Made by a program: the position numbers and the translations under genes | Part shown: positions 1 through 64,000 of the stretch, one piece after another | Layout: every line of letters begins with the position of its first letter | How positions within the stretch are numbered: the first letter of the stretch is position 1 | Assembly: GCF_017352155.2 (NCBI RefSeq) | Contig: NZ_CP071462.1 | Location: 248,001 to 312,000 of the forward strand | Source of the DNA: Haloterrigena alkaliphila | Lineage (GTDB): Archaea > Halobacteriota > Halobacteria > Halobacteriales > Natrialbaceae | Reading direction: 5' to 3' | DNA: 64,000 bases | Notes under the pieces: model-generated | The model's input: only the letters and a program-made list of their open reading frames with translations | The model's database searches: none | What the model was told of the DNA's origin: nothing

Positions 1-759
1 GCCTCCGGCGCCGACCCGCGCTGGCTGACGGTCGTCATCATGCTCCCAGACGAGGAGACGGACCTCGAGGCGATCACCCGAGACCTCGACGCGGCCGCGC
101 GCGACGTCGGCGCGACGATCGTCGGCGGCCACTCGGAGTACGTCGACCAGCTCGAGCGCCCCCTTCTCTCGCTGACCGCGATGGGGGCCGCCGACTCGTT
201 CGTCCCCACCGGCGGCGCCGAACCCGGCGACAGCGTCGTGCTCACGAAGGCGGCGGGACTCGAGGGAACCGCGATCCTCGCGACCGACTTCGGCGACGTC
301 TTCGCGGTCGACGACGCGGTCCGCGAGCGCGCCGAGGCGTTCGTCGACGAGATCAGCGTCGTCCCCGACGCCCGGATCGTCCGCGAGTACGCGACCGCGA
401 TGCACGATCCGACGGAGGGCGGCGTCGCGGCCGGCCTGTTAGAGATCGCCCGCGCCTCCGGCGTCCGACTCGCCGTCGACCGCGAGGCCGTGCCGATCCG
501 CGAGGAGACCCGGCGGCTCTGCGAGGCCGCCGGCGTGGATCCGCTGCGGATCTTCGGCTCCGGGGCGCTGCTAGCGACCGTTCCCGGCGACGCGGTCGAG
601 GACTGCCTCGCGGCGCTCGCTGACGCGGGACTCGAGTGCGCCGAGATCGGGACGGTCGAGGCGGGCGACCCCGCGCTCGTGCTCGGCGGCGAGTCGATCA
701 CGGAGCCGATCGAGGACGATCTGTACCCTCTCTGGGAGCGGGCCGACGGCGAGGCGTGA
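1..759 (+). CDS. AIR synthase family protein (HypE-like), 5' truncated by window
   Basis: The reading frame is already open at base 1 and codes for 252 residues up to the stop, so the true start lies outside the window. The ATG at 40 is probably internal. The sequence matches the AIR-synthase/HypE/ThiL superfamily: it has a conserved ATG-GGH-like segment (TIVGGHSEY), a MGAAD strand, the long PGDSVVLTKAAGLEGTAIL stretch and the C-terminal HDPTEGGVAAGLLEIA block that lines the ATP site. Haloarchaea carry stand-alone members of this family annotated as HypE-like without a hydrogenase operon, and no hyp genes are nearby. The family call is secure; the substrate is unknown. Confidence 0.85.
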   Translation, partial: ASGADPRWLTVVIMLPDEETDLEAITRDLDAAARDVGATIVGGHSEYVDQLERPLLSLTAMGAADSFVPTGGAEPGDSVVLTKAAGLEGTAILATDFGDVFAVDDAVRERAEAFVDEISVVPDARIVREYATAMHDPTEGGVAAGLLEIARASGVRLAVDREAVPIREETRRLCEAAGVDPLRIFGSGALLATVPGDAVEDCLAALADAGLECAEIGTVEAGDPALVLGGESITEPIEDDLYPLWERADGEA

Positions 760-823
760 CGAGCCGTCGGACGCGGCCGCGAGGGCGGATCGCGGCGGAC
801 CGTCGGCACACCGGGATCAGACC

Positions 824-998
824 GTACCGTGCGAGCGGATCGTCGAGCGCCATGGCGTCCGGCCGAACATCGTTGAGGCCGGGCTCGACAGACGAGCGAA
901 GCGAGTCTGTCGGCGGCGAGATCACCGTCGACTCCGAACCCGGCGACGGAACGACGTTTGTCGTTACGCTGCCCGCGGCCGACGATCGGACGGCGTGA
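824..998 (+). pseudogene. Remnant of a histidine kinase ATPase C-terminus
   Basis: Two pieces of the terminal HATPase_c motif lie close together in different frames. Around 830-856 one frame reads CERIVERHG, and at about 909-998 the next frame reads GGEITVDSEPGDGTTFVVTLP followed by a stop. In an intact histidine kinase these are contiguous. They are separated here by roughly 50 bases containing a 7-bp inverted repeat (GACAGAC/GTCTGTC, about 887-911). The rest of the kinase (sensor, HisKA and N box) is absent. This is gene debris after the HypE-like gene, not a functional CDS. Confidence 0.5.
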
Positions 999-1013
999 GA
1001 ATCCAGTTCAGCG

Positions 1014-2264
1014 TCAGCCCTGCGACCGCCCGCCGCCGTCGACGAGCAGGGTGTTCAGCGCGTCCGGCACGACGAGGACCTCGCTGCCGGCCTCGAGCGC
1101 GTCCGAGACATCGGATTCGGCGTGCATAAGACACTCTTCGACAACGCCGGGCGCCCCGCTGTTCGTCACGTACAGGTCGTGATCGCGGAGGACCCGCGCG
1201 ACGACGAACGCGCGCTGGGCGCCGGGTTCGTACCCCTCGCGCATCGCCGCGTAGAGCGTCTCGGCGTCGGCGGTCTCGCTCAATCGGCGGTAGAAGCGCC
1301 GCTCACCGGTGCCGTCGCCGGCCCCCTCCGGCAGCGCGGCGGGAACGACGAGTCGACCGCTCTCGCGGAGCGGATTGCGGTCACCGAGCGCGACGTACGT
1401 CGCCCCGCGGGTCGCCTGATAGAGGTTCGCGTCCTTCGGCGCGCCGACGCCGCAGACGACGGCGTCGAACGTGCGGTCGATCGGCACCGAGAGCGCGTCT
1501 CGAGCGACCGCGGCGAGTTCGCGGACGACCCCACGGCTCTCGCCGGCGCGGACGCCGAGCACGCCCGACGGTCCGTAGCTCAGGTTGATCGAGAAGTCCA
1601 GCCCCGCGAGATCGCCCGCCCGATCGATGGTCTCCCGGAAGGGGTTGTCCGCGACGCGGCCGAGACGGACGCCCTCGCGGGCGAGCATCTCGGGGCCGTG
1701 CGTGTACCGGATGATCGACTCGCTGCCGGCGCCGACGACGACGGTCTTCGCGCCGCCGCTGAACCCGGCGTACTGGTGGGGTTCGACGACGCCCGTGGAC
1801 AGTACCGCGTCCGCCTCGGCGACCGGTCGACCGATCTCGACCGGCACGTCGTCGTCCGGTCCGACCGCGCCGACGTCCACCACCGATTCCGGGTCGTGGT
1901 TGACCGCCAGATCGGCGTGCGGTCCCAGCATCGCCTCGATCTCGTCGTCGGTCATCGGCCGGTGGAGCCCCAGACCGATGACGACGGTCACCTGGTCGCG
2001 GTCGACGCCGCGGTCCGCGAGGCGCTCGAGCAAGACGTCCAGCAACACGTCGTCGGGCGCTTTCCGGGTGATGTCGGTGACGACGATCGTAACCTCGTCG
2101 GCCGGATCGACGCGCGCCTCGAGCGGCGGGCCGATCGGCTCCTCGAGCGCGCGTTCGGCGGCCGCGCGGACGTCGACGGTGGCGCCGCCGGCCGGTTCGG
2201 CGACCGTCACGTCGCAGTGGGGCAGAGAAACGTCGATCGCGTCGGTTCCCAGCGGAATCTCCAT
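1014..2264 (-). CDS. LarA-like nickel-dependent lactate racemase family protein
   Basis: The protein has 416 residues and the usual LarA length. Expected catalytic positions are visible: GLHRPMT (His101), PHQYAGFSGGAK (His163 and Lys173, the lysine that in LarA carries the nickel-pincer cofactor) and THGPEM (His189). LarA interconverts lactate enantiomers and related 2-hydroxyacids with a nickel-pincer nucleotide made by LarB, LarC and LarE. None of those is in this window, so cofactor genes must lie elsewhere or the substrate differs. The ATG at 2264 was chosen because homology begins there; the longer open frame upstream overlaps the neighbouring phosphatase gene in another frame and has no family similarity. 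Confidence 0.82.
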   Translation of the reverse strand: MEIPLGTDAIDVSLPHCDVTVAEPAGGATVDVRAAAERALEEPIGPPLEARVDPADEVTIVVTDITRKAPDDVLLDVLLERLADRGVDRDQVTVVIGLGLHRPMTDDEIEAMLGPHADLAVNHDPESVVDVGAVGPDDDVPVEIGRPVAEADAVLSTGVVEPHQYAGFSGGAKTVVVGAGSESIIRYTHGPEMLAREGVRLGRVADNPFRETIDRAGDLAGLDFSINLSYGPSGVLGVRAGESRGVVRELAAVARDALSVPIDRTFDAVVCGVGAPKDANLYQATRGATYVALGDRNPLRESGRLVVPAALPEGAGDGTGERRFYRRLSETADAETLYAAMREGYEPGAQRAFVVARVLRDHDLYVTNSGAPGVVEECLMHAESDVSDALEAGSEVLVVPDALNTLLVDGGGRSQG

Positions 2265-2344
2265 GCGTTCGGGTCGGACGCGGACCGTGAAAAGCGTCGC
2301 CGGTCCGCGGACGAAGTGAGTCGCGCAGTGCGGCGGGGAGGCCA

Positions 2345-3187
2345 CTACCGACGGGACGCGTCGGCCACACCGATATCGAGGCGACCGACCGCGATCGGTG
2401 ATAGGAATATCCACGCGACGAGCGCAGCGTAGAGCGCGACGAGCGCCGGTGCGAACGCGACGACCGCTTCGGCCGCCTCGAGTGCAACCGCTCCGGCACC
2501 GCCGACGACGACGAGGGCGCCCGCTTCGAGGCGAGAGCGGGGGTCGGGACGGCGATCGATCCACCCGGCGGAACAGAGGCCGCCGATCGATCCGCCGAGG
2601 CCGAGCAGCGAGTCCTCGGTGACGCCGGCGACGGGCACGGCGACGGCCGCGAGGACGACCGCGACGGCGAAACCGAGTCGTGGATCGCCGCGGGTGAATC
2701 GGTCCATGGCGCCGACGAAGGCGATGCCGAGGAGCGCGCCGACGATCACGTCCCCGAGGTAGTGGACGCCGAGGACGACCCGGGAGAGGGAGACGAGCGC
2801 GATTACCGTGCCGGCTGCCGTCACCGCAAGCGCATCTCGCGTCCGGTCGTACGCGGCCACGAGTCCGCCGTAGACGACCGCCGCGGCGAAGGCGTGCCCG
2901 CTCGGAAAGCCGTACCCCTCGCGTTCCCCCTCGAGCGGGACCAGCAGGGCGTCCGCCGGCGGTCGTGGCAGGCCGAGCAGGGCCTTGATCGACAGCAAGA
3001 GGGCGAGTCCGGCGACCGCGTAGCTGATCACGAGCGCGCTCCGCCGGCGGTTCCCGCACCAGAAGAGGACGGCGAGGACGATCATCGGGACCGTCGTCCC
3101 GCCGAGTTCCGTGACGAGCACGACGAGGTCTGCGTACGCCGCCGGGAACGCCTCGCGTATTGTCGCGCTGGCCTCCTCGAGTCGCAT
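2345..3187 (-). CDS. PAP2 superfamily membrane phosphatase
   Basis: A 280-residue, strongly hydrophobic protein with all three phosphatase signatures of the PAP2 family: KALLGLPRP (Lys68, Arg75-Pro76), PSGH (95-98) and SRVVLGVHYLGD (Ser135-Arg136, His142, Asp146). It should remove phosphate from a lipid phosphate or pyrophosphate at the membrane; in haloarchaea polyprenyl pyrophosphate is a plausible but unproven substrate. About seven to eight membrane segments are apparent, the last ones C-terminal to the catalytic core. ATG at 3187 is preceded by an in-frame GTG one codon upstream, so the start is uncertain by one residue. Confidence 0.88.
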   Translation of the reverse strand: MRLEEASATIREAFPAAYADLVVLVTELGGTTVPMIVLAVLFWCGNRRRSALVISYAVAGLALLLSIKALLGLPRPPADALLVPLEGEREGYGFPSGHAFAAAVVYGGLVAAYDRTRDALAVTAAGTVIALVSLSRVVLGVHYLGDVIVGALLGIAFVGAMDRFTRGDPRLGFAVAVVLAAVAVPVAGVTEDSLLGLGGSIGGLCSAGWIDRRPDPRSRLEAGALVVVGGAGAVALEAAEAVVAFAPALVALYAALVAWIFLSPIAVGRLDIGVADASRR

Positions 3188-3256
3188 CACGCGAACCCAC
3201 TGTCTTCCGGGAATAAATACTGTCGATCGACGGCCCCGACGCCGCGGTGCCGACCG

Positions 3257-6121
3257 CTACGCCCGCGCCCACTCGAGCATCCGCTTGTAAACGGGATCGG
3301 ACGCGAGCGCCCGCGAGTCGCCGACCAGTACCAGCGCCCGCTTGGGTCGGGTGAGCGCGACGTTGATCCGCCGGTAATCCTCGAAGATGGGGCCCTCGAG
3401 CGTCCCCGTCGCGGTGAAGGAGACGATGATAACCTCCTGGCTCGAGCCCTGGAAGCGGTCGACGGTGTCGACGGCGACGTCGTCGGGGACGTGCTTCGAA
3501 ATTTCCGAGACCTGCGCGCGGAAGGGCGCGATGACGCCGATGTCGCTACGCTCGAGGCCCGCCGCCTCGTAGGTCTCGATCAGGTCGGCGATCCGCGCGG
3601 CCTCCTCGCCGTCGGTGTACCGCCCGCCGTCGCCCTCGACGTCGACGAACGAGACCGGGTCCCGCAATTCGGGTGGGAGGGTATCTCGTGAGACCCCCTC
3701 GAGGTCGTCCAGCGTCCGGGCGGCGACCTCGGGTTCGGCGGGCCGCAACTGGCCGTCGTAGAACTCGTTCGAGGCGAAGACCTGGATGCGCTGGTTCATC
3801 CGGTACTGGCGGTCGAGCATGACGCCGGCCTCGGGATACAGGTCGACGAGGCGCTCGAACAGCGACTCGGTGAGGTCGTTCTCCGCGCGGACGACCGGCG
3901 GCAGTTGCTCGTGGTCGCCGACGAGGACGAAGCGTTCAGCGAGGTTGGCCGCCGCGTGCGTGCCGGGTTCGGTCAACTGGGCGGCCTCGTCGACCAGCGC
4001 GACGTCGAAGGCCTGCTCCTTCATGACTCGAGAGCCGCAGGTCGCGGTCGTCGCCGCGACGACCTGCGCGTTTTGCAACTTCGCGACGCGATCCTCTGGG
4101 TTCCCCGAGCGCTCGAGGCGGTAGGGCTCCATGTCGTCGCGGACGCCGCTCTCGGAGCCGACGCGGACGACGTCGACGGCTTCGCCGTCTCCGTTCCGTT
4201 GCGTCGGAGACGCAACGCCGTCCTCCTCGATCACGTCGCCGATCTGGTCGAGCAGCGCCTCGAGGGCGTTGTCGACCGCCCGGTTCGTGAACGCGGAGAG
4301 GAGGACGCGCTCGCCCCGCTCGACCATCGCGCGGATCGCCCGGGCGATGGTGTAGGTCTTGCCGGTGCCCGGCGGGCCGTGGATCAGCGCGAAGTCCTCG
4401 GCGCCGACGGCCATCCGGACGGCCTCGTTCTGCGCGTCGTTGTTGTCGATGAACGTCTCCTCGACGGTCTCGAACTCGGGGTCCGCCCGGCCGAAGAGCA
4501 CGTCCTTGCGGCGCTCGTCGCCCTTCAGGAGGAAGTCGTGCATGGCAACGAGCAGCCGATCGGTCGTCAGTTCCGAGGGGTAGACGTCCAGTCGGGTGAC
4601 CTCGACGGGTTCGTCGGCCGTAAGCACGATTTCGTCGTCTAATCGTTCGATTATCGCGAGTTCCGAATTGCCCCGGACCGGATGCCCGTCGCTCGCCAGC
4701 ACGAAATCGCCCTCCCGAATCTTCGAGTTCGCGCCGCTCGTTCGGCGCGCCCTGAGTTCCCAGCGACCGCCCTCGAGTTCGCGTTTCTCGAGGAACTCGA
4801 GGTCGATCAGCGCGCGGTCGTCGTCCGCCCGTTCCTGCGCGCTTTGCTCCCAGAGCTTGGCGTACTCGCGGTGGACCTCGCGGCGCTCCTCCTCGATCGC
4901 CCGGTAGAATCGCTCGAAGTACTCGAGTTCCTCGTCGGGGAGGGCCTGACCGATCTGGCCGGCCTTGGACTCCTGATCGAGGCGTCCCGAGACGACCATG
5001 CAGGTGTCCTGCTCGAAGCAGTACTCGCACTTCGCCGACCCCTCGTAGCCGGTCGGGATATCGCCCGCGACCTCCATCGCCGCGAGTTCGTTGCGCTGGC
5101 GGACGACGAACTTCAGGAGTCCCTCGCCCATCGAGAACTCCTTGGCCGGCGTGAGGTCGCCGGTCTCCTCGTTGCGCTTCAGCGTGGAGTTTTTGGTGTA
5201 GAGCAGCGTTCCGGTGTCGACGTCACCGCCGTGTTCCTCGAGCAAGAGCGCGTAGCAGGCGGCCTGCACCTTGTCCTTGAACCGGGGCTCCTTCTTGAGG
5301 TTCTTGCCCGTCTTGAGTTCGACCGGCGCGCCCCGCCGGACGGCGTCGGCGCGCCCGCGGATGCCGAACGTCTCGCTGATGAGCAGTTGCTCGGATCGCC
5401 AGCTATCCTCCTCCGTCAGGCGGCCCTGCTCGAGCCAGCCCTCGATCGCCGTCGCGTTCTCGCGGACGTCCTCGGCGACCGCGTCGGCCGTCTCGCCGAG
5501 CAGGCCCAGTTCGAGGCCGCGTTCGTCGACGCGGGCGTCGATGGACTCCGCTAAGTCCCGTCCCCGCAGGAGGTCGCCGAAGACCTCGTGGACGAGCGTC
5601 CCCTTCACCACCGGATAGTTCAGCGGCACCCCGGAGAGCTTGTTCAGGTAGTACAGGCGGGGACACTCGACCCAGTTGCGGATCGAGGTCACGTTCACCA
5701 GAAAGCTCGGCTCGACGACGACGTAGGAGTCCCCGGTGGTCTTGTACCGCGTCTCGCCCTGATACTCGTCCTCCGCGGCGTCGGTGACGAGCAGTTCCAT
5801 CCCGGGCTCGAGGTAGTCGGCCGACTCGGTCCACTTGTTCCAGAGGGTCACCGTCGTGGGCTCGTGGCCGTCCGCGAGGTGGGCGCCCGCGCTCGTTCCA
5901 CCATCGCTTCCGTCGGCGTCAGCGATCGTCCCGCCTTCAGCGTCCGAACTCGTCCCGCCGTCGGTGATGCTCCCGGCGTCTCGAGTCGTCGCGCCGGTTC
6001 GGGCCGCCTCGTCGCCGACGGCCGCGATTCGAAGCGGCACCTCGGCGAGGTCGCTCTCGCCGTAGCTCGTCGACACCGTCTTCGTCTCGACTTCGCCGGC
6101 GACGGTTCCGCGTACGTGCAC
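3257..6121 (-). CDS. dna2: Dna2-type nuclease-helicase (OB-fold, Cas4-like FeS nuclease, SF1 helicase)
   Basis: 954 residues in three parts. Residues 1-135 look like an RPA-type OB fold, interrupted by a Gly/Thr/Asp-rich low-complexity insert at about 40-88. Residues 150-380 form a RecB/Cas4-like nuclease with His178, Asp259 and the GxELKTGK block (Glu269), framed by an iron-sulphur cysteine set (Cys153, Cys365, Cys368, Cys374). The SF1 helicase follows, with Walker A GPPGTGKT (582-589), DEAAQ, GDHEQLPPVV, VDRFQGSSQE and the final NVALTRPKRALVLVGD. In archaea such enzymes act on flaps and in end resection. The start is GTG at 6121. It is a single-gene transcription unit by appearance. Confidence 0.9.
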   Translation of the reverse strand: MHVRGTVAGEVETKTVSTSYGESDLAEVPLRIAAVGDEAARTGATTRDAGSITDGGTSSDAEGGTIADADGSDGGTSAGAHLADGHEPTTVTLWNKWTESADYLEPGMELLVTDAAEDEYQGETRYKTTGDSYVVVEPSFLVNVTSIRNWVECPRLYYLNKLSGVPLNYPVVKGTLVHEVFGDLLRGRDLAESIDARVDERGLELGLLGETADAVAEDVRENATAIEGWLEQGRLTEEDSWRSEQLLISETFGIRGRADAVRRGAPVELKTGKNLKKEPRFKDKVQAACYALLLEEHGGDVDTGTLLYTKNSTLKRNEETGDLTPAKEFSMGEGLLKFVVRQRNELAAMEVAGDIPTGYEGSAKCEYCFEQDTCMVVSGRLDQESKAGQIGQALPDEELEYFERFYRAIEEERREVHREYAKLWEQSAQERADDDRALIDLEFLEKRELEGGRWELRARRTSGANSKIREGDFVLASDGHPVRGNSELAIIERLDDEIVLTADEPVEVTRLDVYPSELTTDRLLVAMHDFLLKGDERRKDVLFGRADPEFETVEETFIDNNDAQNEAVRMAVGAEDFALIHGPPGTGKTYTIARAIRAMVERGERVLLSAFTNRAVDNALEALLDQIGDVIEEDGVASPTQRNGDGEAVDVVRVGSESGVRDDMEPYRLERSGNPEDRVAKLQNAQVVAATTATCGSRVMKEQAFDVALVDEAAQLTEPGTHAAANLAERFVLVGDHEQLPPVVRAENDLTESLFERLVDLYPEAGVMLDRQYRMNQRIQVFASNEFYDGQLRPAEPEVAARTLDDLEGVSRDTLPPELRDPVSFVDVEGDGGRYTDGEEAARIADLIETYEAAGLERSDIGVIAPFRAQVSEISKHVPDDVAVDTVDRFQGSSQEVIIVSFTATGTLEGPIFEDYRRINVALTRPKRALVLVGDSRALASDPVYKRMLEWARA

Positions 6122-6438
6122 GAGTAGTCGTCAGGCGCGAGCGGTCAAAAACGCTATCGGTCGCGTGCGAAGCGCCATCACTTCTGGCGTCCGTAGACGA
6201 AAGCGGTCTCCAAAACGGGACTGTGACGCCCGGTTCGAGATGCGTTACAGTGGCACACTCGAGACGAAGGACGAATCTCGTCGGCGGTGGCGCGAACCGA
6301 ACGGCCGGAACGGTCGGCGATTGAGCGGATAAACGGCCGAAACGGTCGGCATAACGATCTATTACCGACGAGTGTCCGCCGCCCGCGGTGGAACGGTCGC
6401 GGTCGTTTTTTGCCGACCGGTCTGAACTCGCTCTTGGC
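6122..6438. other. Intergenic region without a recognisable gene
   Basis: This divergent spacer of 317 bases lies between the Dna2-type gene and the SPW protein gene. Short open frames in it are GC-driven and show no family similarity. It should contain both promoters. An AT-richer patch around 6350-6366 (ATAACGATCTATTACC) is the best TATA-like candidate for the rightward gene, although it lies far from the chosen start. Confidence 0.4.
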
Positions 6439-6987
6439 ATGAGTGACTCGAACAGGGACGACCGTGATCCGAATACGGCGAGCGGCACGTCGGGGGGAAC
6501 CGGCCGCGATGAACGGATACGGAACGCCTCCGACGTCGACTCCGGGACCGGCGTCGGTGATCGGCCCGGCGGCCGCGATCCGCGGGACGACGGGACGGCC
6601 ATCGCCGACGAGGAACGGCGGCGCAAGACGTCGCTACTCAGCATCGTCATCGCCGCGGTCGGCGTCTGGGTCGCCGTCTCGCTGCTGTTCTTCGAGTTCG
6701 GAGAGGCGGCGCTGTGGAACAACGCGCTCGTCGGTGGGGTCGTGGCGCTGGCCGGCGTCTACAACGCCTATCGACTCTCCAACGACATTCCGCTCAGCAC
6801 CGGCGTCAGTTCGCTTCTCGTCCTGCTCGGGCTTTGGCTGGTCGTCGCTCCGGTGGTGCTCGACATGCCGGACGGCCTGTTCTGGAGCACGATCGCCTCC
6901 GGCCTGCTCGTCGCCGGGCTCGCGGGCTACAACGTCTACGAGGCCCGCGAAGCGCGGCAGGTCGCGACCGACTCCGCGCGAGCCTAG
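6439..6987 (+). CDS. SPW repeat family membrane protein
   Basis: A 182-residue protein with a highly acidic, Gly/Asp-rich hydrophilic N-terminus of about 65 residues and then four predicted membrane helices. The paired layout and the motifs near LWNNALVGGVVALAG and FWSTIASGLLVAG fit the SPW repeat family, in which a Ser-Pro-Trp-like turn precedes each helix pair. Function is not established. The ATG at 6439 was chosen over an upstream in-frame ATG at 6388 because the segment between is basic and unlike the acidic tail of the family. Confidence 0.72.
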   Translation: MSDSNRDDRDPNTASGTSGGTGRDERIRNASDVDSGTGVGDRPGGRDPRDDGTAIADEERRRKTSLLSIVIAAVGVWVAVSLLFFEFGEAALWNNALVGGVVALAGVYNAYRLSNDIPLSTGVSSLLVLLGLWLVVAPVVLDMPDGLFWSTIASGLLVAGLAGYNVYEAREARQVATDSARA

Positions 6988-7004
6988 AAACCGGTTCGAA
7001 TCGC

Positions 7005-7292
7005 CTAACGCGTCGACCCGAACTCCGCCTCGCGGTCGGAGTCGCGGCCGGACTCGAGGTCGCCCTCGAGGCGCCGTAGCCGATATTCGGCGGCGTGGTG
7101 GCCCGTCGCGACGACGGCGAAGCCGACCATTACGACGGCGAACGCGATCGAAGCGGCGGGAGAGACGCCGTTAACGTAGCTATTTCCGAGCTGTCCGAGT
7201 GCCAGCGCGAGCGGTCCCACGGCGAGGAGCGTGCTCTTGGCGGGAGCCGCGAGAAACAGTTCGACGAGCGAGAGTGAGTGGCGAACGGACAT
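7005..7292 (-). CDS. Small haloarchaeal membrane protein, unknown function
   Basis: 95 residues from an ATG at 7292. Two hydrophobic segments (about residues 15-35 and 45-65) are followed by a charged C-terminal tail rich in Arg, Glu and Asp. I do not recognise a domain. It converges with the SPW gene, leaving 17 bases between stop codons, and diverges from the next gene. The composition is typical of a real haloarchaeal gene: acidic tail and strong third-position GC. Confidence 0.6.
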   Translation of the reverse strand: MSVRHSLSLVELFLAAPAKSTLLAVGPLALALGQLGNSYVNGVSPAASIAFAVVMVGFAVVATGHHAAEYRLRRLEGDLESGRDSDREAEFGSTR

Positions 7293-7451
7293 GGTCAACA
7301 GTCGGTTACTCCATCTGTCTCGGGAGCCGTTCTATCCCTTTTGGTTCTTCCCGACCGTCGAGACTGGTCGGAATCGAGGCAGACCCGTCGACCGGCGGCG
7401 TCTTTCGTCGCGACCGATACGTTCATTCGCTCCGCGCCACAACGATCGATC

Positions 7452-8003
7452 ATGCGGATTCGCGAGTGGCAGGACGTACTCGAGGACGTCACTGACCGGA
7501 ACGTCGAACCGGAGGACTGGCGCGCGGTCGCCGGCGACCGGGCCGGCGGCGTCGGCGAAGACATGTACCTCGCGCATCCGAACGCGGGCGTCTTCTTCCT
7601 GAAGACCTACGCGAAGAACCCCTTCGAGGTGCGCGGGGTCGGCACGACGGTCGCCCGCAATCTCGACGACGAGATCGGCTCGTTCCTCCCCGAGGAGGGT
7701 TCGGGCGGGCGCTTCGCCGTCCAGTCGCCGCCGGAGGACGAGGAGCAGGCCGAGACGGTCTCGAAGCGCCTCGAGACCGTCCTCGAGACCCACGCCGACG
7801 CGCCGACCCGGCCCCAGGACCTGTTCGACGACGTGATGGAGGCCCTCGAGAGCCCCGCGTTCGGCCCGATGGAGTACGACCAGTACGACCGTCCCGAGGC
7901 GCTCGACGAGCTCTCGGAGCGATTCGAGGAGGCCGACGACCTGTTGAACACGGAACTCGAGGAACTGATCGAGACCGACGAGGTCGACCGCGGCTTCATG
8001 TAA
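7452..8003 (+). CDS. Conserved haloarchaeal protein, unknown function
   Basis: 183 residues, soluble and very acidic, especially after residue 80 where Glu/Asp-rich helices dominate. The N-terminal half contains an ordered-looking block (DWRAVAGDRAGGVGEDMYLAH, then FFLKTYAKNPFEVRGVG). I do not recognise a named domain. The ATG at 7452 begins directly after an AT-rich stretch and suits the protein's start. It stands alone between a divergent membrane-protein gene and the NTF2-like gene 106 bases downstream. Confidence 0.7.
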   Translation: MRIREWQDVLEDVTDRNVEPEDWRAVAGDRAGGVGEDMYLAHPNAGVFFLKTYAKNPFEVRGVGTTVARNLDDEIGSFLPEEGSGGRFAVQSPPEDEEQAETVSKRLETVLETHADAPTRPQDLFDDVMEALESPAFGPMEYDQYDRPEALDELSERFEEADDLLNTELEELIETDEVDRGFM

Positions 8004-8109
8004 ATCGGCGGGTGACAGCGTTCGCGGCGTTAGCGGCGTTCGCGGCACTCGCCCGCTCCCTGCGACTGCGTCCGGTGAGCCTTTGAGCGCGGCCTCCGAC
8101 AGTCCGTCC

Positions 8110-8529
8110 ATGAGCGACCGCGCCGAATCCGTCGTCGGCGACTACTACGACGCGCTCCGGAACGGCGACGCCCTCGCGCCGTACTTCCTCGAGGCCGAGT
8201 CGACCGTCAAGTTCGGGATCAGCGAGTCCCTGTTCGGCTTCGACGCCGTCTCGGAGGCGCTGCGGGAACAGACCGAGACGACCGCGGAGTGGGCCGTCGA
8301 GAGTCGACGGCTCACCGTCGACGAGCGCGACGGCGTCGCCGCGTTCGCCGACGCGGTGACGATGAACTGGACCGACACCGAGACCGGCGAACGGAAGCGG
8401 TTCGAGACGCGCTGGAGCGGCACGCTCGTCCGAACGGCCGGCGCGAACGACGACGCGAGCGACGACGAGACCGAACCGCCGGCGTGGCAGTTCGCGACGC
8501 TGCACGTCAGCACCGCCGACGAGCTATGA
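8110..8529 (+). CDS. SnoaL/NTF2-like small protein
   Basis: 139 residues with the pattern of an NTF2-like cone fold: an N-terminal helix (VVGDYYDALRNGD), a hydrophobic strand set and the terminal WQFATLHVS strand typical of SnoaL/DUF3225-type proteins that ends in an interaction-or-catalysis motif. The function could be enzymatic or merely ligand-binding. A few in-frame codons lie upstream, but ATG 8110 gives the family-like start. Its stop overlaps the start of the next small membrane protein by four bases (ATGA), so the two are translated together. Confidence 0.7.
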   Translation: MSDRAESVVGDYYDALRNGDALAPYFLEAESTVKFGISESLFGFDAVSEALREQTETTAEWAVESRRLTVDERDGVAAFADAVTMNWTDTETGERKRFETRWSGTLVRTAGANDDASDDETEPPAWQFATLHVSTADEL

Positions 8530-8753
8530 GCCGCGGTCCCGGTCGCGGCTCCGAACGCGGGCCCGCCCGCTCGAGCACGATGGCGGAGCCGTCGAATCGA
8601 CTCAAGGGAGCGTTCGTCCTGCTCGTCGGCTTCTCCGGCGCCACGATCGCCCTGCAGGGCGACGCATCGCTGCTCGTCGTCGCGCTGACGGCTCTCGGCG
8701 GGGTCGTCGCCGGCGCCGCGTTGCTGTGGTATCTGCTCTGGATCCTCGGGTGA
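8526..8753 (+). CDS. Small two-helix membrane protein
   Basis: 75 residues, starting at an ATG that overlaps the stop codon of the preceding NTF2-like gene. After a basic N-terminus there are two membrane helices (about 27-45 and 49-72) and almost no soluble domain. An internal ATG at 8580 is an alternative start and would leave a 57-residue protein. No function can be assigned. The translational coupling suggests it works with, or is merely co-regulated with, the upstream protein. Confidence 0.6.
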   Translation: MSRGPGRGSERGPARSSTMAEPSNRLKGAFVLLVGFSGATIALQGDASLLVVALTALGGVVAGAALLWYLLWILG

Positions 8754-8885
8754 GGCGACGTGTACCCACGGATGACGCGACTCGGTGATCCGAATCGACT
8801 CGACAGTCCGCTCGATGGACGCGAAAAGGGTACTCGACGGCCGACGCCCAACGGTACTCGGCGGTCGATGCTCAGCGGTCGACGC

Positions 8886-9848
8886 TCAGCGATCGACGCG
8901 CTGAATCCACAGCGTCGGCGCGTCGAGTTCGTCCTGCGTCGGGAGGTTCTCGGGGCCCTCCCAGACGCGGCTCGCGGTCTCGAGGTCGCGGTTCTCGACG
9001 ACCGTCTCGAAGAAGTTCTTGCCGCGCTCGTACTGGCGTTGCTTGAGTCCGAGGCCGAGCAGTCGGCGGAACAGCTTCTGGAGCGGGCCCCGCCCCTGTC
9101 GGCGGGCGTCGAGTTTCCGCCGGAGATCCTCGTACTCGTCGTCGAAGGCGTGGTCCATCAGCAGTTCCGCGTACCCCTCGACGACGGTCATCGCCGCGTC
9201 CAGTTCCTGAAACGACGCGCGATCCAGCGAGCCGTCCGACAGCGCCGAGATGCCGTCCTTCATGCGTTCCTCGAGGTGGTCCGACAGCCACGGGGCGGCG
9301 CCGAACTCGGCCGCGTGGGTCACCTCGTGGAAGGCGATCCAGCGCCGGAACCGGTCGGCGTCGACCTCGAGGGAGTCCGCGGCGTTGCGGATGTTCGGCC
9401 GGACGAAGTACAGGGCGTGGTTCTCGTCGGGGTCGTCCGCGAGCAACAGCGGATCGTACTGGCCGAGGACGTTTCGGCCGAGAAACGCGAGCAGGACGGT
9501 CATCGTCCCCGTGTTGATCGTCCGGGCGACGCCGGGGAAGGCGCCGGCGGGGACCTCCTCCTCGAGGGCGCCCATCACGCGCTCGAAGGTCGCGATGTTG
9601 GCGTCGATCCAGTGGTGACGGTTCTGGATCTCGACGGTGTCGGGAACGTCGAAGTCGACGCCCGAGATCGATCGGACGGCTGCTCTGGCCTCCCGCACGT
9701 CGCTGGCGTAGCCCTCGCGCTCGTCCGGCTCGAGCTCGAGCGAGCCGGGGTCGGTCACCGCCTTCGCCGCGTCGGCGGCCGACTGCCAGTCGATCATGTC
9801 GTCGCCGGACGCCCCGGCAACGGCCCGGGCGCTACGATAGAGATTCAC
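8886..9848 (-). CDS. Putative zinc metalloprotease, DUF2342-like (HExxH)
   Basis: 320 residues. The decisive motif is FHEVTHAAEFGAAPWL, an HExxH zinc site, followed by the downstream glutamate context ERMKDGI and EGYAELLMDHAF seen in the DUF2342 / 'F420 biosynthesis-associated' family. That name comes from phylogenetic co-occurrence; no F420 biosynthesis genes are nearby here. A GTG at 9848 (start of NLYRSARAVAG) was preferred to the upstream TTG at 9875 because the family begins with this segment. Proteolytic activity is inferred from the motif only. Confidence 0.75.
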   Translation of the reverse strand: MNLYRSARAVAGASGDDMIDWQSAADAAKAVTDPGSLELEPDEREGYASDVREARAAVRSISGVDFDVPDTVEIQNRHHWIDANIATFERVMGALEEEVPAGAFPGVARTINTGTMTVLLAFLGRNVLGQYDPLLLADDPDENHALYFVRPNIRNAADSLEVDADRFRRWIAFHEVTHAAEFGAAPWLSDHLEERMKDGISALSDGSLDRASFQELDAAMTVVEGYAELLMDHAFDDEYEDLRRKLDARRQGRGPLQKLFRRLLGLGLKQRQYERGKNFFETVVENRDLETASRVWEGPENLPTQDELDAPTLWIQRVDR

Positions 9849-9905
9849 GACTCCCACTAGGGGAAGCACGCGCAAAAGCGTTCGGCTCGATTCGACCGAC
9901 GCCGG

Positions 9906-10217
9906 TCAGTTGACGATGACGTCGGGCTCTTCCTCGGCTTCGAAGTCGGGCTCCTCGTCGCCGCCGCGGAACTTCTTGGCCGCCACGGCGATGCCGACGA
10001 GCGCGACGAGCGCGATGACGGCGCCGATGGGCTTGCCGCCGCTCGAGTCCTCGTCCGATTCGTCGGTCTCTTCGATCTCCGTTTCGGGTTCGTACTCCGG
10101 CGTCTCCTCGGACTCGCTGCTCGAGCCGAACGGCAGCGCCCTCCCGATCGATCCGGGTCCGAACTGGGTGTCGCCGTCCAGGTGCAACTCGATGAGGGTG
10201 AATTTCGTGTCGCCCAT
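9906..10217 (-). CDS. Haloarchaeal single-pass membrane protein, unknown
   Basis: 103 residues from ATG 10217 (MGDTKFTLIELHLDG). The first half is polar with a long Ser/Glu/Asp-rich stretch. One membrane helix follows (about residues 70-86, IGAVIALVALVGIAVAA), then a short acidic cytoplasmic tail that ends in VIVN. It resembles small haloarchaeal membrane proteins of unknown role. It lies 57 bases downstream of the metalloprotease start on the same strand and may share its transcript. Confidence 0.65.
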   Translation of the reverse strand: MGDTKFTLIELHLDGDTQFGPGSIGRALPFGSSSESEETPEYEPETEIEETDESDEDSSGGKPIGAVIALVALVGIAVAAKKFRGGDEEPDFEAEEEPDVIVN

Positions 10218-10371
10218 GTGTAGTGAGTCCACGACTGGATACTTATACTGTTTGCTGGATGTCGCTGAACGGAGTCGGCGAATCCCGTCTCCGGTAGAAA
10301 CAGACACGGTCCCCCTCTCTGTTCAGTAACGGCCAGAAACCGTACACTCCGCTCCAGACCGAGAGGCCGGT

Positions 10372-10510
10372 GTGCGGTGGCGCGCGATGTCGGTGAACCG
10401 AGCAGGGCGAGGTTCACCGACGAATTCGTGCGAGGGATGAGCGAACGAGCCTGCGAGTGAGCGAATCGGTTGGGGAGGGCGTGGCGACTCCCTGTTGCCA
10501 CGATAGCAGG
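10372..10510 (+). repeat. Interspersed palindromic repeat, copy A
   Basis: This is the only recognisable element in the 506-base gene-free stretch 10218-10723. It starts with GTGCGGTGGCGCGCG and contains a hairpin with 10-bp arms at 10389-10398 and 10412-10421 and a 13-base loop. It continues with TGCGAGGGATGAG, then GCGAATCGGTTGGGGAGGG, and ends CCCTGTTGCCACGAT. The same order of blocks recurs at 23664-23799 and, inverted, at 23851-23960. The hairpin arms differ between copies while pairing is kept. The element does not code for protein. Confidence 0.75.
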
Positions 10511-10611
10511 ACAGTTTCCTTCACCACTCCTATCGAAGCGAGGTTCCATTCGAACGCACATATTGACTGGTCCGGCGATCGGTTTCGATATCTCCAAGTC
10601 CCAACGATCCA

Positions 10612-10625
10612 CCCCCCCCCCCCCC
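10612..10625 (+). repeat. 14-base poly-C tract
   Basis: An uninterrupted run of 14 cytosines lies about 100 bases upstream of lsm, outside any gene. Such homopolymers are prone to slippage and to sequencing error. Whether it affects the lsm-rpl37e promoter is unknown; the TATA-like element of that operon (GATTAAG, about 10692) lies downstream of it. Confidence 0.7.
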
Positions 10626-10723
10626 GCCTCACGCGGTGGAAACGACTGCTTATCCCCGCCCAGACCGATGTCGTCAGACACAGGACCGGTACGATTAAGT
10701 GTCCATCAACTGCGGTCTTTCGT

Positions 10724-10951
10724 ATGAGTGGACGACCGCTGGACGTCCTCGAGGCGTCGCTCGGCGAACGCGTCACGGTGCGACTCAAGAGTGGCGACGA
10801 GTACGTCGGCGACCTCGCCGGGTACGACCAGCACATGAACCTCGTACTCGAGGACGTGACGATTCCCCTCGAGGGCGAACTCGAAGACGAGACGCCGGTC
10901 GAAGACACAACGATTATACGCGGCGATAACGTCGTTTCGATCACTCCATGA
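10724..10951 (+). CDS. lsm: LSm (Sm-like) RNA-binding protein
   Basis: 75 residues, full length for an archaeal Lsm protein. The Sm1 motif ([29 protein letters not shown]) and the Sm2 motif ([10 protein letters not shown]) are both present. Archaeal LSm forms ring-shaped heptamers that bind U-rich RNA. In haloarchaea lsm overlaps rpl37e, and that layout is reproduced exactly: the ATGA overlap joins the two genes. A TATA-like GATTAAG about 30 bases before the ATG suggests a leaderless message. Confidence 0.95.
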
Positions 10952-11124
10952 CTGGTGCAGGAACCCCGAGCCAAGGAAAGAAGAACAAGACGACCCACGT
11001 GAAGTGTCGTCGCTGCGGCGAGAAGTCCTATCACAGCAGGAAGAAAGTCTGCTCCTCGTGTGGCTTCGGCAAATCCGCCAAACGCCGCGACTACGAGTGG
11101 CAGTCGAAGTCCGGCGACAACTGA
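10948..11124 (+). CDS. rpl37e: 50S ribosomal protein L37e
   Basis: 58 residues beginning [20 protein letters not shown]. It has the zinc-ribbon pattern [10 protein letters not shown] ... CSSCGFG and the basic tail [13 protein letters not shown] typical of L37e (eL37). The ATG overlaps the lsm stop codon by four bases. Its small size keeps it out of routine length cut-offs, but the family match is complete from end to end. Confidence 0.96.
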
Positions 11125-11339
11125 TCGGATCGGGTCTTACTTTTCGACTTTAGCGACGAACGGCGCTCGAGCGACGCGTCTCGGCCGCGTTTTCGTGCCT
11201 CTTCGGCGACACCCTCGAACCCGTCGATCGCCCCGTCGAGAGGATCGCTGGCCGCTGTTCGGTTCCCACTGATGCAGCGTCGTCTCGATAGCCAGCGGCC
11301 GATGGACAGCCATTAGTTCCGGCCCGCGAACAGTCGCGT

Positions 11340-12533
11340 ATGGAGACGACGGACGCATTCGCCGGTCTCGAGTGTCGCGACTGCGAGGCCACCTACGACG
11401 CGGCGGACGAATCCCACCGCTGTCCCGACTGCGGGGGGATCCTCGACCCGAGCTACGAGTACGACGCGATCGATCTGGATCGCGAGACCCTCGAGTCGCG
11501 GCCGTTCGGCTCGATGTGGCGCTACGAGGAACTGCTGCCGTTCACGCGCGAGTCGGCCGTGACGATGGACGAGGGGGCGACGCCGCTGGTCGACTGTCCG
11601 ACGCTGGCCGAGGAGTTCGGCGTCGAACGCGTGCTGATCAAGGACGAGGGCCGGAATCCGACGGGGACGTTCAAGGATCGCGGCCAGACCGTCGCCGTGA
11701 CGGCGGCGACGCAACACGGCGCGACCGACGTCGCGCTGGCCTCGGCGGGCAACGCCGGGCAGGCCGCGGCCGCCTACGCCGGCCGAGCGGGGCTGGACGC
11801 CCACGTCTACCTCCCCTCGCGCTCGGGCTTTACGAACAAGGCGATGGTCAACGTCCACGGCGGCGACATGAACGTCGTCGGCGGGCGCATCGACGACGCC
11901 GGCGCGGCCTACGAGGAGGCCCTCGACGAGCACGACGACTGGTACCCCCTCCAGACGTTCGTCACGCCTTACCGTCACGAGGGGAAGAAGACGATGCTCT
12001 ACGAAACCGTCGAACAACTCGACTGGGCGGTCCCCGACGCGATCTGTTACCCCACGGGCGGCGGCGTCGGCCTGATCGGGATGTACAAGGCCGCGACCGA
12101 ACTCCGCGAGTTGGGGCTGATCGACGACCTCCCCGGGCTGTACGCGGCCCAGGCGTCGGGCTGTGCCCCGATCGTCGAGGCCTACGAAGCGGGCCGCGAT
12201 GAACACGACCCCGTCGAACACCCCGACACCATCTGCGGCGGCCTCGAGATCCCGGATCCCGGCGCGAGCCCGTGGATCCTCGAGGCGATCCGCGAGACCG
12301 ACGGCGGTGCGGTCGCCACGGACGACCCGGATATCCTCGAGGCCGCGGTGCAGGTCGCCAAGCGCGAGGGCCTCGAGATGGTCCCGAGCGCCGCGGCGGC
12401 GGCCAGCGGCGCGTGGGAACTCGCCGAACGCGGCGCGTTCGACGGCGACGAGACGGTCGTGATCCTCAACACGGGATCGGGGAACAAGGAGGCCGACGTG
12501 CTTCGCAGTCACCTGATGAGTCAGGGCGTGTAG
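11340..12533 (+). CDS. thrC: Threonine synthase
   Basis: 397 residues. PLP-dependent enzyme converting O-phosphohomoserine to threonine. A zinc-ribbon-like N-terminus (Cys12, Cys15, Cys28, Cys31) precedes the fold-type II core. The PLP lysine is Lys112 in NPTGTFKDRG, and SAGNAGQAAAAYAG and YPTGGGVGLIGM form the cofactor phosphate-binding loops. The C-terminal NTGSGNKEADVL is diagnostic for thrC in archaea. It is monocistronic by spacing. A lactate- or cysteate-type paralogue is less likely given the full match. Confidence 0.92.
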   Translation: METTDAFAGLECRDCEATYDAADESHRCPDCGGILDPSYEYDAIDLDRETLESRPFGSMWRYEELLPFTRESAVTMDEGATPLVDCPTLAEEFGVERVLIKDEGRNPTGTFKDRGQTVAVTAATQHGATDVALASAGNAGQAAAAYAGRAGLDAHVYLPSRSGFTNKAMVNVHGGDMNVVGGRIDDAGAAYEEALDEHDDWYPLQTFVTPYRHEGKKTMLYETVEQLDWAVPDAICYPTGGGVGLIGMYKAATELRELGLIDDLPGLYAAQASGCAPIVEAYEAGRDEHDPVEHPDTICGGLEIPDPGASPWILEAIRETDGGAVATDDPDILEAAVQVAKREGLEMVPSAAAAASGAWELAERGAFDGDETVVILNTGSGNKEADVLRSHLMSQGV

Positions 12534-12623
12534 TCGTCGGTGGCACGGCGTTCGGACGGCAGAGCGATTGCGTAGCCATCGAAGAGTCCGTCGGTAAGCG
12601 CCCATCGGCCGATCGAGGACCCG

Positions 12624-13340
12624 TCAGTCGTCGTCGGCCTGATCGGTGTTGGCTCCCTCGAGCGAGCGCGTCTGCGCCTCGTCGACGACGTCGATCGAGA
12701 CGCCGGCGTCCATCCCGCGATTGCGGTTCGCGTCGCCGAATCCGGCGCTCAACACGCGAGTCAGGGCGTCCTCGACGTCTTCGTCCAGTTCGATGATGTT
12801 TTCCGATTCGACTTCGACGACGAACCCGGTGGTGATGTTGGGCGAGGTCGGCAGGAAGAGCACTTCGCGGCCGTCGTCGGTCGTCTTGCCGGTCTTGAAC
12901 GCCGTCATCCGCAACCCGCTCCAGGTCTCGATCTTGCAGGGTTTCTGCAGCGAGTCCTGCTCGCCGAAGGCCGTCTCGGCGGCCATCTTCGAGGCGTTGT
13001 AGACGACCCGCATCACGGGGACGCGGTTCGCGACGTTGTCGACGACCCGTTCGACGAGGCTGCCGACGGTGGTTCGCATGAGATAGCCCACGGAAAAGGT
13101 GAGGATGATGAAGACGGTCAGCGCGACGACGACGCGGAGGAACTGCGCGAGCTGCTTGCGCGTCTGCACGGCCTGGTCGCCGGTCCCCGGGACGAGCGGC
13201 ACGAGGGCGTCGGGCTGCAGAATGAGCTCGGGCGTCAGGCCGGCGAGGAGCCCGTAGAGCCAGTAGATGACGTAAAGGGTGACCAGAATCGGGCCGAGGA
13301 CGATCAGCCCACTCGCGAAATCCCGCTTCCACGAAGCCAT
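12624..13340 (-). CDS. DUF502 family membrane protein
   Basis: 238 residues from ATG 13340. Two N-terminal membrane helices (about 9-32 and 71-95) are followed by the conserved DUF502 block (VPVMRVVYNASKMAAETAF, then FLPTSPNITTGFVVEV) and an acidic tail. DUF502 proteins are widespread in bacteria, archaea and plants, and no biochemical role can be read from sequence. The open frame extends three codons upstream to a TTG, but ATG fits better. An IS1341-type element sits just upstream. Confidence 0.8.
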   Translation of the reverse strand: MASWKRDFASGLIVLGPILVTLYVIYWLYGLLAGLTPELILQPDALVPLVPGTGDQAVQTRKQLAQFLRVVVALTVFIILTFSVGYLMRTTVGSLVERVVDNVANRVPVMRVVYNASKMAAETAFGEQDSLQKPCKIETWSGLRMTAFKTGKTTDDGREVLFLPTSPNITTGFVVEVESENIIELDEDVEDALTRVLSAGFGDANRNRGMDAGVSIDVVDEAQTRSLEGANTDQADDD

Positions 13341-13390
13341 GTACTGCAACTCTCACTAGGGGCTAATGAGCCCTTCCCTTTAGCTGAGTT

Positions 13391-13454
13391 GAGGCGCTAA
13401 TCCCCCTTCCTCAGCGAGCGCCTTCGGCGCCAGCAGGGAGGGATACAGCGCCTC
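13391..13454 (+). repeat. Left-end imperfect palindrome of the TnpB element
   Basis: Outer arms GAGGCGCT (13391-13398) and AGCGCCTC (13447-13454) pair perfectly. Inside them ATCCC pairs with GGGAT, and the tip is GCGCC-TTC-GGCGC. IS200/IS605-type transposases recognise subterminal hairpins as single-stranded DNA, so this is the likely left recognition structure, here retained without its own tnpA. Confidence 0.6.
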
Positions 13455-13540
13455 TCGTGTTTCTTGGACTGTTCTATAGCAGGCCCAAAGGCCCACGGTA
13501 TCGATAGTTTTTACGTATAGCGTGCATTGTGTGCATTACT

Positions 13541-13663
13541 GTGAAACGGAAGACTATCACCATTCGGGAGGACCAAGATGAGTGGATTGAGGAGCAACAC
13601 CTCAACCTCTCGTCGTTCGTCCGTGACCAGCTCGACGAACTTATCGAGGAACGCGAGAACTGA
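13541..13663 (+). CDS. Tiny ribbon-helix-helix protein coupled to tnpB
   Basis: 40 residues from a GTG at 13541 (an in-frame GTG at 13529 is possible). It reads KRKTITIREDQDEWIEEQHL, then LSSFVRDQLDELIEE: one beta strand and two helices, the minimal ribbon-helix-helix DNA-binding fold of CopG/Arc-type dimers. Its TGA shares one base with the tnpB ATG at 13663, so translation is coupled. I infer a repressor or auxiliary factor of the element; there is no experimental basis. It is too short for most automatic gene calls. Confidence 0.65.
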   Translation: MKRKTITIREDQDEWIEEQHLNLSSFVRDQLDELIEEREN

Positions 13664-14907
13664 TGTACTACGCCTACAAGTATCGTCTCGAGCCGTCCGT
13701 CGCTCAACGCGAGGAGTTGGACCGCCACCGCGATATCTGTAGGCAACTGTACAATCACACTCGCTACCGCCTCAACGAGTATCGAGAGAACCACGGCGAA
13801 CTCCCGTCCATGACCACACTCCGGTCGGAGCTTCCCGACCTCAAGAAGTGGTGGAACGACCTCTCGGACGTGTACTCGAAGGTTCTCCAAACAGTCGTCG
13901 AACGGCTGTTCAATAACCTCAGTAGCCTTTCTGCACTCAAGCAGAACGGCTACGGCGTCGGCCAACTCAAGTGGAAACCACCGCGCGAGTTCCGCAGTTT
14001 CACGTACAACCAGTCTGGCTTCAAGCTCGACAAGAAGGGCGGTCAGACTGTGCTGTCACTTTCGAAACTCGCGGACATTCCGATCCGACTCCACCGAGAT
14101 ATCCCCGACGACGCCACACTCAAGCAGGTCACGCTCAAGAAGGAACCGACGGGCAAGTGGTTCGCCACCTTCGGCGTCGAAGTTAACCGAGAGCCACCGG
14201 AGAAGGCTGACCGACCGAAGAATGCCGTTGGAATCGACGTGGGTATTCTCAAGTACGCACACGACACTGACGGCCACGCTGTTGAATCGGTCGACCTCTC
14301 GGACGAACGGGACCGGCTCGAACGTGAGCGACGGAAACTCTCGCGCAAAGAGCACGGCTCGAACAACTACGAGCAACAACGCGACAGCGTTGCTGAACGC
14401 CACGCCGACCTGAAGCGGAAGCGCCGGGACTTCTTGCACAAACTCTCGGCGTACTACGCTCGGGAGTATGACCTCGTTGCGGTCGAAGACCTTGATGCGA
14501 AAGGCTTGGTCGAACTTGACGGCAACTCACGGAACCGTGCCGGAGCAGCGTGGGGAACATTCCTCCGAATGCTCGAGTACAAGTGTGAACGCGAAGGAAC
14601 GCACTTCGTCGCTGTAGATCCAGCAGGGACGACCAAAGAGTGTGCAGCCTGTGGCGTCTCGACCGACAAACCGATGTGGGTCCGCGAACACTCGTGTCCG
14701 TCGTGTGGATTCACGGCCGACAGGGACTGGAACGCAGCATGGAACATTCTTTCTCGCGGTATCAAGCAGTTAGGAGCGGGGCGCTCCGAATCAACGCCTG
14801 TGGAGACTGCGCTCCCTACGGGAGCCTCTTCGGTTCCTGCAAAGCGCGTCTTGGAATCAGGAAGCCTCACCCTCAAGGACCGAACGGCTGACGCCGTGAG
14901 CGAGTAG
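13663..14907 (+). CDS. tnpB: RNA-guided endonuclease TnpB (IS1341-type)
   Basis: 414 residues, intact. The RuvC-like catalytic triad is visible: Asp192 in GIDVGIL, Glu275 in VAVEDLDAKG, and the terminal acidic site in ADRDWNAAWNIL (Asp353/Asp355). The zinc ribbon lies between (CAACG ... CPSCG). TnpB proteins cut DNA guided by an omega RNA transcribed from the 3' end of their own gene and maintain the element at its donor site. Nothing suggests a nuclease-dead repressor, since all acidic residues remain. The protein differs greatly from the second TnpB at 61158. Confidence 0.93.
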   Translation: MYYAYKYRLEPSVAQREELDRHRDICRQLYNHTRYRLNEYRENHGELPSMTTLRSELPDLKKWWNDLSDVYSKVLQTVVERLFNNLSSLSALKQNGYGVGQLKWKPPREFRSFTYNQSGFKLDKKGGQTVLSLSKLADIPIRLHRDIPDDATLKQVTLKKEPTGKWFATFGVEVNREPPEKADRPKNAVGIDVGILKYAHDTDGHAVESVDLSDERDRLERERRKLSRKEHGSNNYEQQRDSVAERHADLKRKRRDFLHKLSAYYAREYDLVAVEDLDAKGLVELDGNSRNRAGAAWGTFLRMLEYKCEREGTHFVAVDPAGTTKECAACGVSTDKPMWVREHSCPSCGFTADRDWNAAWNILSRGIKQLGAGRSESTPVETALPTGASSVPAKRVLESGSLTLKDRTADAVSE

Positions 14908-14918
14908 GGTGGGGTAGT
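14861..14918 (+). ncRNA. Predicted 3' scaffold of the TnpB omega RNA (locus 1)
   Basis: The last part of tnpB plus the right end contains AAGCCTC-A-CCCTCAA, a 5-bp stem with a 4-base loop (ACGGC-TGAC-GCCGT, 14884-14897), GTGAGCGA and GTAGGGTGGGGTAGT. The second TnpB locus has the same order with a compensated stem. ACCCT can pair with AGGGT as a pseudoknot. The guide would begin at about 14919 and be antisense to the end of the proline dehydrogenase gene. The 5' limit is unknown. Confidence 0.5.
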
Positions 14919-15755
14919 TCACCGATCGAGAATGGCCTGCAGGGCGAATTTGACGTTTTCGGTCCGTTCGGTCATGCGCCGGTAGAAGTACGATTTCCAG
15001 CGGTCGCCGAAGGGCACGTACTGGAAGACCGGATACTCCCGAGCGAGGTCGTACTGGGCGTCCTCGCGAACGCCCATGAGCATCTGGACCTCGAACTCGG
15101 TCCCGTGTTCCTCGTGACAGTCGATCGCGTGCTCGATCATCGCGGGGTCGTGGCTTCCGACGGCGATCCCGCCGTCGTAGTGCTCGAAGGCGTACTCGAG
15201 CAGCGCCTCGTACTCCCGGTTGACTCGCTCGGAGTCGGTGTAGGCGATCTCGGCCGGTTCGTCGTAGGCTCCCTTGACGAACCGAACCTTCCCGGGGACG
15301 TCCGCGAGCCGTTCGACGTCCGCGCGAGTGCGCCTGAGGTTCGCCTGTACGCAGACGCCCACACCCCCATCGTGTTCCCGGGCGAGATCCACGAACGCGT
15401 CGAGGGTCGCGTCCGTCGTCGTGTGATCTTCCATGTCGATCCAGACGAAAACCCCGCGGTCGGCGGCAGCGTCGACGACGCCCGCGAGCTCCTCGCGAAA
15501 GACGTCTTCGCCCAGATCGAGCCCGAGTTGCGAGGGTTTGACCGAGAGACAGGCCTCGAGATCCGAGTTGCCGATGTCCGCGGCCAGCACCCGGTAGGTC
15601 GCGGCATCAGACCGCACGGGCGAGCGGTCGTCGTAGTGCTCGCCGAGCAGGTTGACGATTCCGGCGACGGTTCGCCCGTTGAGTCGGCGGACGTGCTCGA
15701 GGGCCTCCGCCGGGGACTCCCCAGCGACGAATCGGTTCGCGATCGGCGGAATCAT
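14919..15755 (-). CDS. Proline dehydrogenase (PutA-type barrel)
   Basis: 278 residues, a monofunctional flavin-dependent proline dehydrogenase that oxidises proline to pyrroline-5-carboxylate. The signature helix YFYRRMTERTEN near the C-terminus carries the substrate-binding arginines, and VFVWIDMEDHTTTD and VRFVKGAYDEPAE are conserved barrel strands. Its stop codon abuts the right end of the TnpB element, so the coding sequence is not interrupted. No P5C dehydrogenase is adjacent. Confidence 0.88.
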   Translation of the reverse strand: MIPPIANRFVAGESPAEALEHVRRLNGRTVAGIVNLLGEHYDDRSPVRSDAATYRVLAADIGNSDLEACLSVKPSQLGLDLGEDVFREELAGVVDAAADRGVFVWIDMEDHTTTDATLDAFVDLAREHDGGVGVCVQANLRRTRADVERLADVPGKVRFVKGAYDEPAEIAYTDSERVNREYEALLEYAFEHYDGGIAVGSHDPAMIEHAIDCHEEHGTEFEVQMLMGVREDAQYDLAREYPVFQYVPFGDRWKSYFYRRMTERTENVKFALQAILDR

Positions 15756-15975
15756 ATCCGCGTGGTTTGCCGGCCAGTCCTAAGGGAGTTCGTTTGTCTC
15801 TCGAGCCCAGTTGGTCATCGTTCGTACCGGTTCGGTAGAGTACTCGTCGTTCGCATCGGCCCGGTACAGCACTCGTTCGTAGCAGTCCGGTACCCGTCTC
15901 GCGGGCCCGCTCCGCCTCGTATCCGTCTCCAAAAACCGATATCGTGGATCCGACGACGGGGTTCGGACGCGATGA

Positions 15976-16014
15976 TGTATTCAGCATCTGTATTCAATAT
16001 CTGTATACACTCTT
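15976..16014 (+). promoter_or_regulatory. Triple 13-bp direct repeat upstream of the class III aminotransferase
   Basis: Within the 309-base spacer 15756-16064, three head-to-tail units read TGTATTCAGCATC, TGTATTCAATATC and TGTATACACTCTT. They end about 18 bases before a TATA-like GTTATTA (16033-16039), which itself is about 29 bases before the ATG at 16065, as expected for a leaderless archaeal transcript. The position upstream of TATA suits an activator, or a multimeric regulator. TGTATAC recurs in other promoters of this region. Nothing else is recognised in the spacer. Confidence 0.5.
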
Positions 16015-16064
16015 CATAGATACTGTGGACAAGTTATTAGTAGCTGTTTCACCTGTGGTGACGT

Positions 16065-17447
16065 ATGACGCGCGGACCGCCGATCGACGACCTCCACTTC
16101 GAGGACGCACCGAACGTCGACTCCGTCCCGGGCCCGAAGACCCGAGCGCTGCTCGAGAAACAGCGCGAGATCGACAGCAGCGCGGTCGCCTACCCGGACG
16201 ACATCCCCATCGCCTTCGAGGAGGGGGCGGGCGCGACGGTCCGCGACGCCGACGGCAACACCTACATCGACCTCTTCGCGGGGATCGGTGTGTTGAACGT
16301 CGGCCACGCGAACCCCTACGTGCTCGAGGCCGTCCACGAGCAGGCCGACAAGTTCGTCCACACGGTCGACTTCCCAACCGAAGCGCGCCTCGAATTGATC
16401 GAGAAACTCGACGACATCCTGCCCGACGGGCTGCAGGGCCAGAACAAGGTCGTCTTCGGCGGGCCGACCGGCAGCGACGCCATCGAGGCCTCGATCAAGT
16501 TGGCGAAGTACAACACCGGCGGCGACGGGCTCATCGCGTTCCGCGGGGGCTACCACGGCGCGACGACGGGCGCGATGAGCGTCACGTCGAACAAGAAGTT
16601 CAAGGGCCACTACACGCCCCTCCTCTCGGACGTCGTCCACGCCCCCTATCCGTACCCGTTCCGGCAGGACAAAACGCCCGAGGAGGCGGTCGACCACGCG
16701 CTCGAGGAGGTCGAGGCCATCGTCGAGGACCCCTACGGCGGCCTCGCCAATCCTGCAGGTATCATCGTCGAACCGATCCAGGGTGAGGGCGGCATCGTCA
16801 CGCCGCCGGAGGGCTTCCTGCAGGGCCTGCGCGACATCGCCGACGACAATGACGTCGTTCTCGTCTTCGACGAGATCCAGAGCGGCCTGGGCCGGTCCGG
16901 CCAGTGGTGGGCCTGCGACTGGGCGGGCGTCACCCCCGACGTGATGACCTCCGCGAAGGCGCTGGGCGGCGTCGGCTTCCCGCTCTCGGCGACGATCTAC
17001 CACGAGGAGCTGGACACGTGGGGGCCGGGCGACCACGCCGGGACCTACCGCGGCCACGTCGTCGGCATGCGCGCCGGCACCCGCGCCATCGAGTACATTC
17101 AGGAGCACGACCTGCTGGCCCACTCCCGCGAACTCGGCGAGTACATTCAGGACCGACTCCGCGAGGCCGCCGACGAGACCGACCGACTCGCCGAGGTCCG
17201 CGGCAAGGGGCTGTTCATCGGCGCCGAGTTCGTCGACGCCGACGGCGCGCCGGACGGCGACCTCGTCGACGCGATCCAGACGTACTGTTTCGAGCGCGGC
17301 GTGTTGATCTGGACCGCGGGCCGCCACGGCAACGTCCTGCGGTTCCTCCCGCCGCTCGTGCTCACCCATGACCTGGCCGAGACGGCGCTGGACGTCGTCG
17401 TCGAGGCGATCGAACACGCGACCGAGGAAGCGAAAGGGGCGGCCTGA
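16065..17447 (+). CDS. Class III aminotransferase, diaminobutyrate/ornithine type (DoeD-like)
   Basis: 460 residues, PLP fold type I. The cofactor region [40 protein letters not shown], the [10 protein letters not shown] strand, [13 protein letters not shown] and the lysine in MTSAKALGG are all present. The GPTGSDA and GGYHG segments resemble L-2,4-diaminobutyrate:2-oxoglutarate aminotransferases, which is why I prefer that activity over GABA aminotransferase. A RidA protein follows after 18 bases and an M20 deacylase comes next. In ectoine breakdown DoeD would turn diaminobutyrate into aspartate semialdehyde. Exact substrate is not proven. Confidence 0.8.
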
Positions 17448-17465
17448 GCCGAGGACAGAGAGCGC

Positions 17466-17855
17466 ATGGCAGACACCGACTCCATCGAAACCGACGGCGC
17501 ACCGAGCACCGACAACCCCTACTCGCAGGGCGTCCGCGCCGGCGACGCGCTGTACGTCTCCGGCTACGGCTCCGTCGACCCCGAGACGGGCGACGTCGTC
17601 GACGGCGACATCGCCGCGCAGACCGATCGCGTGCTCGAGAACGTCGCGGCGGTGGTCGACGCGGCCGGCGGCGACGGCCTCGCGGACGTCGTCAAAGTGA
17701 CCGTCTACCTGACCGATCTCGAGGAGTACGACGCGGTCAACGAGGCCTACGGCGCGCGGTTCGGCGACGATCCGCCGGCCCGCGTCTGCGTCGAAGTCTC
17801 GCGGCTCCCCGACGACGTCCGCGTGGAGATGGACGCGACGGCGTCCCTGGGCTGA
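17466..17855 (+). CDS. RidA family enamine/imine deaminase
   Basis: 129 residues with the RidA/YjgF fold. Conserved features are NPYSQGVRAGDALYVSG, the VVKVTVYLTDLEEY helix-strand, the catalytic arginine in PARVCVEV, and the glutamate in VEMDA. RidA hydrolyses reactive enamines and imines released by PLP enzymes, chiefly dehydratases. It is 18 bases downstream of an aminotransferase and in the same region as a threonine-dehydratase-like enzyme, so it probably quenches by-products of this pathway. Confidence 0.9.
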   Translation: MADTDSIETDGAPSTDNPYSQGVRAGDALYVSGYGSVDPETGDVVDGDIAAQTDRVLENVAAVVDAAGGDGLADVVKVTVYLTDLEEYDAVNEAYGARFGDDPPARVCVEVSRLPDDVRVEMDATASLG

Positions 17856-18013
17856 TCGTCGCGCCGTTACAGCCGATCGCGGATTTCGTCACGACGCGTC
17901 GGCGCTCGATGACGAATACCGAACGGCTCGGCCGGTTCTCCGGCGAACGACGCCGAGTCGCGGTGAAACGCCGGCTACTGTTAAGTGAGTGCCCGCGGTA
18001 GGGACGGGAAACG

Positions 18014-19294
18014 ATGTCACACGAGGGACAAAACAGGGTGCGCGAGTTGCGGCGGGCGTTCCACCGCCATCCCGAGCCCGGCTGGTGCGAGTTCCGGACG
18101 ACGGCCCGGGTCGTCGAGGAACTCGAGCGGATCGGGGTCGACGAGATCGCCGTCGGTCGCGAGGCGCTCGCGACCGACGAGCGGATGGCCGTTCCGGACG
18201 CGGGAGAACTCGAGGCGTGGCGGGAGCGGGCCCGGGGGGCGGGCGTTCGATCGGACGTGCTCGAGCGCACCGCCGACGGCCACACGGGCGTCGTCGCGGT
18301 GCTCGAGCAGGGATCGGGGCCCTGTATCGGGCTCCGCGTCGATCTCGACGCGATCTCGATGCACGAGTCGGCCGAGAGCGACCACCGGCCGGCCGCCGAG
18401 GGCTTTCGCTCCGAACACGACGGCTACATGCACGCCTGCGGCCACGACGCCCACCTCGCCATGGCGCTCGGCGCGCTCGAGGCGATCAAGGACAGCGAGT
18501 TCGAGGGGACGCTGAAGGTGTTCTTCCAGCCCGCCGAGGAGATCTCCGGCGGCGGGAAGGCGATGGCCGAGAGCGGCTACCTCGACGACGTCGACTACCT
18601 CCTCGCGCTCCACGTCGGTCTCGACCATCCCACCGGCGAGATCGTCGCCGGCATCGAGAAGCCGCTGGCGATGGCCCACCTGACCGCAACGTTCGAGGGC
18701 GCGAGCGCCCACGCGGGGAAGGCGCCCAACGAAGGAGCGAACGCGATGCAGGCGGCGGCGACCGCGATCCAGAACGCCTACGGTATTCCTCGTCACAGCG
18801 ACGGGATCACCCGCGTCAACGTCGGGTGCATCGAGGGCGGCACCGCGAGCAACGTCATCGCCGAGGCGGTCGCCCTCGAGGCCGAGGTCCGCGGCGAGAC
18901 CACCGCGCTGATGGAGTACATGCGGACGGAACTCGAGCGCGTGCTGTACGCCGCCGCCGAGATGCACGACTGCGACGTCACGCCGCGGGTCATCAGCGAG
19001 TCGCCCAGCGTGGACAGCCATCCCGCACTGCGGGACCTCGTCGGGAACGTCGCGTGGACGGTCGAGGGCGTCGAGCGCGTGGTGCCCACCGAGGAGTTCG
19101 GCGTGAGCGAGGACGTCACCTACCTGATGGAGCGCGTGCAGGACGCGGGCGGGCTCGCCTCGTACGTCCTCATCGGGACCGACCACCCGACCAGCCACCA
19201 CACGCCGACGTTCGACATCGACGAGTCAAGCCTCGAGATCGGCGTGGCGTTGCTGACCGAGACGGCCACCGAGCTCTCCCGTCGACGGCCGTAA
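18014..19294 (+). CDS. M20 family amidohydrolase, AbgA-like (copy 1)
   Basis: 426 residues. Metal-binding motifs HACGHDAH, FQPAEEISGGG and the late HHTPTFDID fit a di-metal M20 deacylase, and the insert between residues 40 and 100 is like AbgA (p-aminobenzoyl-glutamate hydrolase subunit A) rather than ArgE. A close paralogue is encoded at 25232. In this gene neighbourhood an N-acyl amino acid such as N-acetyl-diaminobutyrate is a plausible substrate; this is inference from context. ATG 18014 follows a 158-base spacer with no further gene. Confidence 0.83.
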   Translation: MSHEGQNRVRELRRAFHRHPEPGWCEFRTTARVVEELERIGVDEIAVGREALATDERMAVPDAGELEAWRERARGAGVRSDVLERTADGHTGVVAVLEQGSGPCIGLRVDLDAISMHESAESDHRPAAEGFRSEHDGYMHACGHDAHLAMALGALEAIKDSEFEGTLKVFFQPAEEISGGGKAMAESGYLDDVDYLLALHVGLDHPTGEIVAGIEKPLAMAHLTATFEGASAHAGKAPNEGANAMQAAATAIQNAYGIPRHSDGITRVNVGCIEGGTASNVIAEAVALEAEVRGETTALMEYMRTELERVLYAAAEMHDCDVTPRVISESPSVDSHPALRDLVGNVAWTVEGVERVVPTEEFGVSEDVTYLMERVQDAGGLASYVLIGTDHPTSHHTPTFDIDESSLEIGVALLTETATELSRRRP

Positions 19295-19375
19295 TGCGAC
19301 TCCGACATCCTGTTCAGTAGTCGTCACGTTCGCCGCATGGGAAACGTTATTTCGCGCGCAGTTCGTGTACCCTGT

Positions 19376-20023
19376 ATGAGTCAGGACGACGTGCCGGAGT
19401 CACTGCGGACGGCGGCGGACGCGGATCGTCCGCGTGGGATCCTCACACCCTCCGACCGTGACTTCTTGCTCGGCCGGAAGACGGACTACACGGACCACTC
19501 GAAGAAACAGAAGCGGAACCGAATTCGTCGCCGCGTTCGGAACGCGGTTCTCGACTTCAGCATCCTCTTCGAATGCATGGAGGAACGGGACCGGGAGACC
19601 GTCTTCGATCCCGACGACGAGGACCGCGACGCCTACACGCAGGGGATCACCGACATGCTCGCCTTCCTCCACCTCGGGACGATGGGCTACCACACGCCGT
19701 TCAAGGACATGCTCTCGGAGGGCGTCGGCAAGGCCGAACAGCGCCTGGCCGGCTCGAACTACCGGATGGTCAACGTCGAGTTCAACGTCGAACCGGTCGG
19801 ACAGATCGACGTCGACGACGTGATCGAGAAACTCGAGAACGAGGAGTTCGCCCAGCTCACCGACGAGGAACTCCGCGCGTTCGTCCGCCTGTTGACGATG
19901 TCCGACGCGTTCTCGCCGGAGACGACCCGCGAGGAGATCAAAGACCGCGTCGACGAGTTCGCCGAACGGCTCGCCGAGAGCAGCGACGCTAGGGAGCGGA
20001 ACCTCGAGGAACTGACCAACTGA
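19376..20023 (+). CDS. Conserved haloarchaeal protein, unknown function
   Basis: 215 residues from ATG 19376, soluble, highly charged, mostly helical. The middle contains GRKTDYTDHSKKQKRNRIRRR, a basic patch that could contact nucleic acid, followed by a helix-rich half ending in acidic repeats. I do not recognise a domain. An upstream in-frame ATG at 19337 would add 13 residues, but a TATA-like patch overlaps that stretch. It may be unrelated to the catabolic genes around it. Confidence 0.65.
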   Translation: MSQDDVPESLRTAADADRPRGILTPSDRDFLLGRKTDYTDHSKKQKRNRIRRRVRNAVLDFSILFECMEERDRETVFDPDDEDRDAYTQGITDMLAFLHLGTMGYHTPFKDMLSEGVGKAEQRLAGSNYRMVNVEFNVEPVGQIDVDDVIEKLENEEFAQLTDEELRAFVRLLTMSDAFSPETTREEIKDRVDEFAERLAESSDARERNLEELTN

Positions 20024-20218
20024 CGAACTAGAACTGACTCGAGACGACGACCCTCGCCGAGCGGGAACTCGACGCCCACCGACTCGAGTCCCGATACCGG
20101 AGCTCCCGATCAATCACTTCCTACTCGTCACGCTACCGTTCGGTACGTCGCGGTACGCGGCATAATTCTCCGATAGTAACGGTAATGGCAGACGGATCGT
20201 AGATCGTTCGATCGGACT

Positions 20219-20274
20219 GTATACATAATCCGTAGATGATCCCGGTAATGGGGAAACACTTATTGTGTATATCA
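20219..20274 (+). promoter_or_regulatory. Paired TGTATAC/GTGTATA elements before the BCCT transporter gene
   Basis: This is the notable part of the 345-base spacer 20024-20368. GTATACATAAT (20219-20229) is identical to a site before the aminotransferase gene at 22222, and TTATTGTGTATATCA (20260-20274) resembles GTGTATA words in neighbouring promoters. I infer a binding site for a shared regulator. The exact transcription start is not clear; the gene has a Shine-Dalgarno-like GGGGGGTGAG before its ATG. Confidence 0.45.
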
Positions 20275-20368
20275 TGGACGGGTTTGGTATGCCATCGCGC
20301 AGCAAGGCGAACGATCGGTGCTGGGAGAGTCGATCACCGAACGCGCATTCGCCACGGGGGGTGAGACG

Positions 20369-22033
20369 ATGAGCGACGCCGAGGCGGGGATGATGAGGCG
20401 GTTCTTCGACGAGCTCGATCCGGTCGTCTTCCTGTTCGGTGCGTTACTCACGGTCGGCGTGATCGTCGCGTTCTTCCTCGATCGCGAGTTCGTCGCTAAC
20501 GGGATCACTACCGTTCACGGGGAGATGCTCAGTTACATGAACTGGGCGCTGCTGGTGATCGTCTTCCTCATCGTCCTCTTCTTGCTGTTCCTGATCGTCG
20601 GCCCGTGGGGGAAGATCAAGATGGGTGACGAGGACCCCGAGTACAGCTTCTTCTCGTTTTTCACGATGTTGTACTCGGCCGGATTCGCCGCGGGGGTGGT
20701 GTTCTGGGGGCCGACCGAGGGGCTGTTCTACTACGCCGATCCGAACCCCCTGTTCGACGTCGAAGCCGGATCCGGCGCGGCGATGACGCTCGCGATCCAG
20801 CAGACGTTGTTCCACTGGGCGCTGCCCCAGCTCGCGGTGTTTACGATCATGGGCATCGCGATCGGCTACTTCGCGTACAACTACGACGACGTCCCGCTGC
20901 GAGTGTCGTCGGCGCTCACGCCGCTCCTCGGAAAGGAGAACCTCGACGGGCCGGCGGCGAAGGTGATCGACATCCTCGCCGTGTTCGCGACGATCGGCGG
21001 GGTGGCGACCTCGCTCGGCTTCATCGGGAGCCAGTTCATCTCCGGACTCGATTACCAGTGGGGGATCGACATGGGCGACGCCGGCATTCTGGTCGTGGTG
21101 ACGACCATGACGATCCTGTTTACGATCTCGATGGTCCTCGGGGTCGACAAGGGGATCCGGCGACTGTCGAACTTCAACATGGGGCTGTTCGTCGTGATCA
21201 TGTTCGCGACGTTCATCGCGGGACCGACGATGTTCCTCCTGTTGCTCGGGTCGCAGGCGATGGGCGGGATGATAAGCGACTTCGTCTCGATGAGCCTCTA
21301 CACCGGTGCCGGCGAGGGTGGCACGGGGTGGGTGGAAAGCTGGACCGTCTTCTACTGGGCGTGGGCGCTCTCGTGGTCGCCGTTCGCCGGCCTGTTCATC
21401 GCTCGCATCTCCAAGGGACGGACCGTTCGCGAGGTCGCGTTTACCGGCATCGTCGCGACGTCCGCGGCGACCATTCCGTGGTTCACGTTCGTCGGCGGTA
21501 CCGCGGTGTGGGCGGAGCACAACGGCGTCGCCGACTTCGGTGCGGTGATATCGGGTGAGGCCGGTCCGGAGGTCGCCGGATTCATCCTGTTCGACGCGCT
21601 CTCGATCTCGATCGCCGGAGTCACGCTACCGATCGATTCGCTCCTGATAATCGGATTCATGGTCATCGTGACGACGTTCTTCGTCACCTCGGCGGACTCT
21701 TCGACCCTTGCCGTCTCGATGATGACCACCGGCGGCAAGGCGTCCCCGTCGACGATCAACCGCGTCTTCTGGGGGATCGTCCTCGGTCTGACCGCCGCGA
21801 TCCTCATGATCCTCGGCGGTGAAGGCGGTACCGGCGCACTGCAGGACGCGGTCGTCATCACGGGCGCGCCGTTCGCGATCGTCTGTTTCGCCGCCTTGCT
21901 CTGTCTGGTCAAGGACTTCAGCGGGACGCGGGGTCGCGTGTTGCTCCAGGAGAAGACGGTGATCTTCGGTTCGGCTCGCGGCCGAACCGAGGACGAACCG
22001 ACGACGGCCGCCGAGCCGGGCGACGACGACTGA
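20369..22033 (+). CDS. BCCT family transporter (betaine/ectoine type)
   Basis: 554 residues with about 12 membrane helices. The family signature TVFYWAWALSWSPFAGLFIARISKGRT is complete, and the substrate-site tryptophans are in the FYWAW and ALSW segments. BCCT proteins import betaine, carnitine, choline or ectoines with sodium or protons. ATG 20369 is preceded by a purine-rich ribosome site; the upstream GTG at 20318 would add 17 residues unlike the family. The gene lies between catabolic genes, which suggests import for use as a nutrient rather than only for osmoprotection. Confidence 0.9.
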   Translation: MSDAEAGMMRRFFDELDPVVFLFGALLTVGVIVAFFLDREFVANGITTVHGEMLSYMNWALLVIVFLIVLFLLFLIVGPWGKIKMGDEDPEYSFFSFFTMLYSAGFAAGVVFWGPTEGLFYYADPNPLFDVEAGSGAAMTLAIQQTLFHWALPQLAVFTIMGIAIGYFAYNYDDVPLRVSSALTPLLGKENLDGPAAKVIDILAVFATIGGVATSLGFIGSQFISGLDYQWGIDMGDAGILVVVTTMTILFTISMVLGVDKGIRRLSNFNMGLFVVIMFATFIAGPTMFLLLLGSQAMGGMISDFVSMSLYTGAGEGGTGWVESWTVFYWAWALSWSPFAGLFIARISKGRTVREVAFTGIVATSAATIPWFTFVGGTAVWAEHNGVADFGAVISGEAGPEVAGFILFDALSISIAGVTLPIDSLLIIGFMVIVTTFFVTSADSSTLAVSMMTTGGKASPSTINRVFWGIVLGLTAAILMILGGEGGTGALQDAVVITGAPFAIVCFAALLCLVKDFSGTRGRVLLQEKTVIFGSARGRTEDEPTTAAEPGDDD

Positions 22034-22191
22034 GACCCGACCGGCGATTCGCTTTTTCGCAGTCGCGTCACGTCCGACGTAGCTGTGCGGGGTCAGTCTT
22101 GCGCAGGGTGGATCGGCGACTCTCCCCTCCCGACTCCGGCGTGCCGGCCACGGGCGTCTCGATCCGACCACCGTGCCCATCTATAACAAGA

Positions 22192-22221
22192 TTTAATGTA
22201 CGACGTATACATAATTTGTGT
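22192..22221 (+). promoter_or_regulatory. TATA element and operator-like site of the second aminotransferase
   Basis: TTTAATG (22192-22198) is centred about 27 bases before the ATG at 22222, indicating a leaderless transcript. Between TATA and start lie GTATACATAAT (22205-22215), identical over 11 bases to the BCCT promoter site, and TTGTGTATG. A protein bound here would cover the transcription start, so repression is the likelier mode. Confidence 0.5.
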
Positions 22222-23583
22222 ATGAATAGGGACACCGCCGAACCGGACGTGGACGGGTTCCCCGGACCGAACGCCCGCCGGTGGATCGAGTTCCACGGGC
22301 AGCACGCGGCGCCCAGCGAGTACTCCCACGAGTTCGTCTGGGACATCACGCGCGAGGCCGACGGGCCGTTCGTCACCGACGTCGACGGCAACGTGCTCCT
22401 CGATTTCACCTGCCACATCGGCGCGGCGCCGCTCGGGTACAACAACGAGAAGCTCACCGACAAACTCGAGGAATTCGACCTGGTCGAGCCGATGAAGATC
22501 GCCGGCCAGGATATGTACTACGGCGCCGGTCCCTCGCCCGACGAGTCGGCCGTTCCGGGCTCGAGTCACCTCATGGCAAAACTGACGGAGGTCTCGAGCC
22601 AGTACGGGATGGACACCGTCTTCCTCTCGAACTCCGGCGCGGAGGCGATGGAGAACGCGATGAAGATCACGAACGACTACCGCGCCCCCTCGAAGTACGG
22701 CGTCGCGTTTTCGGGGAGCTTCCACGGCCGCACCCTCGGGACCCTCTCGATCACGAAGTCCAAGGAGGTCTACACGCGCCACTACCCCCAGCTCAGCGGG
22801 ATCGAGACGGTCCCGTTCTGCGCCGACCGGGGCTGTGACGCCGACAGTTGCGACTGTGGCTTCTTCGCCGGTGGCGGCTCACAGCTTCGCAGCATGCTCG
22901 CGCCCGAGGGCGGCCACATCGACCCCGACGAGATCACGTTTCTCACGCTCGAGCCGATTCAGGGCGTCGGCGGCTACCGCTTCCCGAGCGAGGCGTTCAT
23001 GCGGGAGGTCGCGGCCGTCACCGACGAGTACGACATCCCGCTGGTCGTCGACGAGATCCAGGCCGGGATCGGCCGCACCGGCGAGATCTGGGCCTCCGAC
23101 CACTACCCGATCGAACCCGACGTCATCGCCAGCGCGAAGGCCCTCCGCGTCGGCGCGACCATCTCGCGCTCGGAAATCTTCCCCAGCGAGAAGAACCGGC
23201 TGGGTTCGACGTTCGGCGCGGGCGACCTACTGGGATCGATGATGGGCGCGTTCACGCTCGAGGCCATCGACGAGTACGACCTGCTCGAGAACGCGACCCA
23301 GCGCGGCGAGCAGGCGAAGGAACTGCTGCGCGACAACGCTCCGGACTACGTCGACGACGTGCGCGGGAAGGGACTGATGCTCGCCGTCGAGTTCGATACC
23401 CCCGAGCGGCGGACCGCCGTGGTGCAGGAAGCGCTGAAACGGGGGCTCCTGACGCTTGGCTGTGGGAAGAAGACGATTCGGCTGTTGCCGCCGCTGGACT
23501 CGAGCGAGCGCGAGATCGACCTGGGGATGGGGATCTTCCTCGAGGCGATCGAGGCCGTCGGCGCGAGCGCGAAAGCCGCGTAA
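22222..23583 (+). CDS. Class III aminotransferase, second copy
   Basis: 453 residues of the class III aminotransferase family. NSGAEAMENAMKITNDY, SFHGRTLGTLSITKSK, EPIQGVGGYRFP, VVDEIQAGIGRTG and the PLP lysine in SAKALRVG are visible. It is a different subgroup from the enzyme at 16065, and a Cys-rich insert (CADRGCDADSCDC, about residues 203-215) is unusual and could bind metal. Substrate is unknown; omega-amino acids or diaminobutyrate are candidates. The next gene on the opposite strand converges on it across repeat-filled DNA. Confidence 0.82.
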   Translation: MNRDTAEPDVDGFPGPNARRWIEFHGQHAAPSEYSHEFVWDITREADGPFVTDVDGNVLLDFTCHIGAAPLGYNNEKLTDKLEEFDLVEPMKIAGQDMYYGAGPSPDESAVPGSSHLMAKLTEVSSQYGMDTVFLSNSGAEAMENAMKITNDYRAPSKYGVAFSGSFHGRTLGTLSITKSKEVYTRHYPQLSGIETVPFCADRGCDADSCDCGFFAGGGSQLRSMLAPEGGHIDPDEITFLTLEPIQGVGGYRFPSEAFMREVAAVTDEYDIPLVVDEIQAGIGRTGEIWASDHYPIEPDVIASAKALRVGATISRSEIFPSEKNRLGSTFGAGDLLGSMMGAFTLEAIDEYDLLENATQRGEQAKELLRDNAPDYVDDVRGKGLMLAVEFDTPERRTAVVQEALKRGLLTLGCGKKTIRLLPPLDSSEREIDLGMGIFLEAIEAVGASAKAA

Positions 23584-23663
23584 TCGATTTTCGTTTCTGA
23601 TTCTGATCCTGCGACTCGAGACTCGGTATTCGGGCCGCTGCTCGTACAGTTCGGACCGTCCAC

Positions 23664-23799
23664 GTGCGGTGGCGCGCGCTGCCGGCGCGCCCGAGCACTG
23701 CGAAGGCGCGGCGGTGACTATGTGCGAGGGATGAGTGAGCGACCGGTGGGAGCGAACGAATCGGCTGGGGAGGGTGTAGCACTCCCTGTTGCCACGATC
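23664..23799 (+). repeat. Interspersed palindromic repeat, copy B
   Basis: Same block order as the copy at 10372: GTGCGGTGGCGCGCG, a hairpin with a 13-base loop (arms about 23682-23691 and 23705-23714, one mismatch), TGCGAGGGATGAG, CGAATCGGCTGGGGAGGG and CCCTGTTGCCACGAT. The loop CGAGCACTGCGAA matches the loop of copy A at most positions, whereas the arms are different. It lies in the 395-base convergent spacer 23584-23978 together with inverted copy C. Confidence 0.75.
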
Positions 23800-23850
23800 A
23801 GTGAGCGACCAGCAGCAGTAATCGGATACAGAAACGCGTCTCGCTCACAC

Positions 23851-23960
23851 TGGCAACTAGGGATTCCACACCCTCCCCAGCCGATTCGCTCACTCGCTTC
23901 GCTCGCTCCCTCATCCCTCGCGATATTCGAACCGCGACTCCGTCGCGGTTCAGCGCGCCA
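23851..23960 (-). repeat. Interspersed palindromic repeat, copy C (inverted)
   Basis: Read on the minus strand it gives TGGCGCGCTG, a perfect 10-bp stem (GAACCGCGAC with GTCGCGGTTC, plus-strand 23929-23938 and 23942-23951) with a 3-base loop, then GCGAGGGATGAG, GCGAATCGGCTGGGGAGGG and TCCCTAGTTGCCA. It faces copy B, so the two can form one large cruciform between the convergent aminotransferase and threonine-dehydratase genes, where it may also act in transcript termination. Confidence 0.72.
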
Positions 23961-23978
23961 ACAGTGTGCTCGAGAGAA

Positions 23979-25235
23979 TCATTCGAGCGAGTGCTCGAGG
24001 ACGGAAACCCCATCGAGCGCGTCCAGCGCCTCGAGCACCCCCTCGAGGTGCGCCGGCCCGCTCCCCTCGAGTCCGACGGTCACTGGCACTCGATTCGGCT
24101 CGTCGACGGGGCCTCGTCGCGCGCGCTCGAGGACGTCCAGTTCGGCGCCCTCCGACGCCACAGCCTCGACCACTGCGCCCACAGTCGACGGCCACCCCGC
24201 AACGGCCAGTCGCGCCTCGGTATAGCGCTCGAGTTCGTGCAGCCCCGTCCGGGTCAGTTCGGCGTGTTCGGTGAGGTTGACGTTCCCGCCCGAAATGACC
24301 ACCCCGACGTGTTCGCCCTCGAGGTCGAGTTCGACCGACTCGGAGAGCGCGGCCGCCAGCGGCGTCGCGCCGGCGCTCTCGGCGACGGTCTTCGCGCGCT
24401 CGGCCAGCAGCGTGACTGCAGCGGCGATCTCCCGGTCGCTGACGCTCACGACGTCGTCGACCACCTCGCGGGCGATCTCGAACGTGGTCTCGAGCATCCG
24501 CGTGTCGGCGATCCCCTCCGCGACGGTGTCGACGGTCTCGAGTTCGCGGATCGCGTCGCCCTCGAGCGACGGCTTCGCGTGGAATGCCCCCTCGGGCTGG
24601 GCCCCGATAACGCGGATATCGCGCTCTGCGGCCTTCAACACGGTCCCGATACCCGAAATGAGCCCGCCGCCGCCGATCGCCACGAGGACCGTATCGATCT
24701 CGGGATACTGCTCGAGCAACTCGAGACCGATCGTCCCCTGGCCGGCGACGACCGCCTCGTCGTCGAAGGGGTGGACGAACGTCGCACCGGTCTCGTCGGC
24801 GCGCTCGAGGGCGTACTCGTAGGATCGCTCGTATATGTCGCCCTCGACGACCACCTCGGCGCCGTAGCCCCGCGTGGCCTCGATCTTCGCCGCGGGCGTC
24901 ACCTCTGGGACGACGATGGTCGTCTCGATATCGAGCAGATCGCCGGCCAGCGCCACGCCCTGCGCGTGGTTGCCCGCGCTCGCGGAGATGACGCCCGCCT
25001 CGCGCTCCGCGGGGGACAACTGGGCCATCCTGTTGTACGCGCCGCGGATCTTGAACGACCCCGTCCGCTGGACGTTCTCGAGTTTGAGTCCGACCGAGGC
25101 CGCGCCGCTCAGCTCGGCGAACGTCCGCGACGTATCGAGCGGTGTCTCGTGGACGACGTCGACGATGCGCTCCCGGGCGGCTTCGACGTCCTCGCGAGTG
25201 ACGAGCGTCGTGTGGCTGGCGCGGTCCCTGCTCAT
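23979..25235 (-). CDS. ilvA: Threonine dehydratase-like PLP enzyme with C-terminal ACT-like domain
   Basis: 418 residues. PLP lysine in TGSFKIRGAYNR, the SAGNHAQGVA substrate loop and the GGGGLISG phosphate loop define a fold-type II threonine/serine ammonia-lyase. The last 90 residues (VPVTVGLEGSGPAHLEGVLEAL) resemble an ACT regulatory domain. Threonine to 2-oxobutyrate is the default reaction. EutB of hydroxyectoine breakdown is a relative that is usually shorter. The start overlaps the stop of the M20 gene upstream on the same strand by four bases, so deacylase and dehydratase form a coupled pair. Confidence 0.85.
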   Translation of the reverse strand: MSRDRASHTTLVTREDVEAARERIVDVVHETPLDTSRTFAELSGAASVGLKLENVQRTGSFKIRGAYNRMAQLSPAEREAGVISASAGNHAQGVALAGDLLDIETTIVVPEVTPAAKIEATRGYGAEVVVEGDIYERSYEYALERADETGATFVHPFDDEAVVAGQGTIGLELLEQYPEIDTVLVAIGGGGLISGIGTVLKAAERDIRVIGAQPEGAFHAKPSLEGDAIRELETVDTVAEGIADTRMLETTFEIAREVVDDVVSVSDREIAAAVTLLAERAKTVAESAGATPLAAALSESVELDLEGEHVGVVISGGNVNLTEHAELTRTGLHELERYTEARLAVAGWPSTVGAVVEAVASEGAELDVLERARRGPVDEPNRVPVTVGLEGSGPAHLEGVLEALDALDGVSVLEHSLE

Positions 25236-26650
25236 CCGTCGTCCTCCGCGCGGACGCCGTCCTCGCCGAGCGCGCCGTCTTCCCCAATTGCTCCGCCCTC
25301 TCCGATCGCTCCGCGCTCCCCGAGCGGCCCGCCGTCCCCGTGCGCCACGTCCGCTTCGTCCCCGACGTGTGGAACGGGGTGGCGACGCTCGAGTTCCTCG
25401 ATCGTCCCGACCAGCACCTCGACGCCGTGCTCGAGGCTCCGCTCGTCGACGTCGAACGTCGGCGTGTGGTGGCTGGTGGGGTGATCGGACCCGACGATCA
25501 TGTACGTCGCCAGGCCGCCCTCGTCCTGCACGCGCTCCATCAGGAAGGTGGCGTCCTCGCTCGCGCCGAAGTCGGCGGCCGGCACCACGCGGTCGATTCC
25601 CGTGACGCCCTCGGCGACCTCGCTCACCAGCGCCTGCAGTTCGGGGTCGCTGTCGGCCCGGGGCGACTCGCTGACCACCTCGACGTCGGCCCGGCAGCCG
25701 TGCATCTCCGCGGCCGACCGCATCGTGCGCTCGAGGCGGCGCTTCACGTACTCCATCAGTTCGGTGGTCTCGCCGCGCGCTTCGGCCGCCATGCTGGCGT
25801 GCTCGGCGATGACGTTGCTCGAGGTCCCCGCTTCGGCCTTCCCGACGTTCACGCGAGTCATCCCGTCACTGTGTCTGGGGATCCCGTAGGTGTTCACGAT
25901 CGCGGTCCCCATGGCGTGGATCGCGTTCGCTCCCTCGTTGGGCGCCTTCCCCGCGTGGGCGGAGGTCCCCTCGATCGTCGCGTCGATGTGACACATCGCG
26001 AGGGGTTTCTCGATGCCGGCGATCACCTCGCCCGTCGGATGGTCGAGACCGACGTGGATCGCGAGCAGGTAGTCCAGATCGTCCGCGAACCGGCTCTTGG
26101 CCATCGGGCAGCCGCCGCCGCCCGTCTCCTCGGCCGGCTGGAAGAAGACGACCAGCCGCCCCGAGAAGTCGCTCTCCGCGATGTGCTCGAGGACGGCCAG
26201 TCCCCAGGTCATGTGGGCGTCGTGGCCGCAGGCGTGCATCGTCCCGTCGATCTCGGAGCGAAAGCCCTCCGCGACGGGGACGTGTTCCGCGTCGGTCGAT
26301 TCTTCGACGAACAGCCCGTCGATGTCGACGCGCAGGCCGATCGCCGGCCCCTCGCCGCGCTCGAGGACCGCCACCGCGCCGGTGTTGCCCCCGCCCATCC
26401 GCTCGAGCAGGGCTTCGTCCGCGCCGCGCTCGCGGGCGCGCTCGAGCCAGGGCTCGAGGTCGTCGTCGGGGATGGCCATCCTATCGGCGGGGTCGTAGGC
26501 GTCGGGGCCGACGGCCAGTTCGTCGACGCCGATGGCCCGGATCTCCTCGACGAGCTGGGCCGTGGTGAAGAACTCGCGCCACGCGGGCTCGGGGTGGCGG
26601 TGGAAGCTTCGGCGAACCGTCGCGAGTCGATCCTGAATCGGCTCGGTCAT
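25232..26650 (-). CDS. M20 family amidohydrolase, AbgA-like (copy 2)
   Basis: 472 residues; paralogue of the enzyme at 18014 with the same HACGHDAH, FQPAEETGGGG, AHAGKAPNEGANA, YGIPRHSDG and late HHTPTFDVD motifs. The C-terminal 35 residues form a repetitive Gly/Glu/Asp tail (LGERGAIGEGGAIGEDGALG) absent from copy 1. It precedes and overlaps the dehydratase gene (ATGA). An N-acyl amino acid is the likely substrate; the operon order would suit deacylation followed by elimination. Confidence 0.83.
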   Translation of the reverse strand: MTEPIQDRLATVRRSFHRHPEPAWREFFTTAQLVEEIRAIGVDELAVGPDAYDPADRMAIPDDDLEPWLERARERGADEALLERMGGGNTGAVAVLERGEGPAIGLRVDIDGLFVEESTDAEHVPVAEGFRSEIDGTMHACGHDAHMTWGLAVLEHIAESDFSGRLVVFFQPAEETGGGGCPMAKSRFADDLDYLLAIHVGLDHPTGEVIAGIEKPLAMCHIDATIEGTSAHAGKAPNEGANAIHAMGTAIVNTYGIPRHSDGMTRVNVGKAEAGTSSNVIAEHASMAAEARGETTELMEYVKRRLERTMRSAAEMHGCRADVEVVSESPRADSDPELQALVSEVAEGVTGIDRVVPAADFGASEDATFLMERVQDEGGLATYMIVGSDHPTSHHTPTFDVDERSLEHGVEVLVGTIEELERRHPVPHVGDEADVAHGDGGPLGERGAIGEGGAIGEDGALGEDGVRAEDDG

Positions 26651-26680
26651 GCGGGTAGCTAACGCGGTCGATCTCCTTAA

Positions 26681-26712
26681 CTGTACACAATAGATGTTTA
26701 CGACGAATACGC
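26681..26712 (-). promoter_or_regulatory. Operator-like words before the M20-dehydratase operon
   Basis: In the 124-base divergent spacer, the minus strand reads GCGTATTCGTCGTAAAC and then CTATTGTGTACAG, about 30-60 bases before the ATG at 26650. TTGTGTA and GTATTC words also occur at the promoters of the neighbouring catabolic genes. The site may also serve the divergent dehydrogenase gene at 26775. Confidence 0.4.
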
Positions 26713-26774
26713 AAAAAGGATAAGAGAACCGGTGACAACCCTATAGTATCGCGTCGTATCGACGCGGACCACCG

Positions 26775-27746
26775 ATGAGCACGAATCCGGACGTCGTCGT
26801 CCTCCGAGAGGGGACGGAAGGGCTGTCGATGGAATCGTACACCGAGACGCTGCGCGAGCGGTTACCCGACCGCGAGGTCGCGCTCGCCCGGACTCCCAGG
26901 GACGAACGCGAACTCGTCCCGCAGGCGCGGGTGGCGACCGGTATCTCGCTCGAGGAAGCCCTCCTCGAGGAGGCCGACCGACTCGAACTGTTCGCGTGTA
27001 CGTTCGCCGGCACCGACCACCTCCCGACGGACGCGCTGGCCGACCGCGGCGTCGCCGTGACGAACGCGGGCGGGATCCACGCGCCCGGCATCGCCGAGCA
27101 GTCGATCGGGAACATGCTCGTGTTCGCGCGGAACCTCCACGAGGGCTGGCGCCGCAAGCAGAACCACGAATGGCGCCACTTCCAGTCGTCCGAGTTCACC
27201 GACAGCACCGTCACGATCGTCGGCCTCGGCTCGATCGGCCAGGAGATCGTCCAGCGACTCGAGGGGTTCGAGATCGAGACGATCGGCATCCGCTACACGC
27301 CCGAGAAGGGCGGCCCGACCGACGAGGTGCTCGGCTTCGACGAGGACGATATTCACGAAGCCTTTGCCCGGAGCGACTACGTCGTCCTCGCCTGTCCGCT
27401 CAACGACCTGACGCGCGGGCTGGTCGGCGAGGCCGAACTGGCGACGCTCCCGCCGAACGCCGTCGTCGTCAACGCCGCTCGCGGGGGCATCGTCGACACC
27501 GACGCGCTCGTCTCGGCGCTACAGACGGAGGGCATCCGCGGGGCCGCGCTGGACGTCACCGATCCCGAACCGCTGCCCAACGACCACGAGCTCTGGGACC
27601 TCGAGAACTGTCTCATCACGCCCCACACCGGCGGCCACACGCCGAAACACTGGGATCGGCTGGCCGACATCGTCGCGCACAATGTCGACGCGCTCGAGGA
27701 GGGCGGGGACCTCGAGAACGTCGTCCGTCGACCCGACTCGAACTGA
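26775..27746 (+). CDS. D-2-hydroxyacid dehydrogenase (NAD-dependent)
   Basis: 323 residues. The Rossmann nucleotide loop is VGLGSIGQ, followed by NAARGGIVDTDAL, the catalytic His in TPHTGGHTP and the DVTDPEPLP block, all in the order seen in the 2-hydroxyacid dehydrogenase family. It reversibly reduces a 2-oxoacid to a D-2-hydroxyacid. It is divergent from the M20/dehydratase operon, so it may act on the oxoacid made by the dehydratase or by the transaminases. Substrate cannot be read from sequence. Confidence 0.88.
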   Translation: MSTNPDVVVLREGTEGLSMESYTETLRERLPDREVALARTPRDERELVPQARVATGISLEEALLEEADRLELFACTFAGTDHLPTDALADRGVAVTNAGGIHAPGIAEQSIGNMLVFARNLHEGWRRKQNHEWRHFQSSEFTDSTVTIVGLGSIGQEIVQRLEGFEIETIGIRYTPEKGGPTDEVLGFDEDDIHEAFARSDYVVLACPLNDLTRGLVGEAELATLPPNAVVVNAARGGIVDTDALVSALQTEGIRGAALDVTDPEPLPNDHELWDLENCLITPHTGGHTPKHWDRLADIVAHNVDALEEGGDLENVVRRPDSN

Positions 27747-28015
27747 GCGGCGTCGTCTGATACCCGAGTTGCGATCCGTTCGATGGACTCGAGCGTGGTG
27801 ACTGTGTCCACGATTCGTTCGCTCGTCTCGGCTCCAAATTGACAGAAACGGAACGCCGTCGACTTCTCCGGCGCTGTGAGACCAGTCGCGAGAATGTCGG
27901 TTCGATCTAATCGTTGGCGAAAGATAGGATACATGGAATACTCCCGTACACACCCATATTCCATACGAATGATACGACAAATACATTTTTGCCGATGCGG
28001 ACTCTTCTCACAGGT

Positions 28016-28366
28016 ATGTCCATCGACATCGAGGAGTTCGAGGAGCGCACGTCGGCGGAACTCGAGGAGCCGAGCAACGCCGAACGAGTGCTCCGGTTCC
28101 TCTTCGAAAACAGGGACAAGGCGTGGAAGGCGTCGACGATCGCCGACCGATCGAACGTCAACGAAAACTCGATTTCGGCGGTACTGAACCGGCTAAAGGA
28201 GCAGGAACTCGTCCGCCACAAGGGGTCGTACTGGGCTATTACGGACGACACGGAGCGACTTCGTCGTGCCCACCAGTTCCATCGGACGATCCAGCGGTTC
28301 AACGAACTTTACGGTGAGGAAGACCGCGACGAGTGGATCGAGGCGAGCGAACGCGCAGACGAATGA
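28016..28366 (+). CDS. Winged-helix antitoxin-like protein
   Basis: 116 residues from ATG 28016. The N-terminal 20 residues are acidic, and residues 22-85 form a winged helix-turn-helix (AERVLRFLFENRDKAWKASTIADRSNVNENSISAVLNRLKEQELV) like MarR-type regulators. The next gene, a PemK-like toxin, overlaps by four bases, and both are co-oriented. I infer that this protein represses the operon and neutralises the toxin. Confidence 0.72.
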   Translation: MSIDIEEFEERTSAELEEPSNAERVLRFLFENRDKAWKASTIADRSNVNENSISAVLNRLKEQELVRHKGSYWAITDDTERLRRAHQFHRTIQRFNELYGEEDRDEWIEASERADE

Positions 28367-28704
28367 CGCACGCTCGAGGGACGATCGTCCTCGCAGACGA
28401 TCCGTTCAAAGGCGAGGGTACGAGTCGACCGTGGCTGATCGTCGGAACGGACGAGGCGCCGTTTCACGGCGAACAGTACATTGCACTCACGCTCTCGACG
28501 AAAACGTGGTACGACGAACGCGTTCCGCTCGACGCCGACGATATCGTCGATGGCGGTCTCCCGAAAGACAGTTCGATCCTCCCGTGGGCGGTCGCATCAG
28601 TCGACGCCACAAAAATCGATCGCGAGCTCGCGACGCTAGACGAGCGGGTCGTCGACGAGGTCGTCGGACGACTCGGTTCGTACATCGGTATCGAACGGTA
28701 CTGA
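28363..28704 (+). CDS. PemK/MazF-like toxin
   Basis: 113 residues. ARGTIVLADDPFKGEGTSRPWLIVG with a following EQYIALTLSTKTWYDERVPL strand set fits the PemK-like SH3-barrel fold of MazF/Kid RNases; the RPWLIV strand is the usual marker. It overlaps the wHTH gene upstream (ATGA). MazF-type toxins cleave mRNA; no catalysis has been shown for this haloarchaeal group. Confidence 0.72.
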   Translation: MTHARGTIVLADDPFKGEGTSRPWLIVGTDEAPFHGEQYIALTLSTKTWYDERVPLDADDIVDGGLPKDSSILPWAVASVDATKIDRELATLDERVVDEVVGRLGSYIGIERY

Positions 28705-28773
28705 TCTCCACGTCGGCCGACTATTCCGTCGCTCCAGAGAACCCACGTGTCTCGAGCGCCGCGTAGGTGACGA

Positions 28774-29952
28774 TCACGTCGTGAACAGCCGCCGCGGGAA
28801 ATCCGCGAGCGTCTCCGCGCCGCTGCTCGTCACGTGGAACGTCTCGCTGATCTCCATGCCGACGTCCGCCGTCCAGATGCCCGGGATCATGTGGAAGGTC
28901 ATGTCCTCCTCGAGGACCGTCTCGTCGCCGGGGCGGATGCTCGCCGTGTGTTCGCCCCAGTCCGGCGGGTAGCCCAGTCCCATCGAGTAGCCGATGCGAT
29001 CCTCCTTCTCGAGGCCGTACTGAGCGATCGTCTCCCGCCAGGCCTCCTCGACTGACTCGCAGGTGACGCCGGGTTCGACGGCGTCGAGGGCGGCCTCGAT
29101 CCCCTCGACGACGATGTCGGCGGTCTCCTCGAGTTCCGCGGGCGGGTCGCCGACGAACGTCGTGCGTGCCAACGGCGAGTGATAGCGGTGACGACAGCCC
29201 GAGAGTTCGATGATGACCGGATCGCCGTCCTCGAAGGGCCGGTCGGTCCACGTCAGGTGGGGCGTATCGGTGTGATCGCCCGAGGGCAGCAGCGGGACGA
29301 TCGACGGGTAGTCGCCGCCGTACTCGTCGGTGCCGTTGATGAGCGCGTCGTAGATGGCCGCCGCGGCCTCGTACTCGGGGACCCCCGCCTCGATTGCGTC
29401 CAGCCCCGCCTGCATGGCGTTTTCCGAGATGCGGGCCGCCTCGCGCATGTACTCGAGTTCCCGCTCGGACTTCTTGATCCGCACCCAGCCCACGAGGAGC
29501 GTCGCGTCCTCGAACTCGGCCTCGGGGAGGTTCTGTTGCAGACGCGTGTACGACTTCGCGGTGAAGTAGGCTGCGTCCATCTCGAGGCCGATGCGACCGT
29601 CCGCGACCTCGAGGTCCTCGAGGACGCCCGCGACAAAGTCCATCGGGTGCAGGTCGTACGGCGAGTGGACGTGATCGTCGCTGTACGACAGGATGCTCTC
29701 CTCGGAGAGGTTAGTGGTCGCCCGCGCGCCGCCGGCGTCCATCCCGCGGCCGATCCAGACCGGCTCGTCGCGCTCGGGCGTGACGACGACCGCCTGATGG
29801 ACGTAGAACGACCAGCCGTCGTATCCCGTGAGATAGTTCATGTTGGCCGGATCGGCGACGACGATCGCGTCGAGGTCCTCCTCGCGCAACCGCGCTTTCG
29901 TCCGCTCGACCCGACGTTCGTATTCGGCGTCGTCGAAAACGTCTCGAGACAT
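28774..29952 (-). CDS. doeA: Ectoine hydrolase-type M24 protein (DoeA/EutD-like)
   Basis: 392 residues. It belongs to the M24 (creatinase/aminopeptidase P) fold and carries segments I associate with ectoine hydrolases: NYLTGYDGWSFYVHQ, HPMDF, YGGDYPSIVPLLPSG and GLGYPPDWGEHTASIRPGDE. The usual M24 metal ligands are altered (IIELSG where D is normal), as expected for a non-peptidase member. DoeA/EutD opens the ectoine ring to N-acetyl-diaminobutyrate. The BCCT transporter, deacylases, aminotransferases and dehydratase nearby fit that pathway. A proline dipeptidase is the main alternative and is less likely. Confidence 0.82.
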   Translation of the reverse strand: MSRDVFDDAEYERRVERTKARLREEDLDAIVVADPANMNYLTGYDGWSFYVHQAVVVTPERDEPVWIGRGMDAGGARATTNLSEESILSYSDDHVHSPYDLHPMDFVAGVLEDLEVADGRIGLEMDAAYFTAKSYTRLQQNLPEAEFEDATLLVGWVRIKKSERELEYMREAARISENAMQAGLDAIEAGVPEYEAAAAIYDALINGTDEYGGDYPSIVPLLPSGDHTDTPHLTWTDRPFEDGDPVIIELSGCRHRYHSPLARTTFVGDPPAELEETADIVVEGIEAALDAVEPGVTCESVEEAWRETIAQYGLEKEDRIGYSMGLGYPPDWGEHTASIRPGDETVLEEDMTFHMIPGIWTADVGMEISETFHVTSSGAETLADFPRRLFTT

Positions 29953-29996
29953 GGTAACAGACCCTGCGACGAGGGTCCACAGGGAGCGGTAAAATT

Positions 29997-30031
29997 GTTT
30001 CGTGTATAGTGGATACAGATACTGTTTACAC
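29997..30031 (-). promoter_or_regulatory. Operator-like element upstream of the ectoine-hydrolase gene
   Basis: On the minus strand this reads GTGTAAACAGTATCTGTATCC followed by ACTATACACGAAAC, about 45-80 bases before the ATG at 29952, with AATTTTACC nearer the gene as the TATA candidate. GTGTATA and TGTATC words match the other catabolic promoters. The spacer also has to serve carS on the opposite side. Confidence 0.42.
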
Positions 30032-30168
30032 TTCAAGGCGAGGTGGGGACTGGGCCGGGAGACGGCGTCTCGAGGGGAGTCGAACGATTCCGCAGCGGAT
30101 TTCAGCGCCGTCGCCCCGCTCGAATCGAACCACCGGCGGTTAAGACACCCCGGTTCGTTCCCGCGGAC

Positions 30169-30714
30169 ATGGCAGTACTCGAGACTATCGTTATCGCGTT
30201 CTGGGCGATGTTACCTGCGTACGTGCCCAACAACGCCGCGGTGTTGGCCGGCGGCGGCCGACCGATCGACGGCGGCCGGACGTGGGGCGACAAGCGCGTG
30301 CTGGGCGACGGAAAGAGTTGGCGCGGCACCGCCGCCGGAATCATCGCCGGACTCGCCCTCGCGGGGTTTTTGACCCTCTTCGCGAGCGACGTGAGCGCCG
30401 CGACCGGGATCGACGTCCCCGAGTTCGCACCGCTGGCCGCGCTGGGCCTCGCCGGCGGCGCGATGCTCGGCGACATCCTCGCCTCGTTTCTCAAGCGACG
30501 GACCGGCCGCCAGCGCGGTGCGATGTTCCCCGGCGTCGACCAGTTGGACTTCGTCGTCGTCTCCCTTCCCCTGACTGCGCTGCTGGCGCCCGACTGGTTC
30601 TTCGACGTCTTTACCTGGGCGATCGTCGCGGTCGTCGTGATCCTGACGCCGATCCTGCACGTCACGACGAATATGATCGCGTACAAGCTCGGGCTGAAGA
30701 ACGAACCTTGGTAA
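30169..30714 (+). CDS. carS: CDP-archaeol synthase (CarS)
   Basis: 181 residues with about four to five membrane helices. LPAYVPNNAAVLAGGGRPIDGG at the N-terminus, GDKRVLGDGKSWRGT, and FLKRRTGRQRGAMFPGVDQLDF are the family's conserved loops. CarS activates unsaturated archaetidic acid with CTP to give CDP-archaeol for phospholipid assembly, so it is an essential lipid gene. It follows the ectoine-hydrolase promoter divergently and is likely unrelated in function. Confidence 0.94.
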   Translation: MAVLETIVIAFWAMLPAYVPNNAAVLAGGGRPIDGGRTWGDKRVLGDGKSWRGTAAGIIAGLALAGFLTLFASDVSAATGIDVPEFAPLAALGLAGGAMLGDILASFLKRRTGRQRGAMFPGVDQLDFVVVSLPLTALLAPDWFFDVFTWAIVAVVVILTPILHVTTNMIAYKLGLKNEPW

Positions 30715-30798
30715 GGGAAACACGGTTTTGATCGATCTCGGGGATCGGTTATCGAGGCTCGAGAAACGGGTGACGATCTGACGAGCGTCCAAGTGGAT

Positions 30799-31143
30799 TC
30801 ACAGCCATTCAGTGCTGACCCGTTCGAGACCAGTAATCTGTGGCTGCGGGTAGTGTTTTGACATCTCGTGGACGATATCGGCGACGTCGGCAGGTGGTAT
30901 CGATAGCTCCGGAACGTAGAGTACAGCACGGTACGACTCGTCGTCGAACTCGAGGACGAAATCGTCGTCGTACGTGAGTATCAACCAGTCGTGATCACGC
31001 GAATACGCCGCGATTCGGTCGTCGATGGTCCCTTTTCCGAGTGTCGAAAGATAGTCGACGTGTTCCACGTCGTGACCGTAGTTTTCGAGACGAAACCCGA
31101 TCTCTTGCTCGACGTTTTCGTCGAGCAACAACCGATAGCTCAT
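30799..31143 (-). CDS. DUF5615 PIN-like toxin
   Basis: 114 residues. LLLDENVEQEIGFRLENYGHDVEHV with the later DWLILTYDDDF pattern is the Mut7-C/DUF5615 PIN-like fold, in which the clustered acidic residues coordinate a metal. It is directly downstream of the DUF433 gene with no spacer, the usual antitoxin-toxin order. Nuclease activity is inferred from the fold. Confidence 0.8.
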   Translation of the reverse strand: MSYRLLLDENVEQEIGFRLENYGHDVEHVDYLSTLGKGTIDDRIAAYSRDHDWLILTYDDDFVLEFDDESYRAVLYVPELSIPPADVADIVHEMSKHYPQPQITGLERVSTEWL

Positions 31144-31437
31144 CTATTCGTCTGTCGGCGGTGCTATCGAAGACCGTCGTCTCGCAACGTCGTCCGCCCG
31201 TTCGTGTCGTCGTTCGACGGCACGCATCTCCTCGGGGTTGGAGTGGTAGTACGCGAGTGCCTCGTATACGTCTGCGATGTCAAGACTGAACCGGTCAGCA
31301 ATCGCTTCGGGACTCCGTCCGCGCTCTTCGACTCGAGTGCGGATCTCCCGAACCGTGACTCGACTGTCGGGCAAATGGGGTTCATCGTGAATATCCGAAT
31401 CGTCCCCGGAAACGATTCGATACTGAGAGGTCGCCAT
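31144..31437 (-). CDS. DUF433 antitoxin
   Basis: 97 residues. The core SRVTVREIRTRVEERGRSPEAIADRFSLDIADVYEALAYYHSNPEEM is the DUF433 HTH-like domain, the standard partner of DUF5615 proteins. Its stop codon abuts the ATG of the DUF5615 gene. It probably binds both operator and toxin. Confidence 0.82.
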   Translation of the reverse strand: MATSQYRIVSGDDSDIHDEPHLPDSRVTVREIRTRVEERGRSPEAIADRFSLDIADVYEALAYYHSNPEEMRAVERRHERADDVARRRSSIAPPTDE

Positions 31438-31464
31438 TACTAGTGGGTATGCAGTTGATCGACT

Positions 31465-31560
31465 TCAACGGTTGGGTCGTGTTTCTCTCCGGTGACGAGT
31501 TCTGGTCAGTAACTCCGCGGAGACATCGTCGATGAGACCGAACGCGTCGATCATCGTCAT
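31465..31560 (-). pseudogene. Truncated partner gene downstream of the UPF0175 gene
   Basis: 31 codons from an ATG that overlaps the UPF0175 stop by four bases (ATGA). The product, MTMIDAFGLIDDVSAELLTR plus a basic tail, is far too short for the PIN/DUF3368-type toxin that normally follows a UPF0175 antitoxin. I interpret it as the remnant of such a toxin after deletion. An alternative is a genuine very small protein. Confidence 0.4.
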
Positions 31561-31859
31561 AACTCCCGGGCAGTCGACGCGTCCGCGTCGAGGTCTTCCG
31601 GCGACAGCTGGGACGTGAGATTGCGTTCGCGGGCGATCTGTAGCCACTCCGCGAGGTTGACGCCGGCTATTTGGGCCGCCTGGTTGACCGACACGTCACC
31701 GGTCTGGTACCGATCCACTGCGAACTGAATCCGAATGTCGGACAGCCCCTTCCTGAGGGCGCGACGGACAACCGTGCTCTTGTCGTCGCCGATAAGCTCG
31801 GCGACCGATTCCAGTTCTTCAGCATCTTCGTCGGAGACTCGAGCGCTGATCGACGGCAT
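31557..31859 (-). CDS. UPF0175 family antitoxin-like protein
   Basis: 100 residues. An N-terminal RHH-like segment (SARVSDEDAEELESVAELIGDDKSTVVRRALRKGL) is followed by the UPF0175 helix-turn-helix (DVSVNQAAQIAGVNLAEWLQIARERNL). UPF0175 proteins are usually the antitoxin of a PIN-domain toxin encoded directly downstream; here only a stub remains, so this is probably an orphan. Confidence 0.8.
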   Translation of the reverse strand: MPSISARVSDEDAEELESVAELIGDDKSTVVRRALRKGLSDIRIQFAVDRYQTGDVSVNQAAQIAGVNLAEWLQIARERNLTSQLSPEDLDADASTAREL

Positions 31860-32065
31860 GTATGCATCGTCGTAAGACGTGATACGCCGAATATCTACCG
31901 TCGTCAGACGCGCTGTCTCTGGTCGTTCTGGGTACGTGGGACAGCGAGCCGGTTGCTTGTGTTCGAGACGCGATCGAGCCTGTTCGTGAGTAATCCGACG
32001 AGCGACTCGAGCAGTTCTGGAGCGTCGTTCTCGAACGAATCGAGAGAAAAGTGGCTGGTAGTGCC

Positions 32066-32815
32066 TTATTCGGCGGTCGCAGCTGCTCCGACCTCTTCCG
32101 CCTCGGCGTCTTGCAGACGTTCCTCGGCGGCCTCGCGGTCCTCGGGATAGCCGACGTCGATCCGCCAGCCGTCCATCCGGATCGCGTCGATGGTCCGGCC
32201 CGACTGGATGAGCAGGTCGATCGCGTCCGGCAGTTCGTACTCGCCGCGGTCGCTGGGCTGGACGAGGTGACAGGCGTGGAAGATCGCCGGCGTGAAGGTG
32301 TAGAACCCCGTCATGACGAGATTGGACGGCGGATCGTCGGGTTTCTCGACGACCTCGACGATCTCGCCGTACTCGTTGGTGTCGAGGACGCCGTAGCGGG
32401 AGGCCTCCTCGTAGGGGACCTCCTCGACGAGGAACGCGGCGTCAGCGCGGTCTTCCTGCTGGCGATTGACGACGTCTCCGAGGTTCCCCCGGAAGACGTT
32501 GTCGCCCAGCATCAGCACGAAATCGTCGTCGATGTGCGGTTCGGCCTGGAGGATCGCATGGGCGAGGCCGAGCTGTTCGCGCTGGTGGGCGTACGTGATC
32601 GGCACGCCCTCGTACTCGTCGCCGTAGCGCTCGATGATCTTCTCTTTCATGTAGCCGACGACGACGACGATGTCGGTGACGCCGATCTCGAGGAGGTTGT
32701 CGAAGACGTCCTCGATGAGGGGTTTGTCGTTTACCTCGACGAGGACCTTCGGTTTATCTTCGGTGAGGGGGCGGAGGCGGGTTCCTTTTCCGGCTGCTAA
32801 AACGACTGCTTGCAT
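32066..32815 (-). CDS. aglF: Sugar-1-phosphate nucleotidyltransferase (AglF-like)
   Basis: 249 residues. The signature VLAAGKGTRLRPLT opens the protein, and LMLGDNVF and VVEKPDDPPSNLVMTGFY follow in the order of RmlA/GalU-type enzymes. It joins a sugar 1-phosphate with UTP or dTTP to an activated donor. In Haloferax the AglF relative makes UDP-glucose for the N-glycan. It marks the left edge of the glycosylation island; the aglF name is by similarity and context. Confidence 0.85.
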   Translation of the reverse strand: MQAVVLAAGKGTRLRPLTEDKPKVLVEVNDKPLIEDVFDNLLEIGVTDIVVVVGYMKEKIIERYGDEYEGVPITYAHQREQLGLAHAILQAEPHIDDDFVLMLGDNVFRGNLGDVVNRQQEDRADAAFLVEEVPYEEASRYGVLDTNEYGEIVEVVEKPDDPPSNLVMTGFYTFTPAIFHACHLVQPSDRGEYELPDAIDLLIQSGRTIDAIRMDGWRIDVGYPEDREAAEERLQDAEAEEVGAAATAE

Positions 32816-33400
32816 ATTCTATATGGTTTCAGTCGGGGATTATATGTCTTGTGAGCGACTTAGACTCGAATTCATTGGACACATCGTCGCGAGCGAACTT
32901 GAGATCTCGATATGATCGTCCTTTCGCTCGAGGGCCTCAAGGTGCTCGATCGCAGTCTTGGACGGTCAGTTAGTGACCCGCGGTTACTCATCGTCCGCAC
33001 CTCTGGTGTCGGTATCGTCGTTCTCGGATCGACCGGTCTCGCGCTCGAACGCCTCCGGCATCGGCCCAGAGTAAACCGTCGCTCCTGTCGTCGCCCGCTC
33101 TGAGCCGGCCGGCTCGTCGTTCGGCTGTTACGGCATCGCTGTCTCCGAAGCTACATCCGTCTTCAATATCGGCGGTAGGCTTCCTACGGACTCAGAGAAA
33201 CGTCTCGAGGATTTACGTACTTACTGATACTGGCGAGGCGTATCCCGAGAGAACTGGATGCGAGTACCCTTGTAGAAGGGGGAACGGATATGACGCGTAT
33301 TCCAGCGGATTGAAACCATAGCGAACGCCGTTACCCAGAGTAGAAGACCGTAGCTATTTATCTAAGGAGAAGGAGCATGGAAGGCGAATGAGTACAATCG
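32816..33400. other. Gene-free region with a possible gene tail
   Basis: 585 bases between AglF-like and flippase genes. On the minus strand an open frame at 32984-33127 (47 codons, no good start) ends in an acidic, haloarchaeal-looking tail (PEAFERETGRSENDDTD, GADDE), which may be the end of a lost gene. I do not recognise it. The rest is AT-richer and shows no repeats or RNA gene. Confidence 0.35.
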
Positions 33401-34852
33401 TCAATTTCGAGCCAGCGGAATATTGAATGGCAAGTTTCGGTCGACAGTTGTCCGAAAGCGTGGTGAGAGTCCGAGCAACGTCACGAAGTATACACTTGCA
33501 CCGATTCCGACTAAGAGAATGACGGTAGCGACATTATGTCCGAGTACGGCATATGTGTTTTCGAGGTGAACCCCGCCGTACACGATCACACCCATGACGA
33601 TGGCGGCGATCCACTGGCGGCTGATCTCCGTATACGGGATGGCGTAGTCGACAATCGATTGAAGGTAGTGATGGGCCACAACAAGACTGATCGCTATCGA
33701 CAGCGCCGTTGCGACAGCTGCACCAAACCAGCCATAGAAATAGATGAGGAGAACGTTGAGGAAGAGATTACCGACTACGAACACTACATTGGCCCGGAAC
33801 GCGAGATCCGGGCGATCAATAGCGTTAAGCGTATTGAGAATCTGGCTCTGATAACTCATAATTAGGTTCGCGATGATTAACACTACGAGAATAGTTGTCC
33901 CCTGAATAAATTCTTCACCGTAAATACGAAGGAGTCGTTCCCCGATAATCGTTCCGCCAACTAACCCCGGAATCAACAGTAAACCGGAATATGAAAGCGC
34001 ATTCTCAACGAGATCAGTAACAGATTCAGTATTACGCTTCGAGGATAATTCACTAATTTCGGGAAAAAATGTGGTGCTAATGGCCCCGGCGAAGAGAATG
34101 AGAAACTGTGCGACATTCCAAGCAATCGAGTAAACGCCGATCAGTGTTGAGGGAACGAAGATACCGAGGACGATTACGTCTGTGTAGTTGAACATCCTTG
34201 ATTGTAAACTGCCGAGCCAGGAAAACTTCGCGTAGTCAAATAGGCTCCGGAAATGACGTCTTTGAGGCAGCGAGAACCCATCGAAACGTCGTAAGGCTAT
34301 CGACAGTCCAATCAGTACTACGACCGCATATCCTGCAACGTAGCCGACGAACAATCCAGTGAGTCCGAGTCCAGCTACGACAGCCCCGATTTGGAGGATT
34401 ACTCGCCCACCGGTTCTCGTTGGAGAGAGAATCCCGTTGACGTGAACAAGGTGAAAACCCACTAGCAACGAGTTGACGATTGCGTTGCTCAGTGTGACGA
34501 ACAGAAAGAGAACTACGAATTCCGTGGCCGGATAACCGATATAGCTGTCGACGTACGGGCGAAACAAGAGTATTCCGACCGAAATAATCACAAATATAGC
34601 AGTAATTAGTGCCATGCCTGCGATAGCGTACTCTTCTTGTTCTTCTCCCTCACTGACCCGTTTCTTGACGGCACCTGAAAATCCTATTTTTCCTGCTATT
34701 GCGAGCCAGGAAACCAATCCAATTACAAGGTAGTAGATGCCAAGTGGTTCCGCACCGAGCAGTCGTGCGAAGTAGATCGTAGCGATGAATCCGAGAAATG
34801 ACGCAAGAAATCGCGACAGGAAGTAAACAATCGAAGTCTGTCCGAGTTTCAT
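33401..34852 (-). CDS. Polysaccharide/lipid-linked glycan flippase (Wzx/MATE-like)
   Basis: 483 residues with about 12-14 membrane helices. The N-terminus (LGQTSIVYFLSRFLASFLGFIATIYFARLLGAEPLGIYYL) is typical of the oligosaccharide flippase / polysaccharide biosynthesis protein family. AglR of Haloferax, which handles dolichol-phosphate-mannose, belongs to the same superfamily. It would move a lipid-linked sugar to the outside. GC content drops from this gene onward, which points to horizontal exchange. Confidence 0.85.
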   Translation of the reverse strand: MKLGQTSIVYFLSRFLASFLGFIATIYFARLLGAEPLGIYYLVIGLVSWLAIAGKIGFSGAVKKRVSEGEEQEEYAIAGMALITAIFVIISVGILLFRPYVDSYIGYPATEFVVLFLFVTLSNAIVNSLLVGFHLVHVNGILSPTRTGGRVILQIGAVVAGLGLTGLFVGYVAGYAVVVLIGLSIALRRFDGFSLPQRRHFRSLFDYAKFSWLGSLQSRMFNYTDVIVLGIFVPSTLIGVYSIAWNVAQFLILFAGAISTTFFPEISELSSKRNTESVTDLVENALSYSGLLLIPGLVGGTIIGERLLRIYGEEFIQGTTILVVLIIANLIMSYQSQILNTLNAIDRPDLAFRANVVFVVGNLFLNVLLIYFYGWFGAAVATALSIAISLVVAHHYLQSIVDYAIPYTEISRQWIAAIVMGVIVYGGVHLENTYAVLGHNVATVILLVGIGASVYFVTLLGLSPRFRTTVDRNLPFNIPLARN

Positions 34853-34958
34853 AAAGGCCTATAACCGGATCTAGGAGAAACCAGAATAACCTTTTGGGTT
34901 TTAGTTGTCTCGAACTAAGACGGCAGTGTTATTACGGGGGATACAGGTAGAATTTGCT

Positions 34959-35900
34959 ATGCGCCACCACCTCCGTCGGGCGAAGCACGTATACGATACC
35001 CGAGGCTCGAAGGAGTTGGCTAAGGCAACGCTTGGATACATTCCTATTGAAATCAACAATCTCGTCTTCCGCCTTCGCCATGGATCCGGAACAAAAGTAA
35101 TGAATGAGGACTGGGACAACCTCGTAATCTTGGACGCGTGTCGGTACGATATGTTTTCAGAGCGAGTCGACCTCAAGGGAGAACTAGAGTCTCGTATCTC
35201 ACTTGGCTCAACAAGTGAGGAGTTCCTTGAGCGTAACTTTGGCGATGACACGTTCCACGATACAGTCTACGTCAATACGAATCCGTACCTTCCTCGACTT
35301 GATCTTGACGATGGGACGTTCCATGCCGTCGTCGATCTCCTCAATGAGTGGGATTCGGAACTACAAACTGTTCATCCGGAAACAGTCTGCAATGCGGCAC
35401 ATAAGGCTCATGAGGAGTTTCCGAACAAGCGTCTCATTATACACTTTATGCAACCGCATTATCCCTTTATCGGTGAGACTGGGAAACAAATAGAGGCGAG
35501 AGGCTGGACGACAGATGATGTAACTATTAACGGAACATCAATATGGGGCCACCTTCGCAATGACACAACAAATGTTGATCTGGAGACCGTTTGGGAGGCA
35601 TACCTAGAAAATCTTGACATAGTTGTCGAACATGTGAGGACACTGTTGGATACCGTCATCGGAAAAACGGTGATCACTGCAGATCACGGAAACCTGGTTG
35701 GAGAACGGTTATCCCCTATTCCTACAAGAAAGAAATACGGACACCCCTACGGAGTATACACACCTGAACTCGTGAAAGTTCCTTGGTTGGTAATACCCTC
35801 CGATACCCGTCGAAAAATCGAATCATCCCTTCCTATCGATCAACAGACAAAATCAGACGAGATGATTGAAGATAGACTTCGGGCTCTGGGGTACAGATAA
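34959..35900 (+). CDS. Alkaline-phosphatase-superfamily (sulfatase-like) protein, copy 1
   Basis: 313 residues from ATG 34959; an upstream in-frame TTG at 34905 is a weaker start. Motifs: VILDACRYDMF (metal-binding Asp), GSTSEEFL (candidate Ser/Thr nucleophile), HFMQPHYPF, ITADHGN and YGHPYG. These are the metal and phosphate positions of AlkP-type hydrolases or phospho/sulfo-transferases. There is no signal peptide or membrane helix. A paralogue is at 38966. A glycan-decorating transferase or hydrolase is likely by context only. Confidence 0.75.
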   Translation: MRHHLRRAKHVYDTRGSKELAKATLGYIPIEINNLVFRLRHGSGTKVMNEDWDNLVILDACRYDMFSERVDLKGELESRISLGSTSEEFLERNFGDDTFHDTVYVNTNPYLPRLDLDDGTFHAVVDLLNEWDSELQTVHPETVCNAAHKAHEEFPNKRLIIHFMQPHYPFIGETGKQIEARGWTTDDVTINGTSIWGHLRNDTTNVDLETVWEAYLENLDIVVEHVRTLLDTVIGKTVITADHGNLVGERLSPIPTRKKYGHPYGVYTPELVKVPWLVIPSDTRRKIESSLPIDQQTKSDEMIEDRLRALGYR

Positions 35901-36040
35901 TGAGACTAATTCATATAAAAGAGCCACCCTGCATGATATGTTTAAATTATTGTATATGCTTTCTATTCTAACTTTCGATATTATCCAAAATTCGACAAAT
36001 GGACTTCTCCTTCCGTAATGTTAATATCCTTTAGTTCAAA

Positions 36041-36751
36041 ATGGACCTCAAACCTATGAATAGGATCCTAGAGTTAGCTGAGCTTGTTTCATCTAAACTC
36101 GGTCATCCGCGGGTTGCACTTTCTCTCTCGAATTATCTGCTTAAACCCCAGGATGTAGAACTACAAGAAGGTGCAATTATTTCAAAAAACACTAAAGTGA
36201 GAGGGAATATCCGACTAGGGCCTCATTCTAAATTATCAACAGGATGTGTCCTTATGGGAGATATCGAAATCGGAGAATGGACAAATATAAATCAAAATAC
36301 TGAAGTCGTTGGGGAGGTTTCATTTGGAAAGTACTGTGCAATCGCCCGAGATGTTCTTTTTCAGCAGAAAAATCATCAAACAAGCAAACCAGCCATGCAA
36401 ATGCGGTTTTATAACAAAGTGTTAGACAGTAAACTAGAACACGTTTCATCAGGTCCAATTTCAGTCGGTAATGATGTCTGGATTGGTGCTCGATCAATAA
36501 TCCTTTCTGGTGTAGATATCGGTGATGGGGCAGTAATTGGCGCCGGTTCAATTGTCACAGAGGATGTTGAACCGTATTCTGTCGTTGCAGGAGTACCCGC
36601 AAAACATATCAAATATAGGTTTCCACAAGATGTCCGCAAAAAATTAATTAACCTTTCTTGGTGGGAACATGGTGAGGAGATAATAAAGGAAAACAGAAAA
36701 TTTTTTGAGAAAGATATACAGAACACTGAAGATATCCCTGGTTCATTTTAG
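36041..36751 (+). CDS. Left-handed beta-helix acetyltransferase
   Basis: 236 residues with hexapeptide repeats ([56 protein letters not shown]) and the terminal [14 protein letters not shown] common to CatB/WbbJ-type O-acetyltransferases. It probably acetylates a sugar. GC content and codon use are clearly lower than the genome average, so it is likely acquired. Distances to neighbours (140 bases upstream) allow its own promoter. Confidence 0.82.
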
Positions 36752-37231
36752 ATGTAACTGTTGATTCTTCGAGCACGGTTTAAATAAAATAGACATAATA
36801 ATTTTGATAACATTGGCTAGATAAGTAACCTCAAGACAGTAGGACAAGACAGTTGCGGCAGAATCGGTGTAACGATCATATAGACTCTGATACAATAAGA
36901 TACGCTTCCGCCAGCGGTAAACTTTCGACCGCTTCAGAACATTCTTCATTAAGTGATCATCTCTCAATCCATCTGTAGCGCGGCGACAGCAGCTGAAACT
37001 TTCGACAGTAACGATGTAGTGATCGCAGTGGATTACGGCGAGATATTGGAGAATTCGGATTTTATTGTTGCGTAATTGATTGCCTGCTGCCATGTATGCG
37101 ACAAATGCTGTAGGTAGAAACGACAGCAGACCATGGCGGTAAATATAGTCTCATGTTTTGCTCCGAAATAGGATTTAGAAACTGTTTCTCCGAAGATTGA
37201 CTCAGTACCTCGGATATCTAAATAGGCTGCT
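36752..37231. other. Low-GC stretch with no identifiable gene
   Basis: 480 bases. Open frames on the minus strand (around 36745-37090 and 37035-37280) have Cys/Tyr-rich products without the acidic bias of haloarchaeal proteins and do not match any family I know. They may be decayed coding sequence. No terminal repeats, RNA gene or clear promoter is visible, apart from being upstream and downstream of two convergent genes. Confidence 0.35.
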
Positions 37232-38410
37232 CTAATCTTCAAGCGCACGTCGAATAGCTGTTTCCAGTCTTCTCGTATCAACCTTTATATCTGGACCCCT
37301 CTGCTGGCAGTCAAGATACGAGTACTTATGACTCATGTTTTCAGCTATTCGATCAAACGTTGCCATTTTCTTGTCACCAAAGATTTCAACCACAGACAGA
37401 TCATAGCCAAAGATTATATTAGTTAATCCCGCCCCATGTGTGGCGACGACGAGTTCTGCACGCGAGAAGAGATCAATTTGTTCGTGAACACTTAGCTGGC
37501 CGAGGACATGTGTCTCAATGTCGTACCGATTGAGCACCCCTTGGACAGCATCGATATTCGTGACACGCCTAACTGTTGCATCATCTCGCGCGATAAAGAT
37601 CCGTTCGGTACCGGTTTTGTTCAAATCGTCGGTCCGCATCCGATTTCGGAGCCAAACGCATTCCGTCGGCGTCGGATCAGGAAACGTGGGCACGACTAGG
37701 GTGTCGATAGACGCGGTTCCACCGTCCCACTTCCTAATTTCTCCCTGGTAATCGATTATCTCTAGTGATTCAGTCATCCACGATGATAGGTTTCCGGGAA
37801 CCAGTAAAGTTGGGTAGATGCCGGTATCCGATCCGTACTCCTCAAGCAGACGAATTCGAATTAGGCATTCAACCATCCAGTGATAGTAGTTTTTCCAAGG
37901 GGGAAGTGCGATAGCTGCCTGGTCGAATTTTTGACTAGTCTCCCCTGATCCCGAAAGCAAATCAATCGTTCGTTTGACACCGTTGGTACTCATTGACTGT
38001 GAAAGACTAATTCCTACCCTGCGGTGTGTTAATGGGGGCGTCCCTACCGTATCGGCGATGATTTTCCCGTCAGGAGTTACTCCAGGTCCAGCGGGTCCGA
38101 GTACCTTCGCGTTCGATACTTCGCAGACGAATCGATCTCCCGCCTCGTAGTACTCTGGCTCGGGTTGTCCTCTAAAACCGCGATTGCCCTTTAGTCGGAT
38201 CAGTCCCTCATATTGCTTTTTCAAATCTGATTTTTGTCGTATTTCTTCACGTGAGAGTATTTCCAACCTCTCCCGGAGAATGTATTCATATATAAATCTA
38301 TAATAAAGAAAATCGATTAGGAGAGTGTTTTTTCCCTCTTCCAAGAGTTCTGATGCCCCTTCCGACCGGAGTTTTCGGATAGTGCGACCAGGGAGATTAT
38401 TTATTTCCAT
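37232..38410 (-). CDS. Glycosyltransferase family 61 (DUF563)
   Basis: 392 residues. The GT61 core is visible: ALPPWKNYYHWMVECLIRI, the RIFIARDDA strand, and LVVATHGAGLTNIIFG near the C-terminus. GT61 enzymes add xylose, GlcNAc or other sugars. N-terminal 80 residues are variable and charged. The low-GC composition suits the rest of the island. Donor and acceptor are unknown. Confidence 0.78.
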   Translation of the reverse strand: MEINNLPGRTIRKLRSEGASELLEEGKNTLLIDFLYYRFIYEYILRERLEILSREEIRQKSDLKKQYEGLIRLKGNRGFRGQPEPEYYEAGDRFVCEVSNAKVLGPAGPGVTPDGKIIADTVGTPPLTHRRVGISLSQSMSTNGVKRTIDLLSGSGETSQKFDQAAIALPPWKNYYHWMVECLIRIRLLEEYGSDTGIYPTLLVPGNLSSWMTESLEIIDYQGEIRKWDGGTASIDTLVVPTFPDPTPTECVWLRNRMRTDDLNKTGTERIFIARDDATVRRVTNIDAVQGVLNRYDIETHVLGQLSVHEQIDLFSRAELVVATHGAGLTNIIFGYDLSVVEIFGDKKMATFDRIAENMSHKYSYLDCQQRGPDIKVDTRRLETAIRRALED

Positions 38411-38965
38411 AGATATCGATATTATTTGATCAAACCGAGAAACGATTTCTTTCTCTAACTCCCACTCATACGTAATAGAAACAGATACAATTTATTTCTT
38501 CCGTTTAATGATGGTTTATGGATATCATGGGCGACCCACTCTGCATGATCGCACTTATATTCGAATTTCTCGAAGTCATGACCCGTTGGACGATCCTTGT
38601 TGTCGCCTCACCAGTCGTAGGCGGCGTACGCTGCCCCGCCTGACAACTGTGTGTACAGTAAGGGATCTGTTCTGGCTCAGAGTCATAGAGAAACGGCTAC
38701 TCGGTCGACTCACTACGGCCGACTGGCCTCACCAAGCGGCCGTCCTTGCGAGCACTGCCTTCAACTCGGGTCCGATCCAATCCGGCCCCGCTTTGGGACA
38801 CTTTCCGTTGTGATGACCTGTTAATTAACACCTCATCGATCAAGATAGAGCGCGATGCCGACAAAACGGAAGAACGGTAAGCGGAAACACCCGTGACCTT
38901 TGCCGAGACGGGTACAGGTAGTGGTTACGCTGATCAGACTCTAAAATTGTCGGTCCGTTCCTTTC
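38411..38965 (-). pseudogene. Gene-free region holding an eroded unidentified coding remnant
   Basis: Minus-strand pieces look protein-like but are broken. One frame reads NGKCPKAGPDWIGPELKAVL (about 38755-38815), another reads AAYAAYDW, an in-frame TGA, then GDNKDRPTGHDFEKFEYKC and HAEWVAHDIHK down to about 38510. The TGA may have replaced a tryptophan codon. I do not recognise the parent family. The upstream part 38816-38965 shows nothing else. Confidence 0.3.
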
Positions 38966-39820
38966 TTAGCCGTCAAGGTATCCTAACGCTGCGAGTTGCT
39001 GTTTGACTTCTTCATCTGCGAGCGTTCGAGTCTCGAGGTCAGCTTCATCGATATCTGCACCAGTGTTCTCAGCTTCCATTGTAACCCACGGAACCTTTCG
39101 AATTTCGGGTATGACCACCGAATCCGGGTGGCCGTAGATTCCGAACTCTCCCGCGGCGTTTCCGTGGTCCGCTGTGATTCCCACAGTTGCCGTGATTAGA
39201 TCCTCAAGCGGATAAATGCCATCCTCAAGCACCCATTCGAGGTTGTCCCGATAGGCTTCAAAAAACTCGTTAAGACTTATCTCACCGTCCCGAAGTTGTT
39301 TCCAGACAAACGACCCCCAAGTATCCGTCCCTTCAAAATCAGAGAACCACTCAGGACGGCTTCGAAATGGCACGTGTGGTTGCATGAAGTGAACGATGAG
39401 CTTATCGATGCCGAGTTTATCGCGCTCCCGCCACGCCGTCGCTGCATGGTCTCGGAGCGTCCCCGGCAGCACTGTCTCGACGCCTAATTTGTGTTTGGTG
39501 ACGGGTTCCAAATGGAAATAACCGAAATCGTGAGGGTCTAAATCACTCGCATACGGATTCCCAGTGATGAGCCCGACAGATTTGTTCGACCGGCCACCAA
39601 ACGTCCGTGCGATCCACGTTTCGCTCGTTGACCCTACCGACCAATACGAGCTGGCCTCCGGATGAAACTCGCGGAACGTATCGACCCGGCACGCGTCGGC
39701 GACACAGAGAACATCCCACTCCTTATCCCAGATCGGCGTCCCCGAAACCGTATCGCTTACCGCTGAGATCGCGTTTCCGAGGATTTTCTGGATACCCTGA
39801 TATTTGTAGTATAGATACAT
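38966..39820 (-). CDS. Alkaline-phosphatase-superfamily (sulfatase-like) protein, copy 2
   Basis: 284 residues, paralogue of the protein at 34959: VLCVADACRVDTF, SVGSTSETWIARTFG, HFMQPHVPF, GITADHGN and YGHPDSV occupy the same order. It shares one base with the upstream FkbM gene (39820), so the two are translated together. No signal peptide or membrane helix. The pairing with a methyltransferase suggests glycan modification. Confidence 0.75.
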   Translation of the reverse strand: MYLYYKYQGIQKILGNAISAVSDTVSGTPIWDKEWDVLCVADACRVDTFREFHPEASSYWSVGSTSETWIARTFGGRSNKSVGLITGNPYASDLDPHDFGYFHLEPVTKHKLGVETVLPGTLRDHAATAWRERDKLGIDKLIVHFMQPHVPFRSRPEWFSDFEGTDTWGSFVWKQLRDGEISLNEFFEAYRDNLEWVLEDGIYPLEDLITATVGITADHGNAAGEFGIYGHPDSVVIPEIRKVPWVTMEAENTGADIDEADLETRTLADEEVKQQLAALGYLDG

Positions 39821-40581
39821 TATCTCTTCGCAACGATATGATTCTCTCGGGCCCGGTCATGAAGTGTTTCGACCTCGTAACCTGACTCAGTGAGTGTTTC
39901 GGTGATAGCCTCTGGTTCAACAAACCGATCGTGAACTTCGACGAATATTACTCGGCAGGATTCCAGAGCAATATCGAACCCCGTAAGAACGTCGTGCTCA
40001 GCGCCCTCAACATCGATTTTCATGACTGTCGGTGTAGCGAGGTCGCGATTGTCGACCAGATCGTCTCCCGTGGTCTGCGGAACGGTACAAATATTACTCG
40101 AGTTAGCGACTCCGCGGGTCGTGAACGTTCCGAGGCCGAGTTCGTCGTCAAGGTTGTTAGGAACGTGGAGATCGATAGTCCCCTTATCACTCCCGATAGC
40201 CGACTCGACGACTGTCGCATCAATGTTATTGAGGTCGCAATTCTCTGCGAGTCTCGAGGCAGTCCGCGGATGCGGTTCAACGCTCACCACGTTAGCAACT
40301 AATTGACCGATATAACATGTGTGCGTACCGATGTTCGCGCCGATGTCCCAGAATACGTCGTCTGTTTCGACTTCCTCGATAATTGCTCGAATGAGGAATG
40401 CCTCGTTCTGGTAGTCGACCGCCCGGAGAAACTCCCGGAACGAATCCGTATGGAACGTAGCAGAGACACCATCGATGGTGTTCTCATATATTCCAGAGTT
40501 TAAGTAGTGTCTCGCCTGGAGGTATCGCCACTCTGCATGGTCCTGTGCTTTGGACACGAGTTCATCGGCAGTTTCCAACAT
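39820..40581 (-). CDS. FkbM family methyltransferase
   Basis: 253 residues. The S-adenosylmethionine site is DVFWDIGANIGTHTCYIG, followed by VVSVEPHPRTASRLAENCDLN and the FkbM hallmark TVMKIDVEGAEHDVLTG. FkbM enzymes O-methylate sugars and other hydroxyls. It is coupled to the AlkP-like gene downstream, with a one-base overlap. Confidence 0.87.
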   Translation of the reverse strand: MLETADELVSKAQDHAEWRYLQARHYLNSGIYENTIDGVSATFHTDSFREFLRAVDYQNEAFLIRAIIEEVETDDVFWDIGANIGTHTCYIGQLVANVVSVEPHPRTASRLAENCDLNNIDATVVESAIGSDKGTIDLHVPNNLDDELGLGTFTTRGVANSSNICTVPQTTGDDLVDNRDLATPTVMKIDVEGAEHDVLTGFDIALESCRVIFVEVHDRFVEPEAITETLTESGYEVETLHDRARENHIVAKR

Positions 40582-40617
40582 ATCTTATAGAGAGGGGAAC
40601 TTTGACTGATAAATATA

Positions 40618-40881
40618 TTAGGGTTCCAAACGAGTTTGTGAATCAGAATGGTCGCAACGAGATGAACAACTAAATCGATTGATTCCAGGGTGTTTAATCA
40701 GCGCCGATTTGTCGCTGAGATCGTGCGTGATTGTCCGCTCGTCAATAGTGTTCAACTAAGGGTTCGATCGGATGTCCGTATCAGTAACTTCATAGCCCTC
40801 TTCGATCAAACGCTCACAAAGAGTCGTGCCAACAGTTCCGCTACTTCCACTCACTAGAACCGAAAAGATTGGAATTATCAT
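40618..40881 (-). pseudogene. Truncated NAD-dependent sugar epimerase with internal amber codon
   Basis: From ATG 40881 the frame gives SVLVSGSSGTVGTTLCERLI then EEGYEVTDTDIRSNP, the Rossmann GxxGxxG start of an extended SDR/epimerase. A TAG at 40756-40758 stops it at codon 42. The same frame continues with NTIDERTITHDLSDKSALIK, which is the expected next strand, so the TAG is a point mutation (perhaps from TGG). Homology fades before the next stop at 40618, so the remaining three quarters of the gene are missing. Confidence 0.7.
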
Positions 40882-40931
40882 TCAACTCCGAGATATATTG
40901 ATTTAATTACAATAATTATGGAGAAATAACT

Positions 40932-41828
40932 ATGGTAGAATGTTCTGTAATTATTCCCGTCTACAATGACCCAAAAGGTATTCAAACCACTCTTGAGTCA
41001 ACACTTCCGCAAAAATATGATAGTTACGAAGTTATACCGGTCGATAATGATTCGACTGACGAGACCAACGATGTAATAAAGAAGGCAAGCGATGCCTGCT
41101 CTAACCGCATCTACTCAGTTGAGGAAACCGACACCCAGTCCTCTTATGCCGCCCGTAACACAGGAATCAAACACGCATCAGGAAATATTTACCTTTTTCT
41201 CGATGCGAACATGTGGGTCCCTGAAACTTGGATTGGGGAAATGGTCACCGCCTTCGAGTCTCGCGACTGCGACTACCTCGGTTGTAATGTCAAGGTCGTC
41301 GCTGAGGACCACAATTTCTGGGAAGCATACGAGCAGTCGTTTTCCTTCCCCATCAAGAGCTACCTCGAGCACAAACACTTCGCTCCCACCTGTGCCCTCG
41401 CGGTCAGACACGAGGTCTTCGAAGAAGTCGGACTATTCGACGAACGACTTGAGTCCGGTGGCGACAAGGAGTTCGGCCAACGTGTCTACCGCGCCGGCTT
41501 CAAACAGTGCTACGCTGGGGACGTAACCGCATACCACCCAGCGCGGGACTCCTGGGACGCGCTTCGCTCAAAGGCACTCCGGATCGGTCGCGGACGGGCA
41601 CAGAAGCGCGAGTACTACCCTAACACCTCTCACCACCCGGTGCATCCAAGCAATTTCCTCCCACCGAGTCCGTTCCGCCTCCGCCGACGTTTCTCGGGCC
41701 AAGGCACCTCAATACCGTCGCTCGTCGGGTTCTACCTGCTCGAGTACATCCTGAAACTCACCCAGAGTTACGGTGCGATTCGGGAAACGCTTTCACAACG
41801 TCGCTCAGACAAGGAAACATCTAGATGA
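40932..41828 (+). CDS. Family 2 glycosyltransferase, tandem copy 1
   Basis: 298 residues. GT-A opening SVIIPVYNDPKGIQTTLEST, the VDNDSTDET loop and the SYAARNTGIKHASG block are present. The metal-binding DxD site reads DANM, with Asn in place of the second Asp, while the neighbouring paralogue has DADM. A basic patch (RIGRGRAQKRE) and a short hydrophobic end may dock it at the membrane. The stop overlaps the next gene start by four bases. Confidence 0.85.
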   Translation: MVECSVIIPVYNDPKGIQTTLESTLPQKYDSYEVIPVDNDSTDETNDVIKKASDACSNRIYSVEETDTQSSYAARNTGIKHASGNIYLFLDANMWVPETWIGEMVTAFESRDCDYLGCNVKVVAEDHNFWEAYEQSFSFPIKSYLEHKHFAPTCALAVRHEVFEEVGLFDERLESGGDKEFGQRVYRAGFKQCYAGDVTAYHPARDSWDALRSKALRIGRGRAQKREYYPNTSHHPVHPSNFLPPSPFRLRRRFSGQGTSIPSLVGFYLLEYILKLTQSYGAIRETLSQRRSDKETSR

Positions 41829-42706
41829 TTTCGATCGTCGTCCCAGTCTATAACGATCCCAAGGGCATTGTGACTACCCTCGAGTCTCTCCTCACCCTAC
41901 AGGCCGACCACGATCACGAAATAGTCATCGTCGATAACAATTCCACTGATAGCACCCTCGAGATTGTCCGGTCCTATGAAAACGACCGACTCACCCTCGC
42001 TCACGAAACCGAAATCCAGTCCTCCTACGCTGCCCGTAACACCGGCATCCGTAACACGGACAGCAACATCCTCGCTTTCGTCGATGCGGACATGACCGTC
42101 CCCGATGACTGGCTCGAGTCCGCCCTACATACATTCCAAACAACCGGCGCTGACTACATGGGTTATAACGTCGAGCTCACCCTCACCGACAACCCCACCC
42201 TCGCAGCCCGTTACGACCACCACACTGGCTTCCCCGTCCAGCAATACCTCGAGCACCAGCAGTTCGCCCCGACCTGTTGTCTCTTCGTTCGCAGAGAAGT
42301 CTTCGAGGACGTTGGCCTCTTCGATCACAGACTCGTCTCCGGCGGAGACAAGGAGTTCGGGAATCGAGTCCACGAGGCGGGCTACGACATGCACTTCGCC
42401 GAGGACGTCACGATGTATCACCCCACGCGAAACACCGTCCGCGAACTCGTCAAAAAGGACCGCCGCGTCGGCCGCGGCCTCTGCCAACTCCAGCGGTACC
42501 ATTCCGATCGATACGGCACGCCAGGTGTCCCGCCGCGGCCGAGTGGCGTCAAGTCACCCGATCCCGAGCTCGAGACGCGCGATCGACTCGCCTTCGGAGC
42601 ACTTTCCACGCTCCTCACCGGCGTCCGCGGCATGGGTTACTACCAGGAATATCTCACCGGCGATCGACGCGACGACCTCGAGGGAATCCCACGACTCGAG
42701 CAATAG
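41825..42706 (+). CDS. Family 2 glycosyltransferase, tandem copy 2
   Basis: 293 residues, paralogue of the preceding gene over its whole length, beginning ISIVVPVYNDPKGIVTTLES. The DxD site is DADM and the acceptor-side SGGDKEFGNRV block is conserved. ATGA overlap couples the two genes, so two related sugar additions, or a two-subunit arrangement, are likely. The gene GC content rises again towards the genome mean. Confidence 0.87.
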   Translation: MISIVVPVYNDPKGIVTTLESLLTLQADHDHEIVIVDNNSTDSTLEIVRSYENDRLTLAHETEIQSSYAARNTGIRNTDSNILAFVDADMTVPDDWLESALHTFQTTGADYMGYNVELTLTDNPTLAARYDHHTGFPVQQYLEHQQFAPTCCLFVRREVFEDVGLFDHRLVSGGDKEFGNRVHEAGYDMHFAEDVTMYHPTRNTVRELVKKDRRVGRGLCQLQRYHSDRYGTPGVPPRPSGVKSPDPELETRDRLAFGALSTLLTGVRGMGYYQEYLTGDRRDDLEGIPRLEQ

Positions 42707-42781
42707 CACTCTCCAACCAACGGGATAACCAGAATTGATTTTCGAGTAATTCTCTCGAGTGTACTACGAGAACTCGTCTCG

Positions 42782-43741
42782 TTAGGCATCCACGGCCGTA
42801 TCGCGATCAACGCTCAGCTCCGACCGATCGACCTCGAGTAGTCCGTACAGATACCCGAAGCCGACCGCTGCAGTAAAGATACAGATCGTTACGAACTGTT
42901 TCGCTTTCGCACTCGAGGGTCGTCGCACGAGATCAGACAACCGCTCCGGGACGAATCCGAACACGAGATCCTTCAGGTACTCGTTCTTGTCTCCAGATGC
43001 CTCGGGCAACAGCAGATCCATGATCCGCTTCGAGTAGCCCTGCCAGAACGAGCGAAACACCAGCCATCGGAAGTCACCACGGTAGTCGAACAGCTTGTGG
43101 TGGACTACGGCGTCCGTGTTGTAAATCACGCCCTTGCCATACTTGTTCGCGATACGAATGCAGACCGGCGCCTCGTGGGCCTGAACGTGCCGATCACCGT
43201 GTCGGCCCGTGTTCTCGTCGTAGCCGCCGACGTTCAAAAACACCTCCCGACGGAACGAGATGTTCGAGCCGTACGTGTTTCGCAACTCCTCCATGTGTTC
43301 TCCCATGCCGCGCTCGTCACAGCCGACCAGCCAGTAGAACTCCGCCGGGAAGAAGTCGGGTTTCTCGGTCACCCAGTCGGGAGCGACGTGGCCGCCGACG
43401 GCGAGAGCATCGGTCTCCTCGTAGACGCGAGCCAGTTCAGCGACCCAGTCGTCCTCGGCCACGGCATCGTCGTCGATGAACGCGACCACGTCGCCGGTCG
43501 CGATCTCAGCACCACGCGTCCGACTGTACGAAATCCCCTGATTCCGATCGTTGCAGTGCAACACGACATCGTCGAGGTCGCTGTAATCGTTCTGGACTCG
43601 TTCAAAGACCTCATCATTCCCATCGACGACGAGGACGACCTCGAGCGGATCGTACGTTTGAGAGAGAACGCTGTCGACGCACTCGGAGAACACGTCGTAG
43701 CGCTCCATCGCGTAGGTGCAGATGACGACGGAGACGTTCAT
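42782..43741 (-). CDS. aglG: AglG-like glycosyltransferase (GT2)
   Basis: 319 residues from ATG 43741. VSVVICTYAMERYDVFSECV, LVVDGNDEV, FIDDDAVAEDDW (DxD), and the WLVGCDERG and YGSNISFRREVF blocks match haloarchaeal AglG/AglI-type glycosyltransferases that extend the dolichol-phosphate-linked glycan with a hexuronic acid. A C-terminal hydrophobic stretch (about 285-305) suggests membrane attachment. The gene is convergent with the preceding pair and divergent from aglB. The name is by similarity. Confidence 0.82.
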   Translation of the reverse strand: MNVSVVICTYAMERYDVFSECVDSVLSQTYDPLEVVLVVDGNDEVFERVQNDYSDLDDVVLHCNDRNQGISYSRTRGAEIATGDVVAFIDDDAVAEDDWVAELARVYEETDALAVGGHVAPDWVTEKPDFFPAEFYWLVGCDERGMGEHMEELRNTYGSNISFRREVFLNVGGYDENTGRHGDRHVQAHEAPVCIRIANKYGKGVIYNTDAVVHHKLFDYRGDFRWLVFRSFWQGYSKRIMDLLLPEASGDKNEYLKDLVFGFVPERLSDLVRRPSSAKAKQFVTICIFTAAVGFGYLYGLLEVDRSELSVDRDTAVDA

Positions 43742-43927
43742 CGCCCCTCGATTGCGATGAATGCTGAATAAACTTTTTCCTTCGCACACCGACGGCCGTA
43801 GCGGGTCCGCCGGCGATAGTTCTTCGAGATCTGAGATTCACGGCTACGTGGCTGCTAGGGGCGGGGATATCAAGATCCGGCCGGTAGATGACAAGGCTTA
43901 TTCTCCACTTGTGTCTGGTGCAACCTA

Positions 43928-46906
43928 ATGAGCACGGATACCGAACGCGTCGAGGAGGGGACCGAGACGTCCTCGTCGGTCCTCGAGACGTTCCGCGACT
44001 GGTATCACCTCCCCCTGATCGGGGTCGTGATGCTGTTCATGTTCTGGGTGCGAACCCAGGCGTACGACCGATTCGTCACCGACGACGGGGCACCCGCCCT
44101 CGCCGGCGTCGACTCGTGGTACCACTGGCGAACGATCCGGTGGACCTCGGAGAACTACCCGAACACGATGCCGTACGAGGTGTGGACCGGGTTCCCGGAG
44201 GGGAACTACGTCGGTCAGTTCGGCACGCTGTTCGACCAGCTCATCGTCACCGTGGCGATGATCGTGGGGCTCGGCGATCCGTCACCGGAGACGCTCTACA
44301 CGGTCGCACTGCTGATGATTCCCGCAATGGCTGCACTCGTGGCGATCCCGGTCTTCTACGCGGGTCGGCGCCTCGGCGGCACGCTCGGCGGTATCGTCTC
44401 CGTGATAATCCTCGCGCTCGCGAAGGGACAGTTCTTGTCCCGATCGACGGTCGGCCAGCTCGACCACCACGTCGGCGAGGTGCTGTTCATGGCGATCGCC
44501 GTCGTCGCGATGATGGTCGCGCTCTCCGTCGCCGAACGCGAACAGCCGATCTACGAACTGGTCGTCGACAGGGACTGGGACGCCCTTCGGACGTCGACCA
44601 TCTACAGCGTTCTCGCTGGACTCGCGCTCACGCTCTACATCTGGGTCTGGCCCTCGGCGGTCCTCCTGGTCGGGATCTTCGGGGTCTTCTTCGCCGTGCA
44701 ACTCTGTCTGGACTACGCCCGCGGGATCTCCCCGGACCACGTCGCGTTCGTCGGTGCGGTGAGTCTCGGCGTGACTGCCGTCCTGACTCTCCTCCTGATG
44801 GAACAACCCGGCAGTACGAGCCCGACGAGCCTCGGGCTGCTCCAGCCGATCGCCGCCTTCCTCGTGGCCGTCGGCTGCATCTTCATGGCCTGGTTCGCCC
44901 GCCAATGGAACGGTCGTGATCTCGATCGACGGTACTATCCCGTCGCCATCGGCGGCCTCATCGCCGCGGCGCTGCTGGCGATGTGGCTTCTCCTCCCCAG
45001 CCTGTTCGATTCGATCGTCGGGAACGCGACGCAACGCATGCTCCCAATCGGCGAGACGGCGACCGACCTCACGATCGCCGAAGCGCAGCCGCCGGAGGAC
45101 TTCTTCGAGAGCGTCTTCAACGAATTCGGCAGCGCGTTCTACACGATGCTCGCCGGAATCGCCTTCCTTGCGATCCGACCACTCTTCGGCCGTAAATTCC
45201 GCGCCGAGCACACCCTCGTCATCGTCTGGTCCCTGTTCCTGATCAGCATGGCGGCGACGCAGGTTCGCTTCTCGTACTACCTCGTCCTGGCGATCGCAGT
45301 CGTCAACGCCGCGTTCGTCGCGGAGTTCGTCCGACTCTTCAATCTAGATCTCACGGCGAGCCTCGAGTCGATTCGAAGGATCGAGACCTACCAGGTTATC
45401 GTCCTCTTCCTCGTCGTGATCCTGCTGTTCGCACCGCTGCTCCCGCCGATCGCGGCCGGCGGGACGACCAGTTGGGATCAGGCTGAAAGAACCGGTCCGT
45501 CCAGCGACGCCATGCTCTGGGAGGGATCGAACCAGTGGCTCGCCAACAACACGCCCGAGCCGGGTAACTGGGGCGAGCACGAAAACGCCGATCAACTCGA
45601 GTACTTCGGGACGTACCAGCCGCCCGCCGATAGCAACTACAACTATCCGGAGGGCGCCTACGGCGTGATGTCGTGGTGGGACTACGGCCATCTGATAACG
45701 ACCCAGGCCGAGCGGATCCCCCACGCGAACCCGTTCCAGCAGAACGCCCGATCCGCCTCGGCGTTCCTGACGGCCGAGTCCGAGGAGCGCGGCGAACTGG
45801 TGCTCGACACCATCGCCGCCGGCGAGAACCCGGCCGACAAGTCCACCGAGGAACTCGAGTCGCTATCCGAAGACGCCACACAAGAGGAGATGCGGTACGT
45901 GATGATCGACTACGCGATGGCCGGCGGGAAGTTCTCCCCGATCACCGCGTGGTCCGGGCCGAACTACGCACACTACGTGACGCCGCAGGACCACGAGGCG
46001 GGGGAGCCGCTCAACATCGACGACTATCAGAATAGCTCCGGCTCCCTCCCGTACCACGACACGATGCTGGCGCAGCTGTACCTCGACGACGCGGACGGCC
46101 TCGAGCAGTACCGGCTCGTCCACGAGAACGGCGAGGCCGGGACCGCGACCATCGTGACCTACGCGCAGCTGTACAACCCCAACGCCATCCAGGGAGAGGC
46201 CGCACAGCAACTGCAGGAACTGGGCTACGAGGCGGGCGACATCATCTACTACCAGAACGGCGAGTTCGCCGCGCCTGGTGAGGGTCGGCCGTCGATCTCG
46301 ACCCGGCAACTCGGCTTCCAGCAGATTCAGCGCATCCAGCAGAATCCGACCCAGCAGATCCTGAGCGGCCAGCGTGCCACGGCGCTGAAGACGTTCGAAC
46401 GCGTCGAGGGCGCGACGCTGACCGGCACCGTCGACGACGAGGCCGGCGTGCTCGGGAACGACACCGCGGCCACCGTCGAGGTCGAACTCGAGACGAACGC
46501 CGGTCGGACGTTCAACTACACGCAGGAGGCCGAGCTCGGAGACGACGGCGGCTTCGAGGTGACCGTGCCGTACGCGACGACCGACGAACTCGGCGTCGAC
46601 GACGGCTACACGAACAGCGCCGTCGAAGCGACCGGCGAGTACAACGTGACCGTCGGCGAACCGGGCGAGACCGGCTACGAAGCGGGAACAGAGGTCCCCG
46701 AGACCGCAGTGGTTCAGGGCGACACGATCACCGTCGACGGCTTCGAGCAGACCGAACTCGAGGACCCCAACGAGGGAGACGGAAACGGGACCGGTGGCAA
46801 CGAGACCGACACCGGATCGGACGGCGGCAACGAGACTGGCGGCAACGAAACCAACGACAGCACTTCTGACACGGGTTCGGACGGCGCCCAGGCCGAAGAT
46901 AACTGA
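43928..46906 (+). CDS. aglB: Dolichyl-glycan:protein oligosaccharyltransferase AglB
   Basis: 992 residues. About 12-13 N-terminal membrane helices carry the first DxD-type site in GVDSWYHWR and the GQLDHHVGEV loop, followed by the catalytic WWDYG (residues 583-587) at the start of the external domain and a VMIDYAM...KFSP block corresponding to the DK/MI-type motif. AglB transfers the lipid-linked glycan to Asn-X-Ser/Thr sequons of S-layer and other surface proteins. The acidic C-terminal tail is Gly/Asn/Asp/Thr-rich. It anchors the identification of the whole glycosylation island. Confidence 0.95.
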   Translation: MSTDTERVEEGTETSSSVLETFRDWYHLPLIGVVMLFMFWVRTQAYDRFVTDDGAPALAGVDSWYHWRTIRWTSENYPNTMPYEVWTGFPEGNYVGQFGTLFDQLIVTVAMIVGLGDPSPETLYTVALLMIPAMAALVAIPVFYAGRRLGGTLGGIVSVIILALAKGQFLSRSTVGQLDHHVGEVLFMAIAVVAMMVALSVAEREQPIYELVVDRDWDALRTSTIYSVLAGLALTLYIWVWPSAVLLVGIFGVFFAVQLCLDYARGISPDHVAFVGAVSLGVTAVLTLLLMEQPGSTSPTSLGLLQPIAAFLVAVGCIFMAWFARQWNGRDLDRRYYPVAIGGLIAAALLAMWLLLPSLFDSIVGNATQRMLPIGETATDLTIAEAQPPEDFFESVFNEFGSAFYTMLAGIAFLAIRPLFGRKFRAEHTLVIVWSLFLISMAATQVRFSYYLVLAIAVVNAAFVAEFVRLFNLDLTASLESIRRIETYQVIVLFLVVILLFAPLLPPIAAGGTTSWDQAERTGPSSDAMLWEGSNQWLANNTPEPGNWGEHENADQLEYFGTYQPPADSNYNYPEGAYGVMSWWDYGHLITTQAERIPHANPFQQNARSASAFLTAESEERGELVLDTIAAGENPADKSTEELESLSEDATQEEMRYVMIDYAMAGGKFSPITAWSGPNYAHYVTPQDHEAGEPLNIDDYQNSSGSLPYHDTMLAQLYLDDADGLEQYRLVHENGEAGTATIVTYAQLYNPNAIQGEAAQQLQELGYEAGDIIYYQNGEFAAPGEGRPSISTRQLGFQQIQRIQQNPTQQILSGQRATALKTFERVEGATLTGTVDDEAGVLGNDTAATVEVELETNAGRTFNYTQEAELGDDGGFEVTVPYATTDELGVDDGYTNSAVEATGEYNVTVGEPGETGYEAGTEVPETAVVQGDTITVDGFEQTELEDPNEGDGNGTGGNETDTGSDGGNETGGNETNDSTSDTGSDGAQAEDN

Positions 46907-46963
46907 CCGCGACTATCGGGTATCGTCGACCCGTTCGTCTCGGTCGATCCGGGTGACCCGGTC

Positions 46964-47063
46964 GATTCTCGAGCCCGATCCGGCCTACTCGAGCCCGATC
47001 CGACCTACTCGAGCCCGATCCGACCTACTCGAGCCGGGTCTAACATACTCGAATCGAATCCAG
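46964..47063 (+). repeat. Five tandem 20-bp repeats downstream of aglB
   Basis: Five head-to-tail units of 20 bases, unit type CCTACTCGAGCCCGATCCGA. Units 2 and 3 are identical, unit 1 differs mainly at its first four bases and its last base, and units 4-5 are progressively diverged. It lies between the aglB stop (46906) and DUF368 start (47141), outside both genes. The repeat number is likely variable between strains. Confidence 0.8.
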
Positions 47064-47140
47064 TAGGCCCGGCCCGAGTCCGCTGCAGCGACCTACGAAA
47101 GTGAGAACGCTTTTGCCGTCGTCCGAAATACCTCCGGACG

Positions 47141-48067
47141 ATGCGGGAGTTTCTCTCCGTGTATCTCAAGGGGTTCTCGATGGGGGCGGCCGACGTCGTC
47201 CCCGGCGTATCGGGCGGAACGATCGCGCTCATCGTCGGCATCTACGATCGACTGATCCGGGCGATTACGGCCATCGACCCCCGGGCCTTTCGACCAGCGT
47301 TACACCCCACCGATCCCGACGCGCGAGCGCGGCTTCGGACGGAACTCGAGCGAATGGATATCCCGTTCCTGCTGGCACTGGGACTGGGTGTCGGGACGGC
47401 GATCGTCGTTCTCTCTCAGCTCATGCACGAGGCGGCGACGACGTACCCGGTGGCGACGTACGGGTTCTTCTTCGGACTGATCGCGGCGTCGGCGGTCGTC
47501 CTCTACGGCGAGGTCGGCCGGTGGACGGGCGGCCGCGTGGCGCTCTCGGTCGGCGCGATCGCAGTCGCGTTCGTGATCTCAGGGGCGGCCGCGGGTGACG
47601 TCCCGCACGGGCTTCCGATCGTCCTCGTCGCCGGCGCGATCGCGATCTGTGCGATGATCCTCCCGGGCGTCTCGGGCGCGTTCTTCCTCCTGATCCTCGG
47701 CCAGTACGAGTACATGACCGGCACGCTGAGCGGATTCGTCGACGGACTCGTCGGCCTGCTCGACGGCGGCACGCTGGCGCCCGTGATCGAGACCGGGACG
47801 GTCGTCGCCGTCTTCTGCACCGGCGCCGTCGTCGGCCTGTTCACGATGGCCCACGCAGTGGGGTACGCCCTCGAGCACTACCGAGCCGCGACGCTGGCCG
47901 CGCTGGTGAGCCTGATGGTCGGCGCGTTGCGACTGCCCGTCGAGCGGGTCTGGACGAACCTCGGCGAGACGGCCATCGGGACGCCGAGCGTCGCCGTCGC
48001 GACGGCGCTGGTCGGTGCCGGCGCCGTCCTGCTCGTCAACTGGTACACGGACGACCTCGAGTACTGA
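47141..48067 (+). CDS. DUF368 family membrane protein (likely polyprenyl-phosphate flippase)
   Basis: 308 residues with about eight membrane helices. KGFSMGAADVVPGVSGGTIALI near the N-terminus and CAMILPGVSGAFFLLILGQYEY in the middle are the paired 'PGVSGG' re-entrant motifs of DUF368. Bacterial DUF368 proteins recycle undecaprenyl phosphate across the membrane. By analogy this one may return dolichyl phosphate to the cytoplasmic face after AglB has used the glycan; its position behind aglB supports that. No experiment is known to me for archaea. Confidence 0.88.
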   Translation: MREFLSVYLKGFSMGAADVVPGVSGGTIALIVGIYDRLIRAITAIDPRAFRPALHPTDPDARARLRTELERMDIPFLLALGLGVGTAIVVLSQLMHEAATTYPVATYGFFFGLIAASAVVLYGEVGRWTGGRVALSVGAIAVAFVISGAAAGDVPHGLPIVLVAGAIAICAMILPGVSGAFFLLILGQYEYMTGTLSGFVDGLVGLLDGGTLAPVIETGTVVAVFCTGAVVGLFTMAHAVGYALEHYRAATLAALVSLMVGALRLPVERVWTNLGETAIGTPSVAVATALVGAGAVLLVNWYTDDLEY

Positions 48068-48112
48068 GCGTCGATTCCGGTCGCCCAATTCAGTTCTCGG
48101 TCTCGAGCGGAC

Positions 48113-49321
48113 TCACGATTTCGTGCCGCTCTCGCCGGTTTCGTCGGCGCCACTCGCCTCCGTCTCGTCCGCACTCGGACTCAGCGCGCGGAACGCGATC
48201 GTCGGGAACCGCGGGACGACGGCGCTTGGCCGGCGACCGCTCCCCGACGCCTCGAGCGGGATCCGTTCGACGATGCCGCTGTCGGCGAGTTCGTAGAGGA
48301 ATCGTTTGACCGTCCCCGCGGTCAGCGACGATCGGTCGGCGATCGAGGTCGCGAGCTCGCGAATCGGCCTGTCGGTCGCGTCGACGGCGACGAGACCGCG
48401 CAGAACGCGCTGGCGCGTCTCCGGGAGCGCGAGAACGCGGTCGAGGTGGACGCCGTCCTCGGGGACGTCGGCCCGCGCGCGCTCGAGGTGGGTGGCGTCG
48501 ATCCGCTCGCTGCCGTCGGCGCTCGCGAGCACGGCGGCGCCGAACAGGGCCGCGAGCGCGTCGTGCGCGTTGCCGTCGGCCCACCCCGCCAGCTCCCGGA
48601 TCGACTCGTGGTCGAGCGCGCCGGCGGCCAGTCCCGTCGACGCGCGCTCGGTGATCACGTCGACGAGTTCGTGACGGCGATAGGGCGGAACGGGGACCGT
48701 CGGCTGGTCGTCGGTCCAGTCCTCGGGGACGGTCCGGCCGACCGCCACGGTCGACACGTGATCGGCGACCGGCTCGAGGAGCTCGCGGCCCCGCGCGTAC
48801 GAGAGCGTGTCGGGTTCGTCGTGGTGGTCGACGGCGACGACCGCGCGGTGGGACGGATGGCCGAGACAGTCCCGGAGTCGGTCGCGGATGTCGTCGGTGC
48901 CGACGCCCCGCTCGGGGACGGGATCGGGCGAAAGCACCGAGAGGACGGCCCGGTAGAAGGCGAACGCGCTCTCGACGCGGCGGCCGTCGACGTAGACGAA
49001 CCAGGTCGTCGGCTCGCCGCTCCCGGCGCGGGTCGTCGTCCCGATCGTCCCGGTCGACTCCCCGAGTCGCTCGTTCAACGCGTCGAAGATCGCCGTGACG
49101 ATCGCCGACGTGCCCGTTCCCGCGGGGCCGACCACGGCGACCGGCGGCGGCAATTCGCCGTCGAACACCGGCTCGAGGGCGTCCAGAACCTGCTCCAGCA
49201 CGGGCCCGCGGCCGACCGGCTCCCCGGGGTGGACGACCGGACTGAGGTAGTCGCGGTCGACGACGATCTCCCGACCCTGTCGTGCCGACCGTCGGCGGGC
49301 GATGCGCTCCTGCAGGTCCAT
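48113..49321 (-). CDS. Cdc6/Orc1-like AAA+ protein with degenerate Walker A
   Basis: 402 residues. The order fits Cdc6/Orc1: HPGEPVGRGPVLEQVLDAL, then VAVVGPAGTGTSAIVTAIFDAL, the acidic VVAVDHHDEPD (Walker B position), a sensor region and a C-terminal winged helix (IRELATSIADRSSLTAGTVKRFLYELADSGIV). The Walker A lysine of GxxGxGK[ST] is replaced by Thr (GPAGTGTS). No origin-like repeats are next to it. It may be a non-replicative paralogue; the ATG lies directly upstream of the glpC stop. Confidence 0.78.
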   Translation of the reverse strand: MDLQERIARRRSARQGREIVVDRDYLSPVVHPGEPVGRGPVLEQVLDALEPVFDGELPPPVAVVGPAGTGTSAIVTAIFDALNERLGESTGTIGTTTRAGSGEPTTWFVYVDGRRVESAFAFYRAVLSVLSPDPVPERGVGTDDIRDRLRDCLGHPSHRAVVAVDHHDEPDTLSYARGRELLEPVADHVSTVAVGRTVPEDWTDDQPTVPVPPYRRHELVDVITERASTGLAAGALDHESIRELAGWADGNAHDALAALFGAAVLASADGSERIDATHLERARADVPEDGVHLDRVLALPETRQRVLRGLVAVDATDRPIRELATSIADRSSLTAGTVKRFLYELADSGIVERIPLEASGSGRRPSAVVPRFPTIAFRALSPSADETEASGADETGESGTKS

Positions 49322-50668
49322 CTACCCCGCCCCCTGTCGTCGCTCCGTCGCGTCTGCGTCCCCTACCAGCGCCGCCTCGAGGACCTCGAGCGTGTGCGTG
49401 ATCTCGTAGCCGGTGCCGTGTTCCATCTGCATCGAGCAGGTCGGACACTCCGTCAGCCCCCGCTCGGCGTCGGCCGCCGCCATGTGCTCGAACATCTCCT
49501 CGCCGATCTTCATCGACGTCTCGTACTTCTCGGCCTTCCAGCCGTAGGTGCCGGAGATCCCCGAACAGGAGTCGCCGACGTCGTGGGCCTCGACCCCGTC
49601 GATCGCGTCCATCAGTTCGATCGTCTGTCCGTCGAGTCCCTGGTTACGTGAATGGCACGGTGCGTGGTAGGCGAACGACTCGCCCGCCAGCGAGGTCCCC
49701 TCGAGTTCGGCCTCGAGGTCCTCGTGGACCCGGAGGTACTCGACGGCGTCCCAGGTGTTCGCGGCGACGTCCTCGGTGTCCTCGAAGTCGAACAGTTCGG
49801 GGTACTCCTGGCGCAGCGACATCGAACAGGAACTGCAGGAGGCGACGACGTCGGCGCCGTCCTCGATCGCGGCGGCGAGTTCCTCGACGTTCGTCTCGGC
49901 GGCCCGGCGCGCGTCCTCGAGCATGCCGTTGGCGAACATCGGCGTCCCCGAGCAGTCCTGATCGGGGACCATGACCTCGTAGCCGAAGTGCTCGTAGACC
50001 CGCACGAGCGCCTTCGCGACCTCGGGGGTGTTGTAGTTGGCGTAGCAGCCGTGGAAGTAGGCGACGCGCTTATTCGGGTTCTCGATCTTCGCGCCACCTC
50101 GTTCGGTCCACCACTCCCGGAACGTCTCCGTCGCGAACTCGGGGAAGTCGCGCTCGCTCGTGATCCCCAGAACCTTCTCGCCAATCCACTTCGTGACGGA
50201 GAGCCCCATCACGAAGTTGGCCGTCCGCGGGAACGCCGCCGCGAGCGGCGCGAGTCGCCGGTAGTTCGCGAGGATCCGATTGCGGACGTACTCGCGGGAG
50301 CGTTTGTCCATGTTCTCCTCGACGTACTCCCCGCGTGCGGTGTTGTGCATCTGCGAGAGGGGGACCTCGGAGGGGCAGGCGCTGTCGCAGCGCATGCAGT
50401 TCGAGCACTTCATCACCGAGTCGTCGATGTCGTGGTCGTTTTGGCGCTTGAGCCGCCACTGCTCGGGCCCCTGGAACTTCGGCCCGGGGAACTCGTCGTC
50501 GACCTCGGCGACGGGACAGTTGGTATCGCAGGTCGAGCACTTGTAGCAGTTGTCCGCGCCCGGCCGGAGGTCCATCTCTTCGGCCTCGGGGAACACCCGG
50601 ACGGGTTCGAACTCCTCGTCTTCCGCGCCCGGTACGTGGTCGTCGGTCGGTCGTTCTGCGTCGCTCAT
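49322..50668 (-). CDS. glpC: Anaerobic-type glycerol-3-phosphate dehydrogenase subunit C
   Basis: 448 residues. Two ferredoxin-type clusters at the start (CYKCSTCDTNCP and CSNCMRCDSACP) and two CCG-type domains (FHGCYANYNTPEV ... SCSSCSMSL and HAPCHSRNQGLDG ... ECPTCSMQM) define GlpC, the membrane-proximal electron-transfer subunit that passes electrons to quinones. It is third in the glpABC operon, 76 bases after glpB. The Cdc6-like gene begins next to its stop. Confidence 0.94.
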   Translation of the reverse strand: MSDAERPTDDHVPGAEDEEFEPVRVFPEAEEMDLRPGADNCYKCSTCDTNCPVAEVDDEFPGPKFQGPEQWRLKRQNDHDIDDSVMKCSNCMRCDSACPSEVPLSQMHNTARGEYVEENMDKRSREYVRNRILANYRRLAPLAAAFPRTANFVMGLSVTKWIGEKVLGITSERDFPEFATETFREWWTERGGAKIENPNKRVAYFHGCYANYNTPEVAKALVRVYEHFGYEVMVPDQDCSGTPMFANGMLEDARRAAETNVEELAAAIEDGADVVASCSSCSMSLRQEYPELFDFEDTEDVAANTWDAVEYLRVHEDLEAELEGTSLAGESFAYHAPCHSRNQGLDGQTIELMDAIDGVEAHDVGDSCSGISGTYGWKAEKYETSMKIGEEMFEHMAAADAERGLTECPTCSMQMEHGTGYEITHTLEVLEAALVGDADATERRQGAG

Positions 50669-50744
50669 GAAATCACTCGTGTCGGTCGTCGCGTCTCAAA
50701 ACTCGCGCTCGAGTCGCTCGGTCGCCGATGCGCGCTCGAGTCGC

Positions 50745-52103
50745 TCATTCGTCCACCTCCTCGGCGGCCCGCCGGCCGGCGACGTAGCCCGTCGCGAGCG
50801 AGACGCCGCCGCCGGACTTCTCGGCCGCGAAGTCGTAGCCGCCCAGTACCGCACCCGCGGCGCGCAGGTTCGCGAACTCGGGTTCGTCGCGGGCGTCGAG
50901 CGGGCGGAGCTCGCGGTCGGGCGCGAGGCCGAAGCGCGCGTAAGGCTGCTCGCCGAAGACGTCGTCGACGAACCAGTCGTAGCGGTCCTCGGCGTGGGGG
51001 ACGTGGCAGTCGAAGATCGGCTCGAACACCCGCTCGCGCTCAGAACGGACGCCCTTGCCGACCAGCCCGCCCGTCGCGAGGACGTACTGGTCGGCGCGGT
51101 GGGGGATCTCGGTGCCGTTCCGGTCGACGACGACGCGGTCGATGCGGTCGCCGACGCCGCCGCCGTCGGCCGCCGTTCCCGCACCCGCCGAGCCTGCGCC
51201 CGCGGCGTCGGCCATCTCGTAATCGACCACCGGCACCCCCGACGTGACGCGGACGCCCGCGTCCTCGAGCGCCCCGTAGAGCAGGTCTTCGAGCCGTATC
51301 CCGGGGAGGCTCGGCGGCCCCATCGGGACCTCGAAGACGTCGGCGCCGAGCGCGTCCGCGAGCGCGGTGCGGACCTCGGCCGCGCGTTCGTCGCCCAGTA
51401 CCGCTGGAAAACCGACGCGGGGTTCGCCCTCGAGGTGCTGGCGGACCGTCGTCGCGAGCGCCTCGCGCGCGCCGGTCTCGCCCGCGCCCGTCGTCACCGT
51501 CTCGTCGCGGTCGAGCAGGTGCGCGTAGCGGGTCACCTTCGCGTCGTCGCGCACGATGCCGGGGAACGGAATCGTAACCCCTCGGGCCGAAAACGGTGCG
51601 CCCGCGGCCTCGAGGTGGGCCGCGGCCAGCGGCGCCTCGAAGTCCGGCAGCGTCTCGAAGCCGACCAGTAGCGCGTCCCGGTCGTCGCTGGCCAGTCCCT
51701 CGGCCGTCGAGACGGGGTAGCGCGCGGTTGGCTTGACGGTGCCGCGGTGGGTCGGAACCAACGCGTTCCGGTCGGTGTGGTCGCCGGCGTAGGCGTCACC
51801 CGCGATGTCGTCGAAGAACGCGAGCGCCTCGCGAACGGCCTCGCTCCCGACGCGCTCGTAGGGATGGCCCTCGGGGAGGTCCGCGAGCGCGTCGAACGGA
51901 TCGACGAGCGGTCCCTCGGCCTTGCCGTCGCTCGCGGGTGCGTACCCCAGCACGTCGATCAGGCCGCTGGCGTGGCGCAGCGTGCTCTGTTTGTACGTCA
52001 CCAGCCGCACGCGGACGTCGCGCCCGGCGTCGGCGGCCGCGAGCGCCGCGGTCGCGCCCGCGAGTCCGCCGCCGATCACGAGGACGTCATCTTCGATGGC
52101 CAT
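50745..52103 (-). CDS. glpB: Glycerol-3-phosphate dehydrogenase subunit B
   Basis: 452 residues. The FAD-binding start DVLVIGGGLAGATAALAAADAGRDVRV is followed by TYKQSTLRHASGLIDVLGY and a C-terminal second dinucleotide stretch, in the order of GlpB flavoproteins. An Ala/Gly-rich low-complexity insert (ADAAGAGSAGAGTAADGGG) occurs around residues 290-310. It begins one base after the end of glpA, so translation is coupled. Confidence 0.92.
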   Translation of the reverse strand: MAIEDDVLVIGGGLAGATAALAAADAGRDVRVRLVTYKQSTLRHASGLIDVLGYAPASDGKAEGPLVDPFDALADLPEGHPYERVGSEAVREALAFFDDIAGDAYAGDHTDRNALVPTHRGTVKPTARYPVSTAEGLASDDRDALLVGFETLPDFEAPLAAAHLEAAGAPFSARGVTIPFPGIVRDDAKVTRYAHLLDRDETVTTGAGETGAREALATTVRQHLEGEPRVGFPAVLGDERAAEVRTALADALGADVFEVPMGPPSLPGIRLEDLLYGALEDAGVRVTSGVPVVDYEMADAAGAGSAGAGTAADGGGVGDRIDRVVVDRNGTEIPHRADQYVLATGGLVGKGVRSERERVFEPIFDCHVPHAEDRYDWFVDDVFGEQPYARFGLAPDRELRPLDARDEPEFANLRAAGAVLGGYDFAAEKSGGGVSLATGYVAGRRAAEEVDE

Positions 52104-52104
52104 C

Positions 52105-53781
52105 TCAGGCCCCTCCGTCGAACGCGTCGAACTCGATCTCGGCCGATTCGTCGTCGTCCGCCGGATCGCGATCGCGGTTCATCGTCGTCGCGTGCAGCGT
52201 GTAGTTGAGCATCGCCTGCGAGAGCTGTTCGCCCCACAGGGCGTGGCGCTGGCCCTTCCAGCGCTCTTCGAAGAGTTCGTCCAGCGCCGCGCGGACCGTC
52301 TCCTCGTCGTACTCGGGGTGGAGTTCGTTGGCCATATTCTGGCAGCAGAAGCCGCCCTGACAGTTACCCATCGAGGCCCGCGTGCGGATGCGGACCGCGT
52401 TCAGGTCCGATCCTGACTGCTCGATCGCGTCCCGGACTTCCGCACGCGTCACGCCCTCGCACTGACAGAGCACGGGGTTCGCCTCGCTCGTCTCGAGCAC
52501 CTCGCTCGCCCGACTCCCGAGTCGCTGCTTGCTCCGGCGCGCGACCGGCGAGCGGAGGCCGAAGTCGTCCATGCCAGCCTCGAGCGTTTCGATATTCTCG
52601 CTGCCGGGCAGCGGTTCGTCGGCCGTGGCACACGACGCGCTCACGCCCAACTTCTCGCAGACGTGGTTCGAGATCTCCTCGGCCATCGCCCGGTAGGTGG
52701 TAAACTTGCCGCCGACGATGCTCGAGATGCCGGAGACGCCGTCGCGCTCGGCGTGGTCGAGCAGGAAGAAGTCCCGCGTGATGTCGGTAGGGTCCTGCGT
52801 GCCAGTGCCAGGCGGTTCGTACAGCGGGCGGACACCCCAGAACGAGCGAATCGTCCGGGCCTCTTCAAGGATCGGCACCAGTTCCGAGAGGGTGTCGATC
52901 ATCTGGTCGACCTCCCACTGCTCCTCGGGGTAGTCGTCGGGGTCCGAGACCTCCTCGTCGGTCGTTCCGAGGATCGCCGTCGTCTCGTGGGGGACGACGA
53001 TATCGGCGTCGCCCTTCGGCCGACAGCGGTTGATCACGGTGTCGACCTGCCGGACGTTCATGATCGTCATCACGCCCTTGGAGGGGCGGACCTCGACCTC
53101 GAGGTCGGCCATCGCCCCGATCTGGCCGGCCCACGCGCCCGTCGCGTTGACGACGTACTCGGCGGTGATCTCCTCGGTGGTCCCCGCGGCTTCGTGCGTT
53201 CGCTTGCCGGGGCCCGACTCGTGGCGGACTGCGACGCCGTAGACGTCGTCGCCCTCGCGCAGGAGGTCGACCACCTCGGCGTGGGTCTCGACGCGCGCGC
53301 CGTGGTTCTCGGCGTCGAGAGCGTTCGCGACGCAGAGCCGGAACGGGTCGACCGCGCCGTCGGGGACCTCGATCGCCCGCTTCACGTCTTTCGCGAGGTA
53401 GGGTTCCATCTCGCGGGCCTCTCGCCCCGAGAGGACGCGCGCGGGAATCCCGCAGTCGCGACAGCCCTCGAGTTTCTCCCGAAAGTACTGGTCGGAGTCC
53501 TCGGGCCGCTGGACGAACAGGCCGCCGGTCAACTCGACGCAGTGGCCGGCGATCTCCCGGAGGATCTCGTTCTCCTCGATACACTCCGTCGCGCTGGCCC
53601 GGTCCGAGACGGCGTAGCGGCCGCCGCTGTGGAGGAGTCCGTGCATGCGACCGGTCGTGCCGTCGGTCAGATTGCCCCGTTCGACGAGGGTCACGTCGAG
53701 GCCGCGCATCGCCAGATCGCGCGCGATGCCACAGCCGGTCGAACCACCTCCGAGAACGAGGACCTCGGTGTCCGTTGCCAT
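52105..53781 (-). CDS. glpA: Glycerol-3-phosphate dehydrogenase subunit A
   Basis: 558 residues, the catalytic flavoprotein that oxidises sn-glycerol-3-phosphate to dihydroxyacetone phosphate. [26 protein letters not shown] is the FAD loop, [14 protein letters not shown] is substrate-side, and the C-terminal BFD-like Fe-S region is [11 protein letters not shown] ... [11 protein letters not shown]. First gene of glpABC and divergent from glpK. In haloarchaea this is the main route for glycerol use, induced by glycerol. Confidence 0.95.
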
Positions 53782-54089
53782 CCCTTCGTTCGTACCTCTT
53801 GCTCCCGGTTCTTTATTTTATCGGCGCTTCCCGAATAGCCATAACAATCGGATACGATTCCGATTTTCGATCGGTTATTTCGTTACCATTCGATCGTCAG
53901 TATCGAGCGGGAGTCGTGGGTAGCCGTCGAAATACCGGCCTACTCCGGATAATGGAGCGGATACTGATATAATAATTACTAGTGTAGTATTATGAGTTCG
54001 GCAAATTTTATAATGATCGTAGGAATTGTTTACCAGTATCACGCGACCGTCAGTAAAGACGCCGCGTGGACACAGAGGGGTGACCACCA
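53782..54089. promoter_or_regulatory. Divergent glpA / glpK promoter region
   Basis: 308 bases, markedly AT-rich in the middle. Leftward, AAAATAAA (minus strand, about 53810-53820) is some 33 bases before the glpA ATG. Rightward, AAATTTTATAATGA (about 54003-54016) can serve glpK, followed by GAGGGGTGA as a ribosome site before the GTG at 54090. No obvious inverted operator stands out. Shared control by a GlpR-type regulator is expected from family knowledge. Confidence 0.55.
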
Positions 54090-55631
54090 GTGACAGAATC
54101 CACGTACGTCGGTGCGGTAGACCAAGGGACGACCGGCACGCGATTCATCGTGTTCGATCACGGCGGCCAGGTCGTCGCGAACGCCTACGAAAAGCACGAA
54201 CAGATCTATCCCGAACCCGGCTGGGTCGAGCACGACCCGATGGAGATCTGGGAGAACACCAAGGCCGTCATCACGCAGGCGCTGGGTCAGGCGGGGATCG
54301 GTCCCGACCAGCTCGAGGCCATCGGCGTGACCAACCAGCGGGAGACGACCCTGCTATGGGACGCCGACACCGGGGAGCCGGTCCACAACGCCATCGTCTG
54401 GCAGGACCGGCGGACGACCGACCGCGTCGAGCAACTCGAGGCGGACGAACTGGTCGAGACCATCCGCGACAAGACCGGGCTCGAGGCCGACGCCTACTTC
54501 TCGGCGACGAAAGCCGAGTGGCTGCTCGACAACGCCGATCCGATCAAACTCGAGCGCTCCCGCCCGCAGGACATCCGCGACCGCGCGGCGGAGGGCGAGG
54601 TCCTGTTCGGGACCATCGACTCGTGGTTGATCTACAACCTCACGGGCGAGCACATTACGGAGGTCACGAACGCCTCGCGGACGATGCTGTACAACATCCA
54701 CGACCTCGCGTGGGACGACGACCTCCTCGCGGAGTTCTCGATTCCCGAGGCGATGTTGCCCGAGGTCCGCCCCTCGAGCGACGACGCGACCTACGGATCG
54801 ACCGATCCGGAGGGGTTCCTCGAGGCCGAGATCCCCGTCGCGGGCGCGCTGGGCGACCAGCAGGCCGCGCTGTTCGGCCAGACCTGTTTCGACGCCGGCG
54901 ACGCGAAGAACACCTACGGCACCGGTTCGTTCTTCCTGATGAACACCGGCAGCGAGGCCGTCACGAGCGACCACGGCCTGCTGACGACGATCGGGTTCCA
55001 GAAGTCGGGCGAGGACGTCCAGTACGCCCTCGAGGGCTCGATCTTCGTCACCGGCGCGGCCATCGAGTGGCTCGAGGACCTCTCGCTGATCGACGACCCC
55101 GCGGAGACCGCCGAACTCGCCCGCAGCGTCGACTCGACGGACGGCGTCTACGTCGTCCCCGCCTTCACCGGGCTGGGCGCGCCCCACTGGGACCAGCGCG
55201 CCCGCGGCACCATCGTCGGGATGACGCGGGGCACCCGGAAGGAACACATCGTCCGCGCGACCCTCGAGTCGATCGCTTACCAGACCCGCGACGTCGCGGA
55301 GGCGATGGAGGCCGACTCGGGCATCGAGATGACGAGCCTCAAGGTCGACGGCGGCGCGGTCAAGAACAACTACCTCTGTCAGCTCCAGTCGGACATCATC
55401 GGCTCGGATATCGTCCGCCCGGTCGTCGACGAGACGACCGCGCTCGGGTCCGCCTACGCGGCGGGGCTGGCCGTCGGCTACTGGGACGACGTCGACAGCC
55501 TGCGGGACAACTGGCAGGTCGACCGCGAGTTCGAACCGGAAATGGACGCCGCGCGGGCCGACGAGCGGTACGGGCGCTGGACGGAGGCCGTCGACCGATC
55601 GCTCGACTGGGCGCGGGACAGCGAGGAGTGA
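54090..55631 (+). CDS. glpK: Glycerol kinase
   Basis: 513 residues from a GTG start placed just after GAGGGGTGACCACC. FGGY-kinase features: VGAVDQGTTGTRFIVFD (phosphate-1), GVTNQRETTLLWD, IVWQDRRT, the GALGDQQAALFGQ and TYGTGSFFLMNTG loop, and the KVDGGAVKNNYLCQLQSDI adenosine region. It phosphorylates glycerol to glycerol-3-phosphate for GlpABC. Three bases separate it from the downstream membrane protein gene. Confidence 0.96.
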   Translation: MTESTYVGAVDQGTTGTRFIVFDHGGQVVANAYEKHEQIYPEPGWVEHDPMEIWENTKAVITQALGQAGIGPDQLEAIGVTNQRETTLLWDADTGEPVHNAIVWQDRRTTDRVEQLEADELVETIRDKTGLEADAYFSATKAEWLLDNADPIKLERSRPQDIRDRAAEGEVLFGTIDSWLIYNLTGEHITEVTNASRTMLYNIHDLAWDDDLLAEFSIPEAMLPEVRPSSDDATYGSTDPEGFLEAEIPVAGALGDQQAALFGQTCFDAGDAKNTYGTGSFFLMNTGSEAVTSDHGLLTTIGFQKSGEDVQYALEGSIFVTGAAIEWLEDLSLIDDPAETAELARSVDSTDGVYVVPAFTGLGAPHWDQRARGTIVGMTRGTRKEHIVRATLESIAYQTRDVAEAMEADSGIEMTSLKVDGGAVKNNYLCQLQSDIIGSDIVRPVVDETTALGSAYAAGLAVGYWDDVDSLRDNWQVDREFEPEMDAARADERYGRWTEAVDRSLDWARDSEE

Positions 55632-55634
55632 ACC

Positions 55635-56708
55635 ATGTACGGGACGCTCCTTCAGGTTCCGGTCATCGGCATGGAGTTCGAGGCGTTCGCCGTCCTGCTC
55701 ATCGCCGCCCTCGCCGGCGGCGCGTTCGGCGCGGCGCTCGGCGCGCTGCCCTCGTTCGTCTTCACGGGGTTCGTCGTCTTCCTCGGCGAGGGTATCGCCG
55801 TCCTCGAGGGCGAACTCGGCGGCCTCGATGCCGCCGGCGCCGGCGACATCGCGACCGGCATCACCGGAACGATCGGTTTCGGCGCGGTCACCGGCCCCCA
55901 CATCGCCTTCGCCGGCGGCGTCGCCGCGACGGCCTACGCGGGACGGAAGTACCCCGAGATGGAACCCGACGACTGGGACTACCACTTCGGGAAGAACATC
56001 CTCTACGCGTTCGGCACCAAACCCGACATCCTCGCTGTCGGGGCGCTGTTCGGCGTGCTCGGGATGCTCATCACGCGGGTAATGGCCGGCATCGGCTTCC
56101 CGACGGACAACATCGCGCTCTCGGTCGTCGCGACGGCCTTCCTCGCCCGACTCGCGTTCGGCTACCCGCTCGTCGGTCGGGTCGGCGGCTCGAGCATCCT
56201 CGACATGTCCCCCTTCGAGCGCGAGGAGACGCGCGTGGCAGCCGACGGCGGCACCGAGACCGAACGGCTGGCGACCGAGCCCTGGCTCCCTCACCAGTAC
56301 GAGTGGTCCGGCGTCACCGCTATCGGCATCGTCGGCGGAATCCTCGGCGGCTTCATCTGGCTCGAGACCGGGAGCATCTTCATGGGCTACGCCATCTCGG
56401 CGATGAGCCTGCTGTTCCTCAACCTCGGCGTCGAGAAGATCCCCGTGACCCACCACATCACGCTGCTGGGGTCGACGGGTGCCGTGATCGCGGCGGCAGC
56501 CGTCGGGAGCGACCCCATCGTGTTGCTCGTCGCGGGCGCGTTCGGCGCGATCGCCGGCCTCCTCGGTGAACTCTCCCAGCGCGTGTTCTACTCGCACTCC
56601 GGGACGCACGTCGACCCGCCGGCGATGGCCATCGCGGCGTTCATGTTCGTGCTCGGCGTCCTGTATCTTGCCGGGCTCCTGCCCAACGCGGGCTATCTCG
56701 GCCTCTGA
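55635..56708 (+). CDS. GlpX-type haloarchaeal membrane protein (glycerol locus)
   Basis: 357 residues with about 10 hydrophobic segments, starting three bases after glpK. Charged loops hold conserved-looking WDYHFGKNILYAFGTKPD and FYSHSGTHVDPPA. It corresponds in position to the membrane protein often called GlpX in the Haloferax glycerol operon, proposed to be a facilitator or transporter; it is not the fructose bisphosphatase GlpX of bacteria. The role in glycerol uptake is inferred from operon position. Confidence 0.8.
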   Translation: MYGTLLQVPVIGMEFEAFAVLLIAALAGGAFGAALGALPSFVFTGFVVFLGEGIAVLEGELGGLDAAGAGDIATGITGTIGFGAVTGPHIAFAGGVAATAYAGRKYPEMEPDDWDYHFGKNILYAFGTKPDILAVGALFGVLGMLITRVMAGIGFPTDNIALSVVATAFLARLAFGYPLVGRVGGSSILDMSPFEREETRVAADGGTETERLATEPWLPHQYEWSGVTAIGIVGGILGGFIWLETGSIFMGYAISAMSLLFLNLGVEKIPVTHHITLLGSTGAVIAAAAVGSDPIVLLVAGAFGAIAGLLGELSQRVFYSHSGTHVDPPAMAIAAFMFVLGVLYLAGLLPNAGYLGL

Positions 56709-56957
56709 TTCATCTGAATTTTAACTCTCGAATAAAATAATGTAACTATCATATTCGGGCCGATCCGACAACGCTCGAGATGTTCTCGCGGCCCCGTTTC
56801 GAGATCCGGCGTTTCATCATCTGATGTTACTAATTAGATGGTTTATACCATCACTCGAGCGTCAAGCTCGTCATAAGTGTACTGCCCCGGTTCACCACGT
56901 GTAGCGACCGACCGAATTTATCCCTCACAGTCTCGATCATTGGTAGCACGTACCACA

Positions 56958-58181
56958 ATGGAAGAACACGATCACGATTCGGATGCGGGCATCGATCGAC
57001 GGAACTTCGTACGGGGTTGCGGGGCGGCCGCGGCCATCGCCGCCGCCGGGCTGAGCGTCGACTCCGTCGCCGCGATGGAGTCGAACCTCGACGCGCTCCT
57101 CGCGGATCTACCGGACAACTGGGGTCGGTGGGGCGAGGACGACGAACTCGGCGCGCTCAATCTGTTGGGAAGCGAGGAGGCGTACGCGGGGATGGAGGCG
57201 GCGATGAAACGAGGGCCGAAGGGGATCGAACGATTCACTCTCCAGACCCCGATGACCGGCGAGGCGGTCGACGCCCTCGTCGACGAGGAGACCGACGCGC
57301 CGACGAGGGATACCGGCGATCCGATGTTCCCCGGGCGAACGCCGGCCCGTCGCGACAACGCTGCGGATGCGCGGACCGCCGAACCCTACCCGGGCGGCAT
57401 GAAGTTCTCCGACGACCGGTTCGTCACGGAGTTCTTCCTCCACGGGACGACCCACATGGACGCCCTCGGCCACGGCTGGTACGGCAACGAGGTGTACAAC
57501 GGCCGCGACGAGGCGGTCACGGCAGCGCCGAAGGAGTTCGACCGGCCGGTCCCCGGCTGCGTCGACGGGGAGGCCGGCAACGTCCAGGAGACGCACGGCC
57601 ACTCGGCCGTCGACGTCTCCCCGCTGGCCGACGCCGGCGTCGCGGGTCGCGGCGTCCTGCTCGACGTCGGCCGGGCGTGCGGCGACGACCGCGGATGGCT
57701 CGACCTCGGCGCGGAAGTGACCCTCGAAGACATGAAAGCGACCGCCGAGGCACAGGGGGTCGAACTCCGAGAGCGCGACGTCGTCCTGCTCCGGACTGGA
57801 TCGATCGAACGCGTCGCCGACCCCGAGGCGGAGTGGGATCCGATGAACGAGCCCGGCCTGGTCTTCAGCGAGGACCTGATCCGCTGGGTCCACGACATGG
57901 AGATCCCGATGATCGGCGCTGATAACGTCGCCGTCGAGAAGGTGACCCAGACCGTCGGCGACCACACGTTCGTCCTCCCGCTGCACGGCGCGCTCCTGCG
58001 GGATCTGGGCGTCTCGCTCAACGAGATCCTGTGGCTCGAGGAACTCGCGTCCCAGTGCGCCGACGACGGGATCTACGACTTCCTGCTGACGTCGGCACCG
58101 CTGCACGTCGAGCGGGCGACCGGCGGCCCGGTCAACCCCGTCGTCCTCAAGGCGACGAAACCGAAGAAGAAGCGATACTGA
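56958..58181 (+). CDS. Tat-exported cyclase family protein (kynurenine formamidase-like)
   Basis: 407 residues from ATG 56958. The N-terminus carries a twin-arginine signal (DRRNFVRGCGAAAAIAAAGL), indicating export in folded form. The cyclase-family metal site is HGTTHMDALGHGWY, corresponding to HxGTHxDxxxH, and a second conserved stretch is LPLHGALLRDLGVSLNEI. Members include kynurenine formamidase and metal-dependent hydrolases. Substrate is unknown. The basic end KPKKKRY is unusual for a haloarchaeal protein. Confidence 0.82.
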   Translation: MEEHDHDSDAGIDRRNFVRGCGAAAAIAAAGLSVDSVAAMESNLDALLADLPDNWGRWGEDDELGALNLLGSEEAYAGMEAAMKRGPKGIERFTLQTPMTGEAVDALVDEETDAPTRDTGDPMFPGRTPARRDNAADARTAEPYPGGMKFSDDRFVTEFFLHGTTHMDALGHGWYGNEVYNGRDEAVTAAPKEFDRPVPGCVDGEAGNVQETHGHSAVDVSPLADAGVAGRGVLLDVGRACGDDRGWLDLGAEVTLEDMKATAEAQGVELRERDVVLLRTGSIERVADPEAEWDPMNEPGLVFSEDLIRWVHDMEIPMIGADNVAVEKVTQTVGDHTFVLPLHGALLRDLGVSLNEILWLEELASQCADDGIYDFLLTSAPLHVERATGGPVNPVVLKATKPKKKRY

Positions 58182-58255
58182 TCGCGGTTCTCCTCGAGTC
58201 CGGGCGGATCCCACCGACCCGACCGTTTTAGGAGCAGGCTCGCACATCTCTCGGT

Positions 58256-58939
58256 ATGACCGCCGATCCGCCGCTGGTTCTCGATATCGACGGGACGCTC
58301 ACCCGCCCCGAGGGGTGGGGCATCGATCCGCGCGTGTTCGATCCGATCCGCGCGTGGGACGCGCCGGTCGTGATCGCGACCGGGAAGGCCTTCCCGTACC
58401 CCGTCGCGCTCTGCCATTTCATCGGCGTCCCGGAACTCGTCGTCGCCGAGAACGGCGGGGTCGTCTACACCGGCGACGACGTCTTCGTCACGGCCGACCG
58501 CGAGGCCGCGCAGGCCGTCCTCGAGGCGTACCGCGCCGCCGGCTACGAGACCGGCTGGGGGCCCGAAAACACCGTGAACCGCTGGCGCGAGACCGAGATC
58601 GCGGTGAATCTCGAGCAGCCGATCGAACCGCTGCGCGAGATCGCCGCCGACCACGGCCTCGAGGTGATCGACACCGGCTACGCCTACCACGTCAAGGACG
58701 CCGCGCCGAACAAGGGCGACGGCGTCGAGCGGATCGCCGAGCACGTCGATATCGACCTCGAGCGGGCCGTCGCCGTCGGCGACTCGGTCAACGACGTCTC
58801 GACGTTCGAGGCCGTCGGCCGGAGCTTCGCCGTCGCCAACGCCGACGAGACCGCGAAGGCGGCCGCCGACGAGGTGCTCGAGGACGTCCACGCCGACGGG
58901 ACGCTGGCGGTCCTCGAGCGCGTTCGCGGGTCCGCGTAG
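58256..58939 (+). CDS. pgp: Phosphoglycolate phosphatase (HAD, archaeal type)
   Basis: 227 residues. VLDIDGTLTRPEG (motif I), VIATGKAFPYPVAL (motif II), the lysine in KDAAPNKGDGV (motif III) and VAVGDSVNDVSTFEAVG (motif IV) are complete. The cap resembles the TA0175/SPP-like archaeal phosphoglycolate phosphatases, which clear 2-phosphoglycolate. The ATG at 58256 follows TTTTAGGAGCAG, a good upstream signal. Confidence 0.92.
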   Translation: MTADPPLVLDIDGTLTRPEGWGIDPRVFDPIRAWDAPVVIATGKAFPYPVALCHFIGVPELVVAENGGVVYTGDDVFVTADREAAQAVLEAYRAAGYETGWGPENTVNRWRETEIAVNLEQPIEPLREIAADHGLEVIDTGYAYHVKDAAPNKGDGVERIAEHVDIDLERAVAVGDSVNDVSTFEAVGRSFAVANADETAKAAADEVLEDVHADGTLAVLERVRGSA

Positions 58940-59063
58940 CCGCGCTCGAGCGGTGAACTGCACTTGGGATCGACGAACTCGAGCGCCACACGCGATTCGA
59001 TCCACTCGTGGTACCGTGACCCTCGGAAGCGTTATCCGTGTACCACCCCTCCCTTTGGTCGTA

Positions 59064-59258
59064 ATGGCAAACGGTACGGTTGATTTCTTCAACAACACAG
59101 GCGGCTACGGATTCATCGAGACTGACGACGCGGACGAGGACGTTTTCTTCCACATGGAGGACGTCGGCGGCCCGGACCTCGAAGAGGGACAGGACATCGA
59201 CTTCGACATCGAGCAGGCCCCCAAGGGTCCCCGAGCGACGAACGTCGTTCGGAACTAA
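59064..59258 (+). CDS. cspA: Cold-shock domain protein
   Basis: 64 residues. Both RNP motifs are recognisable as TGGYGFIET and EDVFFHMED, on a five-strand OB fold. Haloarchaeal CspA proteins are acidic, single-domain RNA chaperones. A TTATCCGTG box about 30 bases before ATG 59064 fits a leaderless message. Single gene between two unrelated neighbours. Confidence 0.95.
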   Translation: MANGTVDFFNNTGGYGFIETDDADEDVFFHMEDVGGPDLEEGQDIDFDIEQAPKGPRATNVVRN

Positions 59259-59412
59259 TACCGACGTCCCCGTCGCCGTTCGGCGACGGTGATCGCGGTC
59301 CAGTTTTTGATTTATCGCTACACCCCGAAGAGTCGTCGCTGGGCCTCGAGCGGCCGGACGATCGGTCGCGAGTCCGACACGCTTATTCGCCGGCGGCGAC
59401 TGATTCCGCGTA

Positions 59413-61080
59413 GTGAGTACCGAGACGCCCGAATCCGATCCGACCGAGACCGACGCGTTCGAGCGCGTCTGCGAGACGCTCGTCGACCGGATCCTCGCGG
59501 GCGAAATCGAGCGCGACGAAGTCGAGAAGGCCAAACTCGAGGCCTGTTCGGAGCACTCGGCGCCGAAGGTGCCGAAGAACTCCGAACTGCTGGACTACGC
59601 GCCACAGGAGCGCCGCGAGGAACTCGAGGAGGTCCTCCGGCGCAAGCCCGTCCGAACCGCCTCGGGGGTCTCGCCGGTCGCGATCATGACCTCGCCCGAG
59701 CGGTGTCCCCACGGGAAGTGCCTCTACTGTCCCGGCGGCCCCGACTCGGAGTTCTCCTCCTCCCAGAGCTACACGGGCGAGGAGCCCGCAGCGGCCCGCG
59801 GGGTCCAGAACGATTACGATCCCTACGGGCAGGTCACCCTGCGTCTCGAGCAGTTGCGCGAGATCGGTCATCCCGTCGACAAGGTCGAACTGATTCTGAT
59901 GGGCGGCACGATGACCGCCCGGAGCCACGACTACCAGGAGTGGTTCGTCAAGCGCGCCCTCGAGGCGATGAACGACTTCGACGTGGACAAGCAGCCCGAA
60001 CCCGCCGAGGGGGTCAGCTTCGCGCAGGACCCAGAGGAGTACGAGTGGCGGTACCTCGAGGACGTCATCGCCGAAAACGAGACCGCGGACGTGCGCAACA
60101 TCGGGACGACCTTCGAAACCAAACCGGACTGGTGCGACCCAGAGCAGATCGACCGCATGCTCGATCTGGGCGGGACGAAAGTCGAGGTCGGCGTCCAGAC
60201 CACCTACGAGCGCATCAACCGTGAGATGCACCGCGGCCACGGCGTTCAGGAGTCGATGGACGCGAACCGGCGCCTGCGCGACTCGGCGTTCAAGGTCGGC
60301 TTCCACATGATGCCCGGCCAGCCCGGCATGTCGAAGGAGATGTGTCTCGAGGACTTCCGGCGAATTTTCGAGAAAGAGGCGTGGAAGCCCGACTACCTGA
60401 AGATCTACCCGATGCTGATCGTCCGCGGGACGGCGACCTACGACTGGTGGCACGAGGGCGAGTTCGACCCGCTGGGTAACGAGGAGGCCGCGGACCTGAT
60501 CGCCGAGATCAAGGACATGATCCCGCGCTACACGCGCCTCCAGCGCGTCCAGCGGGACATCCCCGCGGACTACATCGACGCCGGCGTCTGGAAGTCCAAC
60601 CTCCGGCAACTCGCCCGCCAGCGGATGGACGACCACGACTGGACCTGCGAGTGCGTCCGCTGTCGCGAGGCCGGGATGAACGACGAGGAGCCGGAGAACG
60701 TCGAACTCGACGTGATGAGCTACGACGCCTGCGGCGGCACTGAGCACTTCATCTCCTTCGAAGACTTCGACAAGGACCTGCTGGTCGGCTTCTGCCGGCT
60801 TCGGTTCCCGAAGGATCCGGTGCGACCGGAACTCGAGAACGCCGCGCTCCTGCGCGAACTGCACGTCTACGGGAGCGAAGTGTCGGTCGGCGGGGAGGGC
60901 GAACTGGATCAACACCAGCACCGCGGCTACGGCCGCCGGCTGATGGAGCGCGCCGAGGCACTCGCCGCCGACGCCGGCTACGACAAACTCAGCGTCATCT
61001 CCGGCATCGGCGCCCGGGAATACTACCGGGAGAAACTCGGCTACCATCAGGACGGCCCGTACGTCAGCAAGCGCCTGTAA
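59413..61080 (+). CDS. elp3: tRNA U34 carboxymethyltransferase Elp3
   Basis: 555 residues from GTG 59413. The radical-SAM cluster site CPHGKCLYC (Cys98, Cys103, Cys106) is followed by the acyl-CoA/SAM barrel and a C-terminal GNAT domain (HRGYGRRLMERAEALAADAG, EYYREKLGYH). Archaeal Elp3 installs the cm5U base in the tRNA wobble position. The stop codon is immediately followed by the right end of the second TnpB element, so the gene is intact. Confidence 0.95.
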   Translation: MSTETPESDPTETDAFERVCETLVDRILAGEIERDEVEKAKLEACSEHSAPKVPKNSELLDYAPQERREELEEVLRRKPVRTASGVSPVAIMTSPERCPHGKCLYCPGGPDSEFSSSQSYTGEEPAAARGVQNDYDPYGQVTLRLEQLREIGHPVDKVELILMGGTMTARSHDYQEWFVKRALEAMNDFDVDKQPEPAEGVSFAQDPEEYEWRYLEDVIAENETADVRNIGTTFETKPDWCDPEQIDRMLDLGGTKVEVGVQTTYERINREMHRGHGVQESMDANRRLRDSAFKVGFHMMPGQPGMSKEMCLEDFRRIFEKEAWKPDYLKIYPMLIVRGTATYDWWHEGEFDPLGNEEAADLIAEIKDMIPRYTRLQRVQRDIPADYIDAGVWKSNLRQLARQRMDDHDWTCECVRCREAGMNDEEPENVELDVMSYDACGGTEHFISFEDFDKDLLVGFCRLRFPKDPVRPELENAALLRELHVYGSEVSVGGEGELDQHQHRGYGRRLMERAEALAADAGYDKLSVISGIGAREYYREKLGYHQDGPYVSKRL

Positions 61081-61139
61081 ACTACCCCACCCTACTTCGC
61101 TCACCTCATACGAGGTTCACTCGTTGAGGGAGAGGCTTT
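61081..61139 (-). ncRNA. Predicted 3' scaffold of the TnpB omega RNA (locus 2)
   Basis: Minus strand: AAGCCTC-T-CCCTCAA, stem ACCTC-GTAT-GAGGT (61103-61116), GTGAGCGAA and GTAGGGTGGGGTAGT. It aligns block for block with locus 1, with every base pair of the central stem except the outermost changed or kept as pairs. Here the scaffold lies beyond the tnpB stop, whereas in locus 1 it overlaps the coding end. The guide would start at 61080 and run antisense into elp3. Confidence 0.5.
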
Positions 61140-61157
61140 GATGTGGACTCCCGGCAA

Positions 61158-62411
61158 TCAATCCCCAGCAATCGGCTGGTAACTCTCACCGTTCACCGTC
61201 CCACCATTCAAACGCACGTCTACTGGTGCGTCTCCGTTCCCCGACTTGGGCGAGGAACGGAGTCTGTATTGCCGTTTCCGAGCGTATCGTAGTCCGATGT
61301 TCTTCGCGCCGTTGTAATCCGCATTGACCTCATAACCACACCTCTGGCAGCAGAACTGTTCACCGTGGCGGTTGTCCGGGTGCGTAAACCCACAATCTGT
61401 CCGAAAACACCGTTGAGACGTATGGTTCGGTTCAACCTTTTCCACGGAAACGCCTCGGTTCGGAGCCTTGTACTCGACGTACTCGTACAATCGTCGGAAC
61501 GCCCATACGTGGTGCCACTTCGCGTTCGGAATCTCTTCTCGAATGTCCGTCAAGTCCTCGAACACGATCACGTCGCATTCGTGTTCGACAGCTTCCATGA
61601 CGATCTCGTTAGCGGCTGTATGAATGTACTGTTTCCGCCACGCTTCTTCGCGCTTGCCGAGTCGAAGCAAGGCGTTGTGTGCGGCTTGCGTCCCGCGCTG
61701 TTGCATCTCTCCACGTCGCTTCTCGAACTCACGGCACCAATGATCGTATTCATCGCCCTGCCAGAATGTACCGGTTGAAGCCACTGCGAGACTGTTAACG
61801 CCGAGATCGATACCGAGGACTGTTTGGTGCTCAGTATCTTCCGAAACCTCGGACTCCTCATCAGAATCGCTGCCGTGTTTTCGGGTTGTGATGTGGAAGT
61901 AGAACTCGTCGCTCACCTTGTCGTATTGTAACGTACTCGTTCGGAGCTCGTACTCCTCAGAGAGAACATACTGTTCGTAAGGTGTCGGACTATCCGCCGG
62001 GAGTTCGAAGTCACACTCGACGCGCCCACTGATAGTCGAAAGGGAAACGCGATTTCGGTAGAACGTCGCGCTTCGCTTATCGTAGACCATGCTCCATGAG
62101 GTGAACTCCGGTTGGCTCACTCGATTGTCTTTCTTCCACCGTTCGACGCAGCCTTTCGTCGCTTGAACAGCGCGTCGAATGGCCTCTTGAACTAGGTTGG
62201 CGGTGAGGTCGGTTTCCTCTCGCAGTTCCGTGTAGAGTGCGTCTCTCGCGATTGCGTTCGTGGAGATACAGTTCGTGTAGGAGTTGTCGTCCCAACAGAA
62301 CTCGGCGGCACGGTTCGCACAGTAGAGGAACTGCTCGGCAGTTTCGTGGAGGTCGTCGCGGTTTTCATCGGGAACGATGAGTTTGACCGGCGCAGTTCGA
62401 CGCACCTCCAT
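61158..62411 (-). CDS. tnpB: RNA-guided endonuclease TnpB, divergent type
   Basis: 417 residues. RuvC residues are Asp202 in GIDLGVNSLA, Glu285 in FEDLTDI and Asp365 in ADYNGAKNIG, and the zinc ribbon is CFRTDC ... CCQRC. All catalytic positions are kept. Outside these motifs it hardly resembles the TnpB at 13663, so the two elements represent different lineages. An acidic loop (SDSDEESEVSED) lies just before the first catalytic aspartate. Confidence 0.92.
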   Translation of the reverse strand: MEVRRTAPVKLIVPDENRDDLHETAEQFLYCANRAAEFCWDDNSYTNCISTNAIARDALYTELREETDLTANLVQEAIRRAVQATKGCVERWKKDNRVSQPEFTSWSMVYDKRSATFYRNRVSLSTISGRVECDFELPADSPTPYEQYVLSEEYELRTSTLQYDKVSDEFYFHITTRKHGSDSDEESEVSEDTEHQTVLGIDLGVNSLAVASTGTFWQGDEYDHWCREFEKRRGEMQQRGTQAAHNALLRLGKREEAWRKQYIHTAANEIVMEAVEHECDVIVFEDLTDIREEIPNAKWHHVWAFRRLYEYVEYKAPNRGVSVEKVEPNHTSQRCFRTDCGFTHPDNRHGEQFCCQRCGYEVNADYNGAKNIGLRYARKRQYRLRSSPKSGNGDAPVDVRLNGGTVNGESYQPIAGD

Positions 62412-62498
62412 ATTTCAGATCACCACTCGATGGTACTTATAAGTCCGCGAGTCAAGTGGCTGCTATCGTGTAGTTACGTCGTCCTTCGTCAGTTTCCT

Positions 62499-62541
62499 CT
62501 CCGACCTACTCACTCGTGTTACTCGTTCCTTGAGGTCGGAG
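62499..62541 (-). repeat. Left-end palindrome of the second TnpB element
   Basis: Nine-bp arms CTCCGACCT (62499-62507) and AGGTCGGAG (62533-62541) flank a 25-base loop. It occupies the same place relative to tnpB as the palindrome at 13391-13454 but shares no arm sequence with it. I read it as the transposase recognition hairpin. Confidence 0.5.
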
Positions 62542-62983
62542 GCTTCACCTCGAATTATGCTGAGTCGCCGCGACGGGAGTCTCGAATCACCTGCGCCCGG
62601 CTTTTCGCCCGCTAAACTACATCACATCTGACTGTCTGAGAAGTAAAATAACGTACCTATTCAGAAAATTTATCATAATCGTTCGGGAAGGATAGTCCGC
62701 CGACATTCGTCGGCACCGTTGTCATCACTCCCCAGACCGACAGCGGCACACCGAGTTGCCTCTCACCCAACACGCCGGTGTCTGCTCCCTGAACCGCTCG
62801 TTCCCCACCGAGCGACCGACGCCGGCGTGATATCCCCTTTCGACGCAATCAGCGACGGCCACGTCTCGAGAACGAATCCATCCGAGCAGTGCCGAGCCGA
62901 ACGCTCGAGTCCCGATCGATCCGGGTGCCGTCGCGTTTATCAAACACGTATAAGATCGAGCGCACCGTCGGATGCGAGCGACG
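62542..62983. other. Gene-free region before tenA
   Basis: 442 bases. A patch at 62560-62620 has a TCGAATC word and GC-rich arms reminiscent of a tRNA but does not fold into one. Near 62936-62955 TTTATCA and GTATAAG are TATA candidates for tenA. No repeat, no RNA gene and no plausible coding frame is recognised. tenA could start twelve bases earlier at ATG 62972. Confidence 0.4.
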
Positions 62984-63643
62984 ATGGCCTTCAGCGATCA
63001 GTTACTCGAGGACGGCGAGCAGATCTGGGCGGCACAGCGAGAGCATCCGTTCGTCCGCGAACTCGCGGCGGGGACGCTGGACGAGGCGGCGTTTCAGCAC
63101 TGGCTGAAACAGGACTACCGCTACCTGCTCGATTACGCGCGAGTGTTCTCGATCGCCGGGACGAAGGCCCGCGACGAGGAGACGATGACCCACCTGCTGG
63201 GGGTCGCCCACGAGGTGCTCGACCGCGAGATGGACCTCCATCGGGAGTTCGCCGCCGACTACGGCATCTCGCGGGCGGACCTCGAGGGCGTCGAGAAGGC
63301 GCCGACCTGCGTCGCCTACACGAACTTCCTCGTGCGGACGGCCTACGAAGGCACCATCGCCGAAATCGCGGCGGCGCTGTACCCGTGCATGCAGGGATAT
63401 CTCGACGTAGCCGACCACATGGCCGACCTCGCCGAGGAGGAACACCGGTACACGCCCTTCATCGAGCTGTACACGGGCGGGGAGTTCCGCGAGGCGACGG
63501 CCTGGTGTCGCGAGTTCGTCGACGAGTGCGGAGAGCGCTATCCCGGGGAGCACGCGGCGATGCGCGAGGCGTTCCGCACGAGCGCCAAACTCGAGTACCG
63601 ATTCTGGGAGATGGCGTATACGCTCGAGGGATGGGACCTGTGA
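62984..63643 (+). CDS. tenA: TenA family protein (aminopyrimidine aminohydrolase / thiaminase II)
   Basis: 219 residues from ATG 62984 (MAFSDQLLEDG); an ATG four codons upstream is also possible. The all-helical TenA fold shows HPFVRELAAGTLDEAAFQHWLKQDYRYLLDYARV, the catalytic cysteine region PTCVAYTNFLVRTAYEG, and EALYPCMQGY-like YPCMQGYLDVA. TenA salvages the pyrimidine moiety from degraded thiamine. No thi genes are adjacent. Confidence 0.88.
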   Translation: MAFSDQLLEDGEQIWAAQREHPFVRELAAGTLDEAAFQHWLKQDYRYLLDYARVFSIAGTKARDEETMTHLLGVAHEVLDREMDLHREFAADYGISRADLEGVEKAPTCVAYTNFLVRTAYEGTIAEIAAALYPCMQGYLDVADHMADLAEEEHRYTPFIELYTGGEFREATAWCREFVDECGERYPGEHAAMREAFRTSAKLEYRFWEMAYTLEGWDL

Positions 63644-63709
63644 GCGCGTCCGCTCTGTGTGCGAGTCCGAGCCGTGGTGAGTCCCCTGGGCGACGTCGTC
63701 CCGGACTCG

Positions 63710-64000
63710 TCAGTCGACCGTGACCTCGAGTTCCAGAATCCCCAGATACGGCGGTGCGCCGCCGCCGCTCTGTCGCAACTCGGTCGCGCTCGAGCCGATG
63801 TAGTCGTAGAACTCGGCGGGCGTCTGGGGGATCACGGGCGTCCCGTCGTCGCGTTTGAGGTACGCGGGGGCGTCGGTGCCCTCGATGCGGGCGACCCGCT
63901 CCTCCCAGTCGCTGCCCGAGTAGAGGAAGACGCCGAAGGAGAACCGGCCCGCCCCGAGGGCGTCGATCTTCGAGTCGAACGTCGCGGCCTCCTCGGTCTT
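63710..64000 (-). CDS. Unidentified protein, 3' part only (cut by window end)
   Basis: The frame is open from the window edge to a TGA at 63710-63712, coding for the last 96 residues. The product reads ATFDSKIDALGAGRFSFGVF, SGSDWEERVARIEGTDAPAY, later PVIPQTPAEFYDYIGSS and ends LGILELEVTVD. It has the acidic bias and third-position GC of a real gene. I do not recognise the family. It converges with tenA. Confidence 0.6.
   Translation of the reverse strand, partial: KTEEAATFDSKIDALGAGRFSFGVFLYSGSDWEERVARIEGTDAPAYLKRDDGTPVIPQTPAEFYDYIGSSATELRQSGGGAPPYLGILELEVTVD

What the first reader, a model, noticed from the sequence alone, without database searches (positions are those of the whole stretch)
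13541..13665. 40-residue ribbon-helix-helix gene translationally coupled to tnpB
The GTG-started frame codes for a minimal RHH fold and its TGA shares a base with the tnpB ATG. It is too short for standard gene finding, so such partners may be widely overlooked. A DNA-binding partner could repress tnpB, bind the element end, or help in target choice.
Basis: partly seen in the sequence, partly recalled or inferred. Interest (0 to 1): 0.55.

Follow-up and report, generated by a model that had tools for sequence, protein, structure and literature searches.

The report
Small DNA-binding regulator paired with TnpB
A 40-residue protein gene sits directly in front of an RNA-guided nuclease gene in a salt-loving archaeon's mobile element; it is kept by selection in many relatives and most likely turns its own element down, a layer of control for TnpB that annotation often misses.

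Summary
A 40-codon GTG-started frame (13541-13663) encodes a conserved ribbon-helix-helix (RHH) protein whose TGA overlaps the tnpB ATG by one base. Both genes lie in one 1.54-kb IS1341-type element (about 13385-14922), absent from that site in the five other genomes of the genus held. RHH precedes tnpB in 35 of 80 named relatives and 47 of 100 close tnpB genes, under purifying selection (pN/pS 0.15 over 17 independent pairs). In the same tnpB lineage the slot is otherwise mostly held by tnpA or a DUF2080-like gene; partner type changes 16 times on a TnpB tree. RHH relatives also lie beside very different TnpBs (about 23-29% identity), once in divergent orientation, and head PemK operons. Repeats between a TATA-like box and the start codon differ with the RHH subfamily and track its presumed DNA-contact strand (partial Mantel r 0.64); a control stretch does not. 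Best reading: an autorepressor of the RHH-tnpB operon, related to antitoxin DNA-binding heads. Binding of element ends or target choice found no support. Nothing was measured at the bench; key TnpB papers were not held.

The parts
13385..14922 (+). whole IS200/IS605 (IS1341-type) element, about 1538 bp, boundaries good to 1-2 bases
   Evidence: flanks abut without it in 5 of 5 other genomes of the genus; junction read in two of them
13391..13454 (+). left-end structured DNA (near-terminal imperfect palindrome)
   Evidence: stem in the fold of 13385-13460, -40.5 kcal/mol by RNA parameters; similar left-end sequence in relatives with other partners
13479..13497 (+). GCAGGCCCAAAGGCCCACG (consensus GGCCCACAGGCCCACG), a conserved block seen before RHH, TnpA and DUF2080-like genes; role unknown
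13508..13519 (+). TATA-like stretch TTTTTACGTATA, centred about 27 bases before the GTG (inference)
   Evidence: similar stretches in relatives
13522..13536 (+). operator-like repeat GTGCATTGTGTGCAT
13541..13663 (+). 40-aa ribbon-helix-helix protein gene (GTG start, TGA stop)
13663..14907 (+). tnpB, 414 aa, RNA-guided endonuclease family; GIDVG, VEDL and DRDWNAA present (their catalytic meaning is recalled)
   Evidence: NF040570 E 5.6e-84; Pfam PF07282, PF01385, PF12323; motif positions
14850..14922 (+). right end with stem-loop; expected 3' part of the guide RNA (inference; no Rfam hit)
   Evidence: fold -27.9 kcal/mol; Rfam none at E<=1 for 12500-16000

Best explanation
The gene encodes a stand-alone RHH DNA-binding domain, related to the DNA-binding head of type II antitoxins but without a toxin-binding tail. 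As dimers, two or three side by side, it binds short palindromic repeats about 9-10 bp apart between the TATA-like box and its own start codon, and so represses the RHH-tnpB transcript. Because the RHH gene comes first and its stop overlaps or abuts the tnpB start, both proteins come from one message and TnpB is under negative feedback: low where the element is resident, briefly high when it enters a cell without repressor. SHOWN: the gene, selection on it, its linkage to tnpB inside one element, repeats that differ by RHH subfamily and track its strand residues. INFERRED: dimers, binding, repression, a promoter with little or no leader, the feedback logic, translational coupling.
For: Real protein: no stops in 34 distinct sequences, pooled pN/pS 0.22, 17 independent pairs 0.153, 66% of differences at codon position 3; shifted frames 1.6 and 3.6. 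RHH-like architecture. Linkage: 35 of 80 named loci, 34 intact, gap -4..+4 nt in all 34; 47 of 100 close tnpB genes. Same element: empty site in 5 of 5 other genus genomes. Repeats sort with the RHH strand type: KRKT mostly GTGCAT-N3-GTGCAT, RRKN repeated TGCGCAT, KRTT mostly TGCATA...TATGCA, AKRKN/xTRKN ACACAA-N-GTGTGT-like. Operator distance tracks strand residues after removal of synonymous and control-stretch distance (partial r 0.64, p 0.0005; 0.49 with helix residues also removed), the control stretch does not (0.03, p 0.30). Triple-palindrome score over 66 stretches 6.45 against 5.90 +- 0.10, above all 200 shuffles. A 41-aa relative is divergent from a different TnpB across 49-55 bp (5 loci with intact TnpB), so a shared promoter, not frame overlap, is the common link. 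The closest relatives away from tnpB head PemK operons (7 loci; PF02452 for the one pair tested); antitoxins of that kind usually repress their own operon (general knowledge). The other small partner, DUF2080-like, belongs near a family reported as antitoxin (PMC10440598, one passage).
Against: No binding, expression or knock-out data. Repeats and RHH gene are neighbours, so linkage and ancestry explain part of the correlation, and Mantel permutations do not remove ancestry; helix residues also correlate with the operator on their own (partial r 0.31, p 0.0005). Block conservation before the start is only modestly above 4-fold sites in the largest group (0.83 and 0.70 against 0.66), and in the KRTT group the second block (0.65) is below them (0.72). 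The palindrome score of the largest group alone is 6.14, not tested by itself. Curated RHH profiles and PDB/Foldseek searches give no significant match. RHH relatives without any TnpB exist (L023, L167-L169, L186, L187), and a sister tnpB clade mostly has no partner.
Confidence: 0.65

Rival explanations
1. Antitoxin-like partner: besides (or instead of) DNA, the RHH protein binds TnpB or its guide RNA and holds the nuclease in check.
For: Gene order and tight junction, and RHH relatives heading PemK operons, resemble a toxin-antitoxin pair; the alternative small partner is DUF2080-like, a family reported as antitoxin.
Against: At 39-41 aa there is no tail beyond the second helix, whereas the RHH before PemK has about 40 more residues; RHH relatives go with TnpBs only about 23-29% identical.
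Confidence: 0.12
2. Transposition accessory that took TnpA's place: it binds the element end and helps mobilisation in trans or target choice.
For: It occupies the tnpA slot in the same tnpB lineage.
Against: An RHH domain is no transposase (general knowledge); the repeat sits at the promoter, once in the element and not at the right end; the left-end sequence is shared by RHH, TnpA and DUF2080-like types, so ends do not follow the partner.
Confidence: 0.08
3. Only a leader frame: its translation merely feeds ribosomes to tnpB, and the peptide is irrelevant.
For: Junction of -4 to +4 nt at tnpB.
Against: Purifying selection on amino acids; relatives in divergent orientation.
Confidence: 0.03
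4. Host-directed regulator: the RHH protein mainly acts on host or rival-element genes and travels with the element.
For: Not excluded: only the 64-kb window was scanned for the repeat.
Against: In the window the repeat is found once, at its own promoter, and operators covary with the RHH that they precede.
Confidence: 0.05

Closest known systems
RHH autorepressors CopG, Arc, ParG (recalled)
   Same: small strand-helix-helix dimeric proteins that bind short repeats at their own promoter
   Different: those serve plasmid copy control, a phage switch or partition; this one is 39-41 aa and heads a tnpB operon inside an insertion sequence
RHH antitoxins of type II systems (CcdA; here the RHH of RHH-PemK operons, L154, L161-L166)
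   Same: closest relatives away from tnpB found here: two of them 58% and 50% identical to the window protein over 36 aa; first gene of an overlapping pair
   Different: about 40 residues of C-terminal tail and a PemK-type second gene; the TnpB partner has neither
DUF2080 (PF09853, 'putative transposon-encoded protein'; SpnP2 antitoxin in PMC10440598)
   Same: a DUF2080-like small gene (15.6 and 20.6 bits, cut-off 21.5) holds the same slot before tnpB in the same lineage
   Different: unrelated sequence, probably AbrB-like (inference)
IS200/IS605 elements with tnpA-tnpB (e.g. ISH12, PMC3119063 passage)
   Same: in this lineage similar left end, same tnpB lineage and the same tight junction with tnpB
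   Different: tnpA replaced by RHH; no transposase in the element (IS1341-type)
TldR, TnpB-like RNA-guided repressors (recalled; paper not held)
   Same: a TnpB-element gene used for transcriptional control
   Different: there a nuclease-dead TnpB is the regulator; here TnpB keeps its motif positions and a separate protein is the presumed regulator

Membership tests
Ribbon-helix-helix (MetJ/Arc/CopG-type) proteins | one N-terminal strand followed by two helices | tested here: met
   helices 10-18 and 23-39 after an extended stretch 1-9, pLDDT 83.3, pTM 0.43; no strand assigned in the monomer, as expected if the ribbon forms only in the dimer
Ribbon-helix-helix (MetJ/Arc/CopG-type) proteins | match to a curated RHH family or solved RHH structure | tested here: inconclusive
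   window protein: no RHH family in Pfam or NCBIfam; 16 of 30 homologues match CcdA at E<=1, best 0.0017, the one shown 19.0 bits against a cut-off of 22.4; PDB profile search and Foldseek: none
Ribbon-helix-helix (MetJ/Arc/CopG-type) proteins | dimer that binds DNA through the strand | not testable with these tools
   only indirect: repeats track strand residues
IS200/IS605, IS1341-type element | tnpB of the guided-endonuclease family, no tnpA | tested here: met
   NF040570 5.6e-84; no TnpA-like match in the element, the genome's two lie elsewhere
IS200/IS605, IS1341-type element | insertion without target duplication, near-terminal palindromes | tested here: met
   empty site TTTAGC-GGTCGAG against filled TTTAGC|TGAG...TTCAC|CGATCGAG, no duplication seen; stems at both ends
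Type II toxin-antitoxin system | second gene is a toxin neutralised by the first | not testable with these tools
   second gene is TnpB; toxicity and neutralisation unknown; no tail beyond the second helix on the RHH

The most novel reading that the evidence does not exclude
Archaeal TnpB elements are organised like toxin-antitoxin operons: the slot of the transposase has been taken over, again and again, by exchangeable antitoxin-type DNA-binding heads (RHH, DUF2080-like), each brought in with its own operator, so that the nuclease is a guarded, addiction-like cargo kept low in resident cells and released on entry into a naive cell.
Probability: 0.3. Interest if true: 0.8.

Novelty: new variant of a known kind. 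Interest (0 to 1): 0.6.

Why it matters
How TnpB is kept harmless in its host, and how elements without a transposase persist, is open as far as I know. A co-encoded repressor exchanged as a cassette would give TnpB a dedicated transcriptional control, suggest how tnpA-less elements limit nuclease levels, and supply a minimal natural switch with matched operators. It also shows that genes of about 40 codons beside tnpB are often missing from annotation. The test is cheap: one short peptide, one 40-bp DNA.

Tried and rejected
Pfam and NCBIfam scans of the window's own protein gave no RHH family. PDB profile search, Foldseek and VIA-align gave nothing for the 40-aa model. Rfam gave no guide-RNA family at 12500-16000. 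Phage records: no match. A position-by-position identity count anchored on the start codon was confounded by offsets of 1-3 bases and replaced by aligned blocks, which show only modest extra constraint. The idea that RHH always accompanies this TnpB was rejected: TnpA and DUF2080-like genes together fill the slot about as often, and a sister clade mostly has none. My first reading that 41-aa RHHs are 'orphans' was wrong: 5 of the 6 loci then examined have an intact TnpB in divergent orientation, the sixth (L158) a broken one; L151 and L157 were not examined there.

Literature: (open-licence PMC only). In the papers whose passages I read I saw no RHH or other small regulator described before tnpB. 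One search was mis-set (min_terms 1) and useless. The main TnpB papers (classification, TldR, guide-RNA transposition) and the sotRNA paper were not held, so absence from print is not shown.

Rows dropped or capped: L111 (in-frame stop) left out, 30-derived counts, 56-58 and 82; six loci with short TnpB left out of the tree; L019 skipped because its core missed the pattern; one search kept the best 80 of 135 relatives; the listings are cut; I entered only tnpB rows that begin within the first 3 query residues and have at least 65% identity. Partner types were set by short motifs or by eye. L220 was cut short by a contig end (389 bases).

Full report
What is there. The frame 13541-13663 reads MKRKTITIREDQDEWIEEQHLNLSSFVRDQLDELIEEREN (GTG start) and its TGA shares base 13663 with the ATG of a 414-aa tnpB. 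The tnpB product matches NF040570 guided_TnpB at E 5.6e-84 and has GIDVG, VEDL and DRDWNAA at 190, 274 and 353 (their catalytic meaning is recalled). The window is G000:C1:248001-312000. A genome of the same genus (G005) has a contig of 698495 bases with the RHH at 183721, as has Haloterrigena turkmenica plasmid pHTUR01, so the source is probably a Haloterrigena.

One mobile unit. All five other genomes of the genus held have the two flanking genes without the insert; the flanks abut at one base, which places the element at about 13385-14922. Two empty sites were read: TTTAGC then GGTCGAG, against TTTAGC|TGAGTTGAGG...GTAGTTCAC|CGATCGAG in the window, with no target duplication visible. Both genes therefore lie in one insert.

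Conservation. The 40-aa query gives 30 places with E below 1e-4 in 61 genomes, own one included; 18 of the 21 loci L003-L023 fetched there have a tnpB start within 4 nt of the RHH stop (L019 broken frame, L020 and L023 no TnpB behind). With a profile of 30 sequences (A1) 110 of 292 genomes of the class match at E<=0.001, in 46 of 77 genera. In 80 named loci fetched by TnpB alone (the best 80 of 135), the gene directly before tnpB, set by short motifs, is RHH in 35 (34 intact, L111 with an in-frame stop), TnpA in 38, DUF2080-like in 5, neither in 2 (L079, L109). The gap from RHH stop to tnpB start is -4 to +4 nt in all 34 intact ones, -1 in 11 and +3 in 11; the start codon is GTG in 29 and ATG in 5. 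Of 30 loci fetched by the RHH profile (L120-L149, several the same places as before) 28 have the tnpB start within 4 nt; L129 is truncated, L147 has none. Counted from the tnpB side, 47 of 100 close tnpB genes from 116 searched genomes have RHH in front. I fetched 20 of the 53 others: by eye 15 have a DUF2080-like gene, 2 TnpA, 3 none recognised (L222, L223, L232). Of 20 tnpB genes of a sister clade (50-59% identity) 2 have TnpA and 18 nothing recognisable.

Selection. Over 34 distinct sequences pooled pN/pS is 0.22; shifted frames give 1.6 and 3.6; over 17 independent pairs it is 0.153, with 139 of 219 changes synonymous where sites alone would give about 21%. Sixteen positions are invariant in A1.

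Fold and kin. The AlphaFold2 monomer has helices 10-18 and 23-39 (pLDDT 83.3, pTM 0.43), as an RHH protein should. Curated families match only weakly: CcdA for 16 of 30 homologues at E<=1, best 0.0017; nothing in the PDB by profile or Foldseek. The nearest relatives away from tnpB are 78-80-aa RHH proteins followed, with 1-4 nt overlap, by a PemK-like gene in 7 loci (L154, L161-L166); PF02452 E 2.2e-24 for the one pair tested. Other weak RHH matches have no TnpB at all (L023, L167-L169, L186, L187).

Other TnpBs. A 41-aa RHH subfamily lies divergently from a different TnpB: of 6 loci examined, 5 have an intact 410-413-aa TnpB starting 49-55 bp away on the other strand and one a broken copy; NF040570 is met by the three tested. 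L151 and L157, of the same subfamily, were not examined that way; L151 has a TnpB-like fragment further off. Apart from L185, these TnpBs are about 23-29% identical to each other or to the window's over stretches above 200 residues. The association thus recurs with different TnpBs and in two orientations.

Exchange of partners. On a quick TnpB tree of 78 rows (74 of the 80 loci, the window, L033, L034, L185; 41 of 75 inner branches open) the partner label needs 16 changes, fewer than in any of 200 shuffles (mean 32) but well above the least possible, 4; strongly supported branches alone force at least 3 changes for TnpA and 6 for RHH. The types share a similar left end up to a GGCCCACAGGCCCACG block; behind it each has its own promoter stretch: variants of an inverted repeat such as ATTGGGGTA...TACGAACCCAAT before many tnpA genes, ACACATT...AATGTGT before two near-identical DUF2080-like genes (L116, L117), and the RHH repeats (read by eye). 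In the window's own genome the 70% identical tnpB (L033) carries a DUF2080-like gene.

Operator. In 66 distinct upstream stretches the repeats sort with the RHH strand type. Distance between operators correlates with strand differences (r 0.67); after removing synonymous distance and the distance of a control stretch (-110..-50) partial r is 0.64, and 0.49 with helix residues also removed; the control stretch shows 0.03 (p 0.30). Against this: helix residues also correlate (partial r 0.31), linkage and ancestry are not fully removed, block conservation is only modestly above 4-fold sites in the largest group and below them for one block in the KRTT group. The palindrome score is above all 200 shuffles over all stretches. 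In the window the motif is unique at up to one mismatch and lies at the promoter.

Mechanism. I take the protein as an autorepressor of the RHH-tnpB message (0.65). Shown: gene, selection, linkage, subfamily-specific repeats. Inferred: binding, repression, feedback, coupling. Antitoxin-like contact with TnpB (0.12) and a role in transposition (0.08) remain as rivals.

Literature seen, passages only: PMC8303175 and PMC12558985 (RNAs from IS1341/IS605 elements of archaea), PMC3119063 (IS605 elements of haloarchaea; many tnpB without tnpA), PMC10440598 (DUF2080 among antitoxins), PMC8987985 (RHH regulators suggested to stem from antitoxins), PMC12737573, PMC13092281. None of the passages describes a small regulator before tnpB; key TnpB papers were not held.

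Noticed in passing
L150:257-1498:- with 1548-1673:+ (also L152, L155, L156, L159): A 41-aa RHH gene divergent from a different TnpB across 49-55 bp, with a conserved stem-loop (CCCGCCCTAAAGGGCGGG and variants) behind the RHH gene.
   Followed up: partly
L154, L161-L166: RHH of 78-80 aa overlapping a PemK/MazF-like gene: haloarchaeal toxin-antitoxin-like pairs whose first gene is the closest relative of the finding away from tnpB.
   Followed up: partly
window 13479-13497; upstream of the partner gene in L040-L119: The GGCCCACAGGCCCACG block is the best-conserved 12-column stretch upstream of RHH in each of four groups (0.75-0.94) and is also seen before TnpA and DUF2080-like genes; role unknown.
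   Followed up: no
TnpA-type loci among L049-L104, about 40 bp before tnpA: Many tnpA-tnpB elements of this lineage carry variants of an inverted repeat (ATTGGGGTA...TACGAACCCAAT) over the tnpA promoter region, which suggests regulation there too.
   Followed up: no
   Followed up: partly
L074: Typical haloarchaeal RHH-tnpB element on a contig labelled as a Syntrophomonadaceae MAG: probably a misbinned contig.
   Followed up: no
L109: Only the last 10 or so residues of the RHH frame (SLDELIEERE) remain before tnpB, joined to other sequence: a remnant.
   Followed up: no
G000:C1:136665-137030 and G000:C2:228704-228961: The genome's two TnpA-like genes are only 26-36% identical to a TnpA of this tnpB lineage; whether they can mobilise the element in trans is open.
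   Followed up: no
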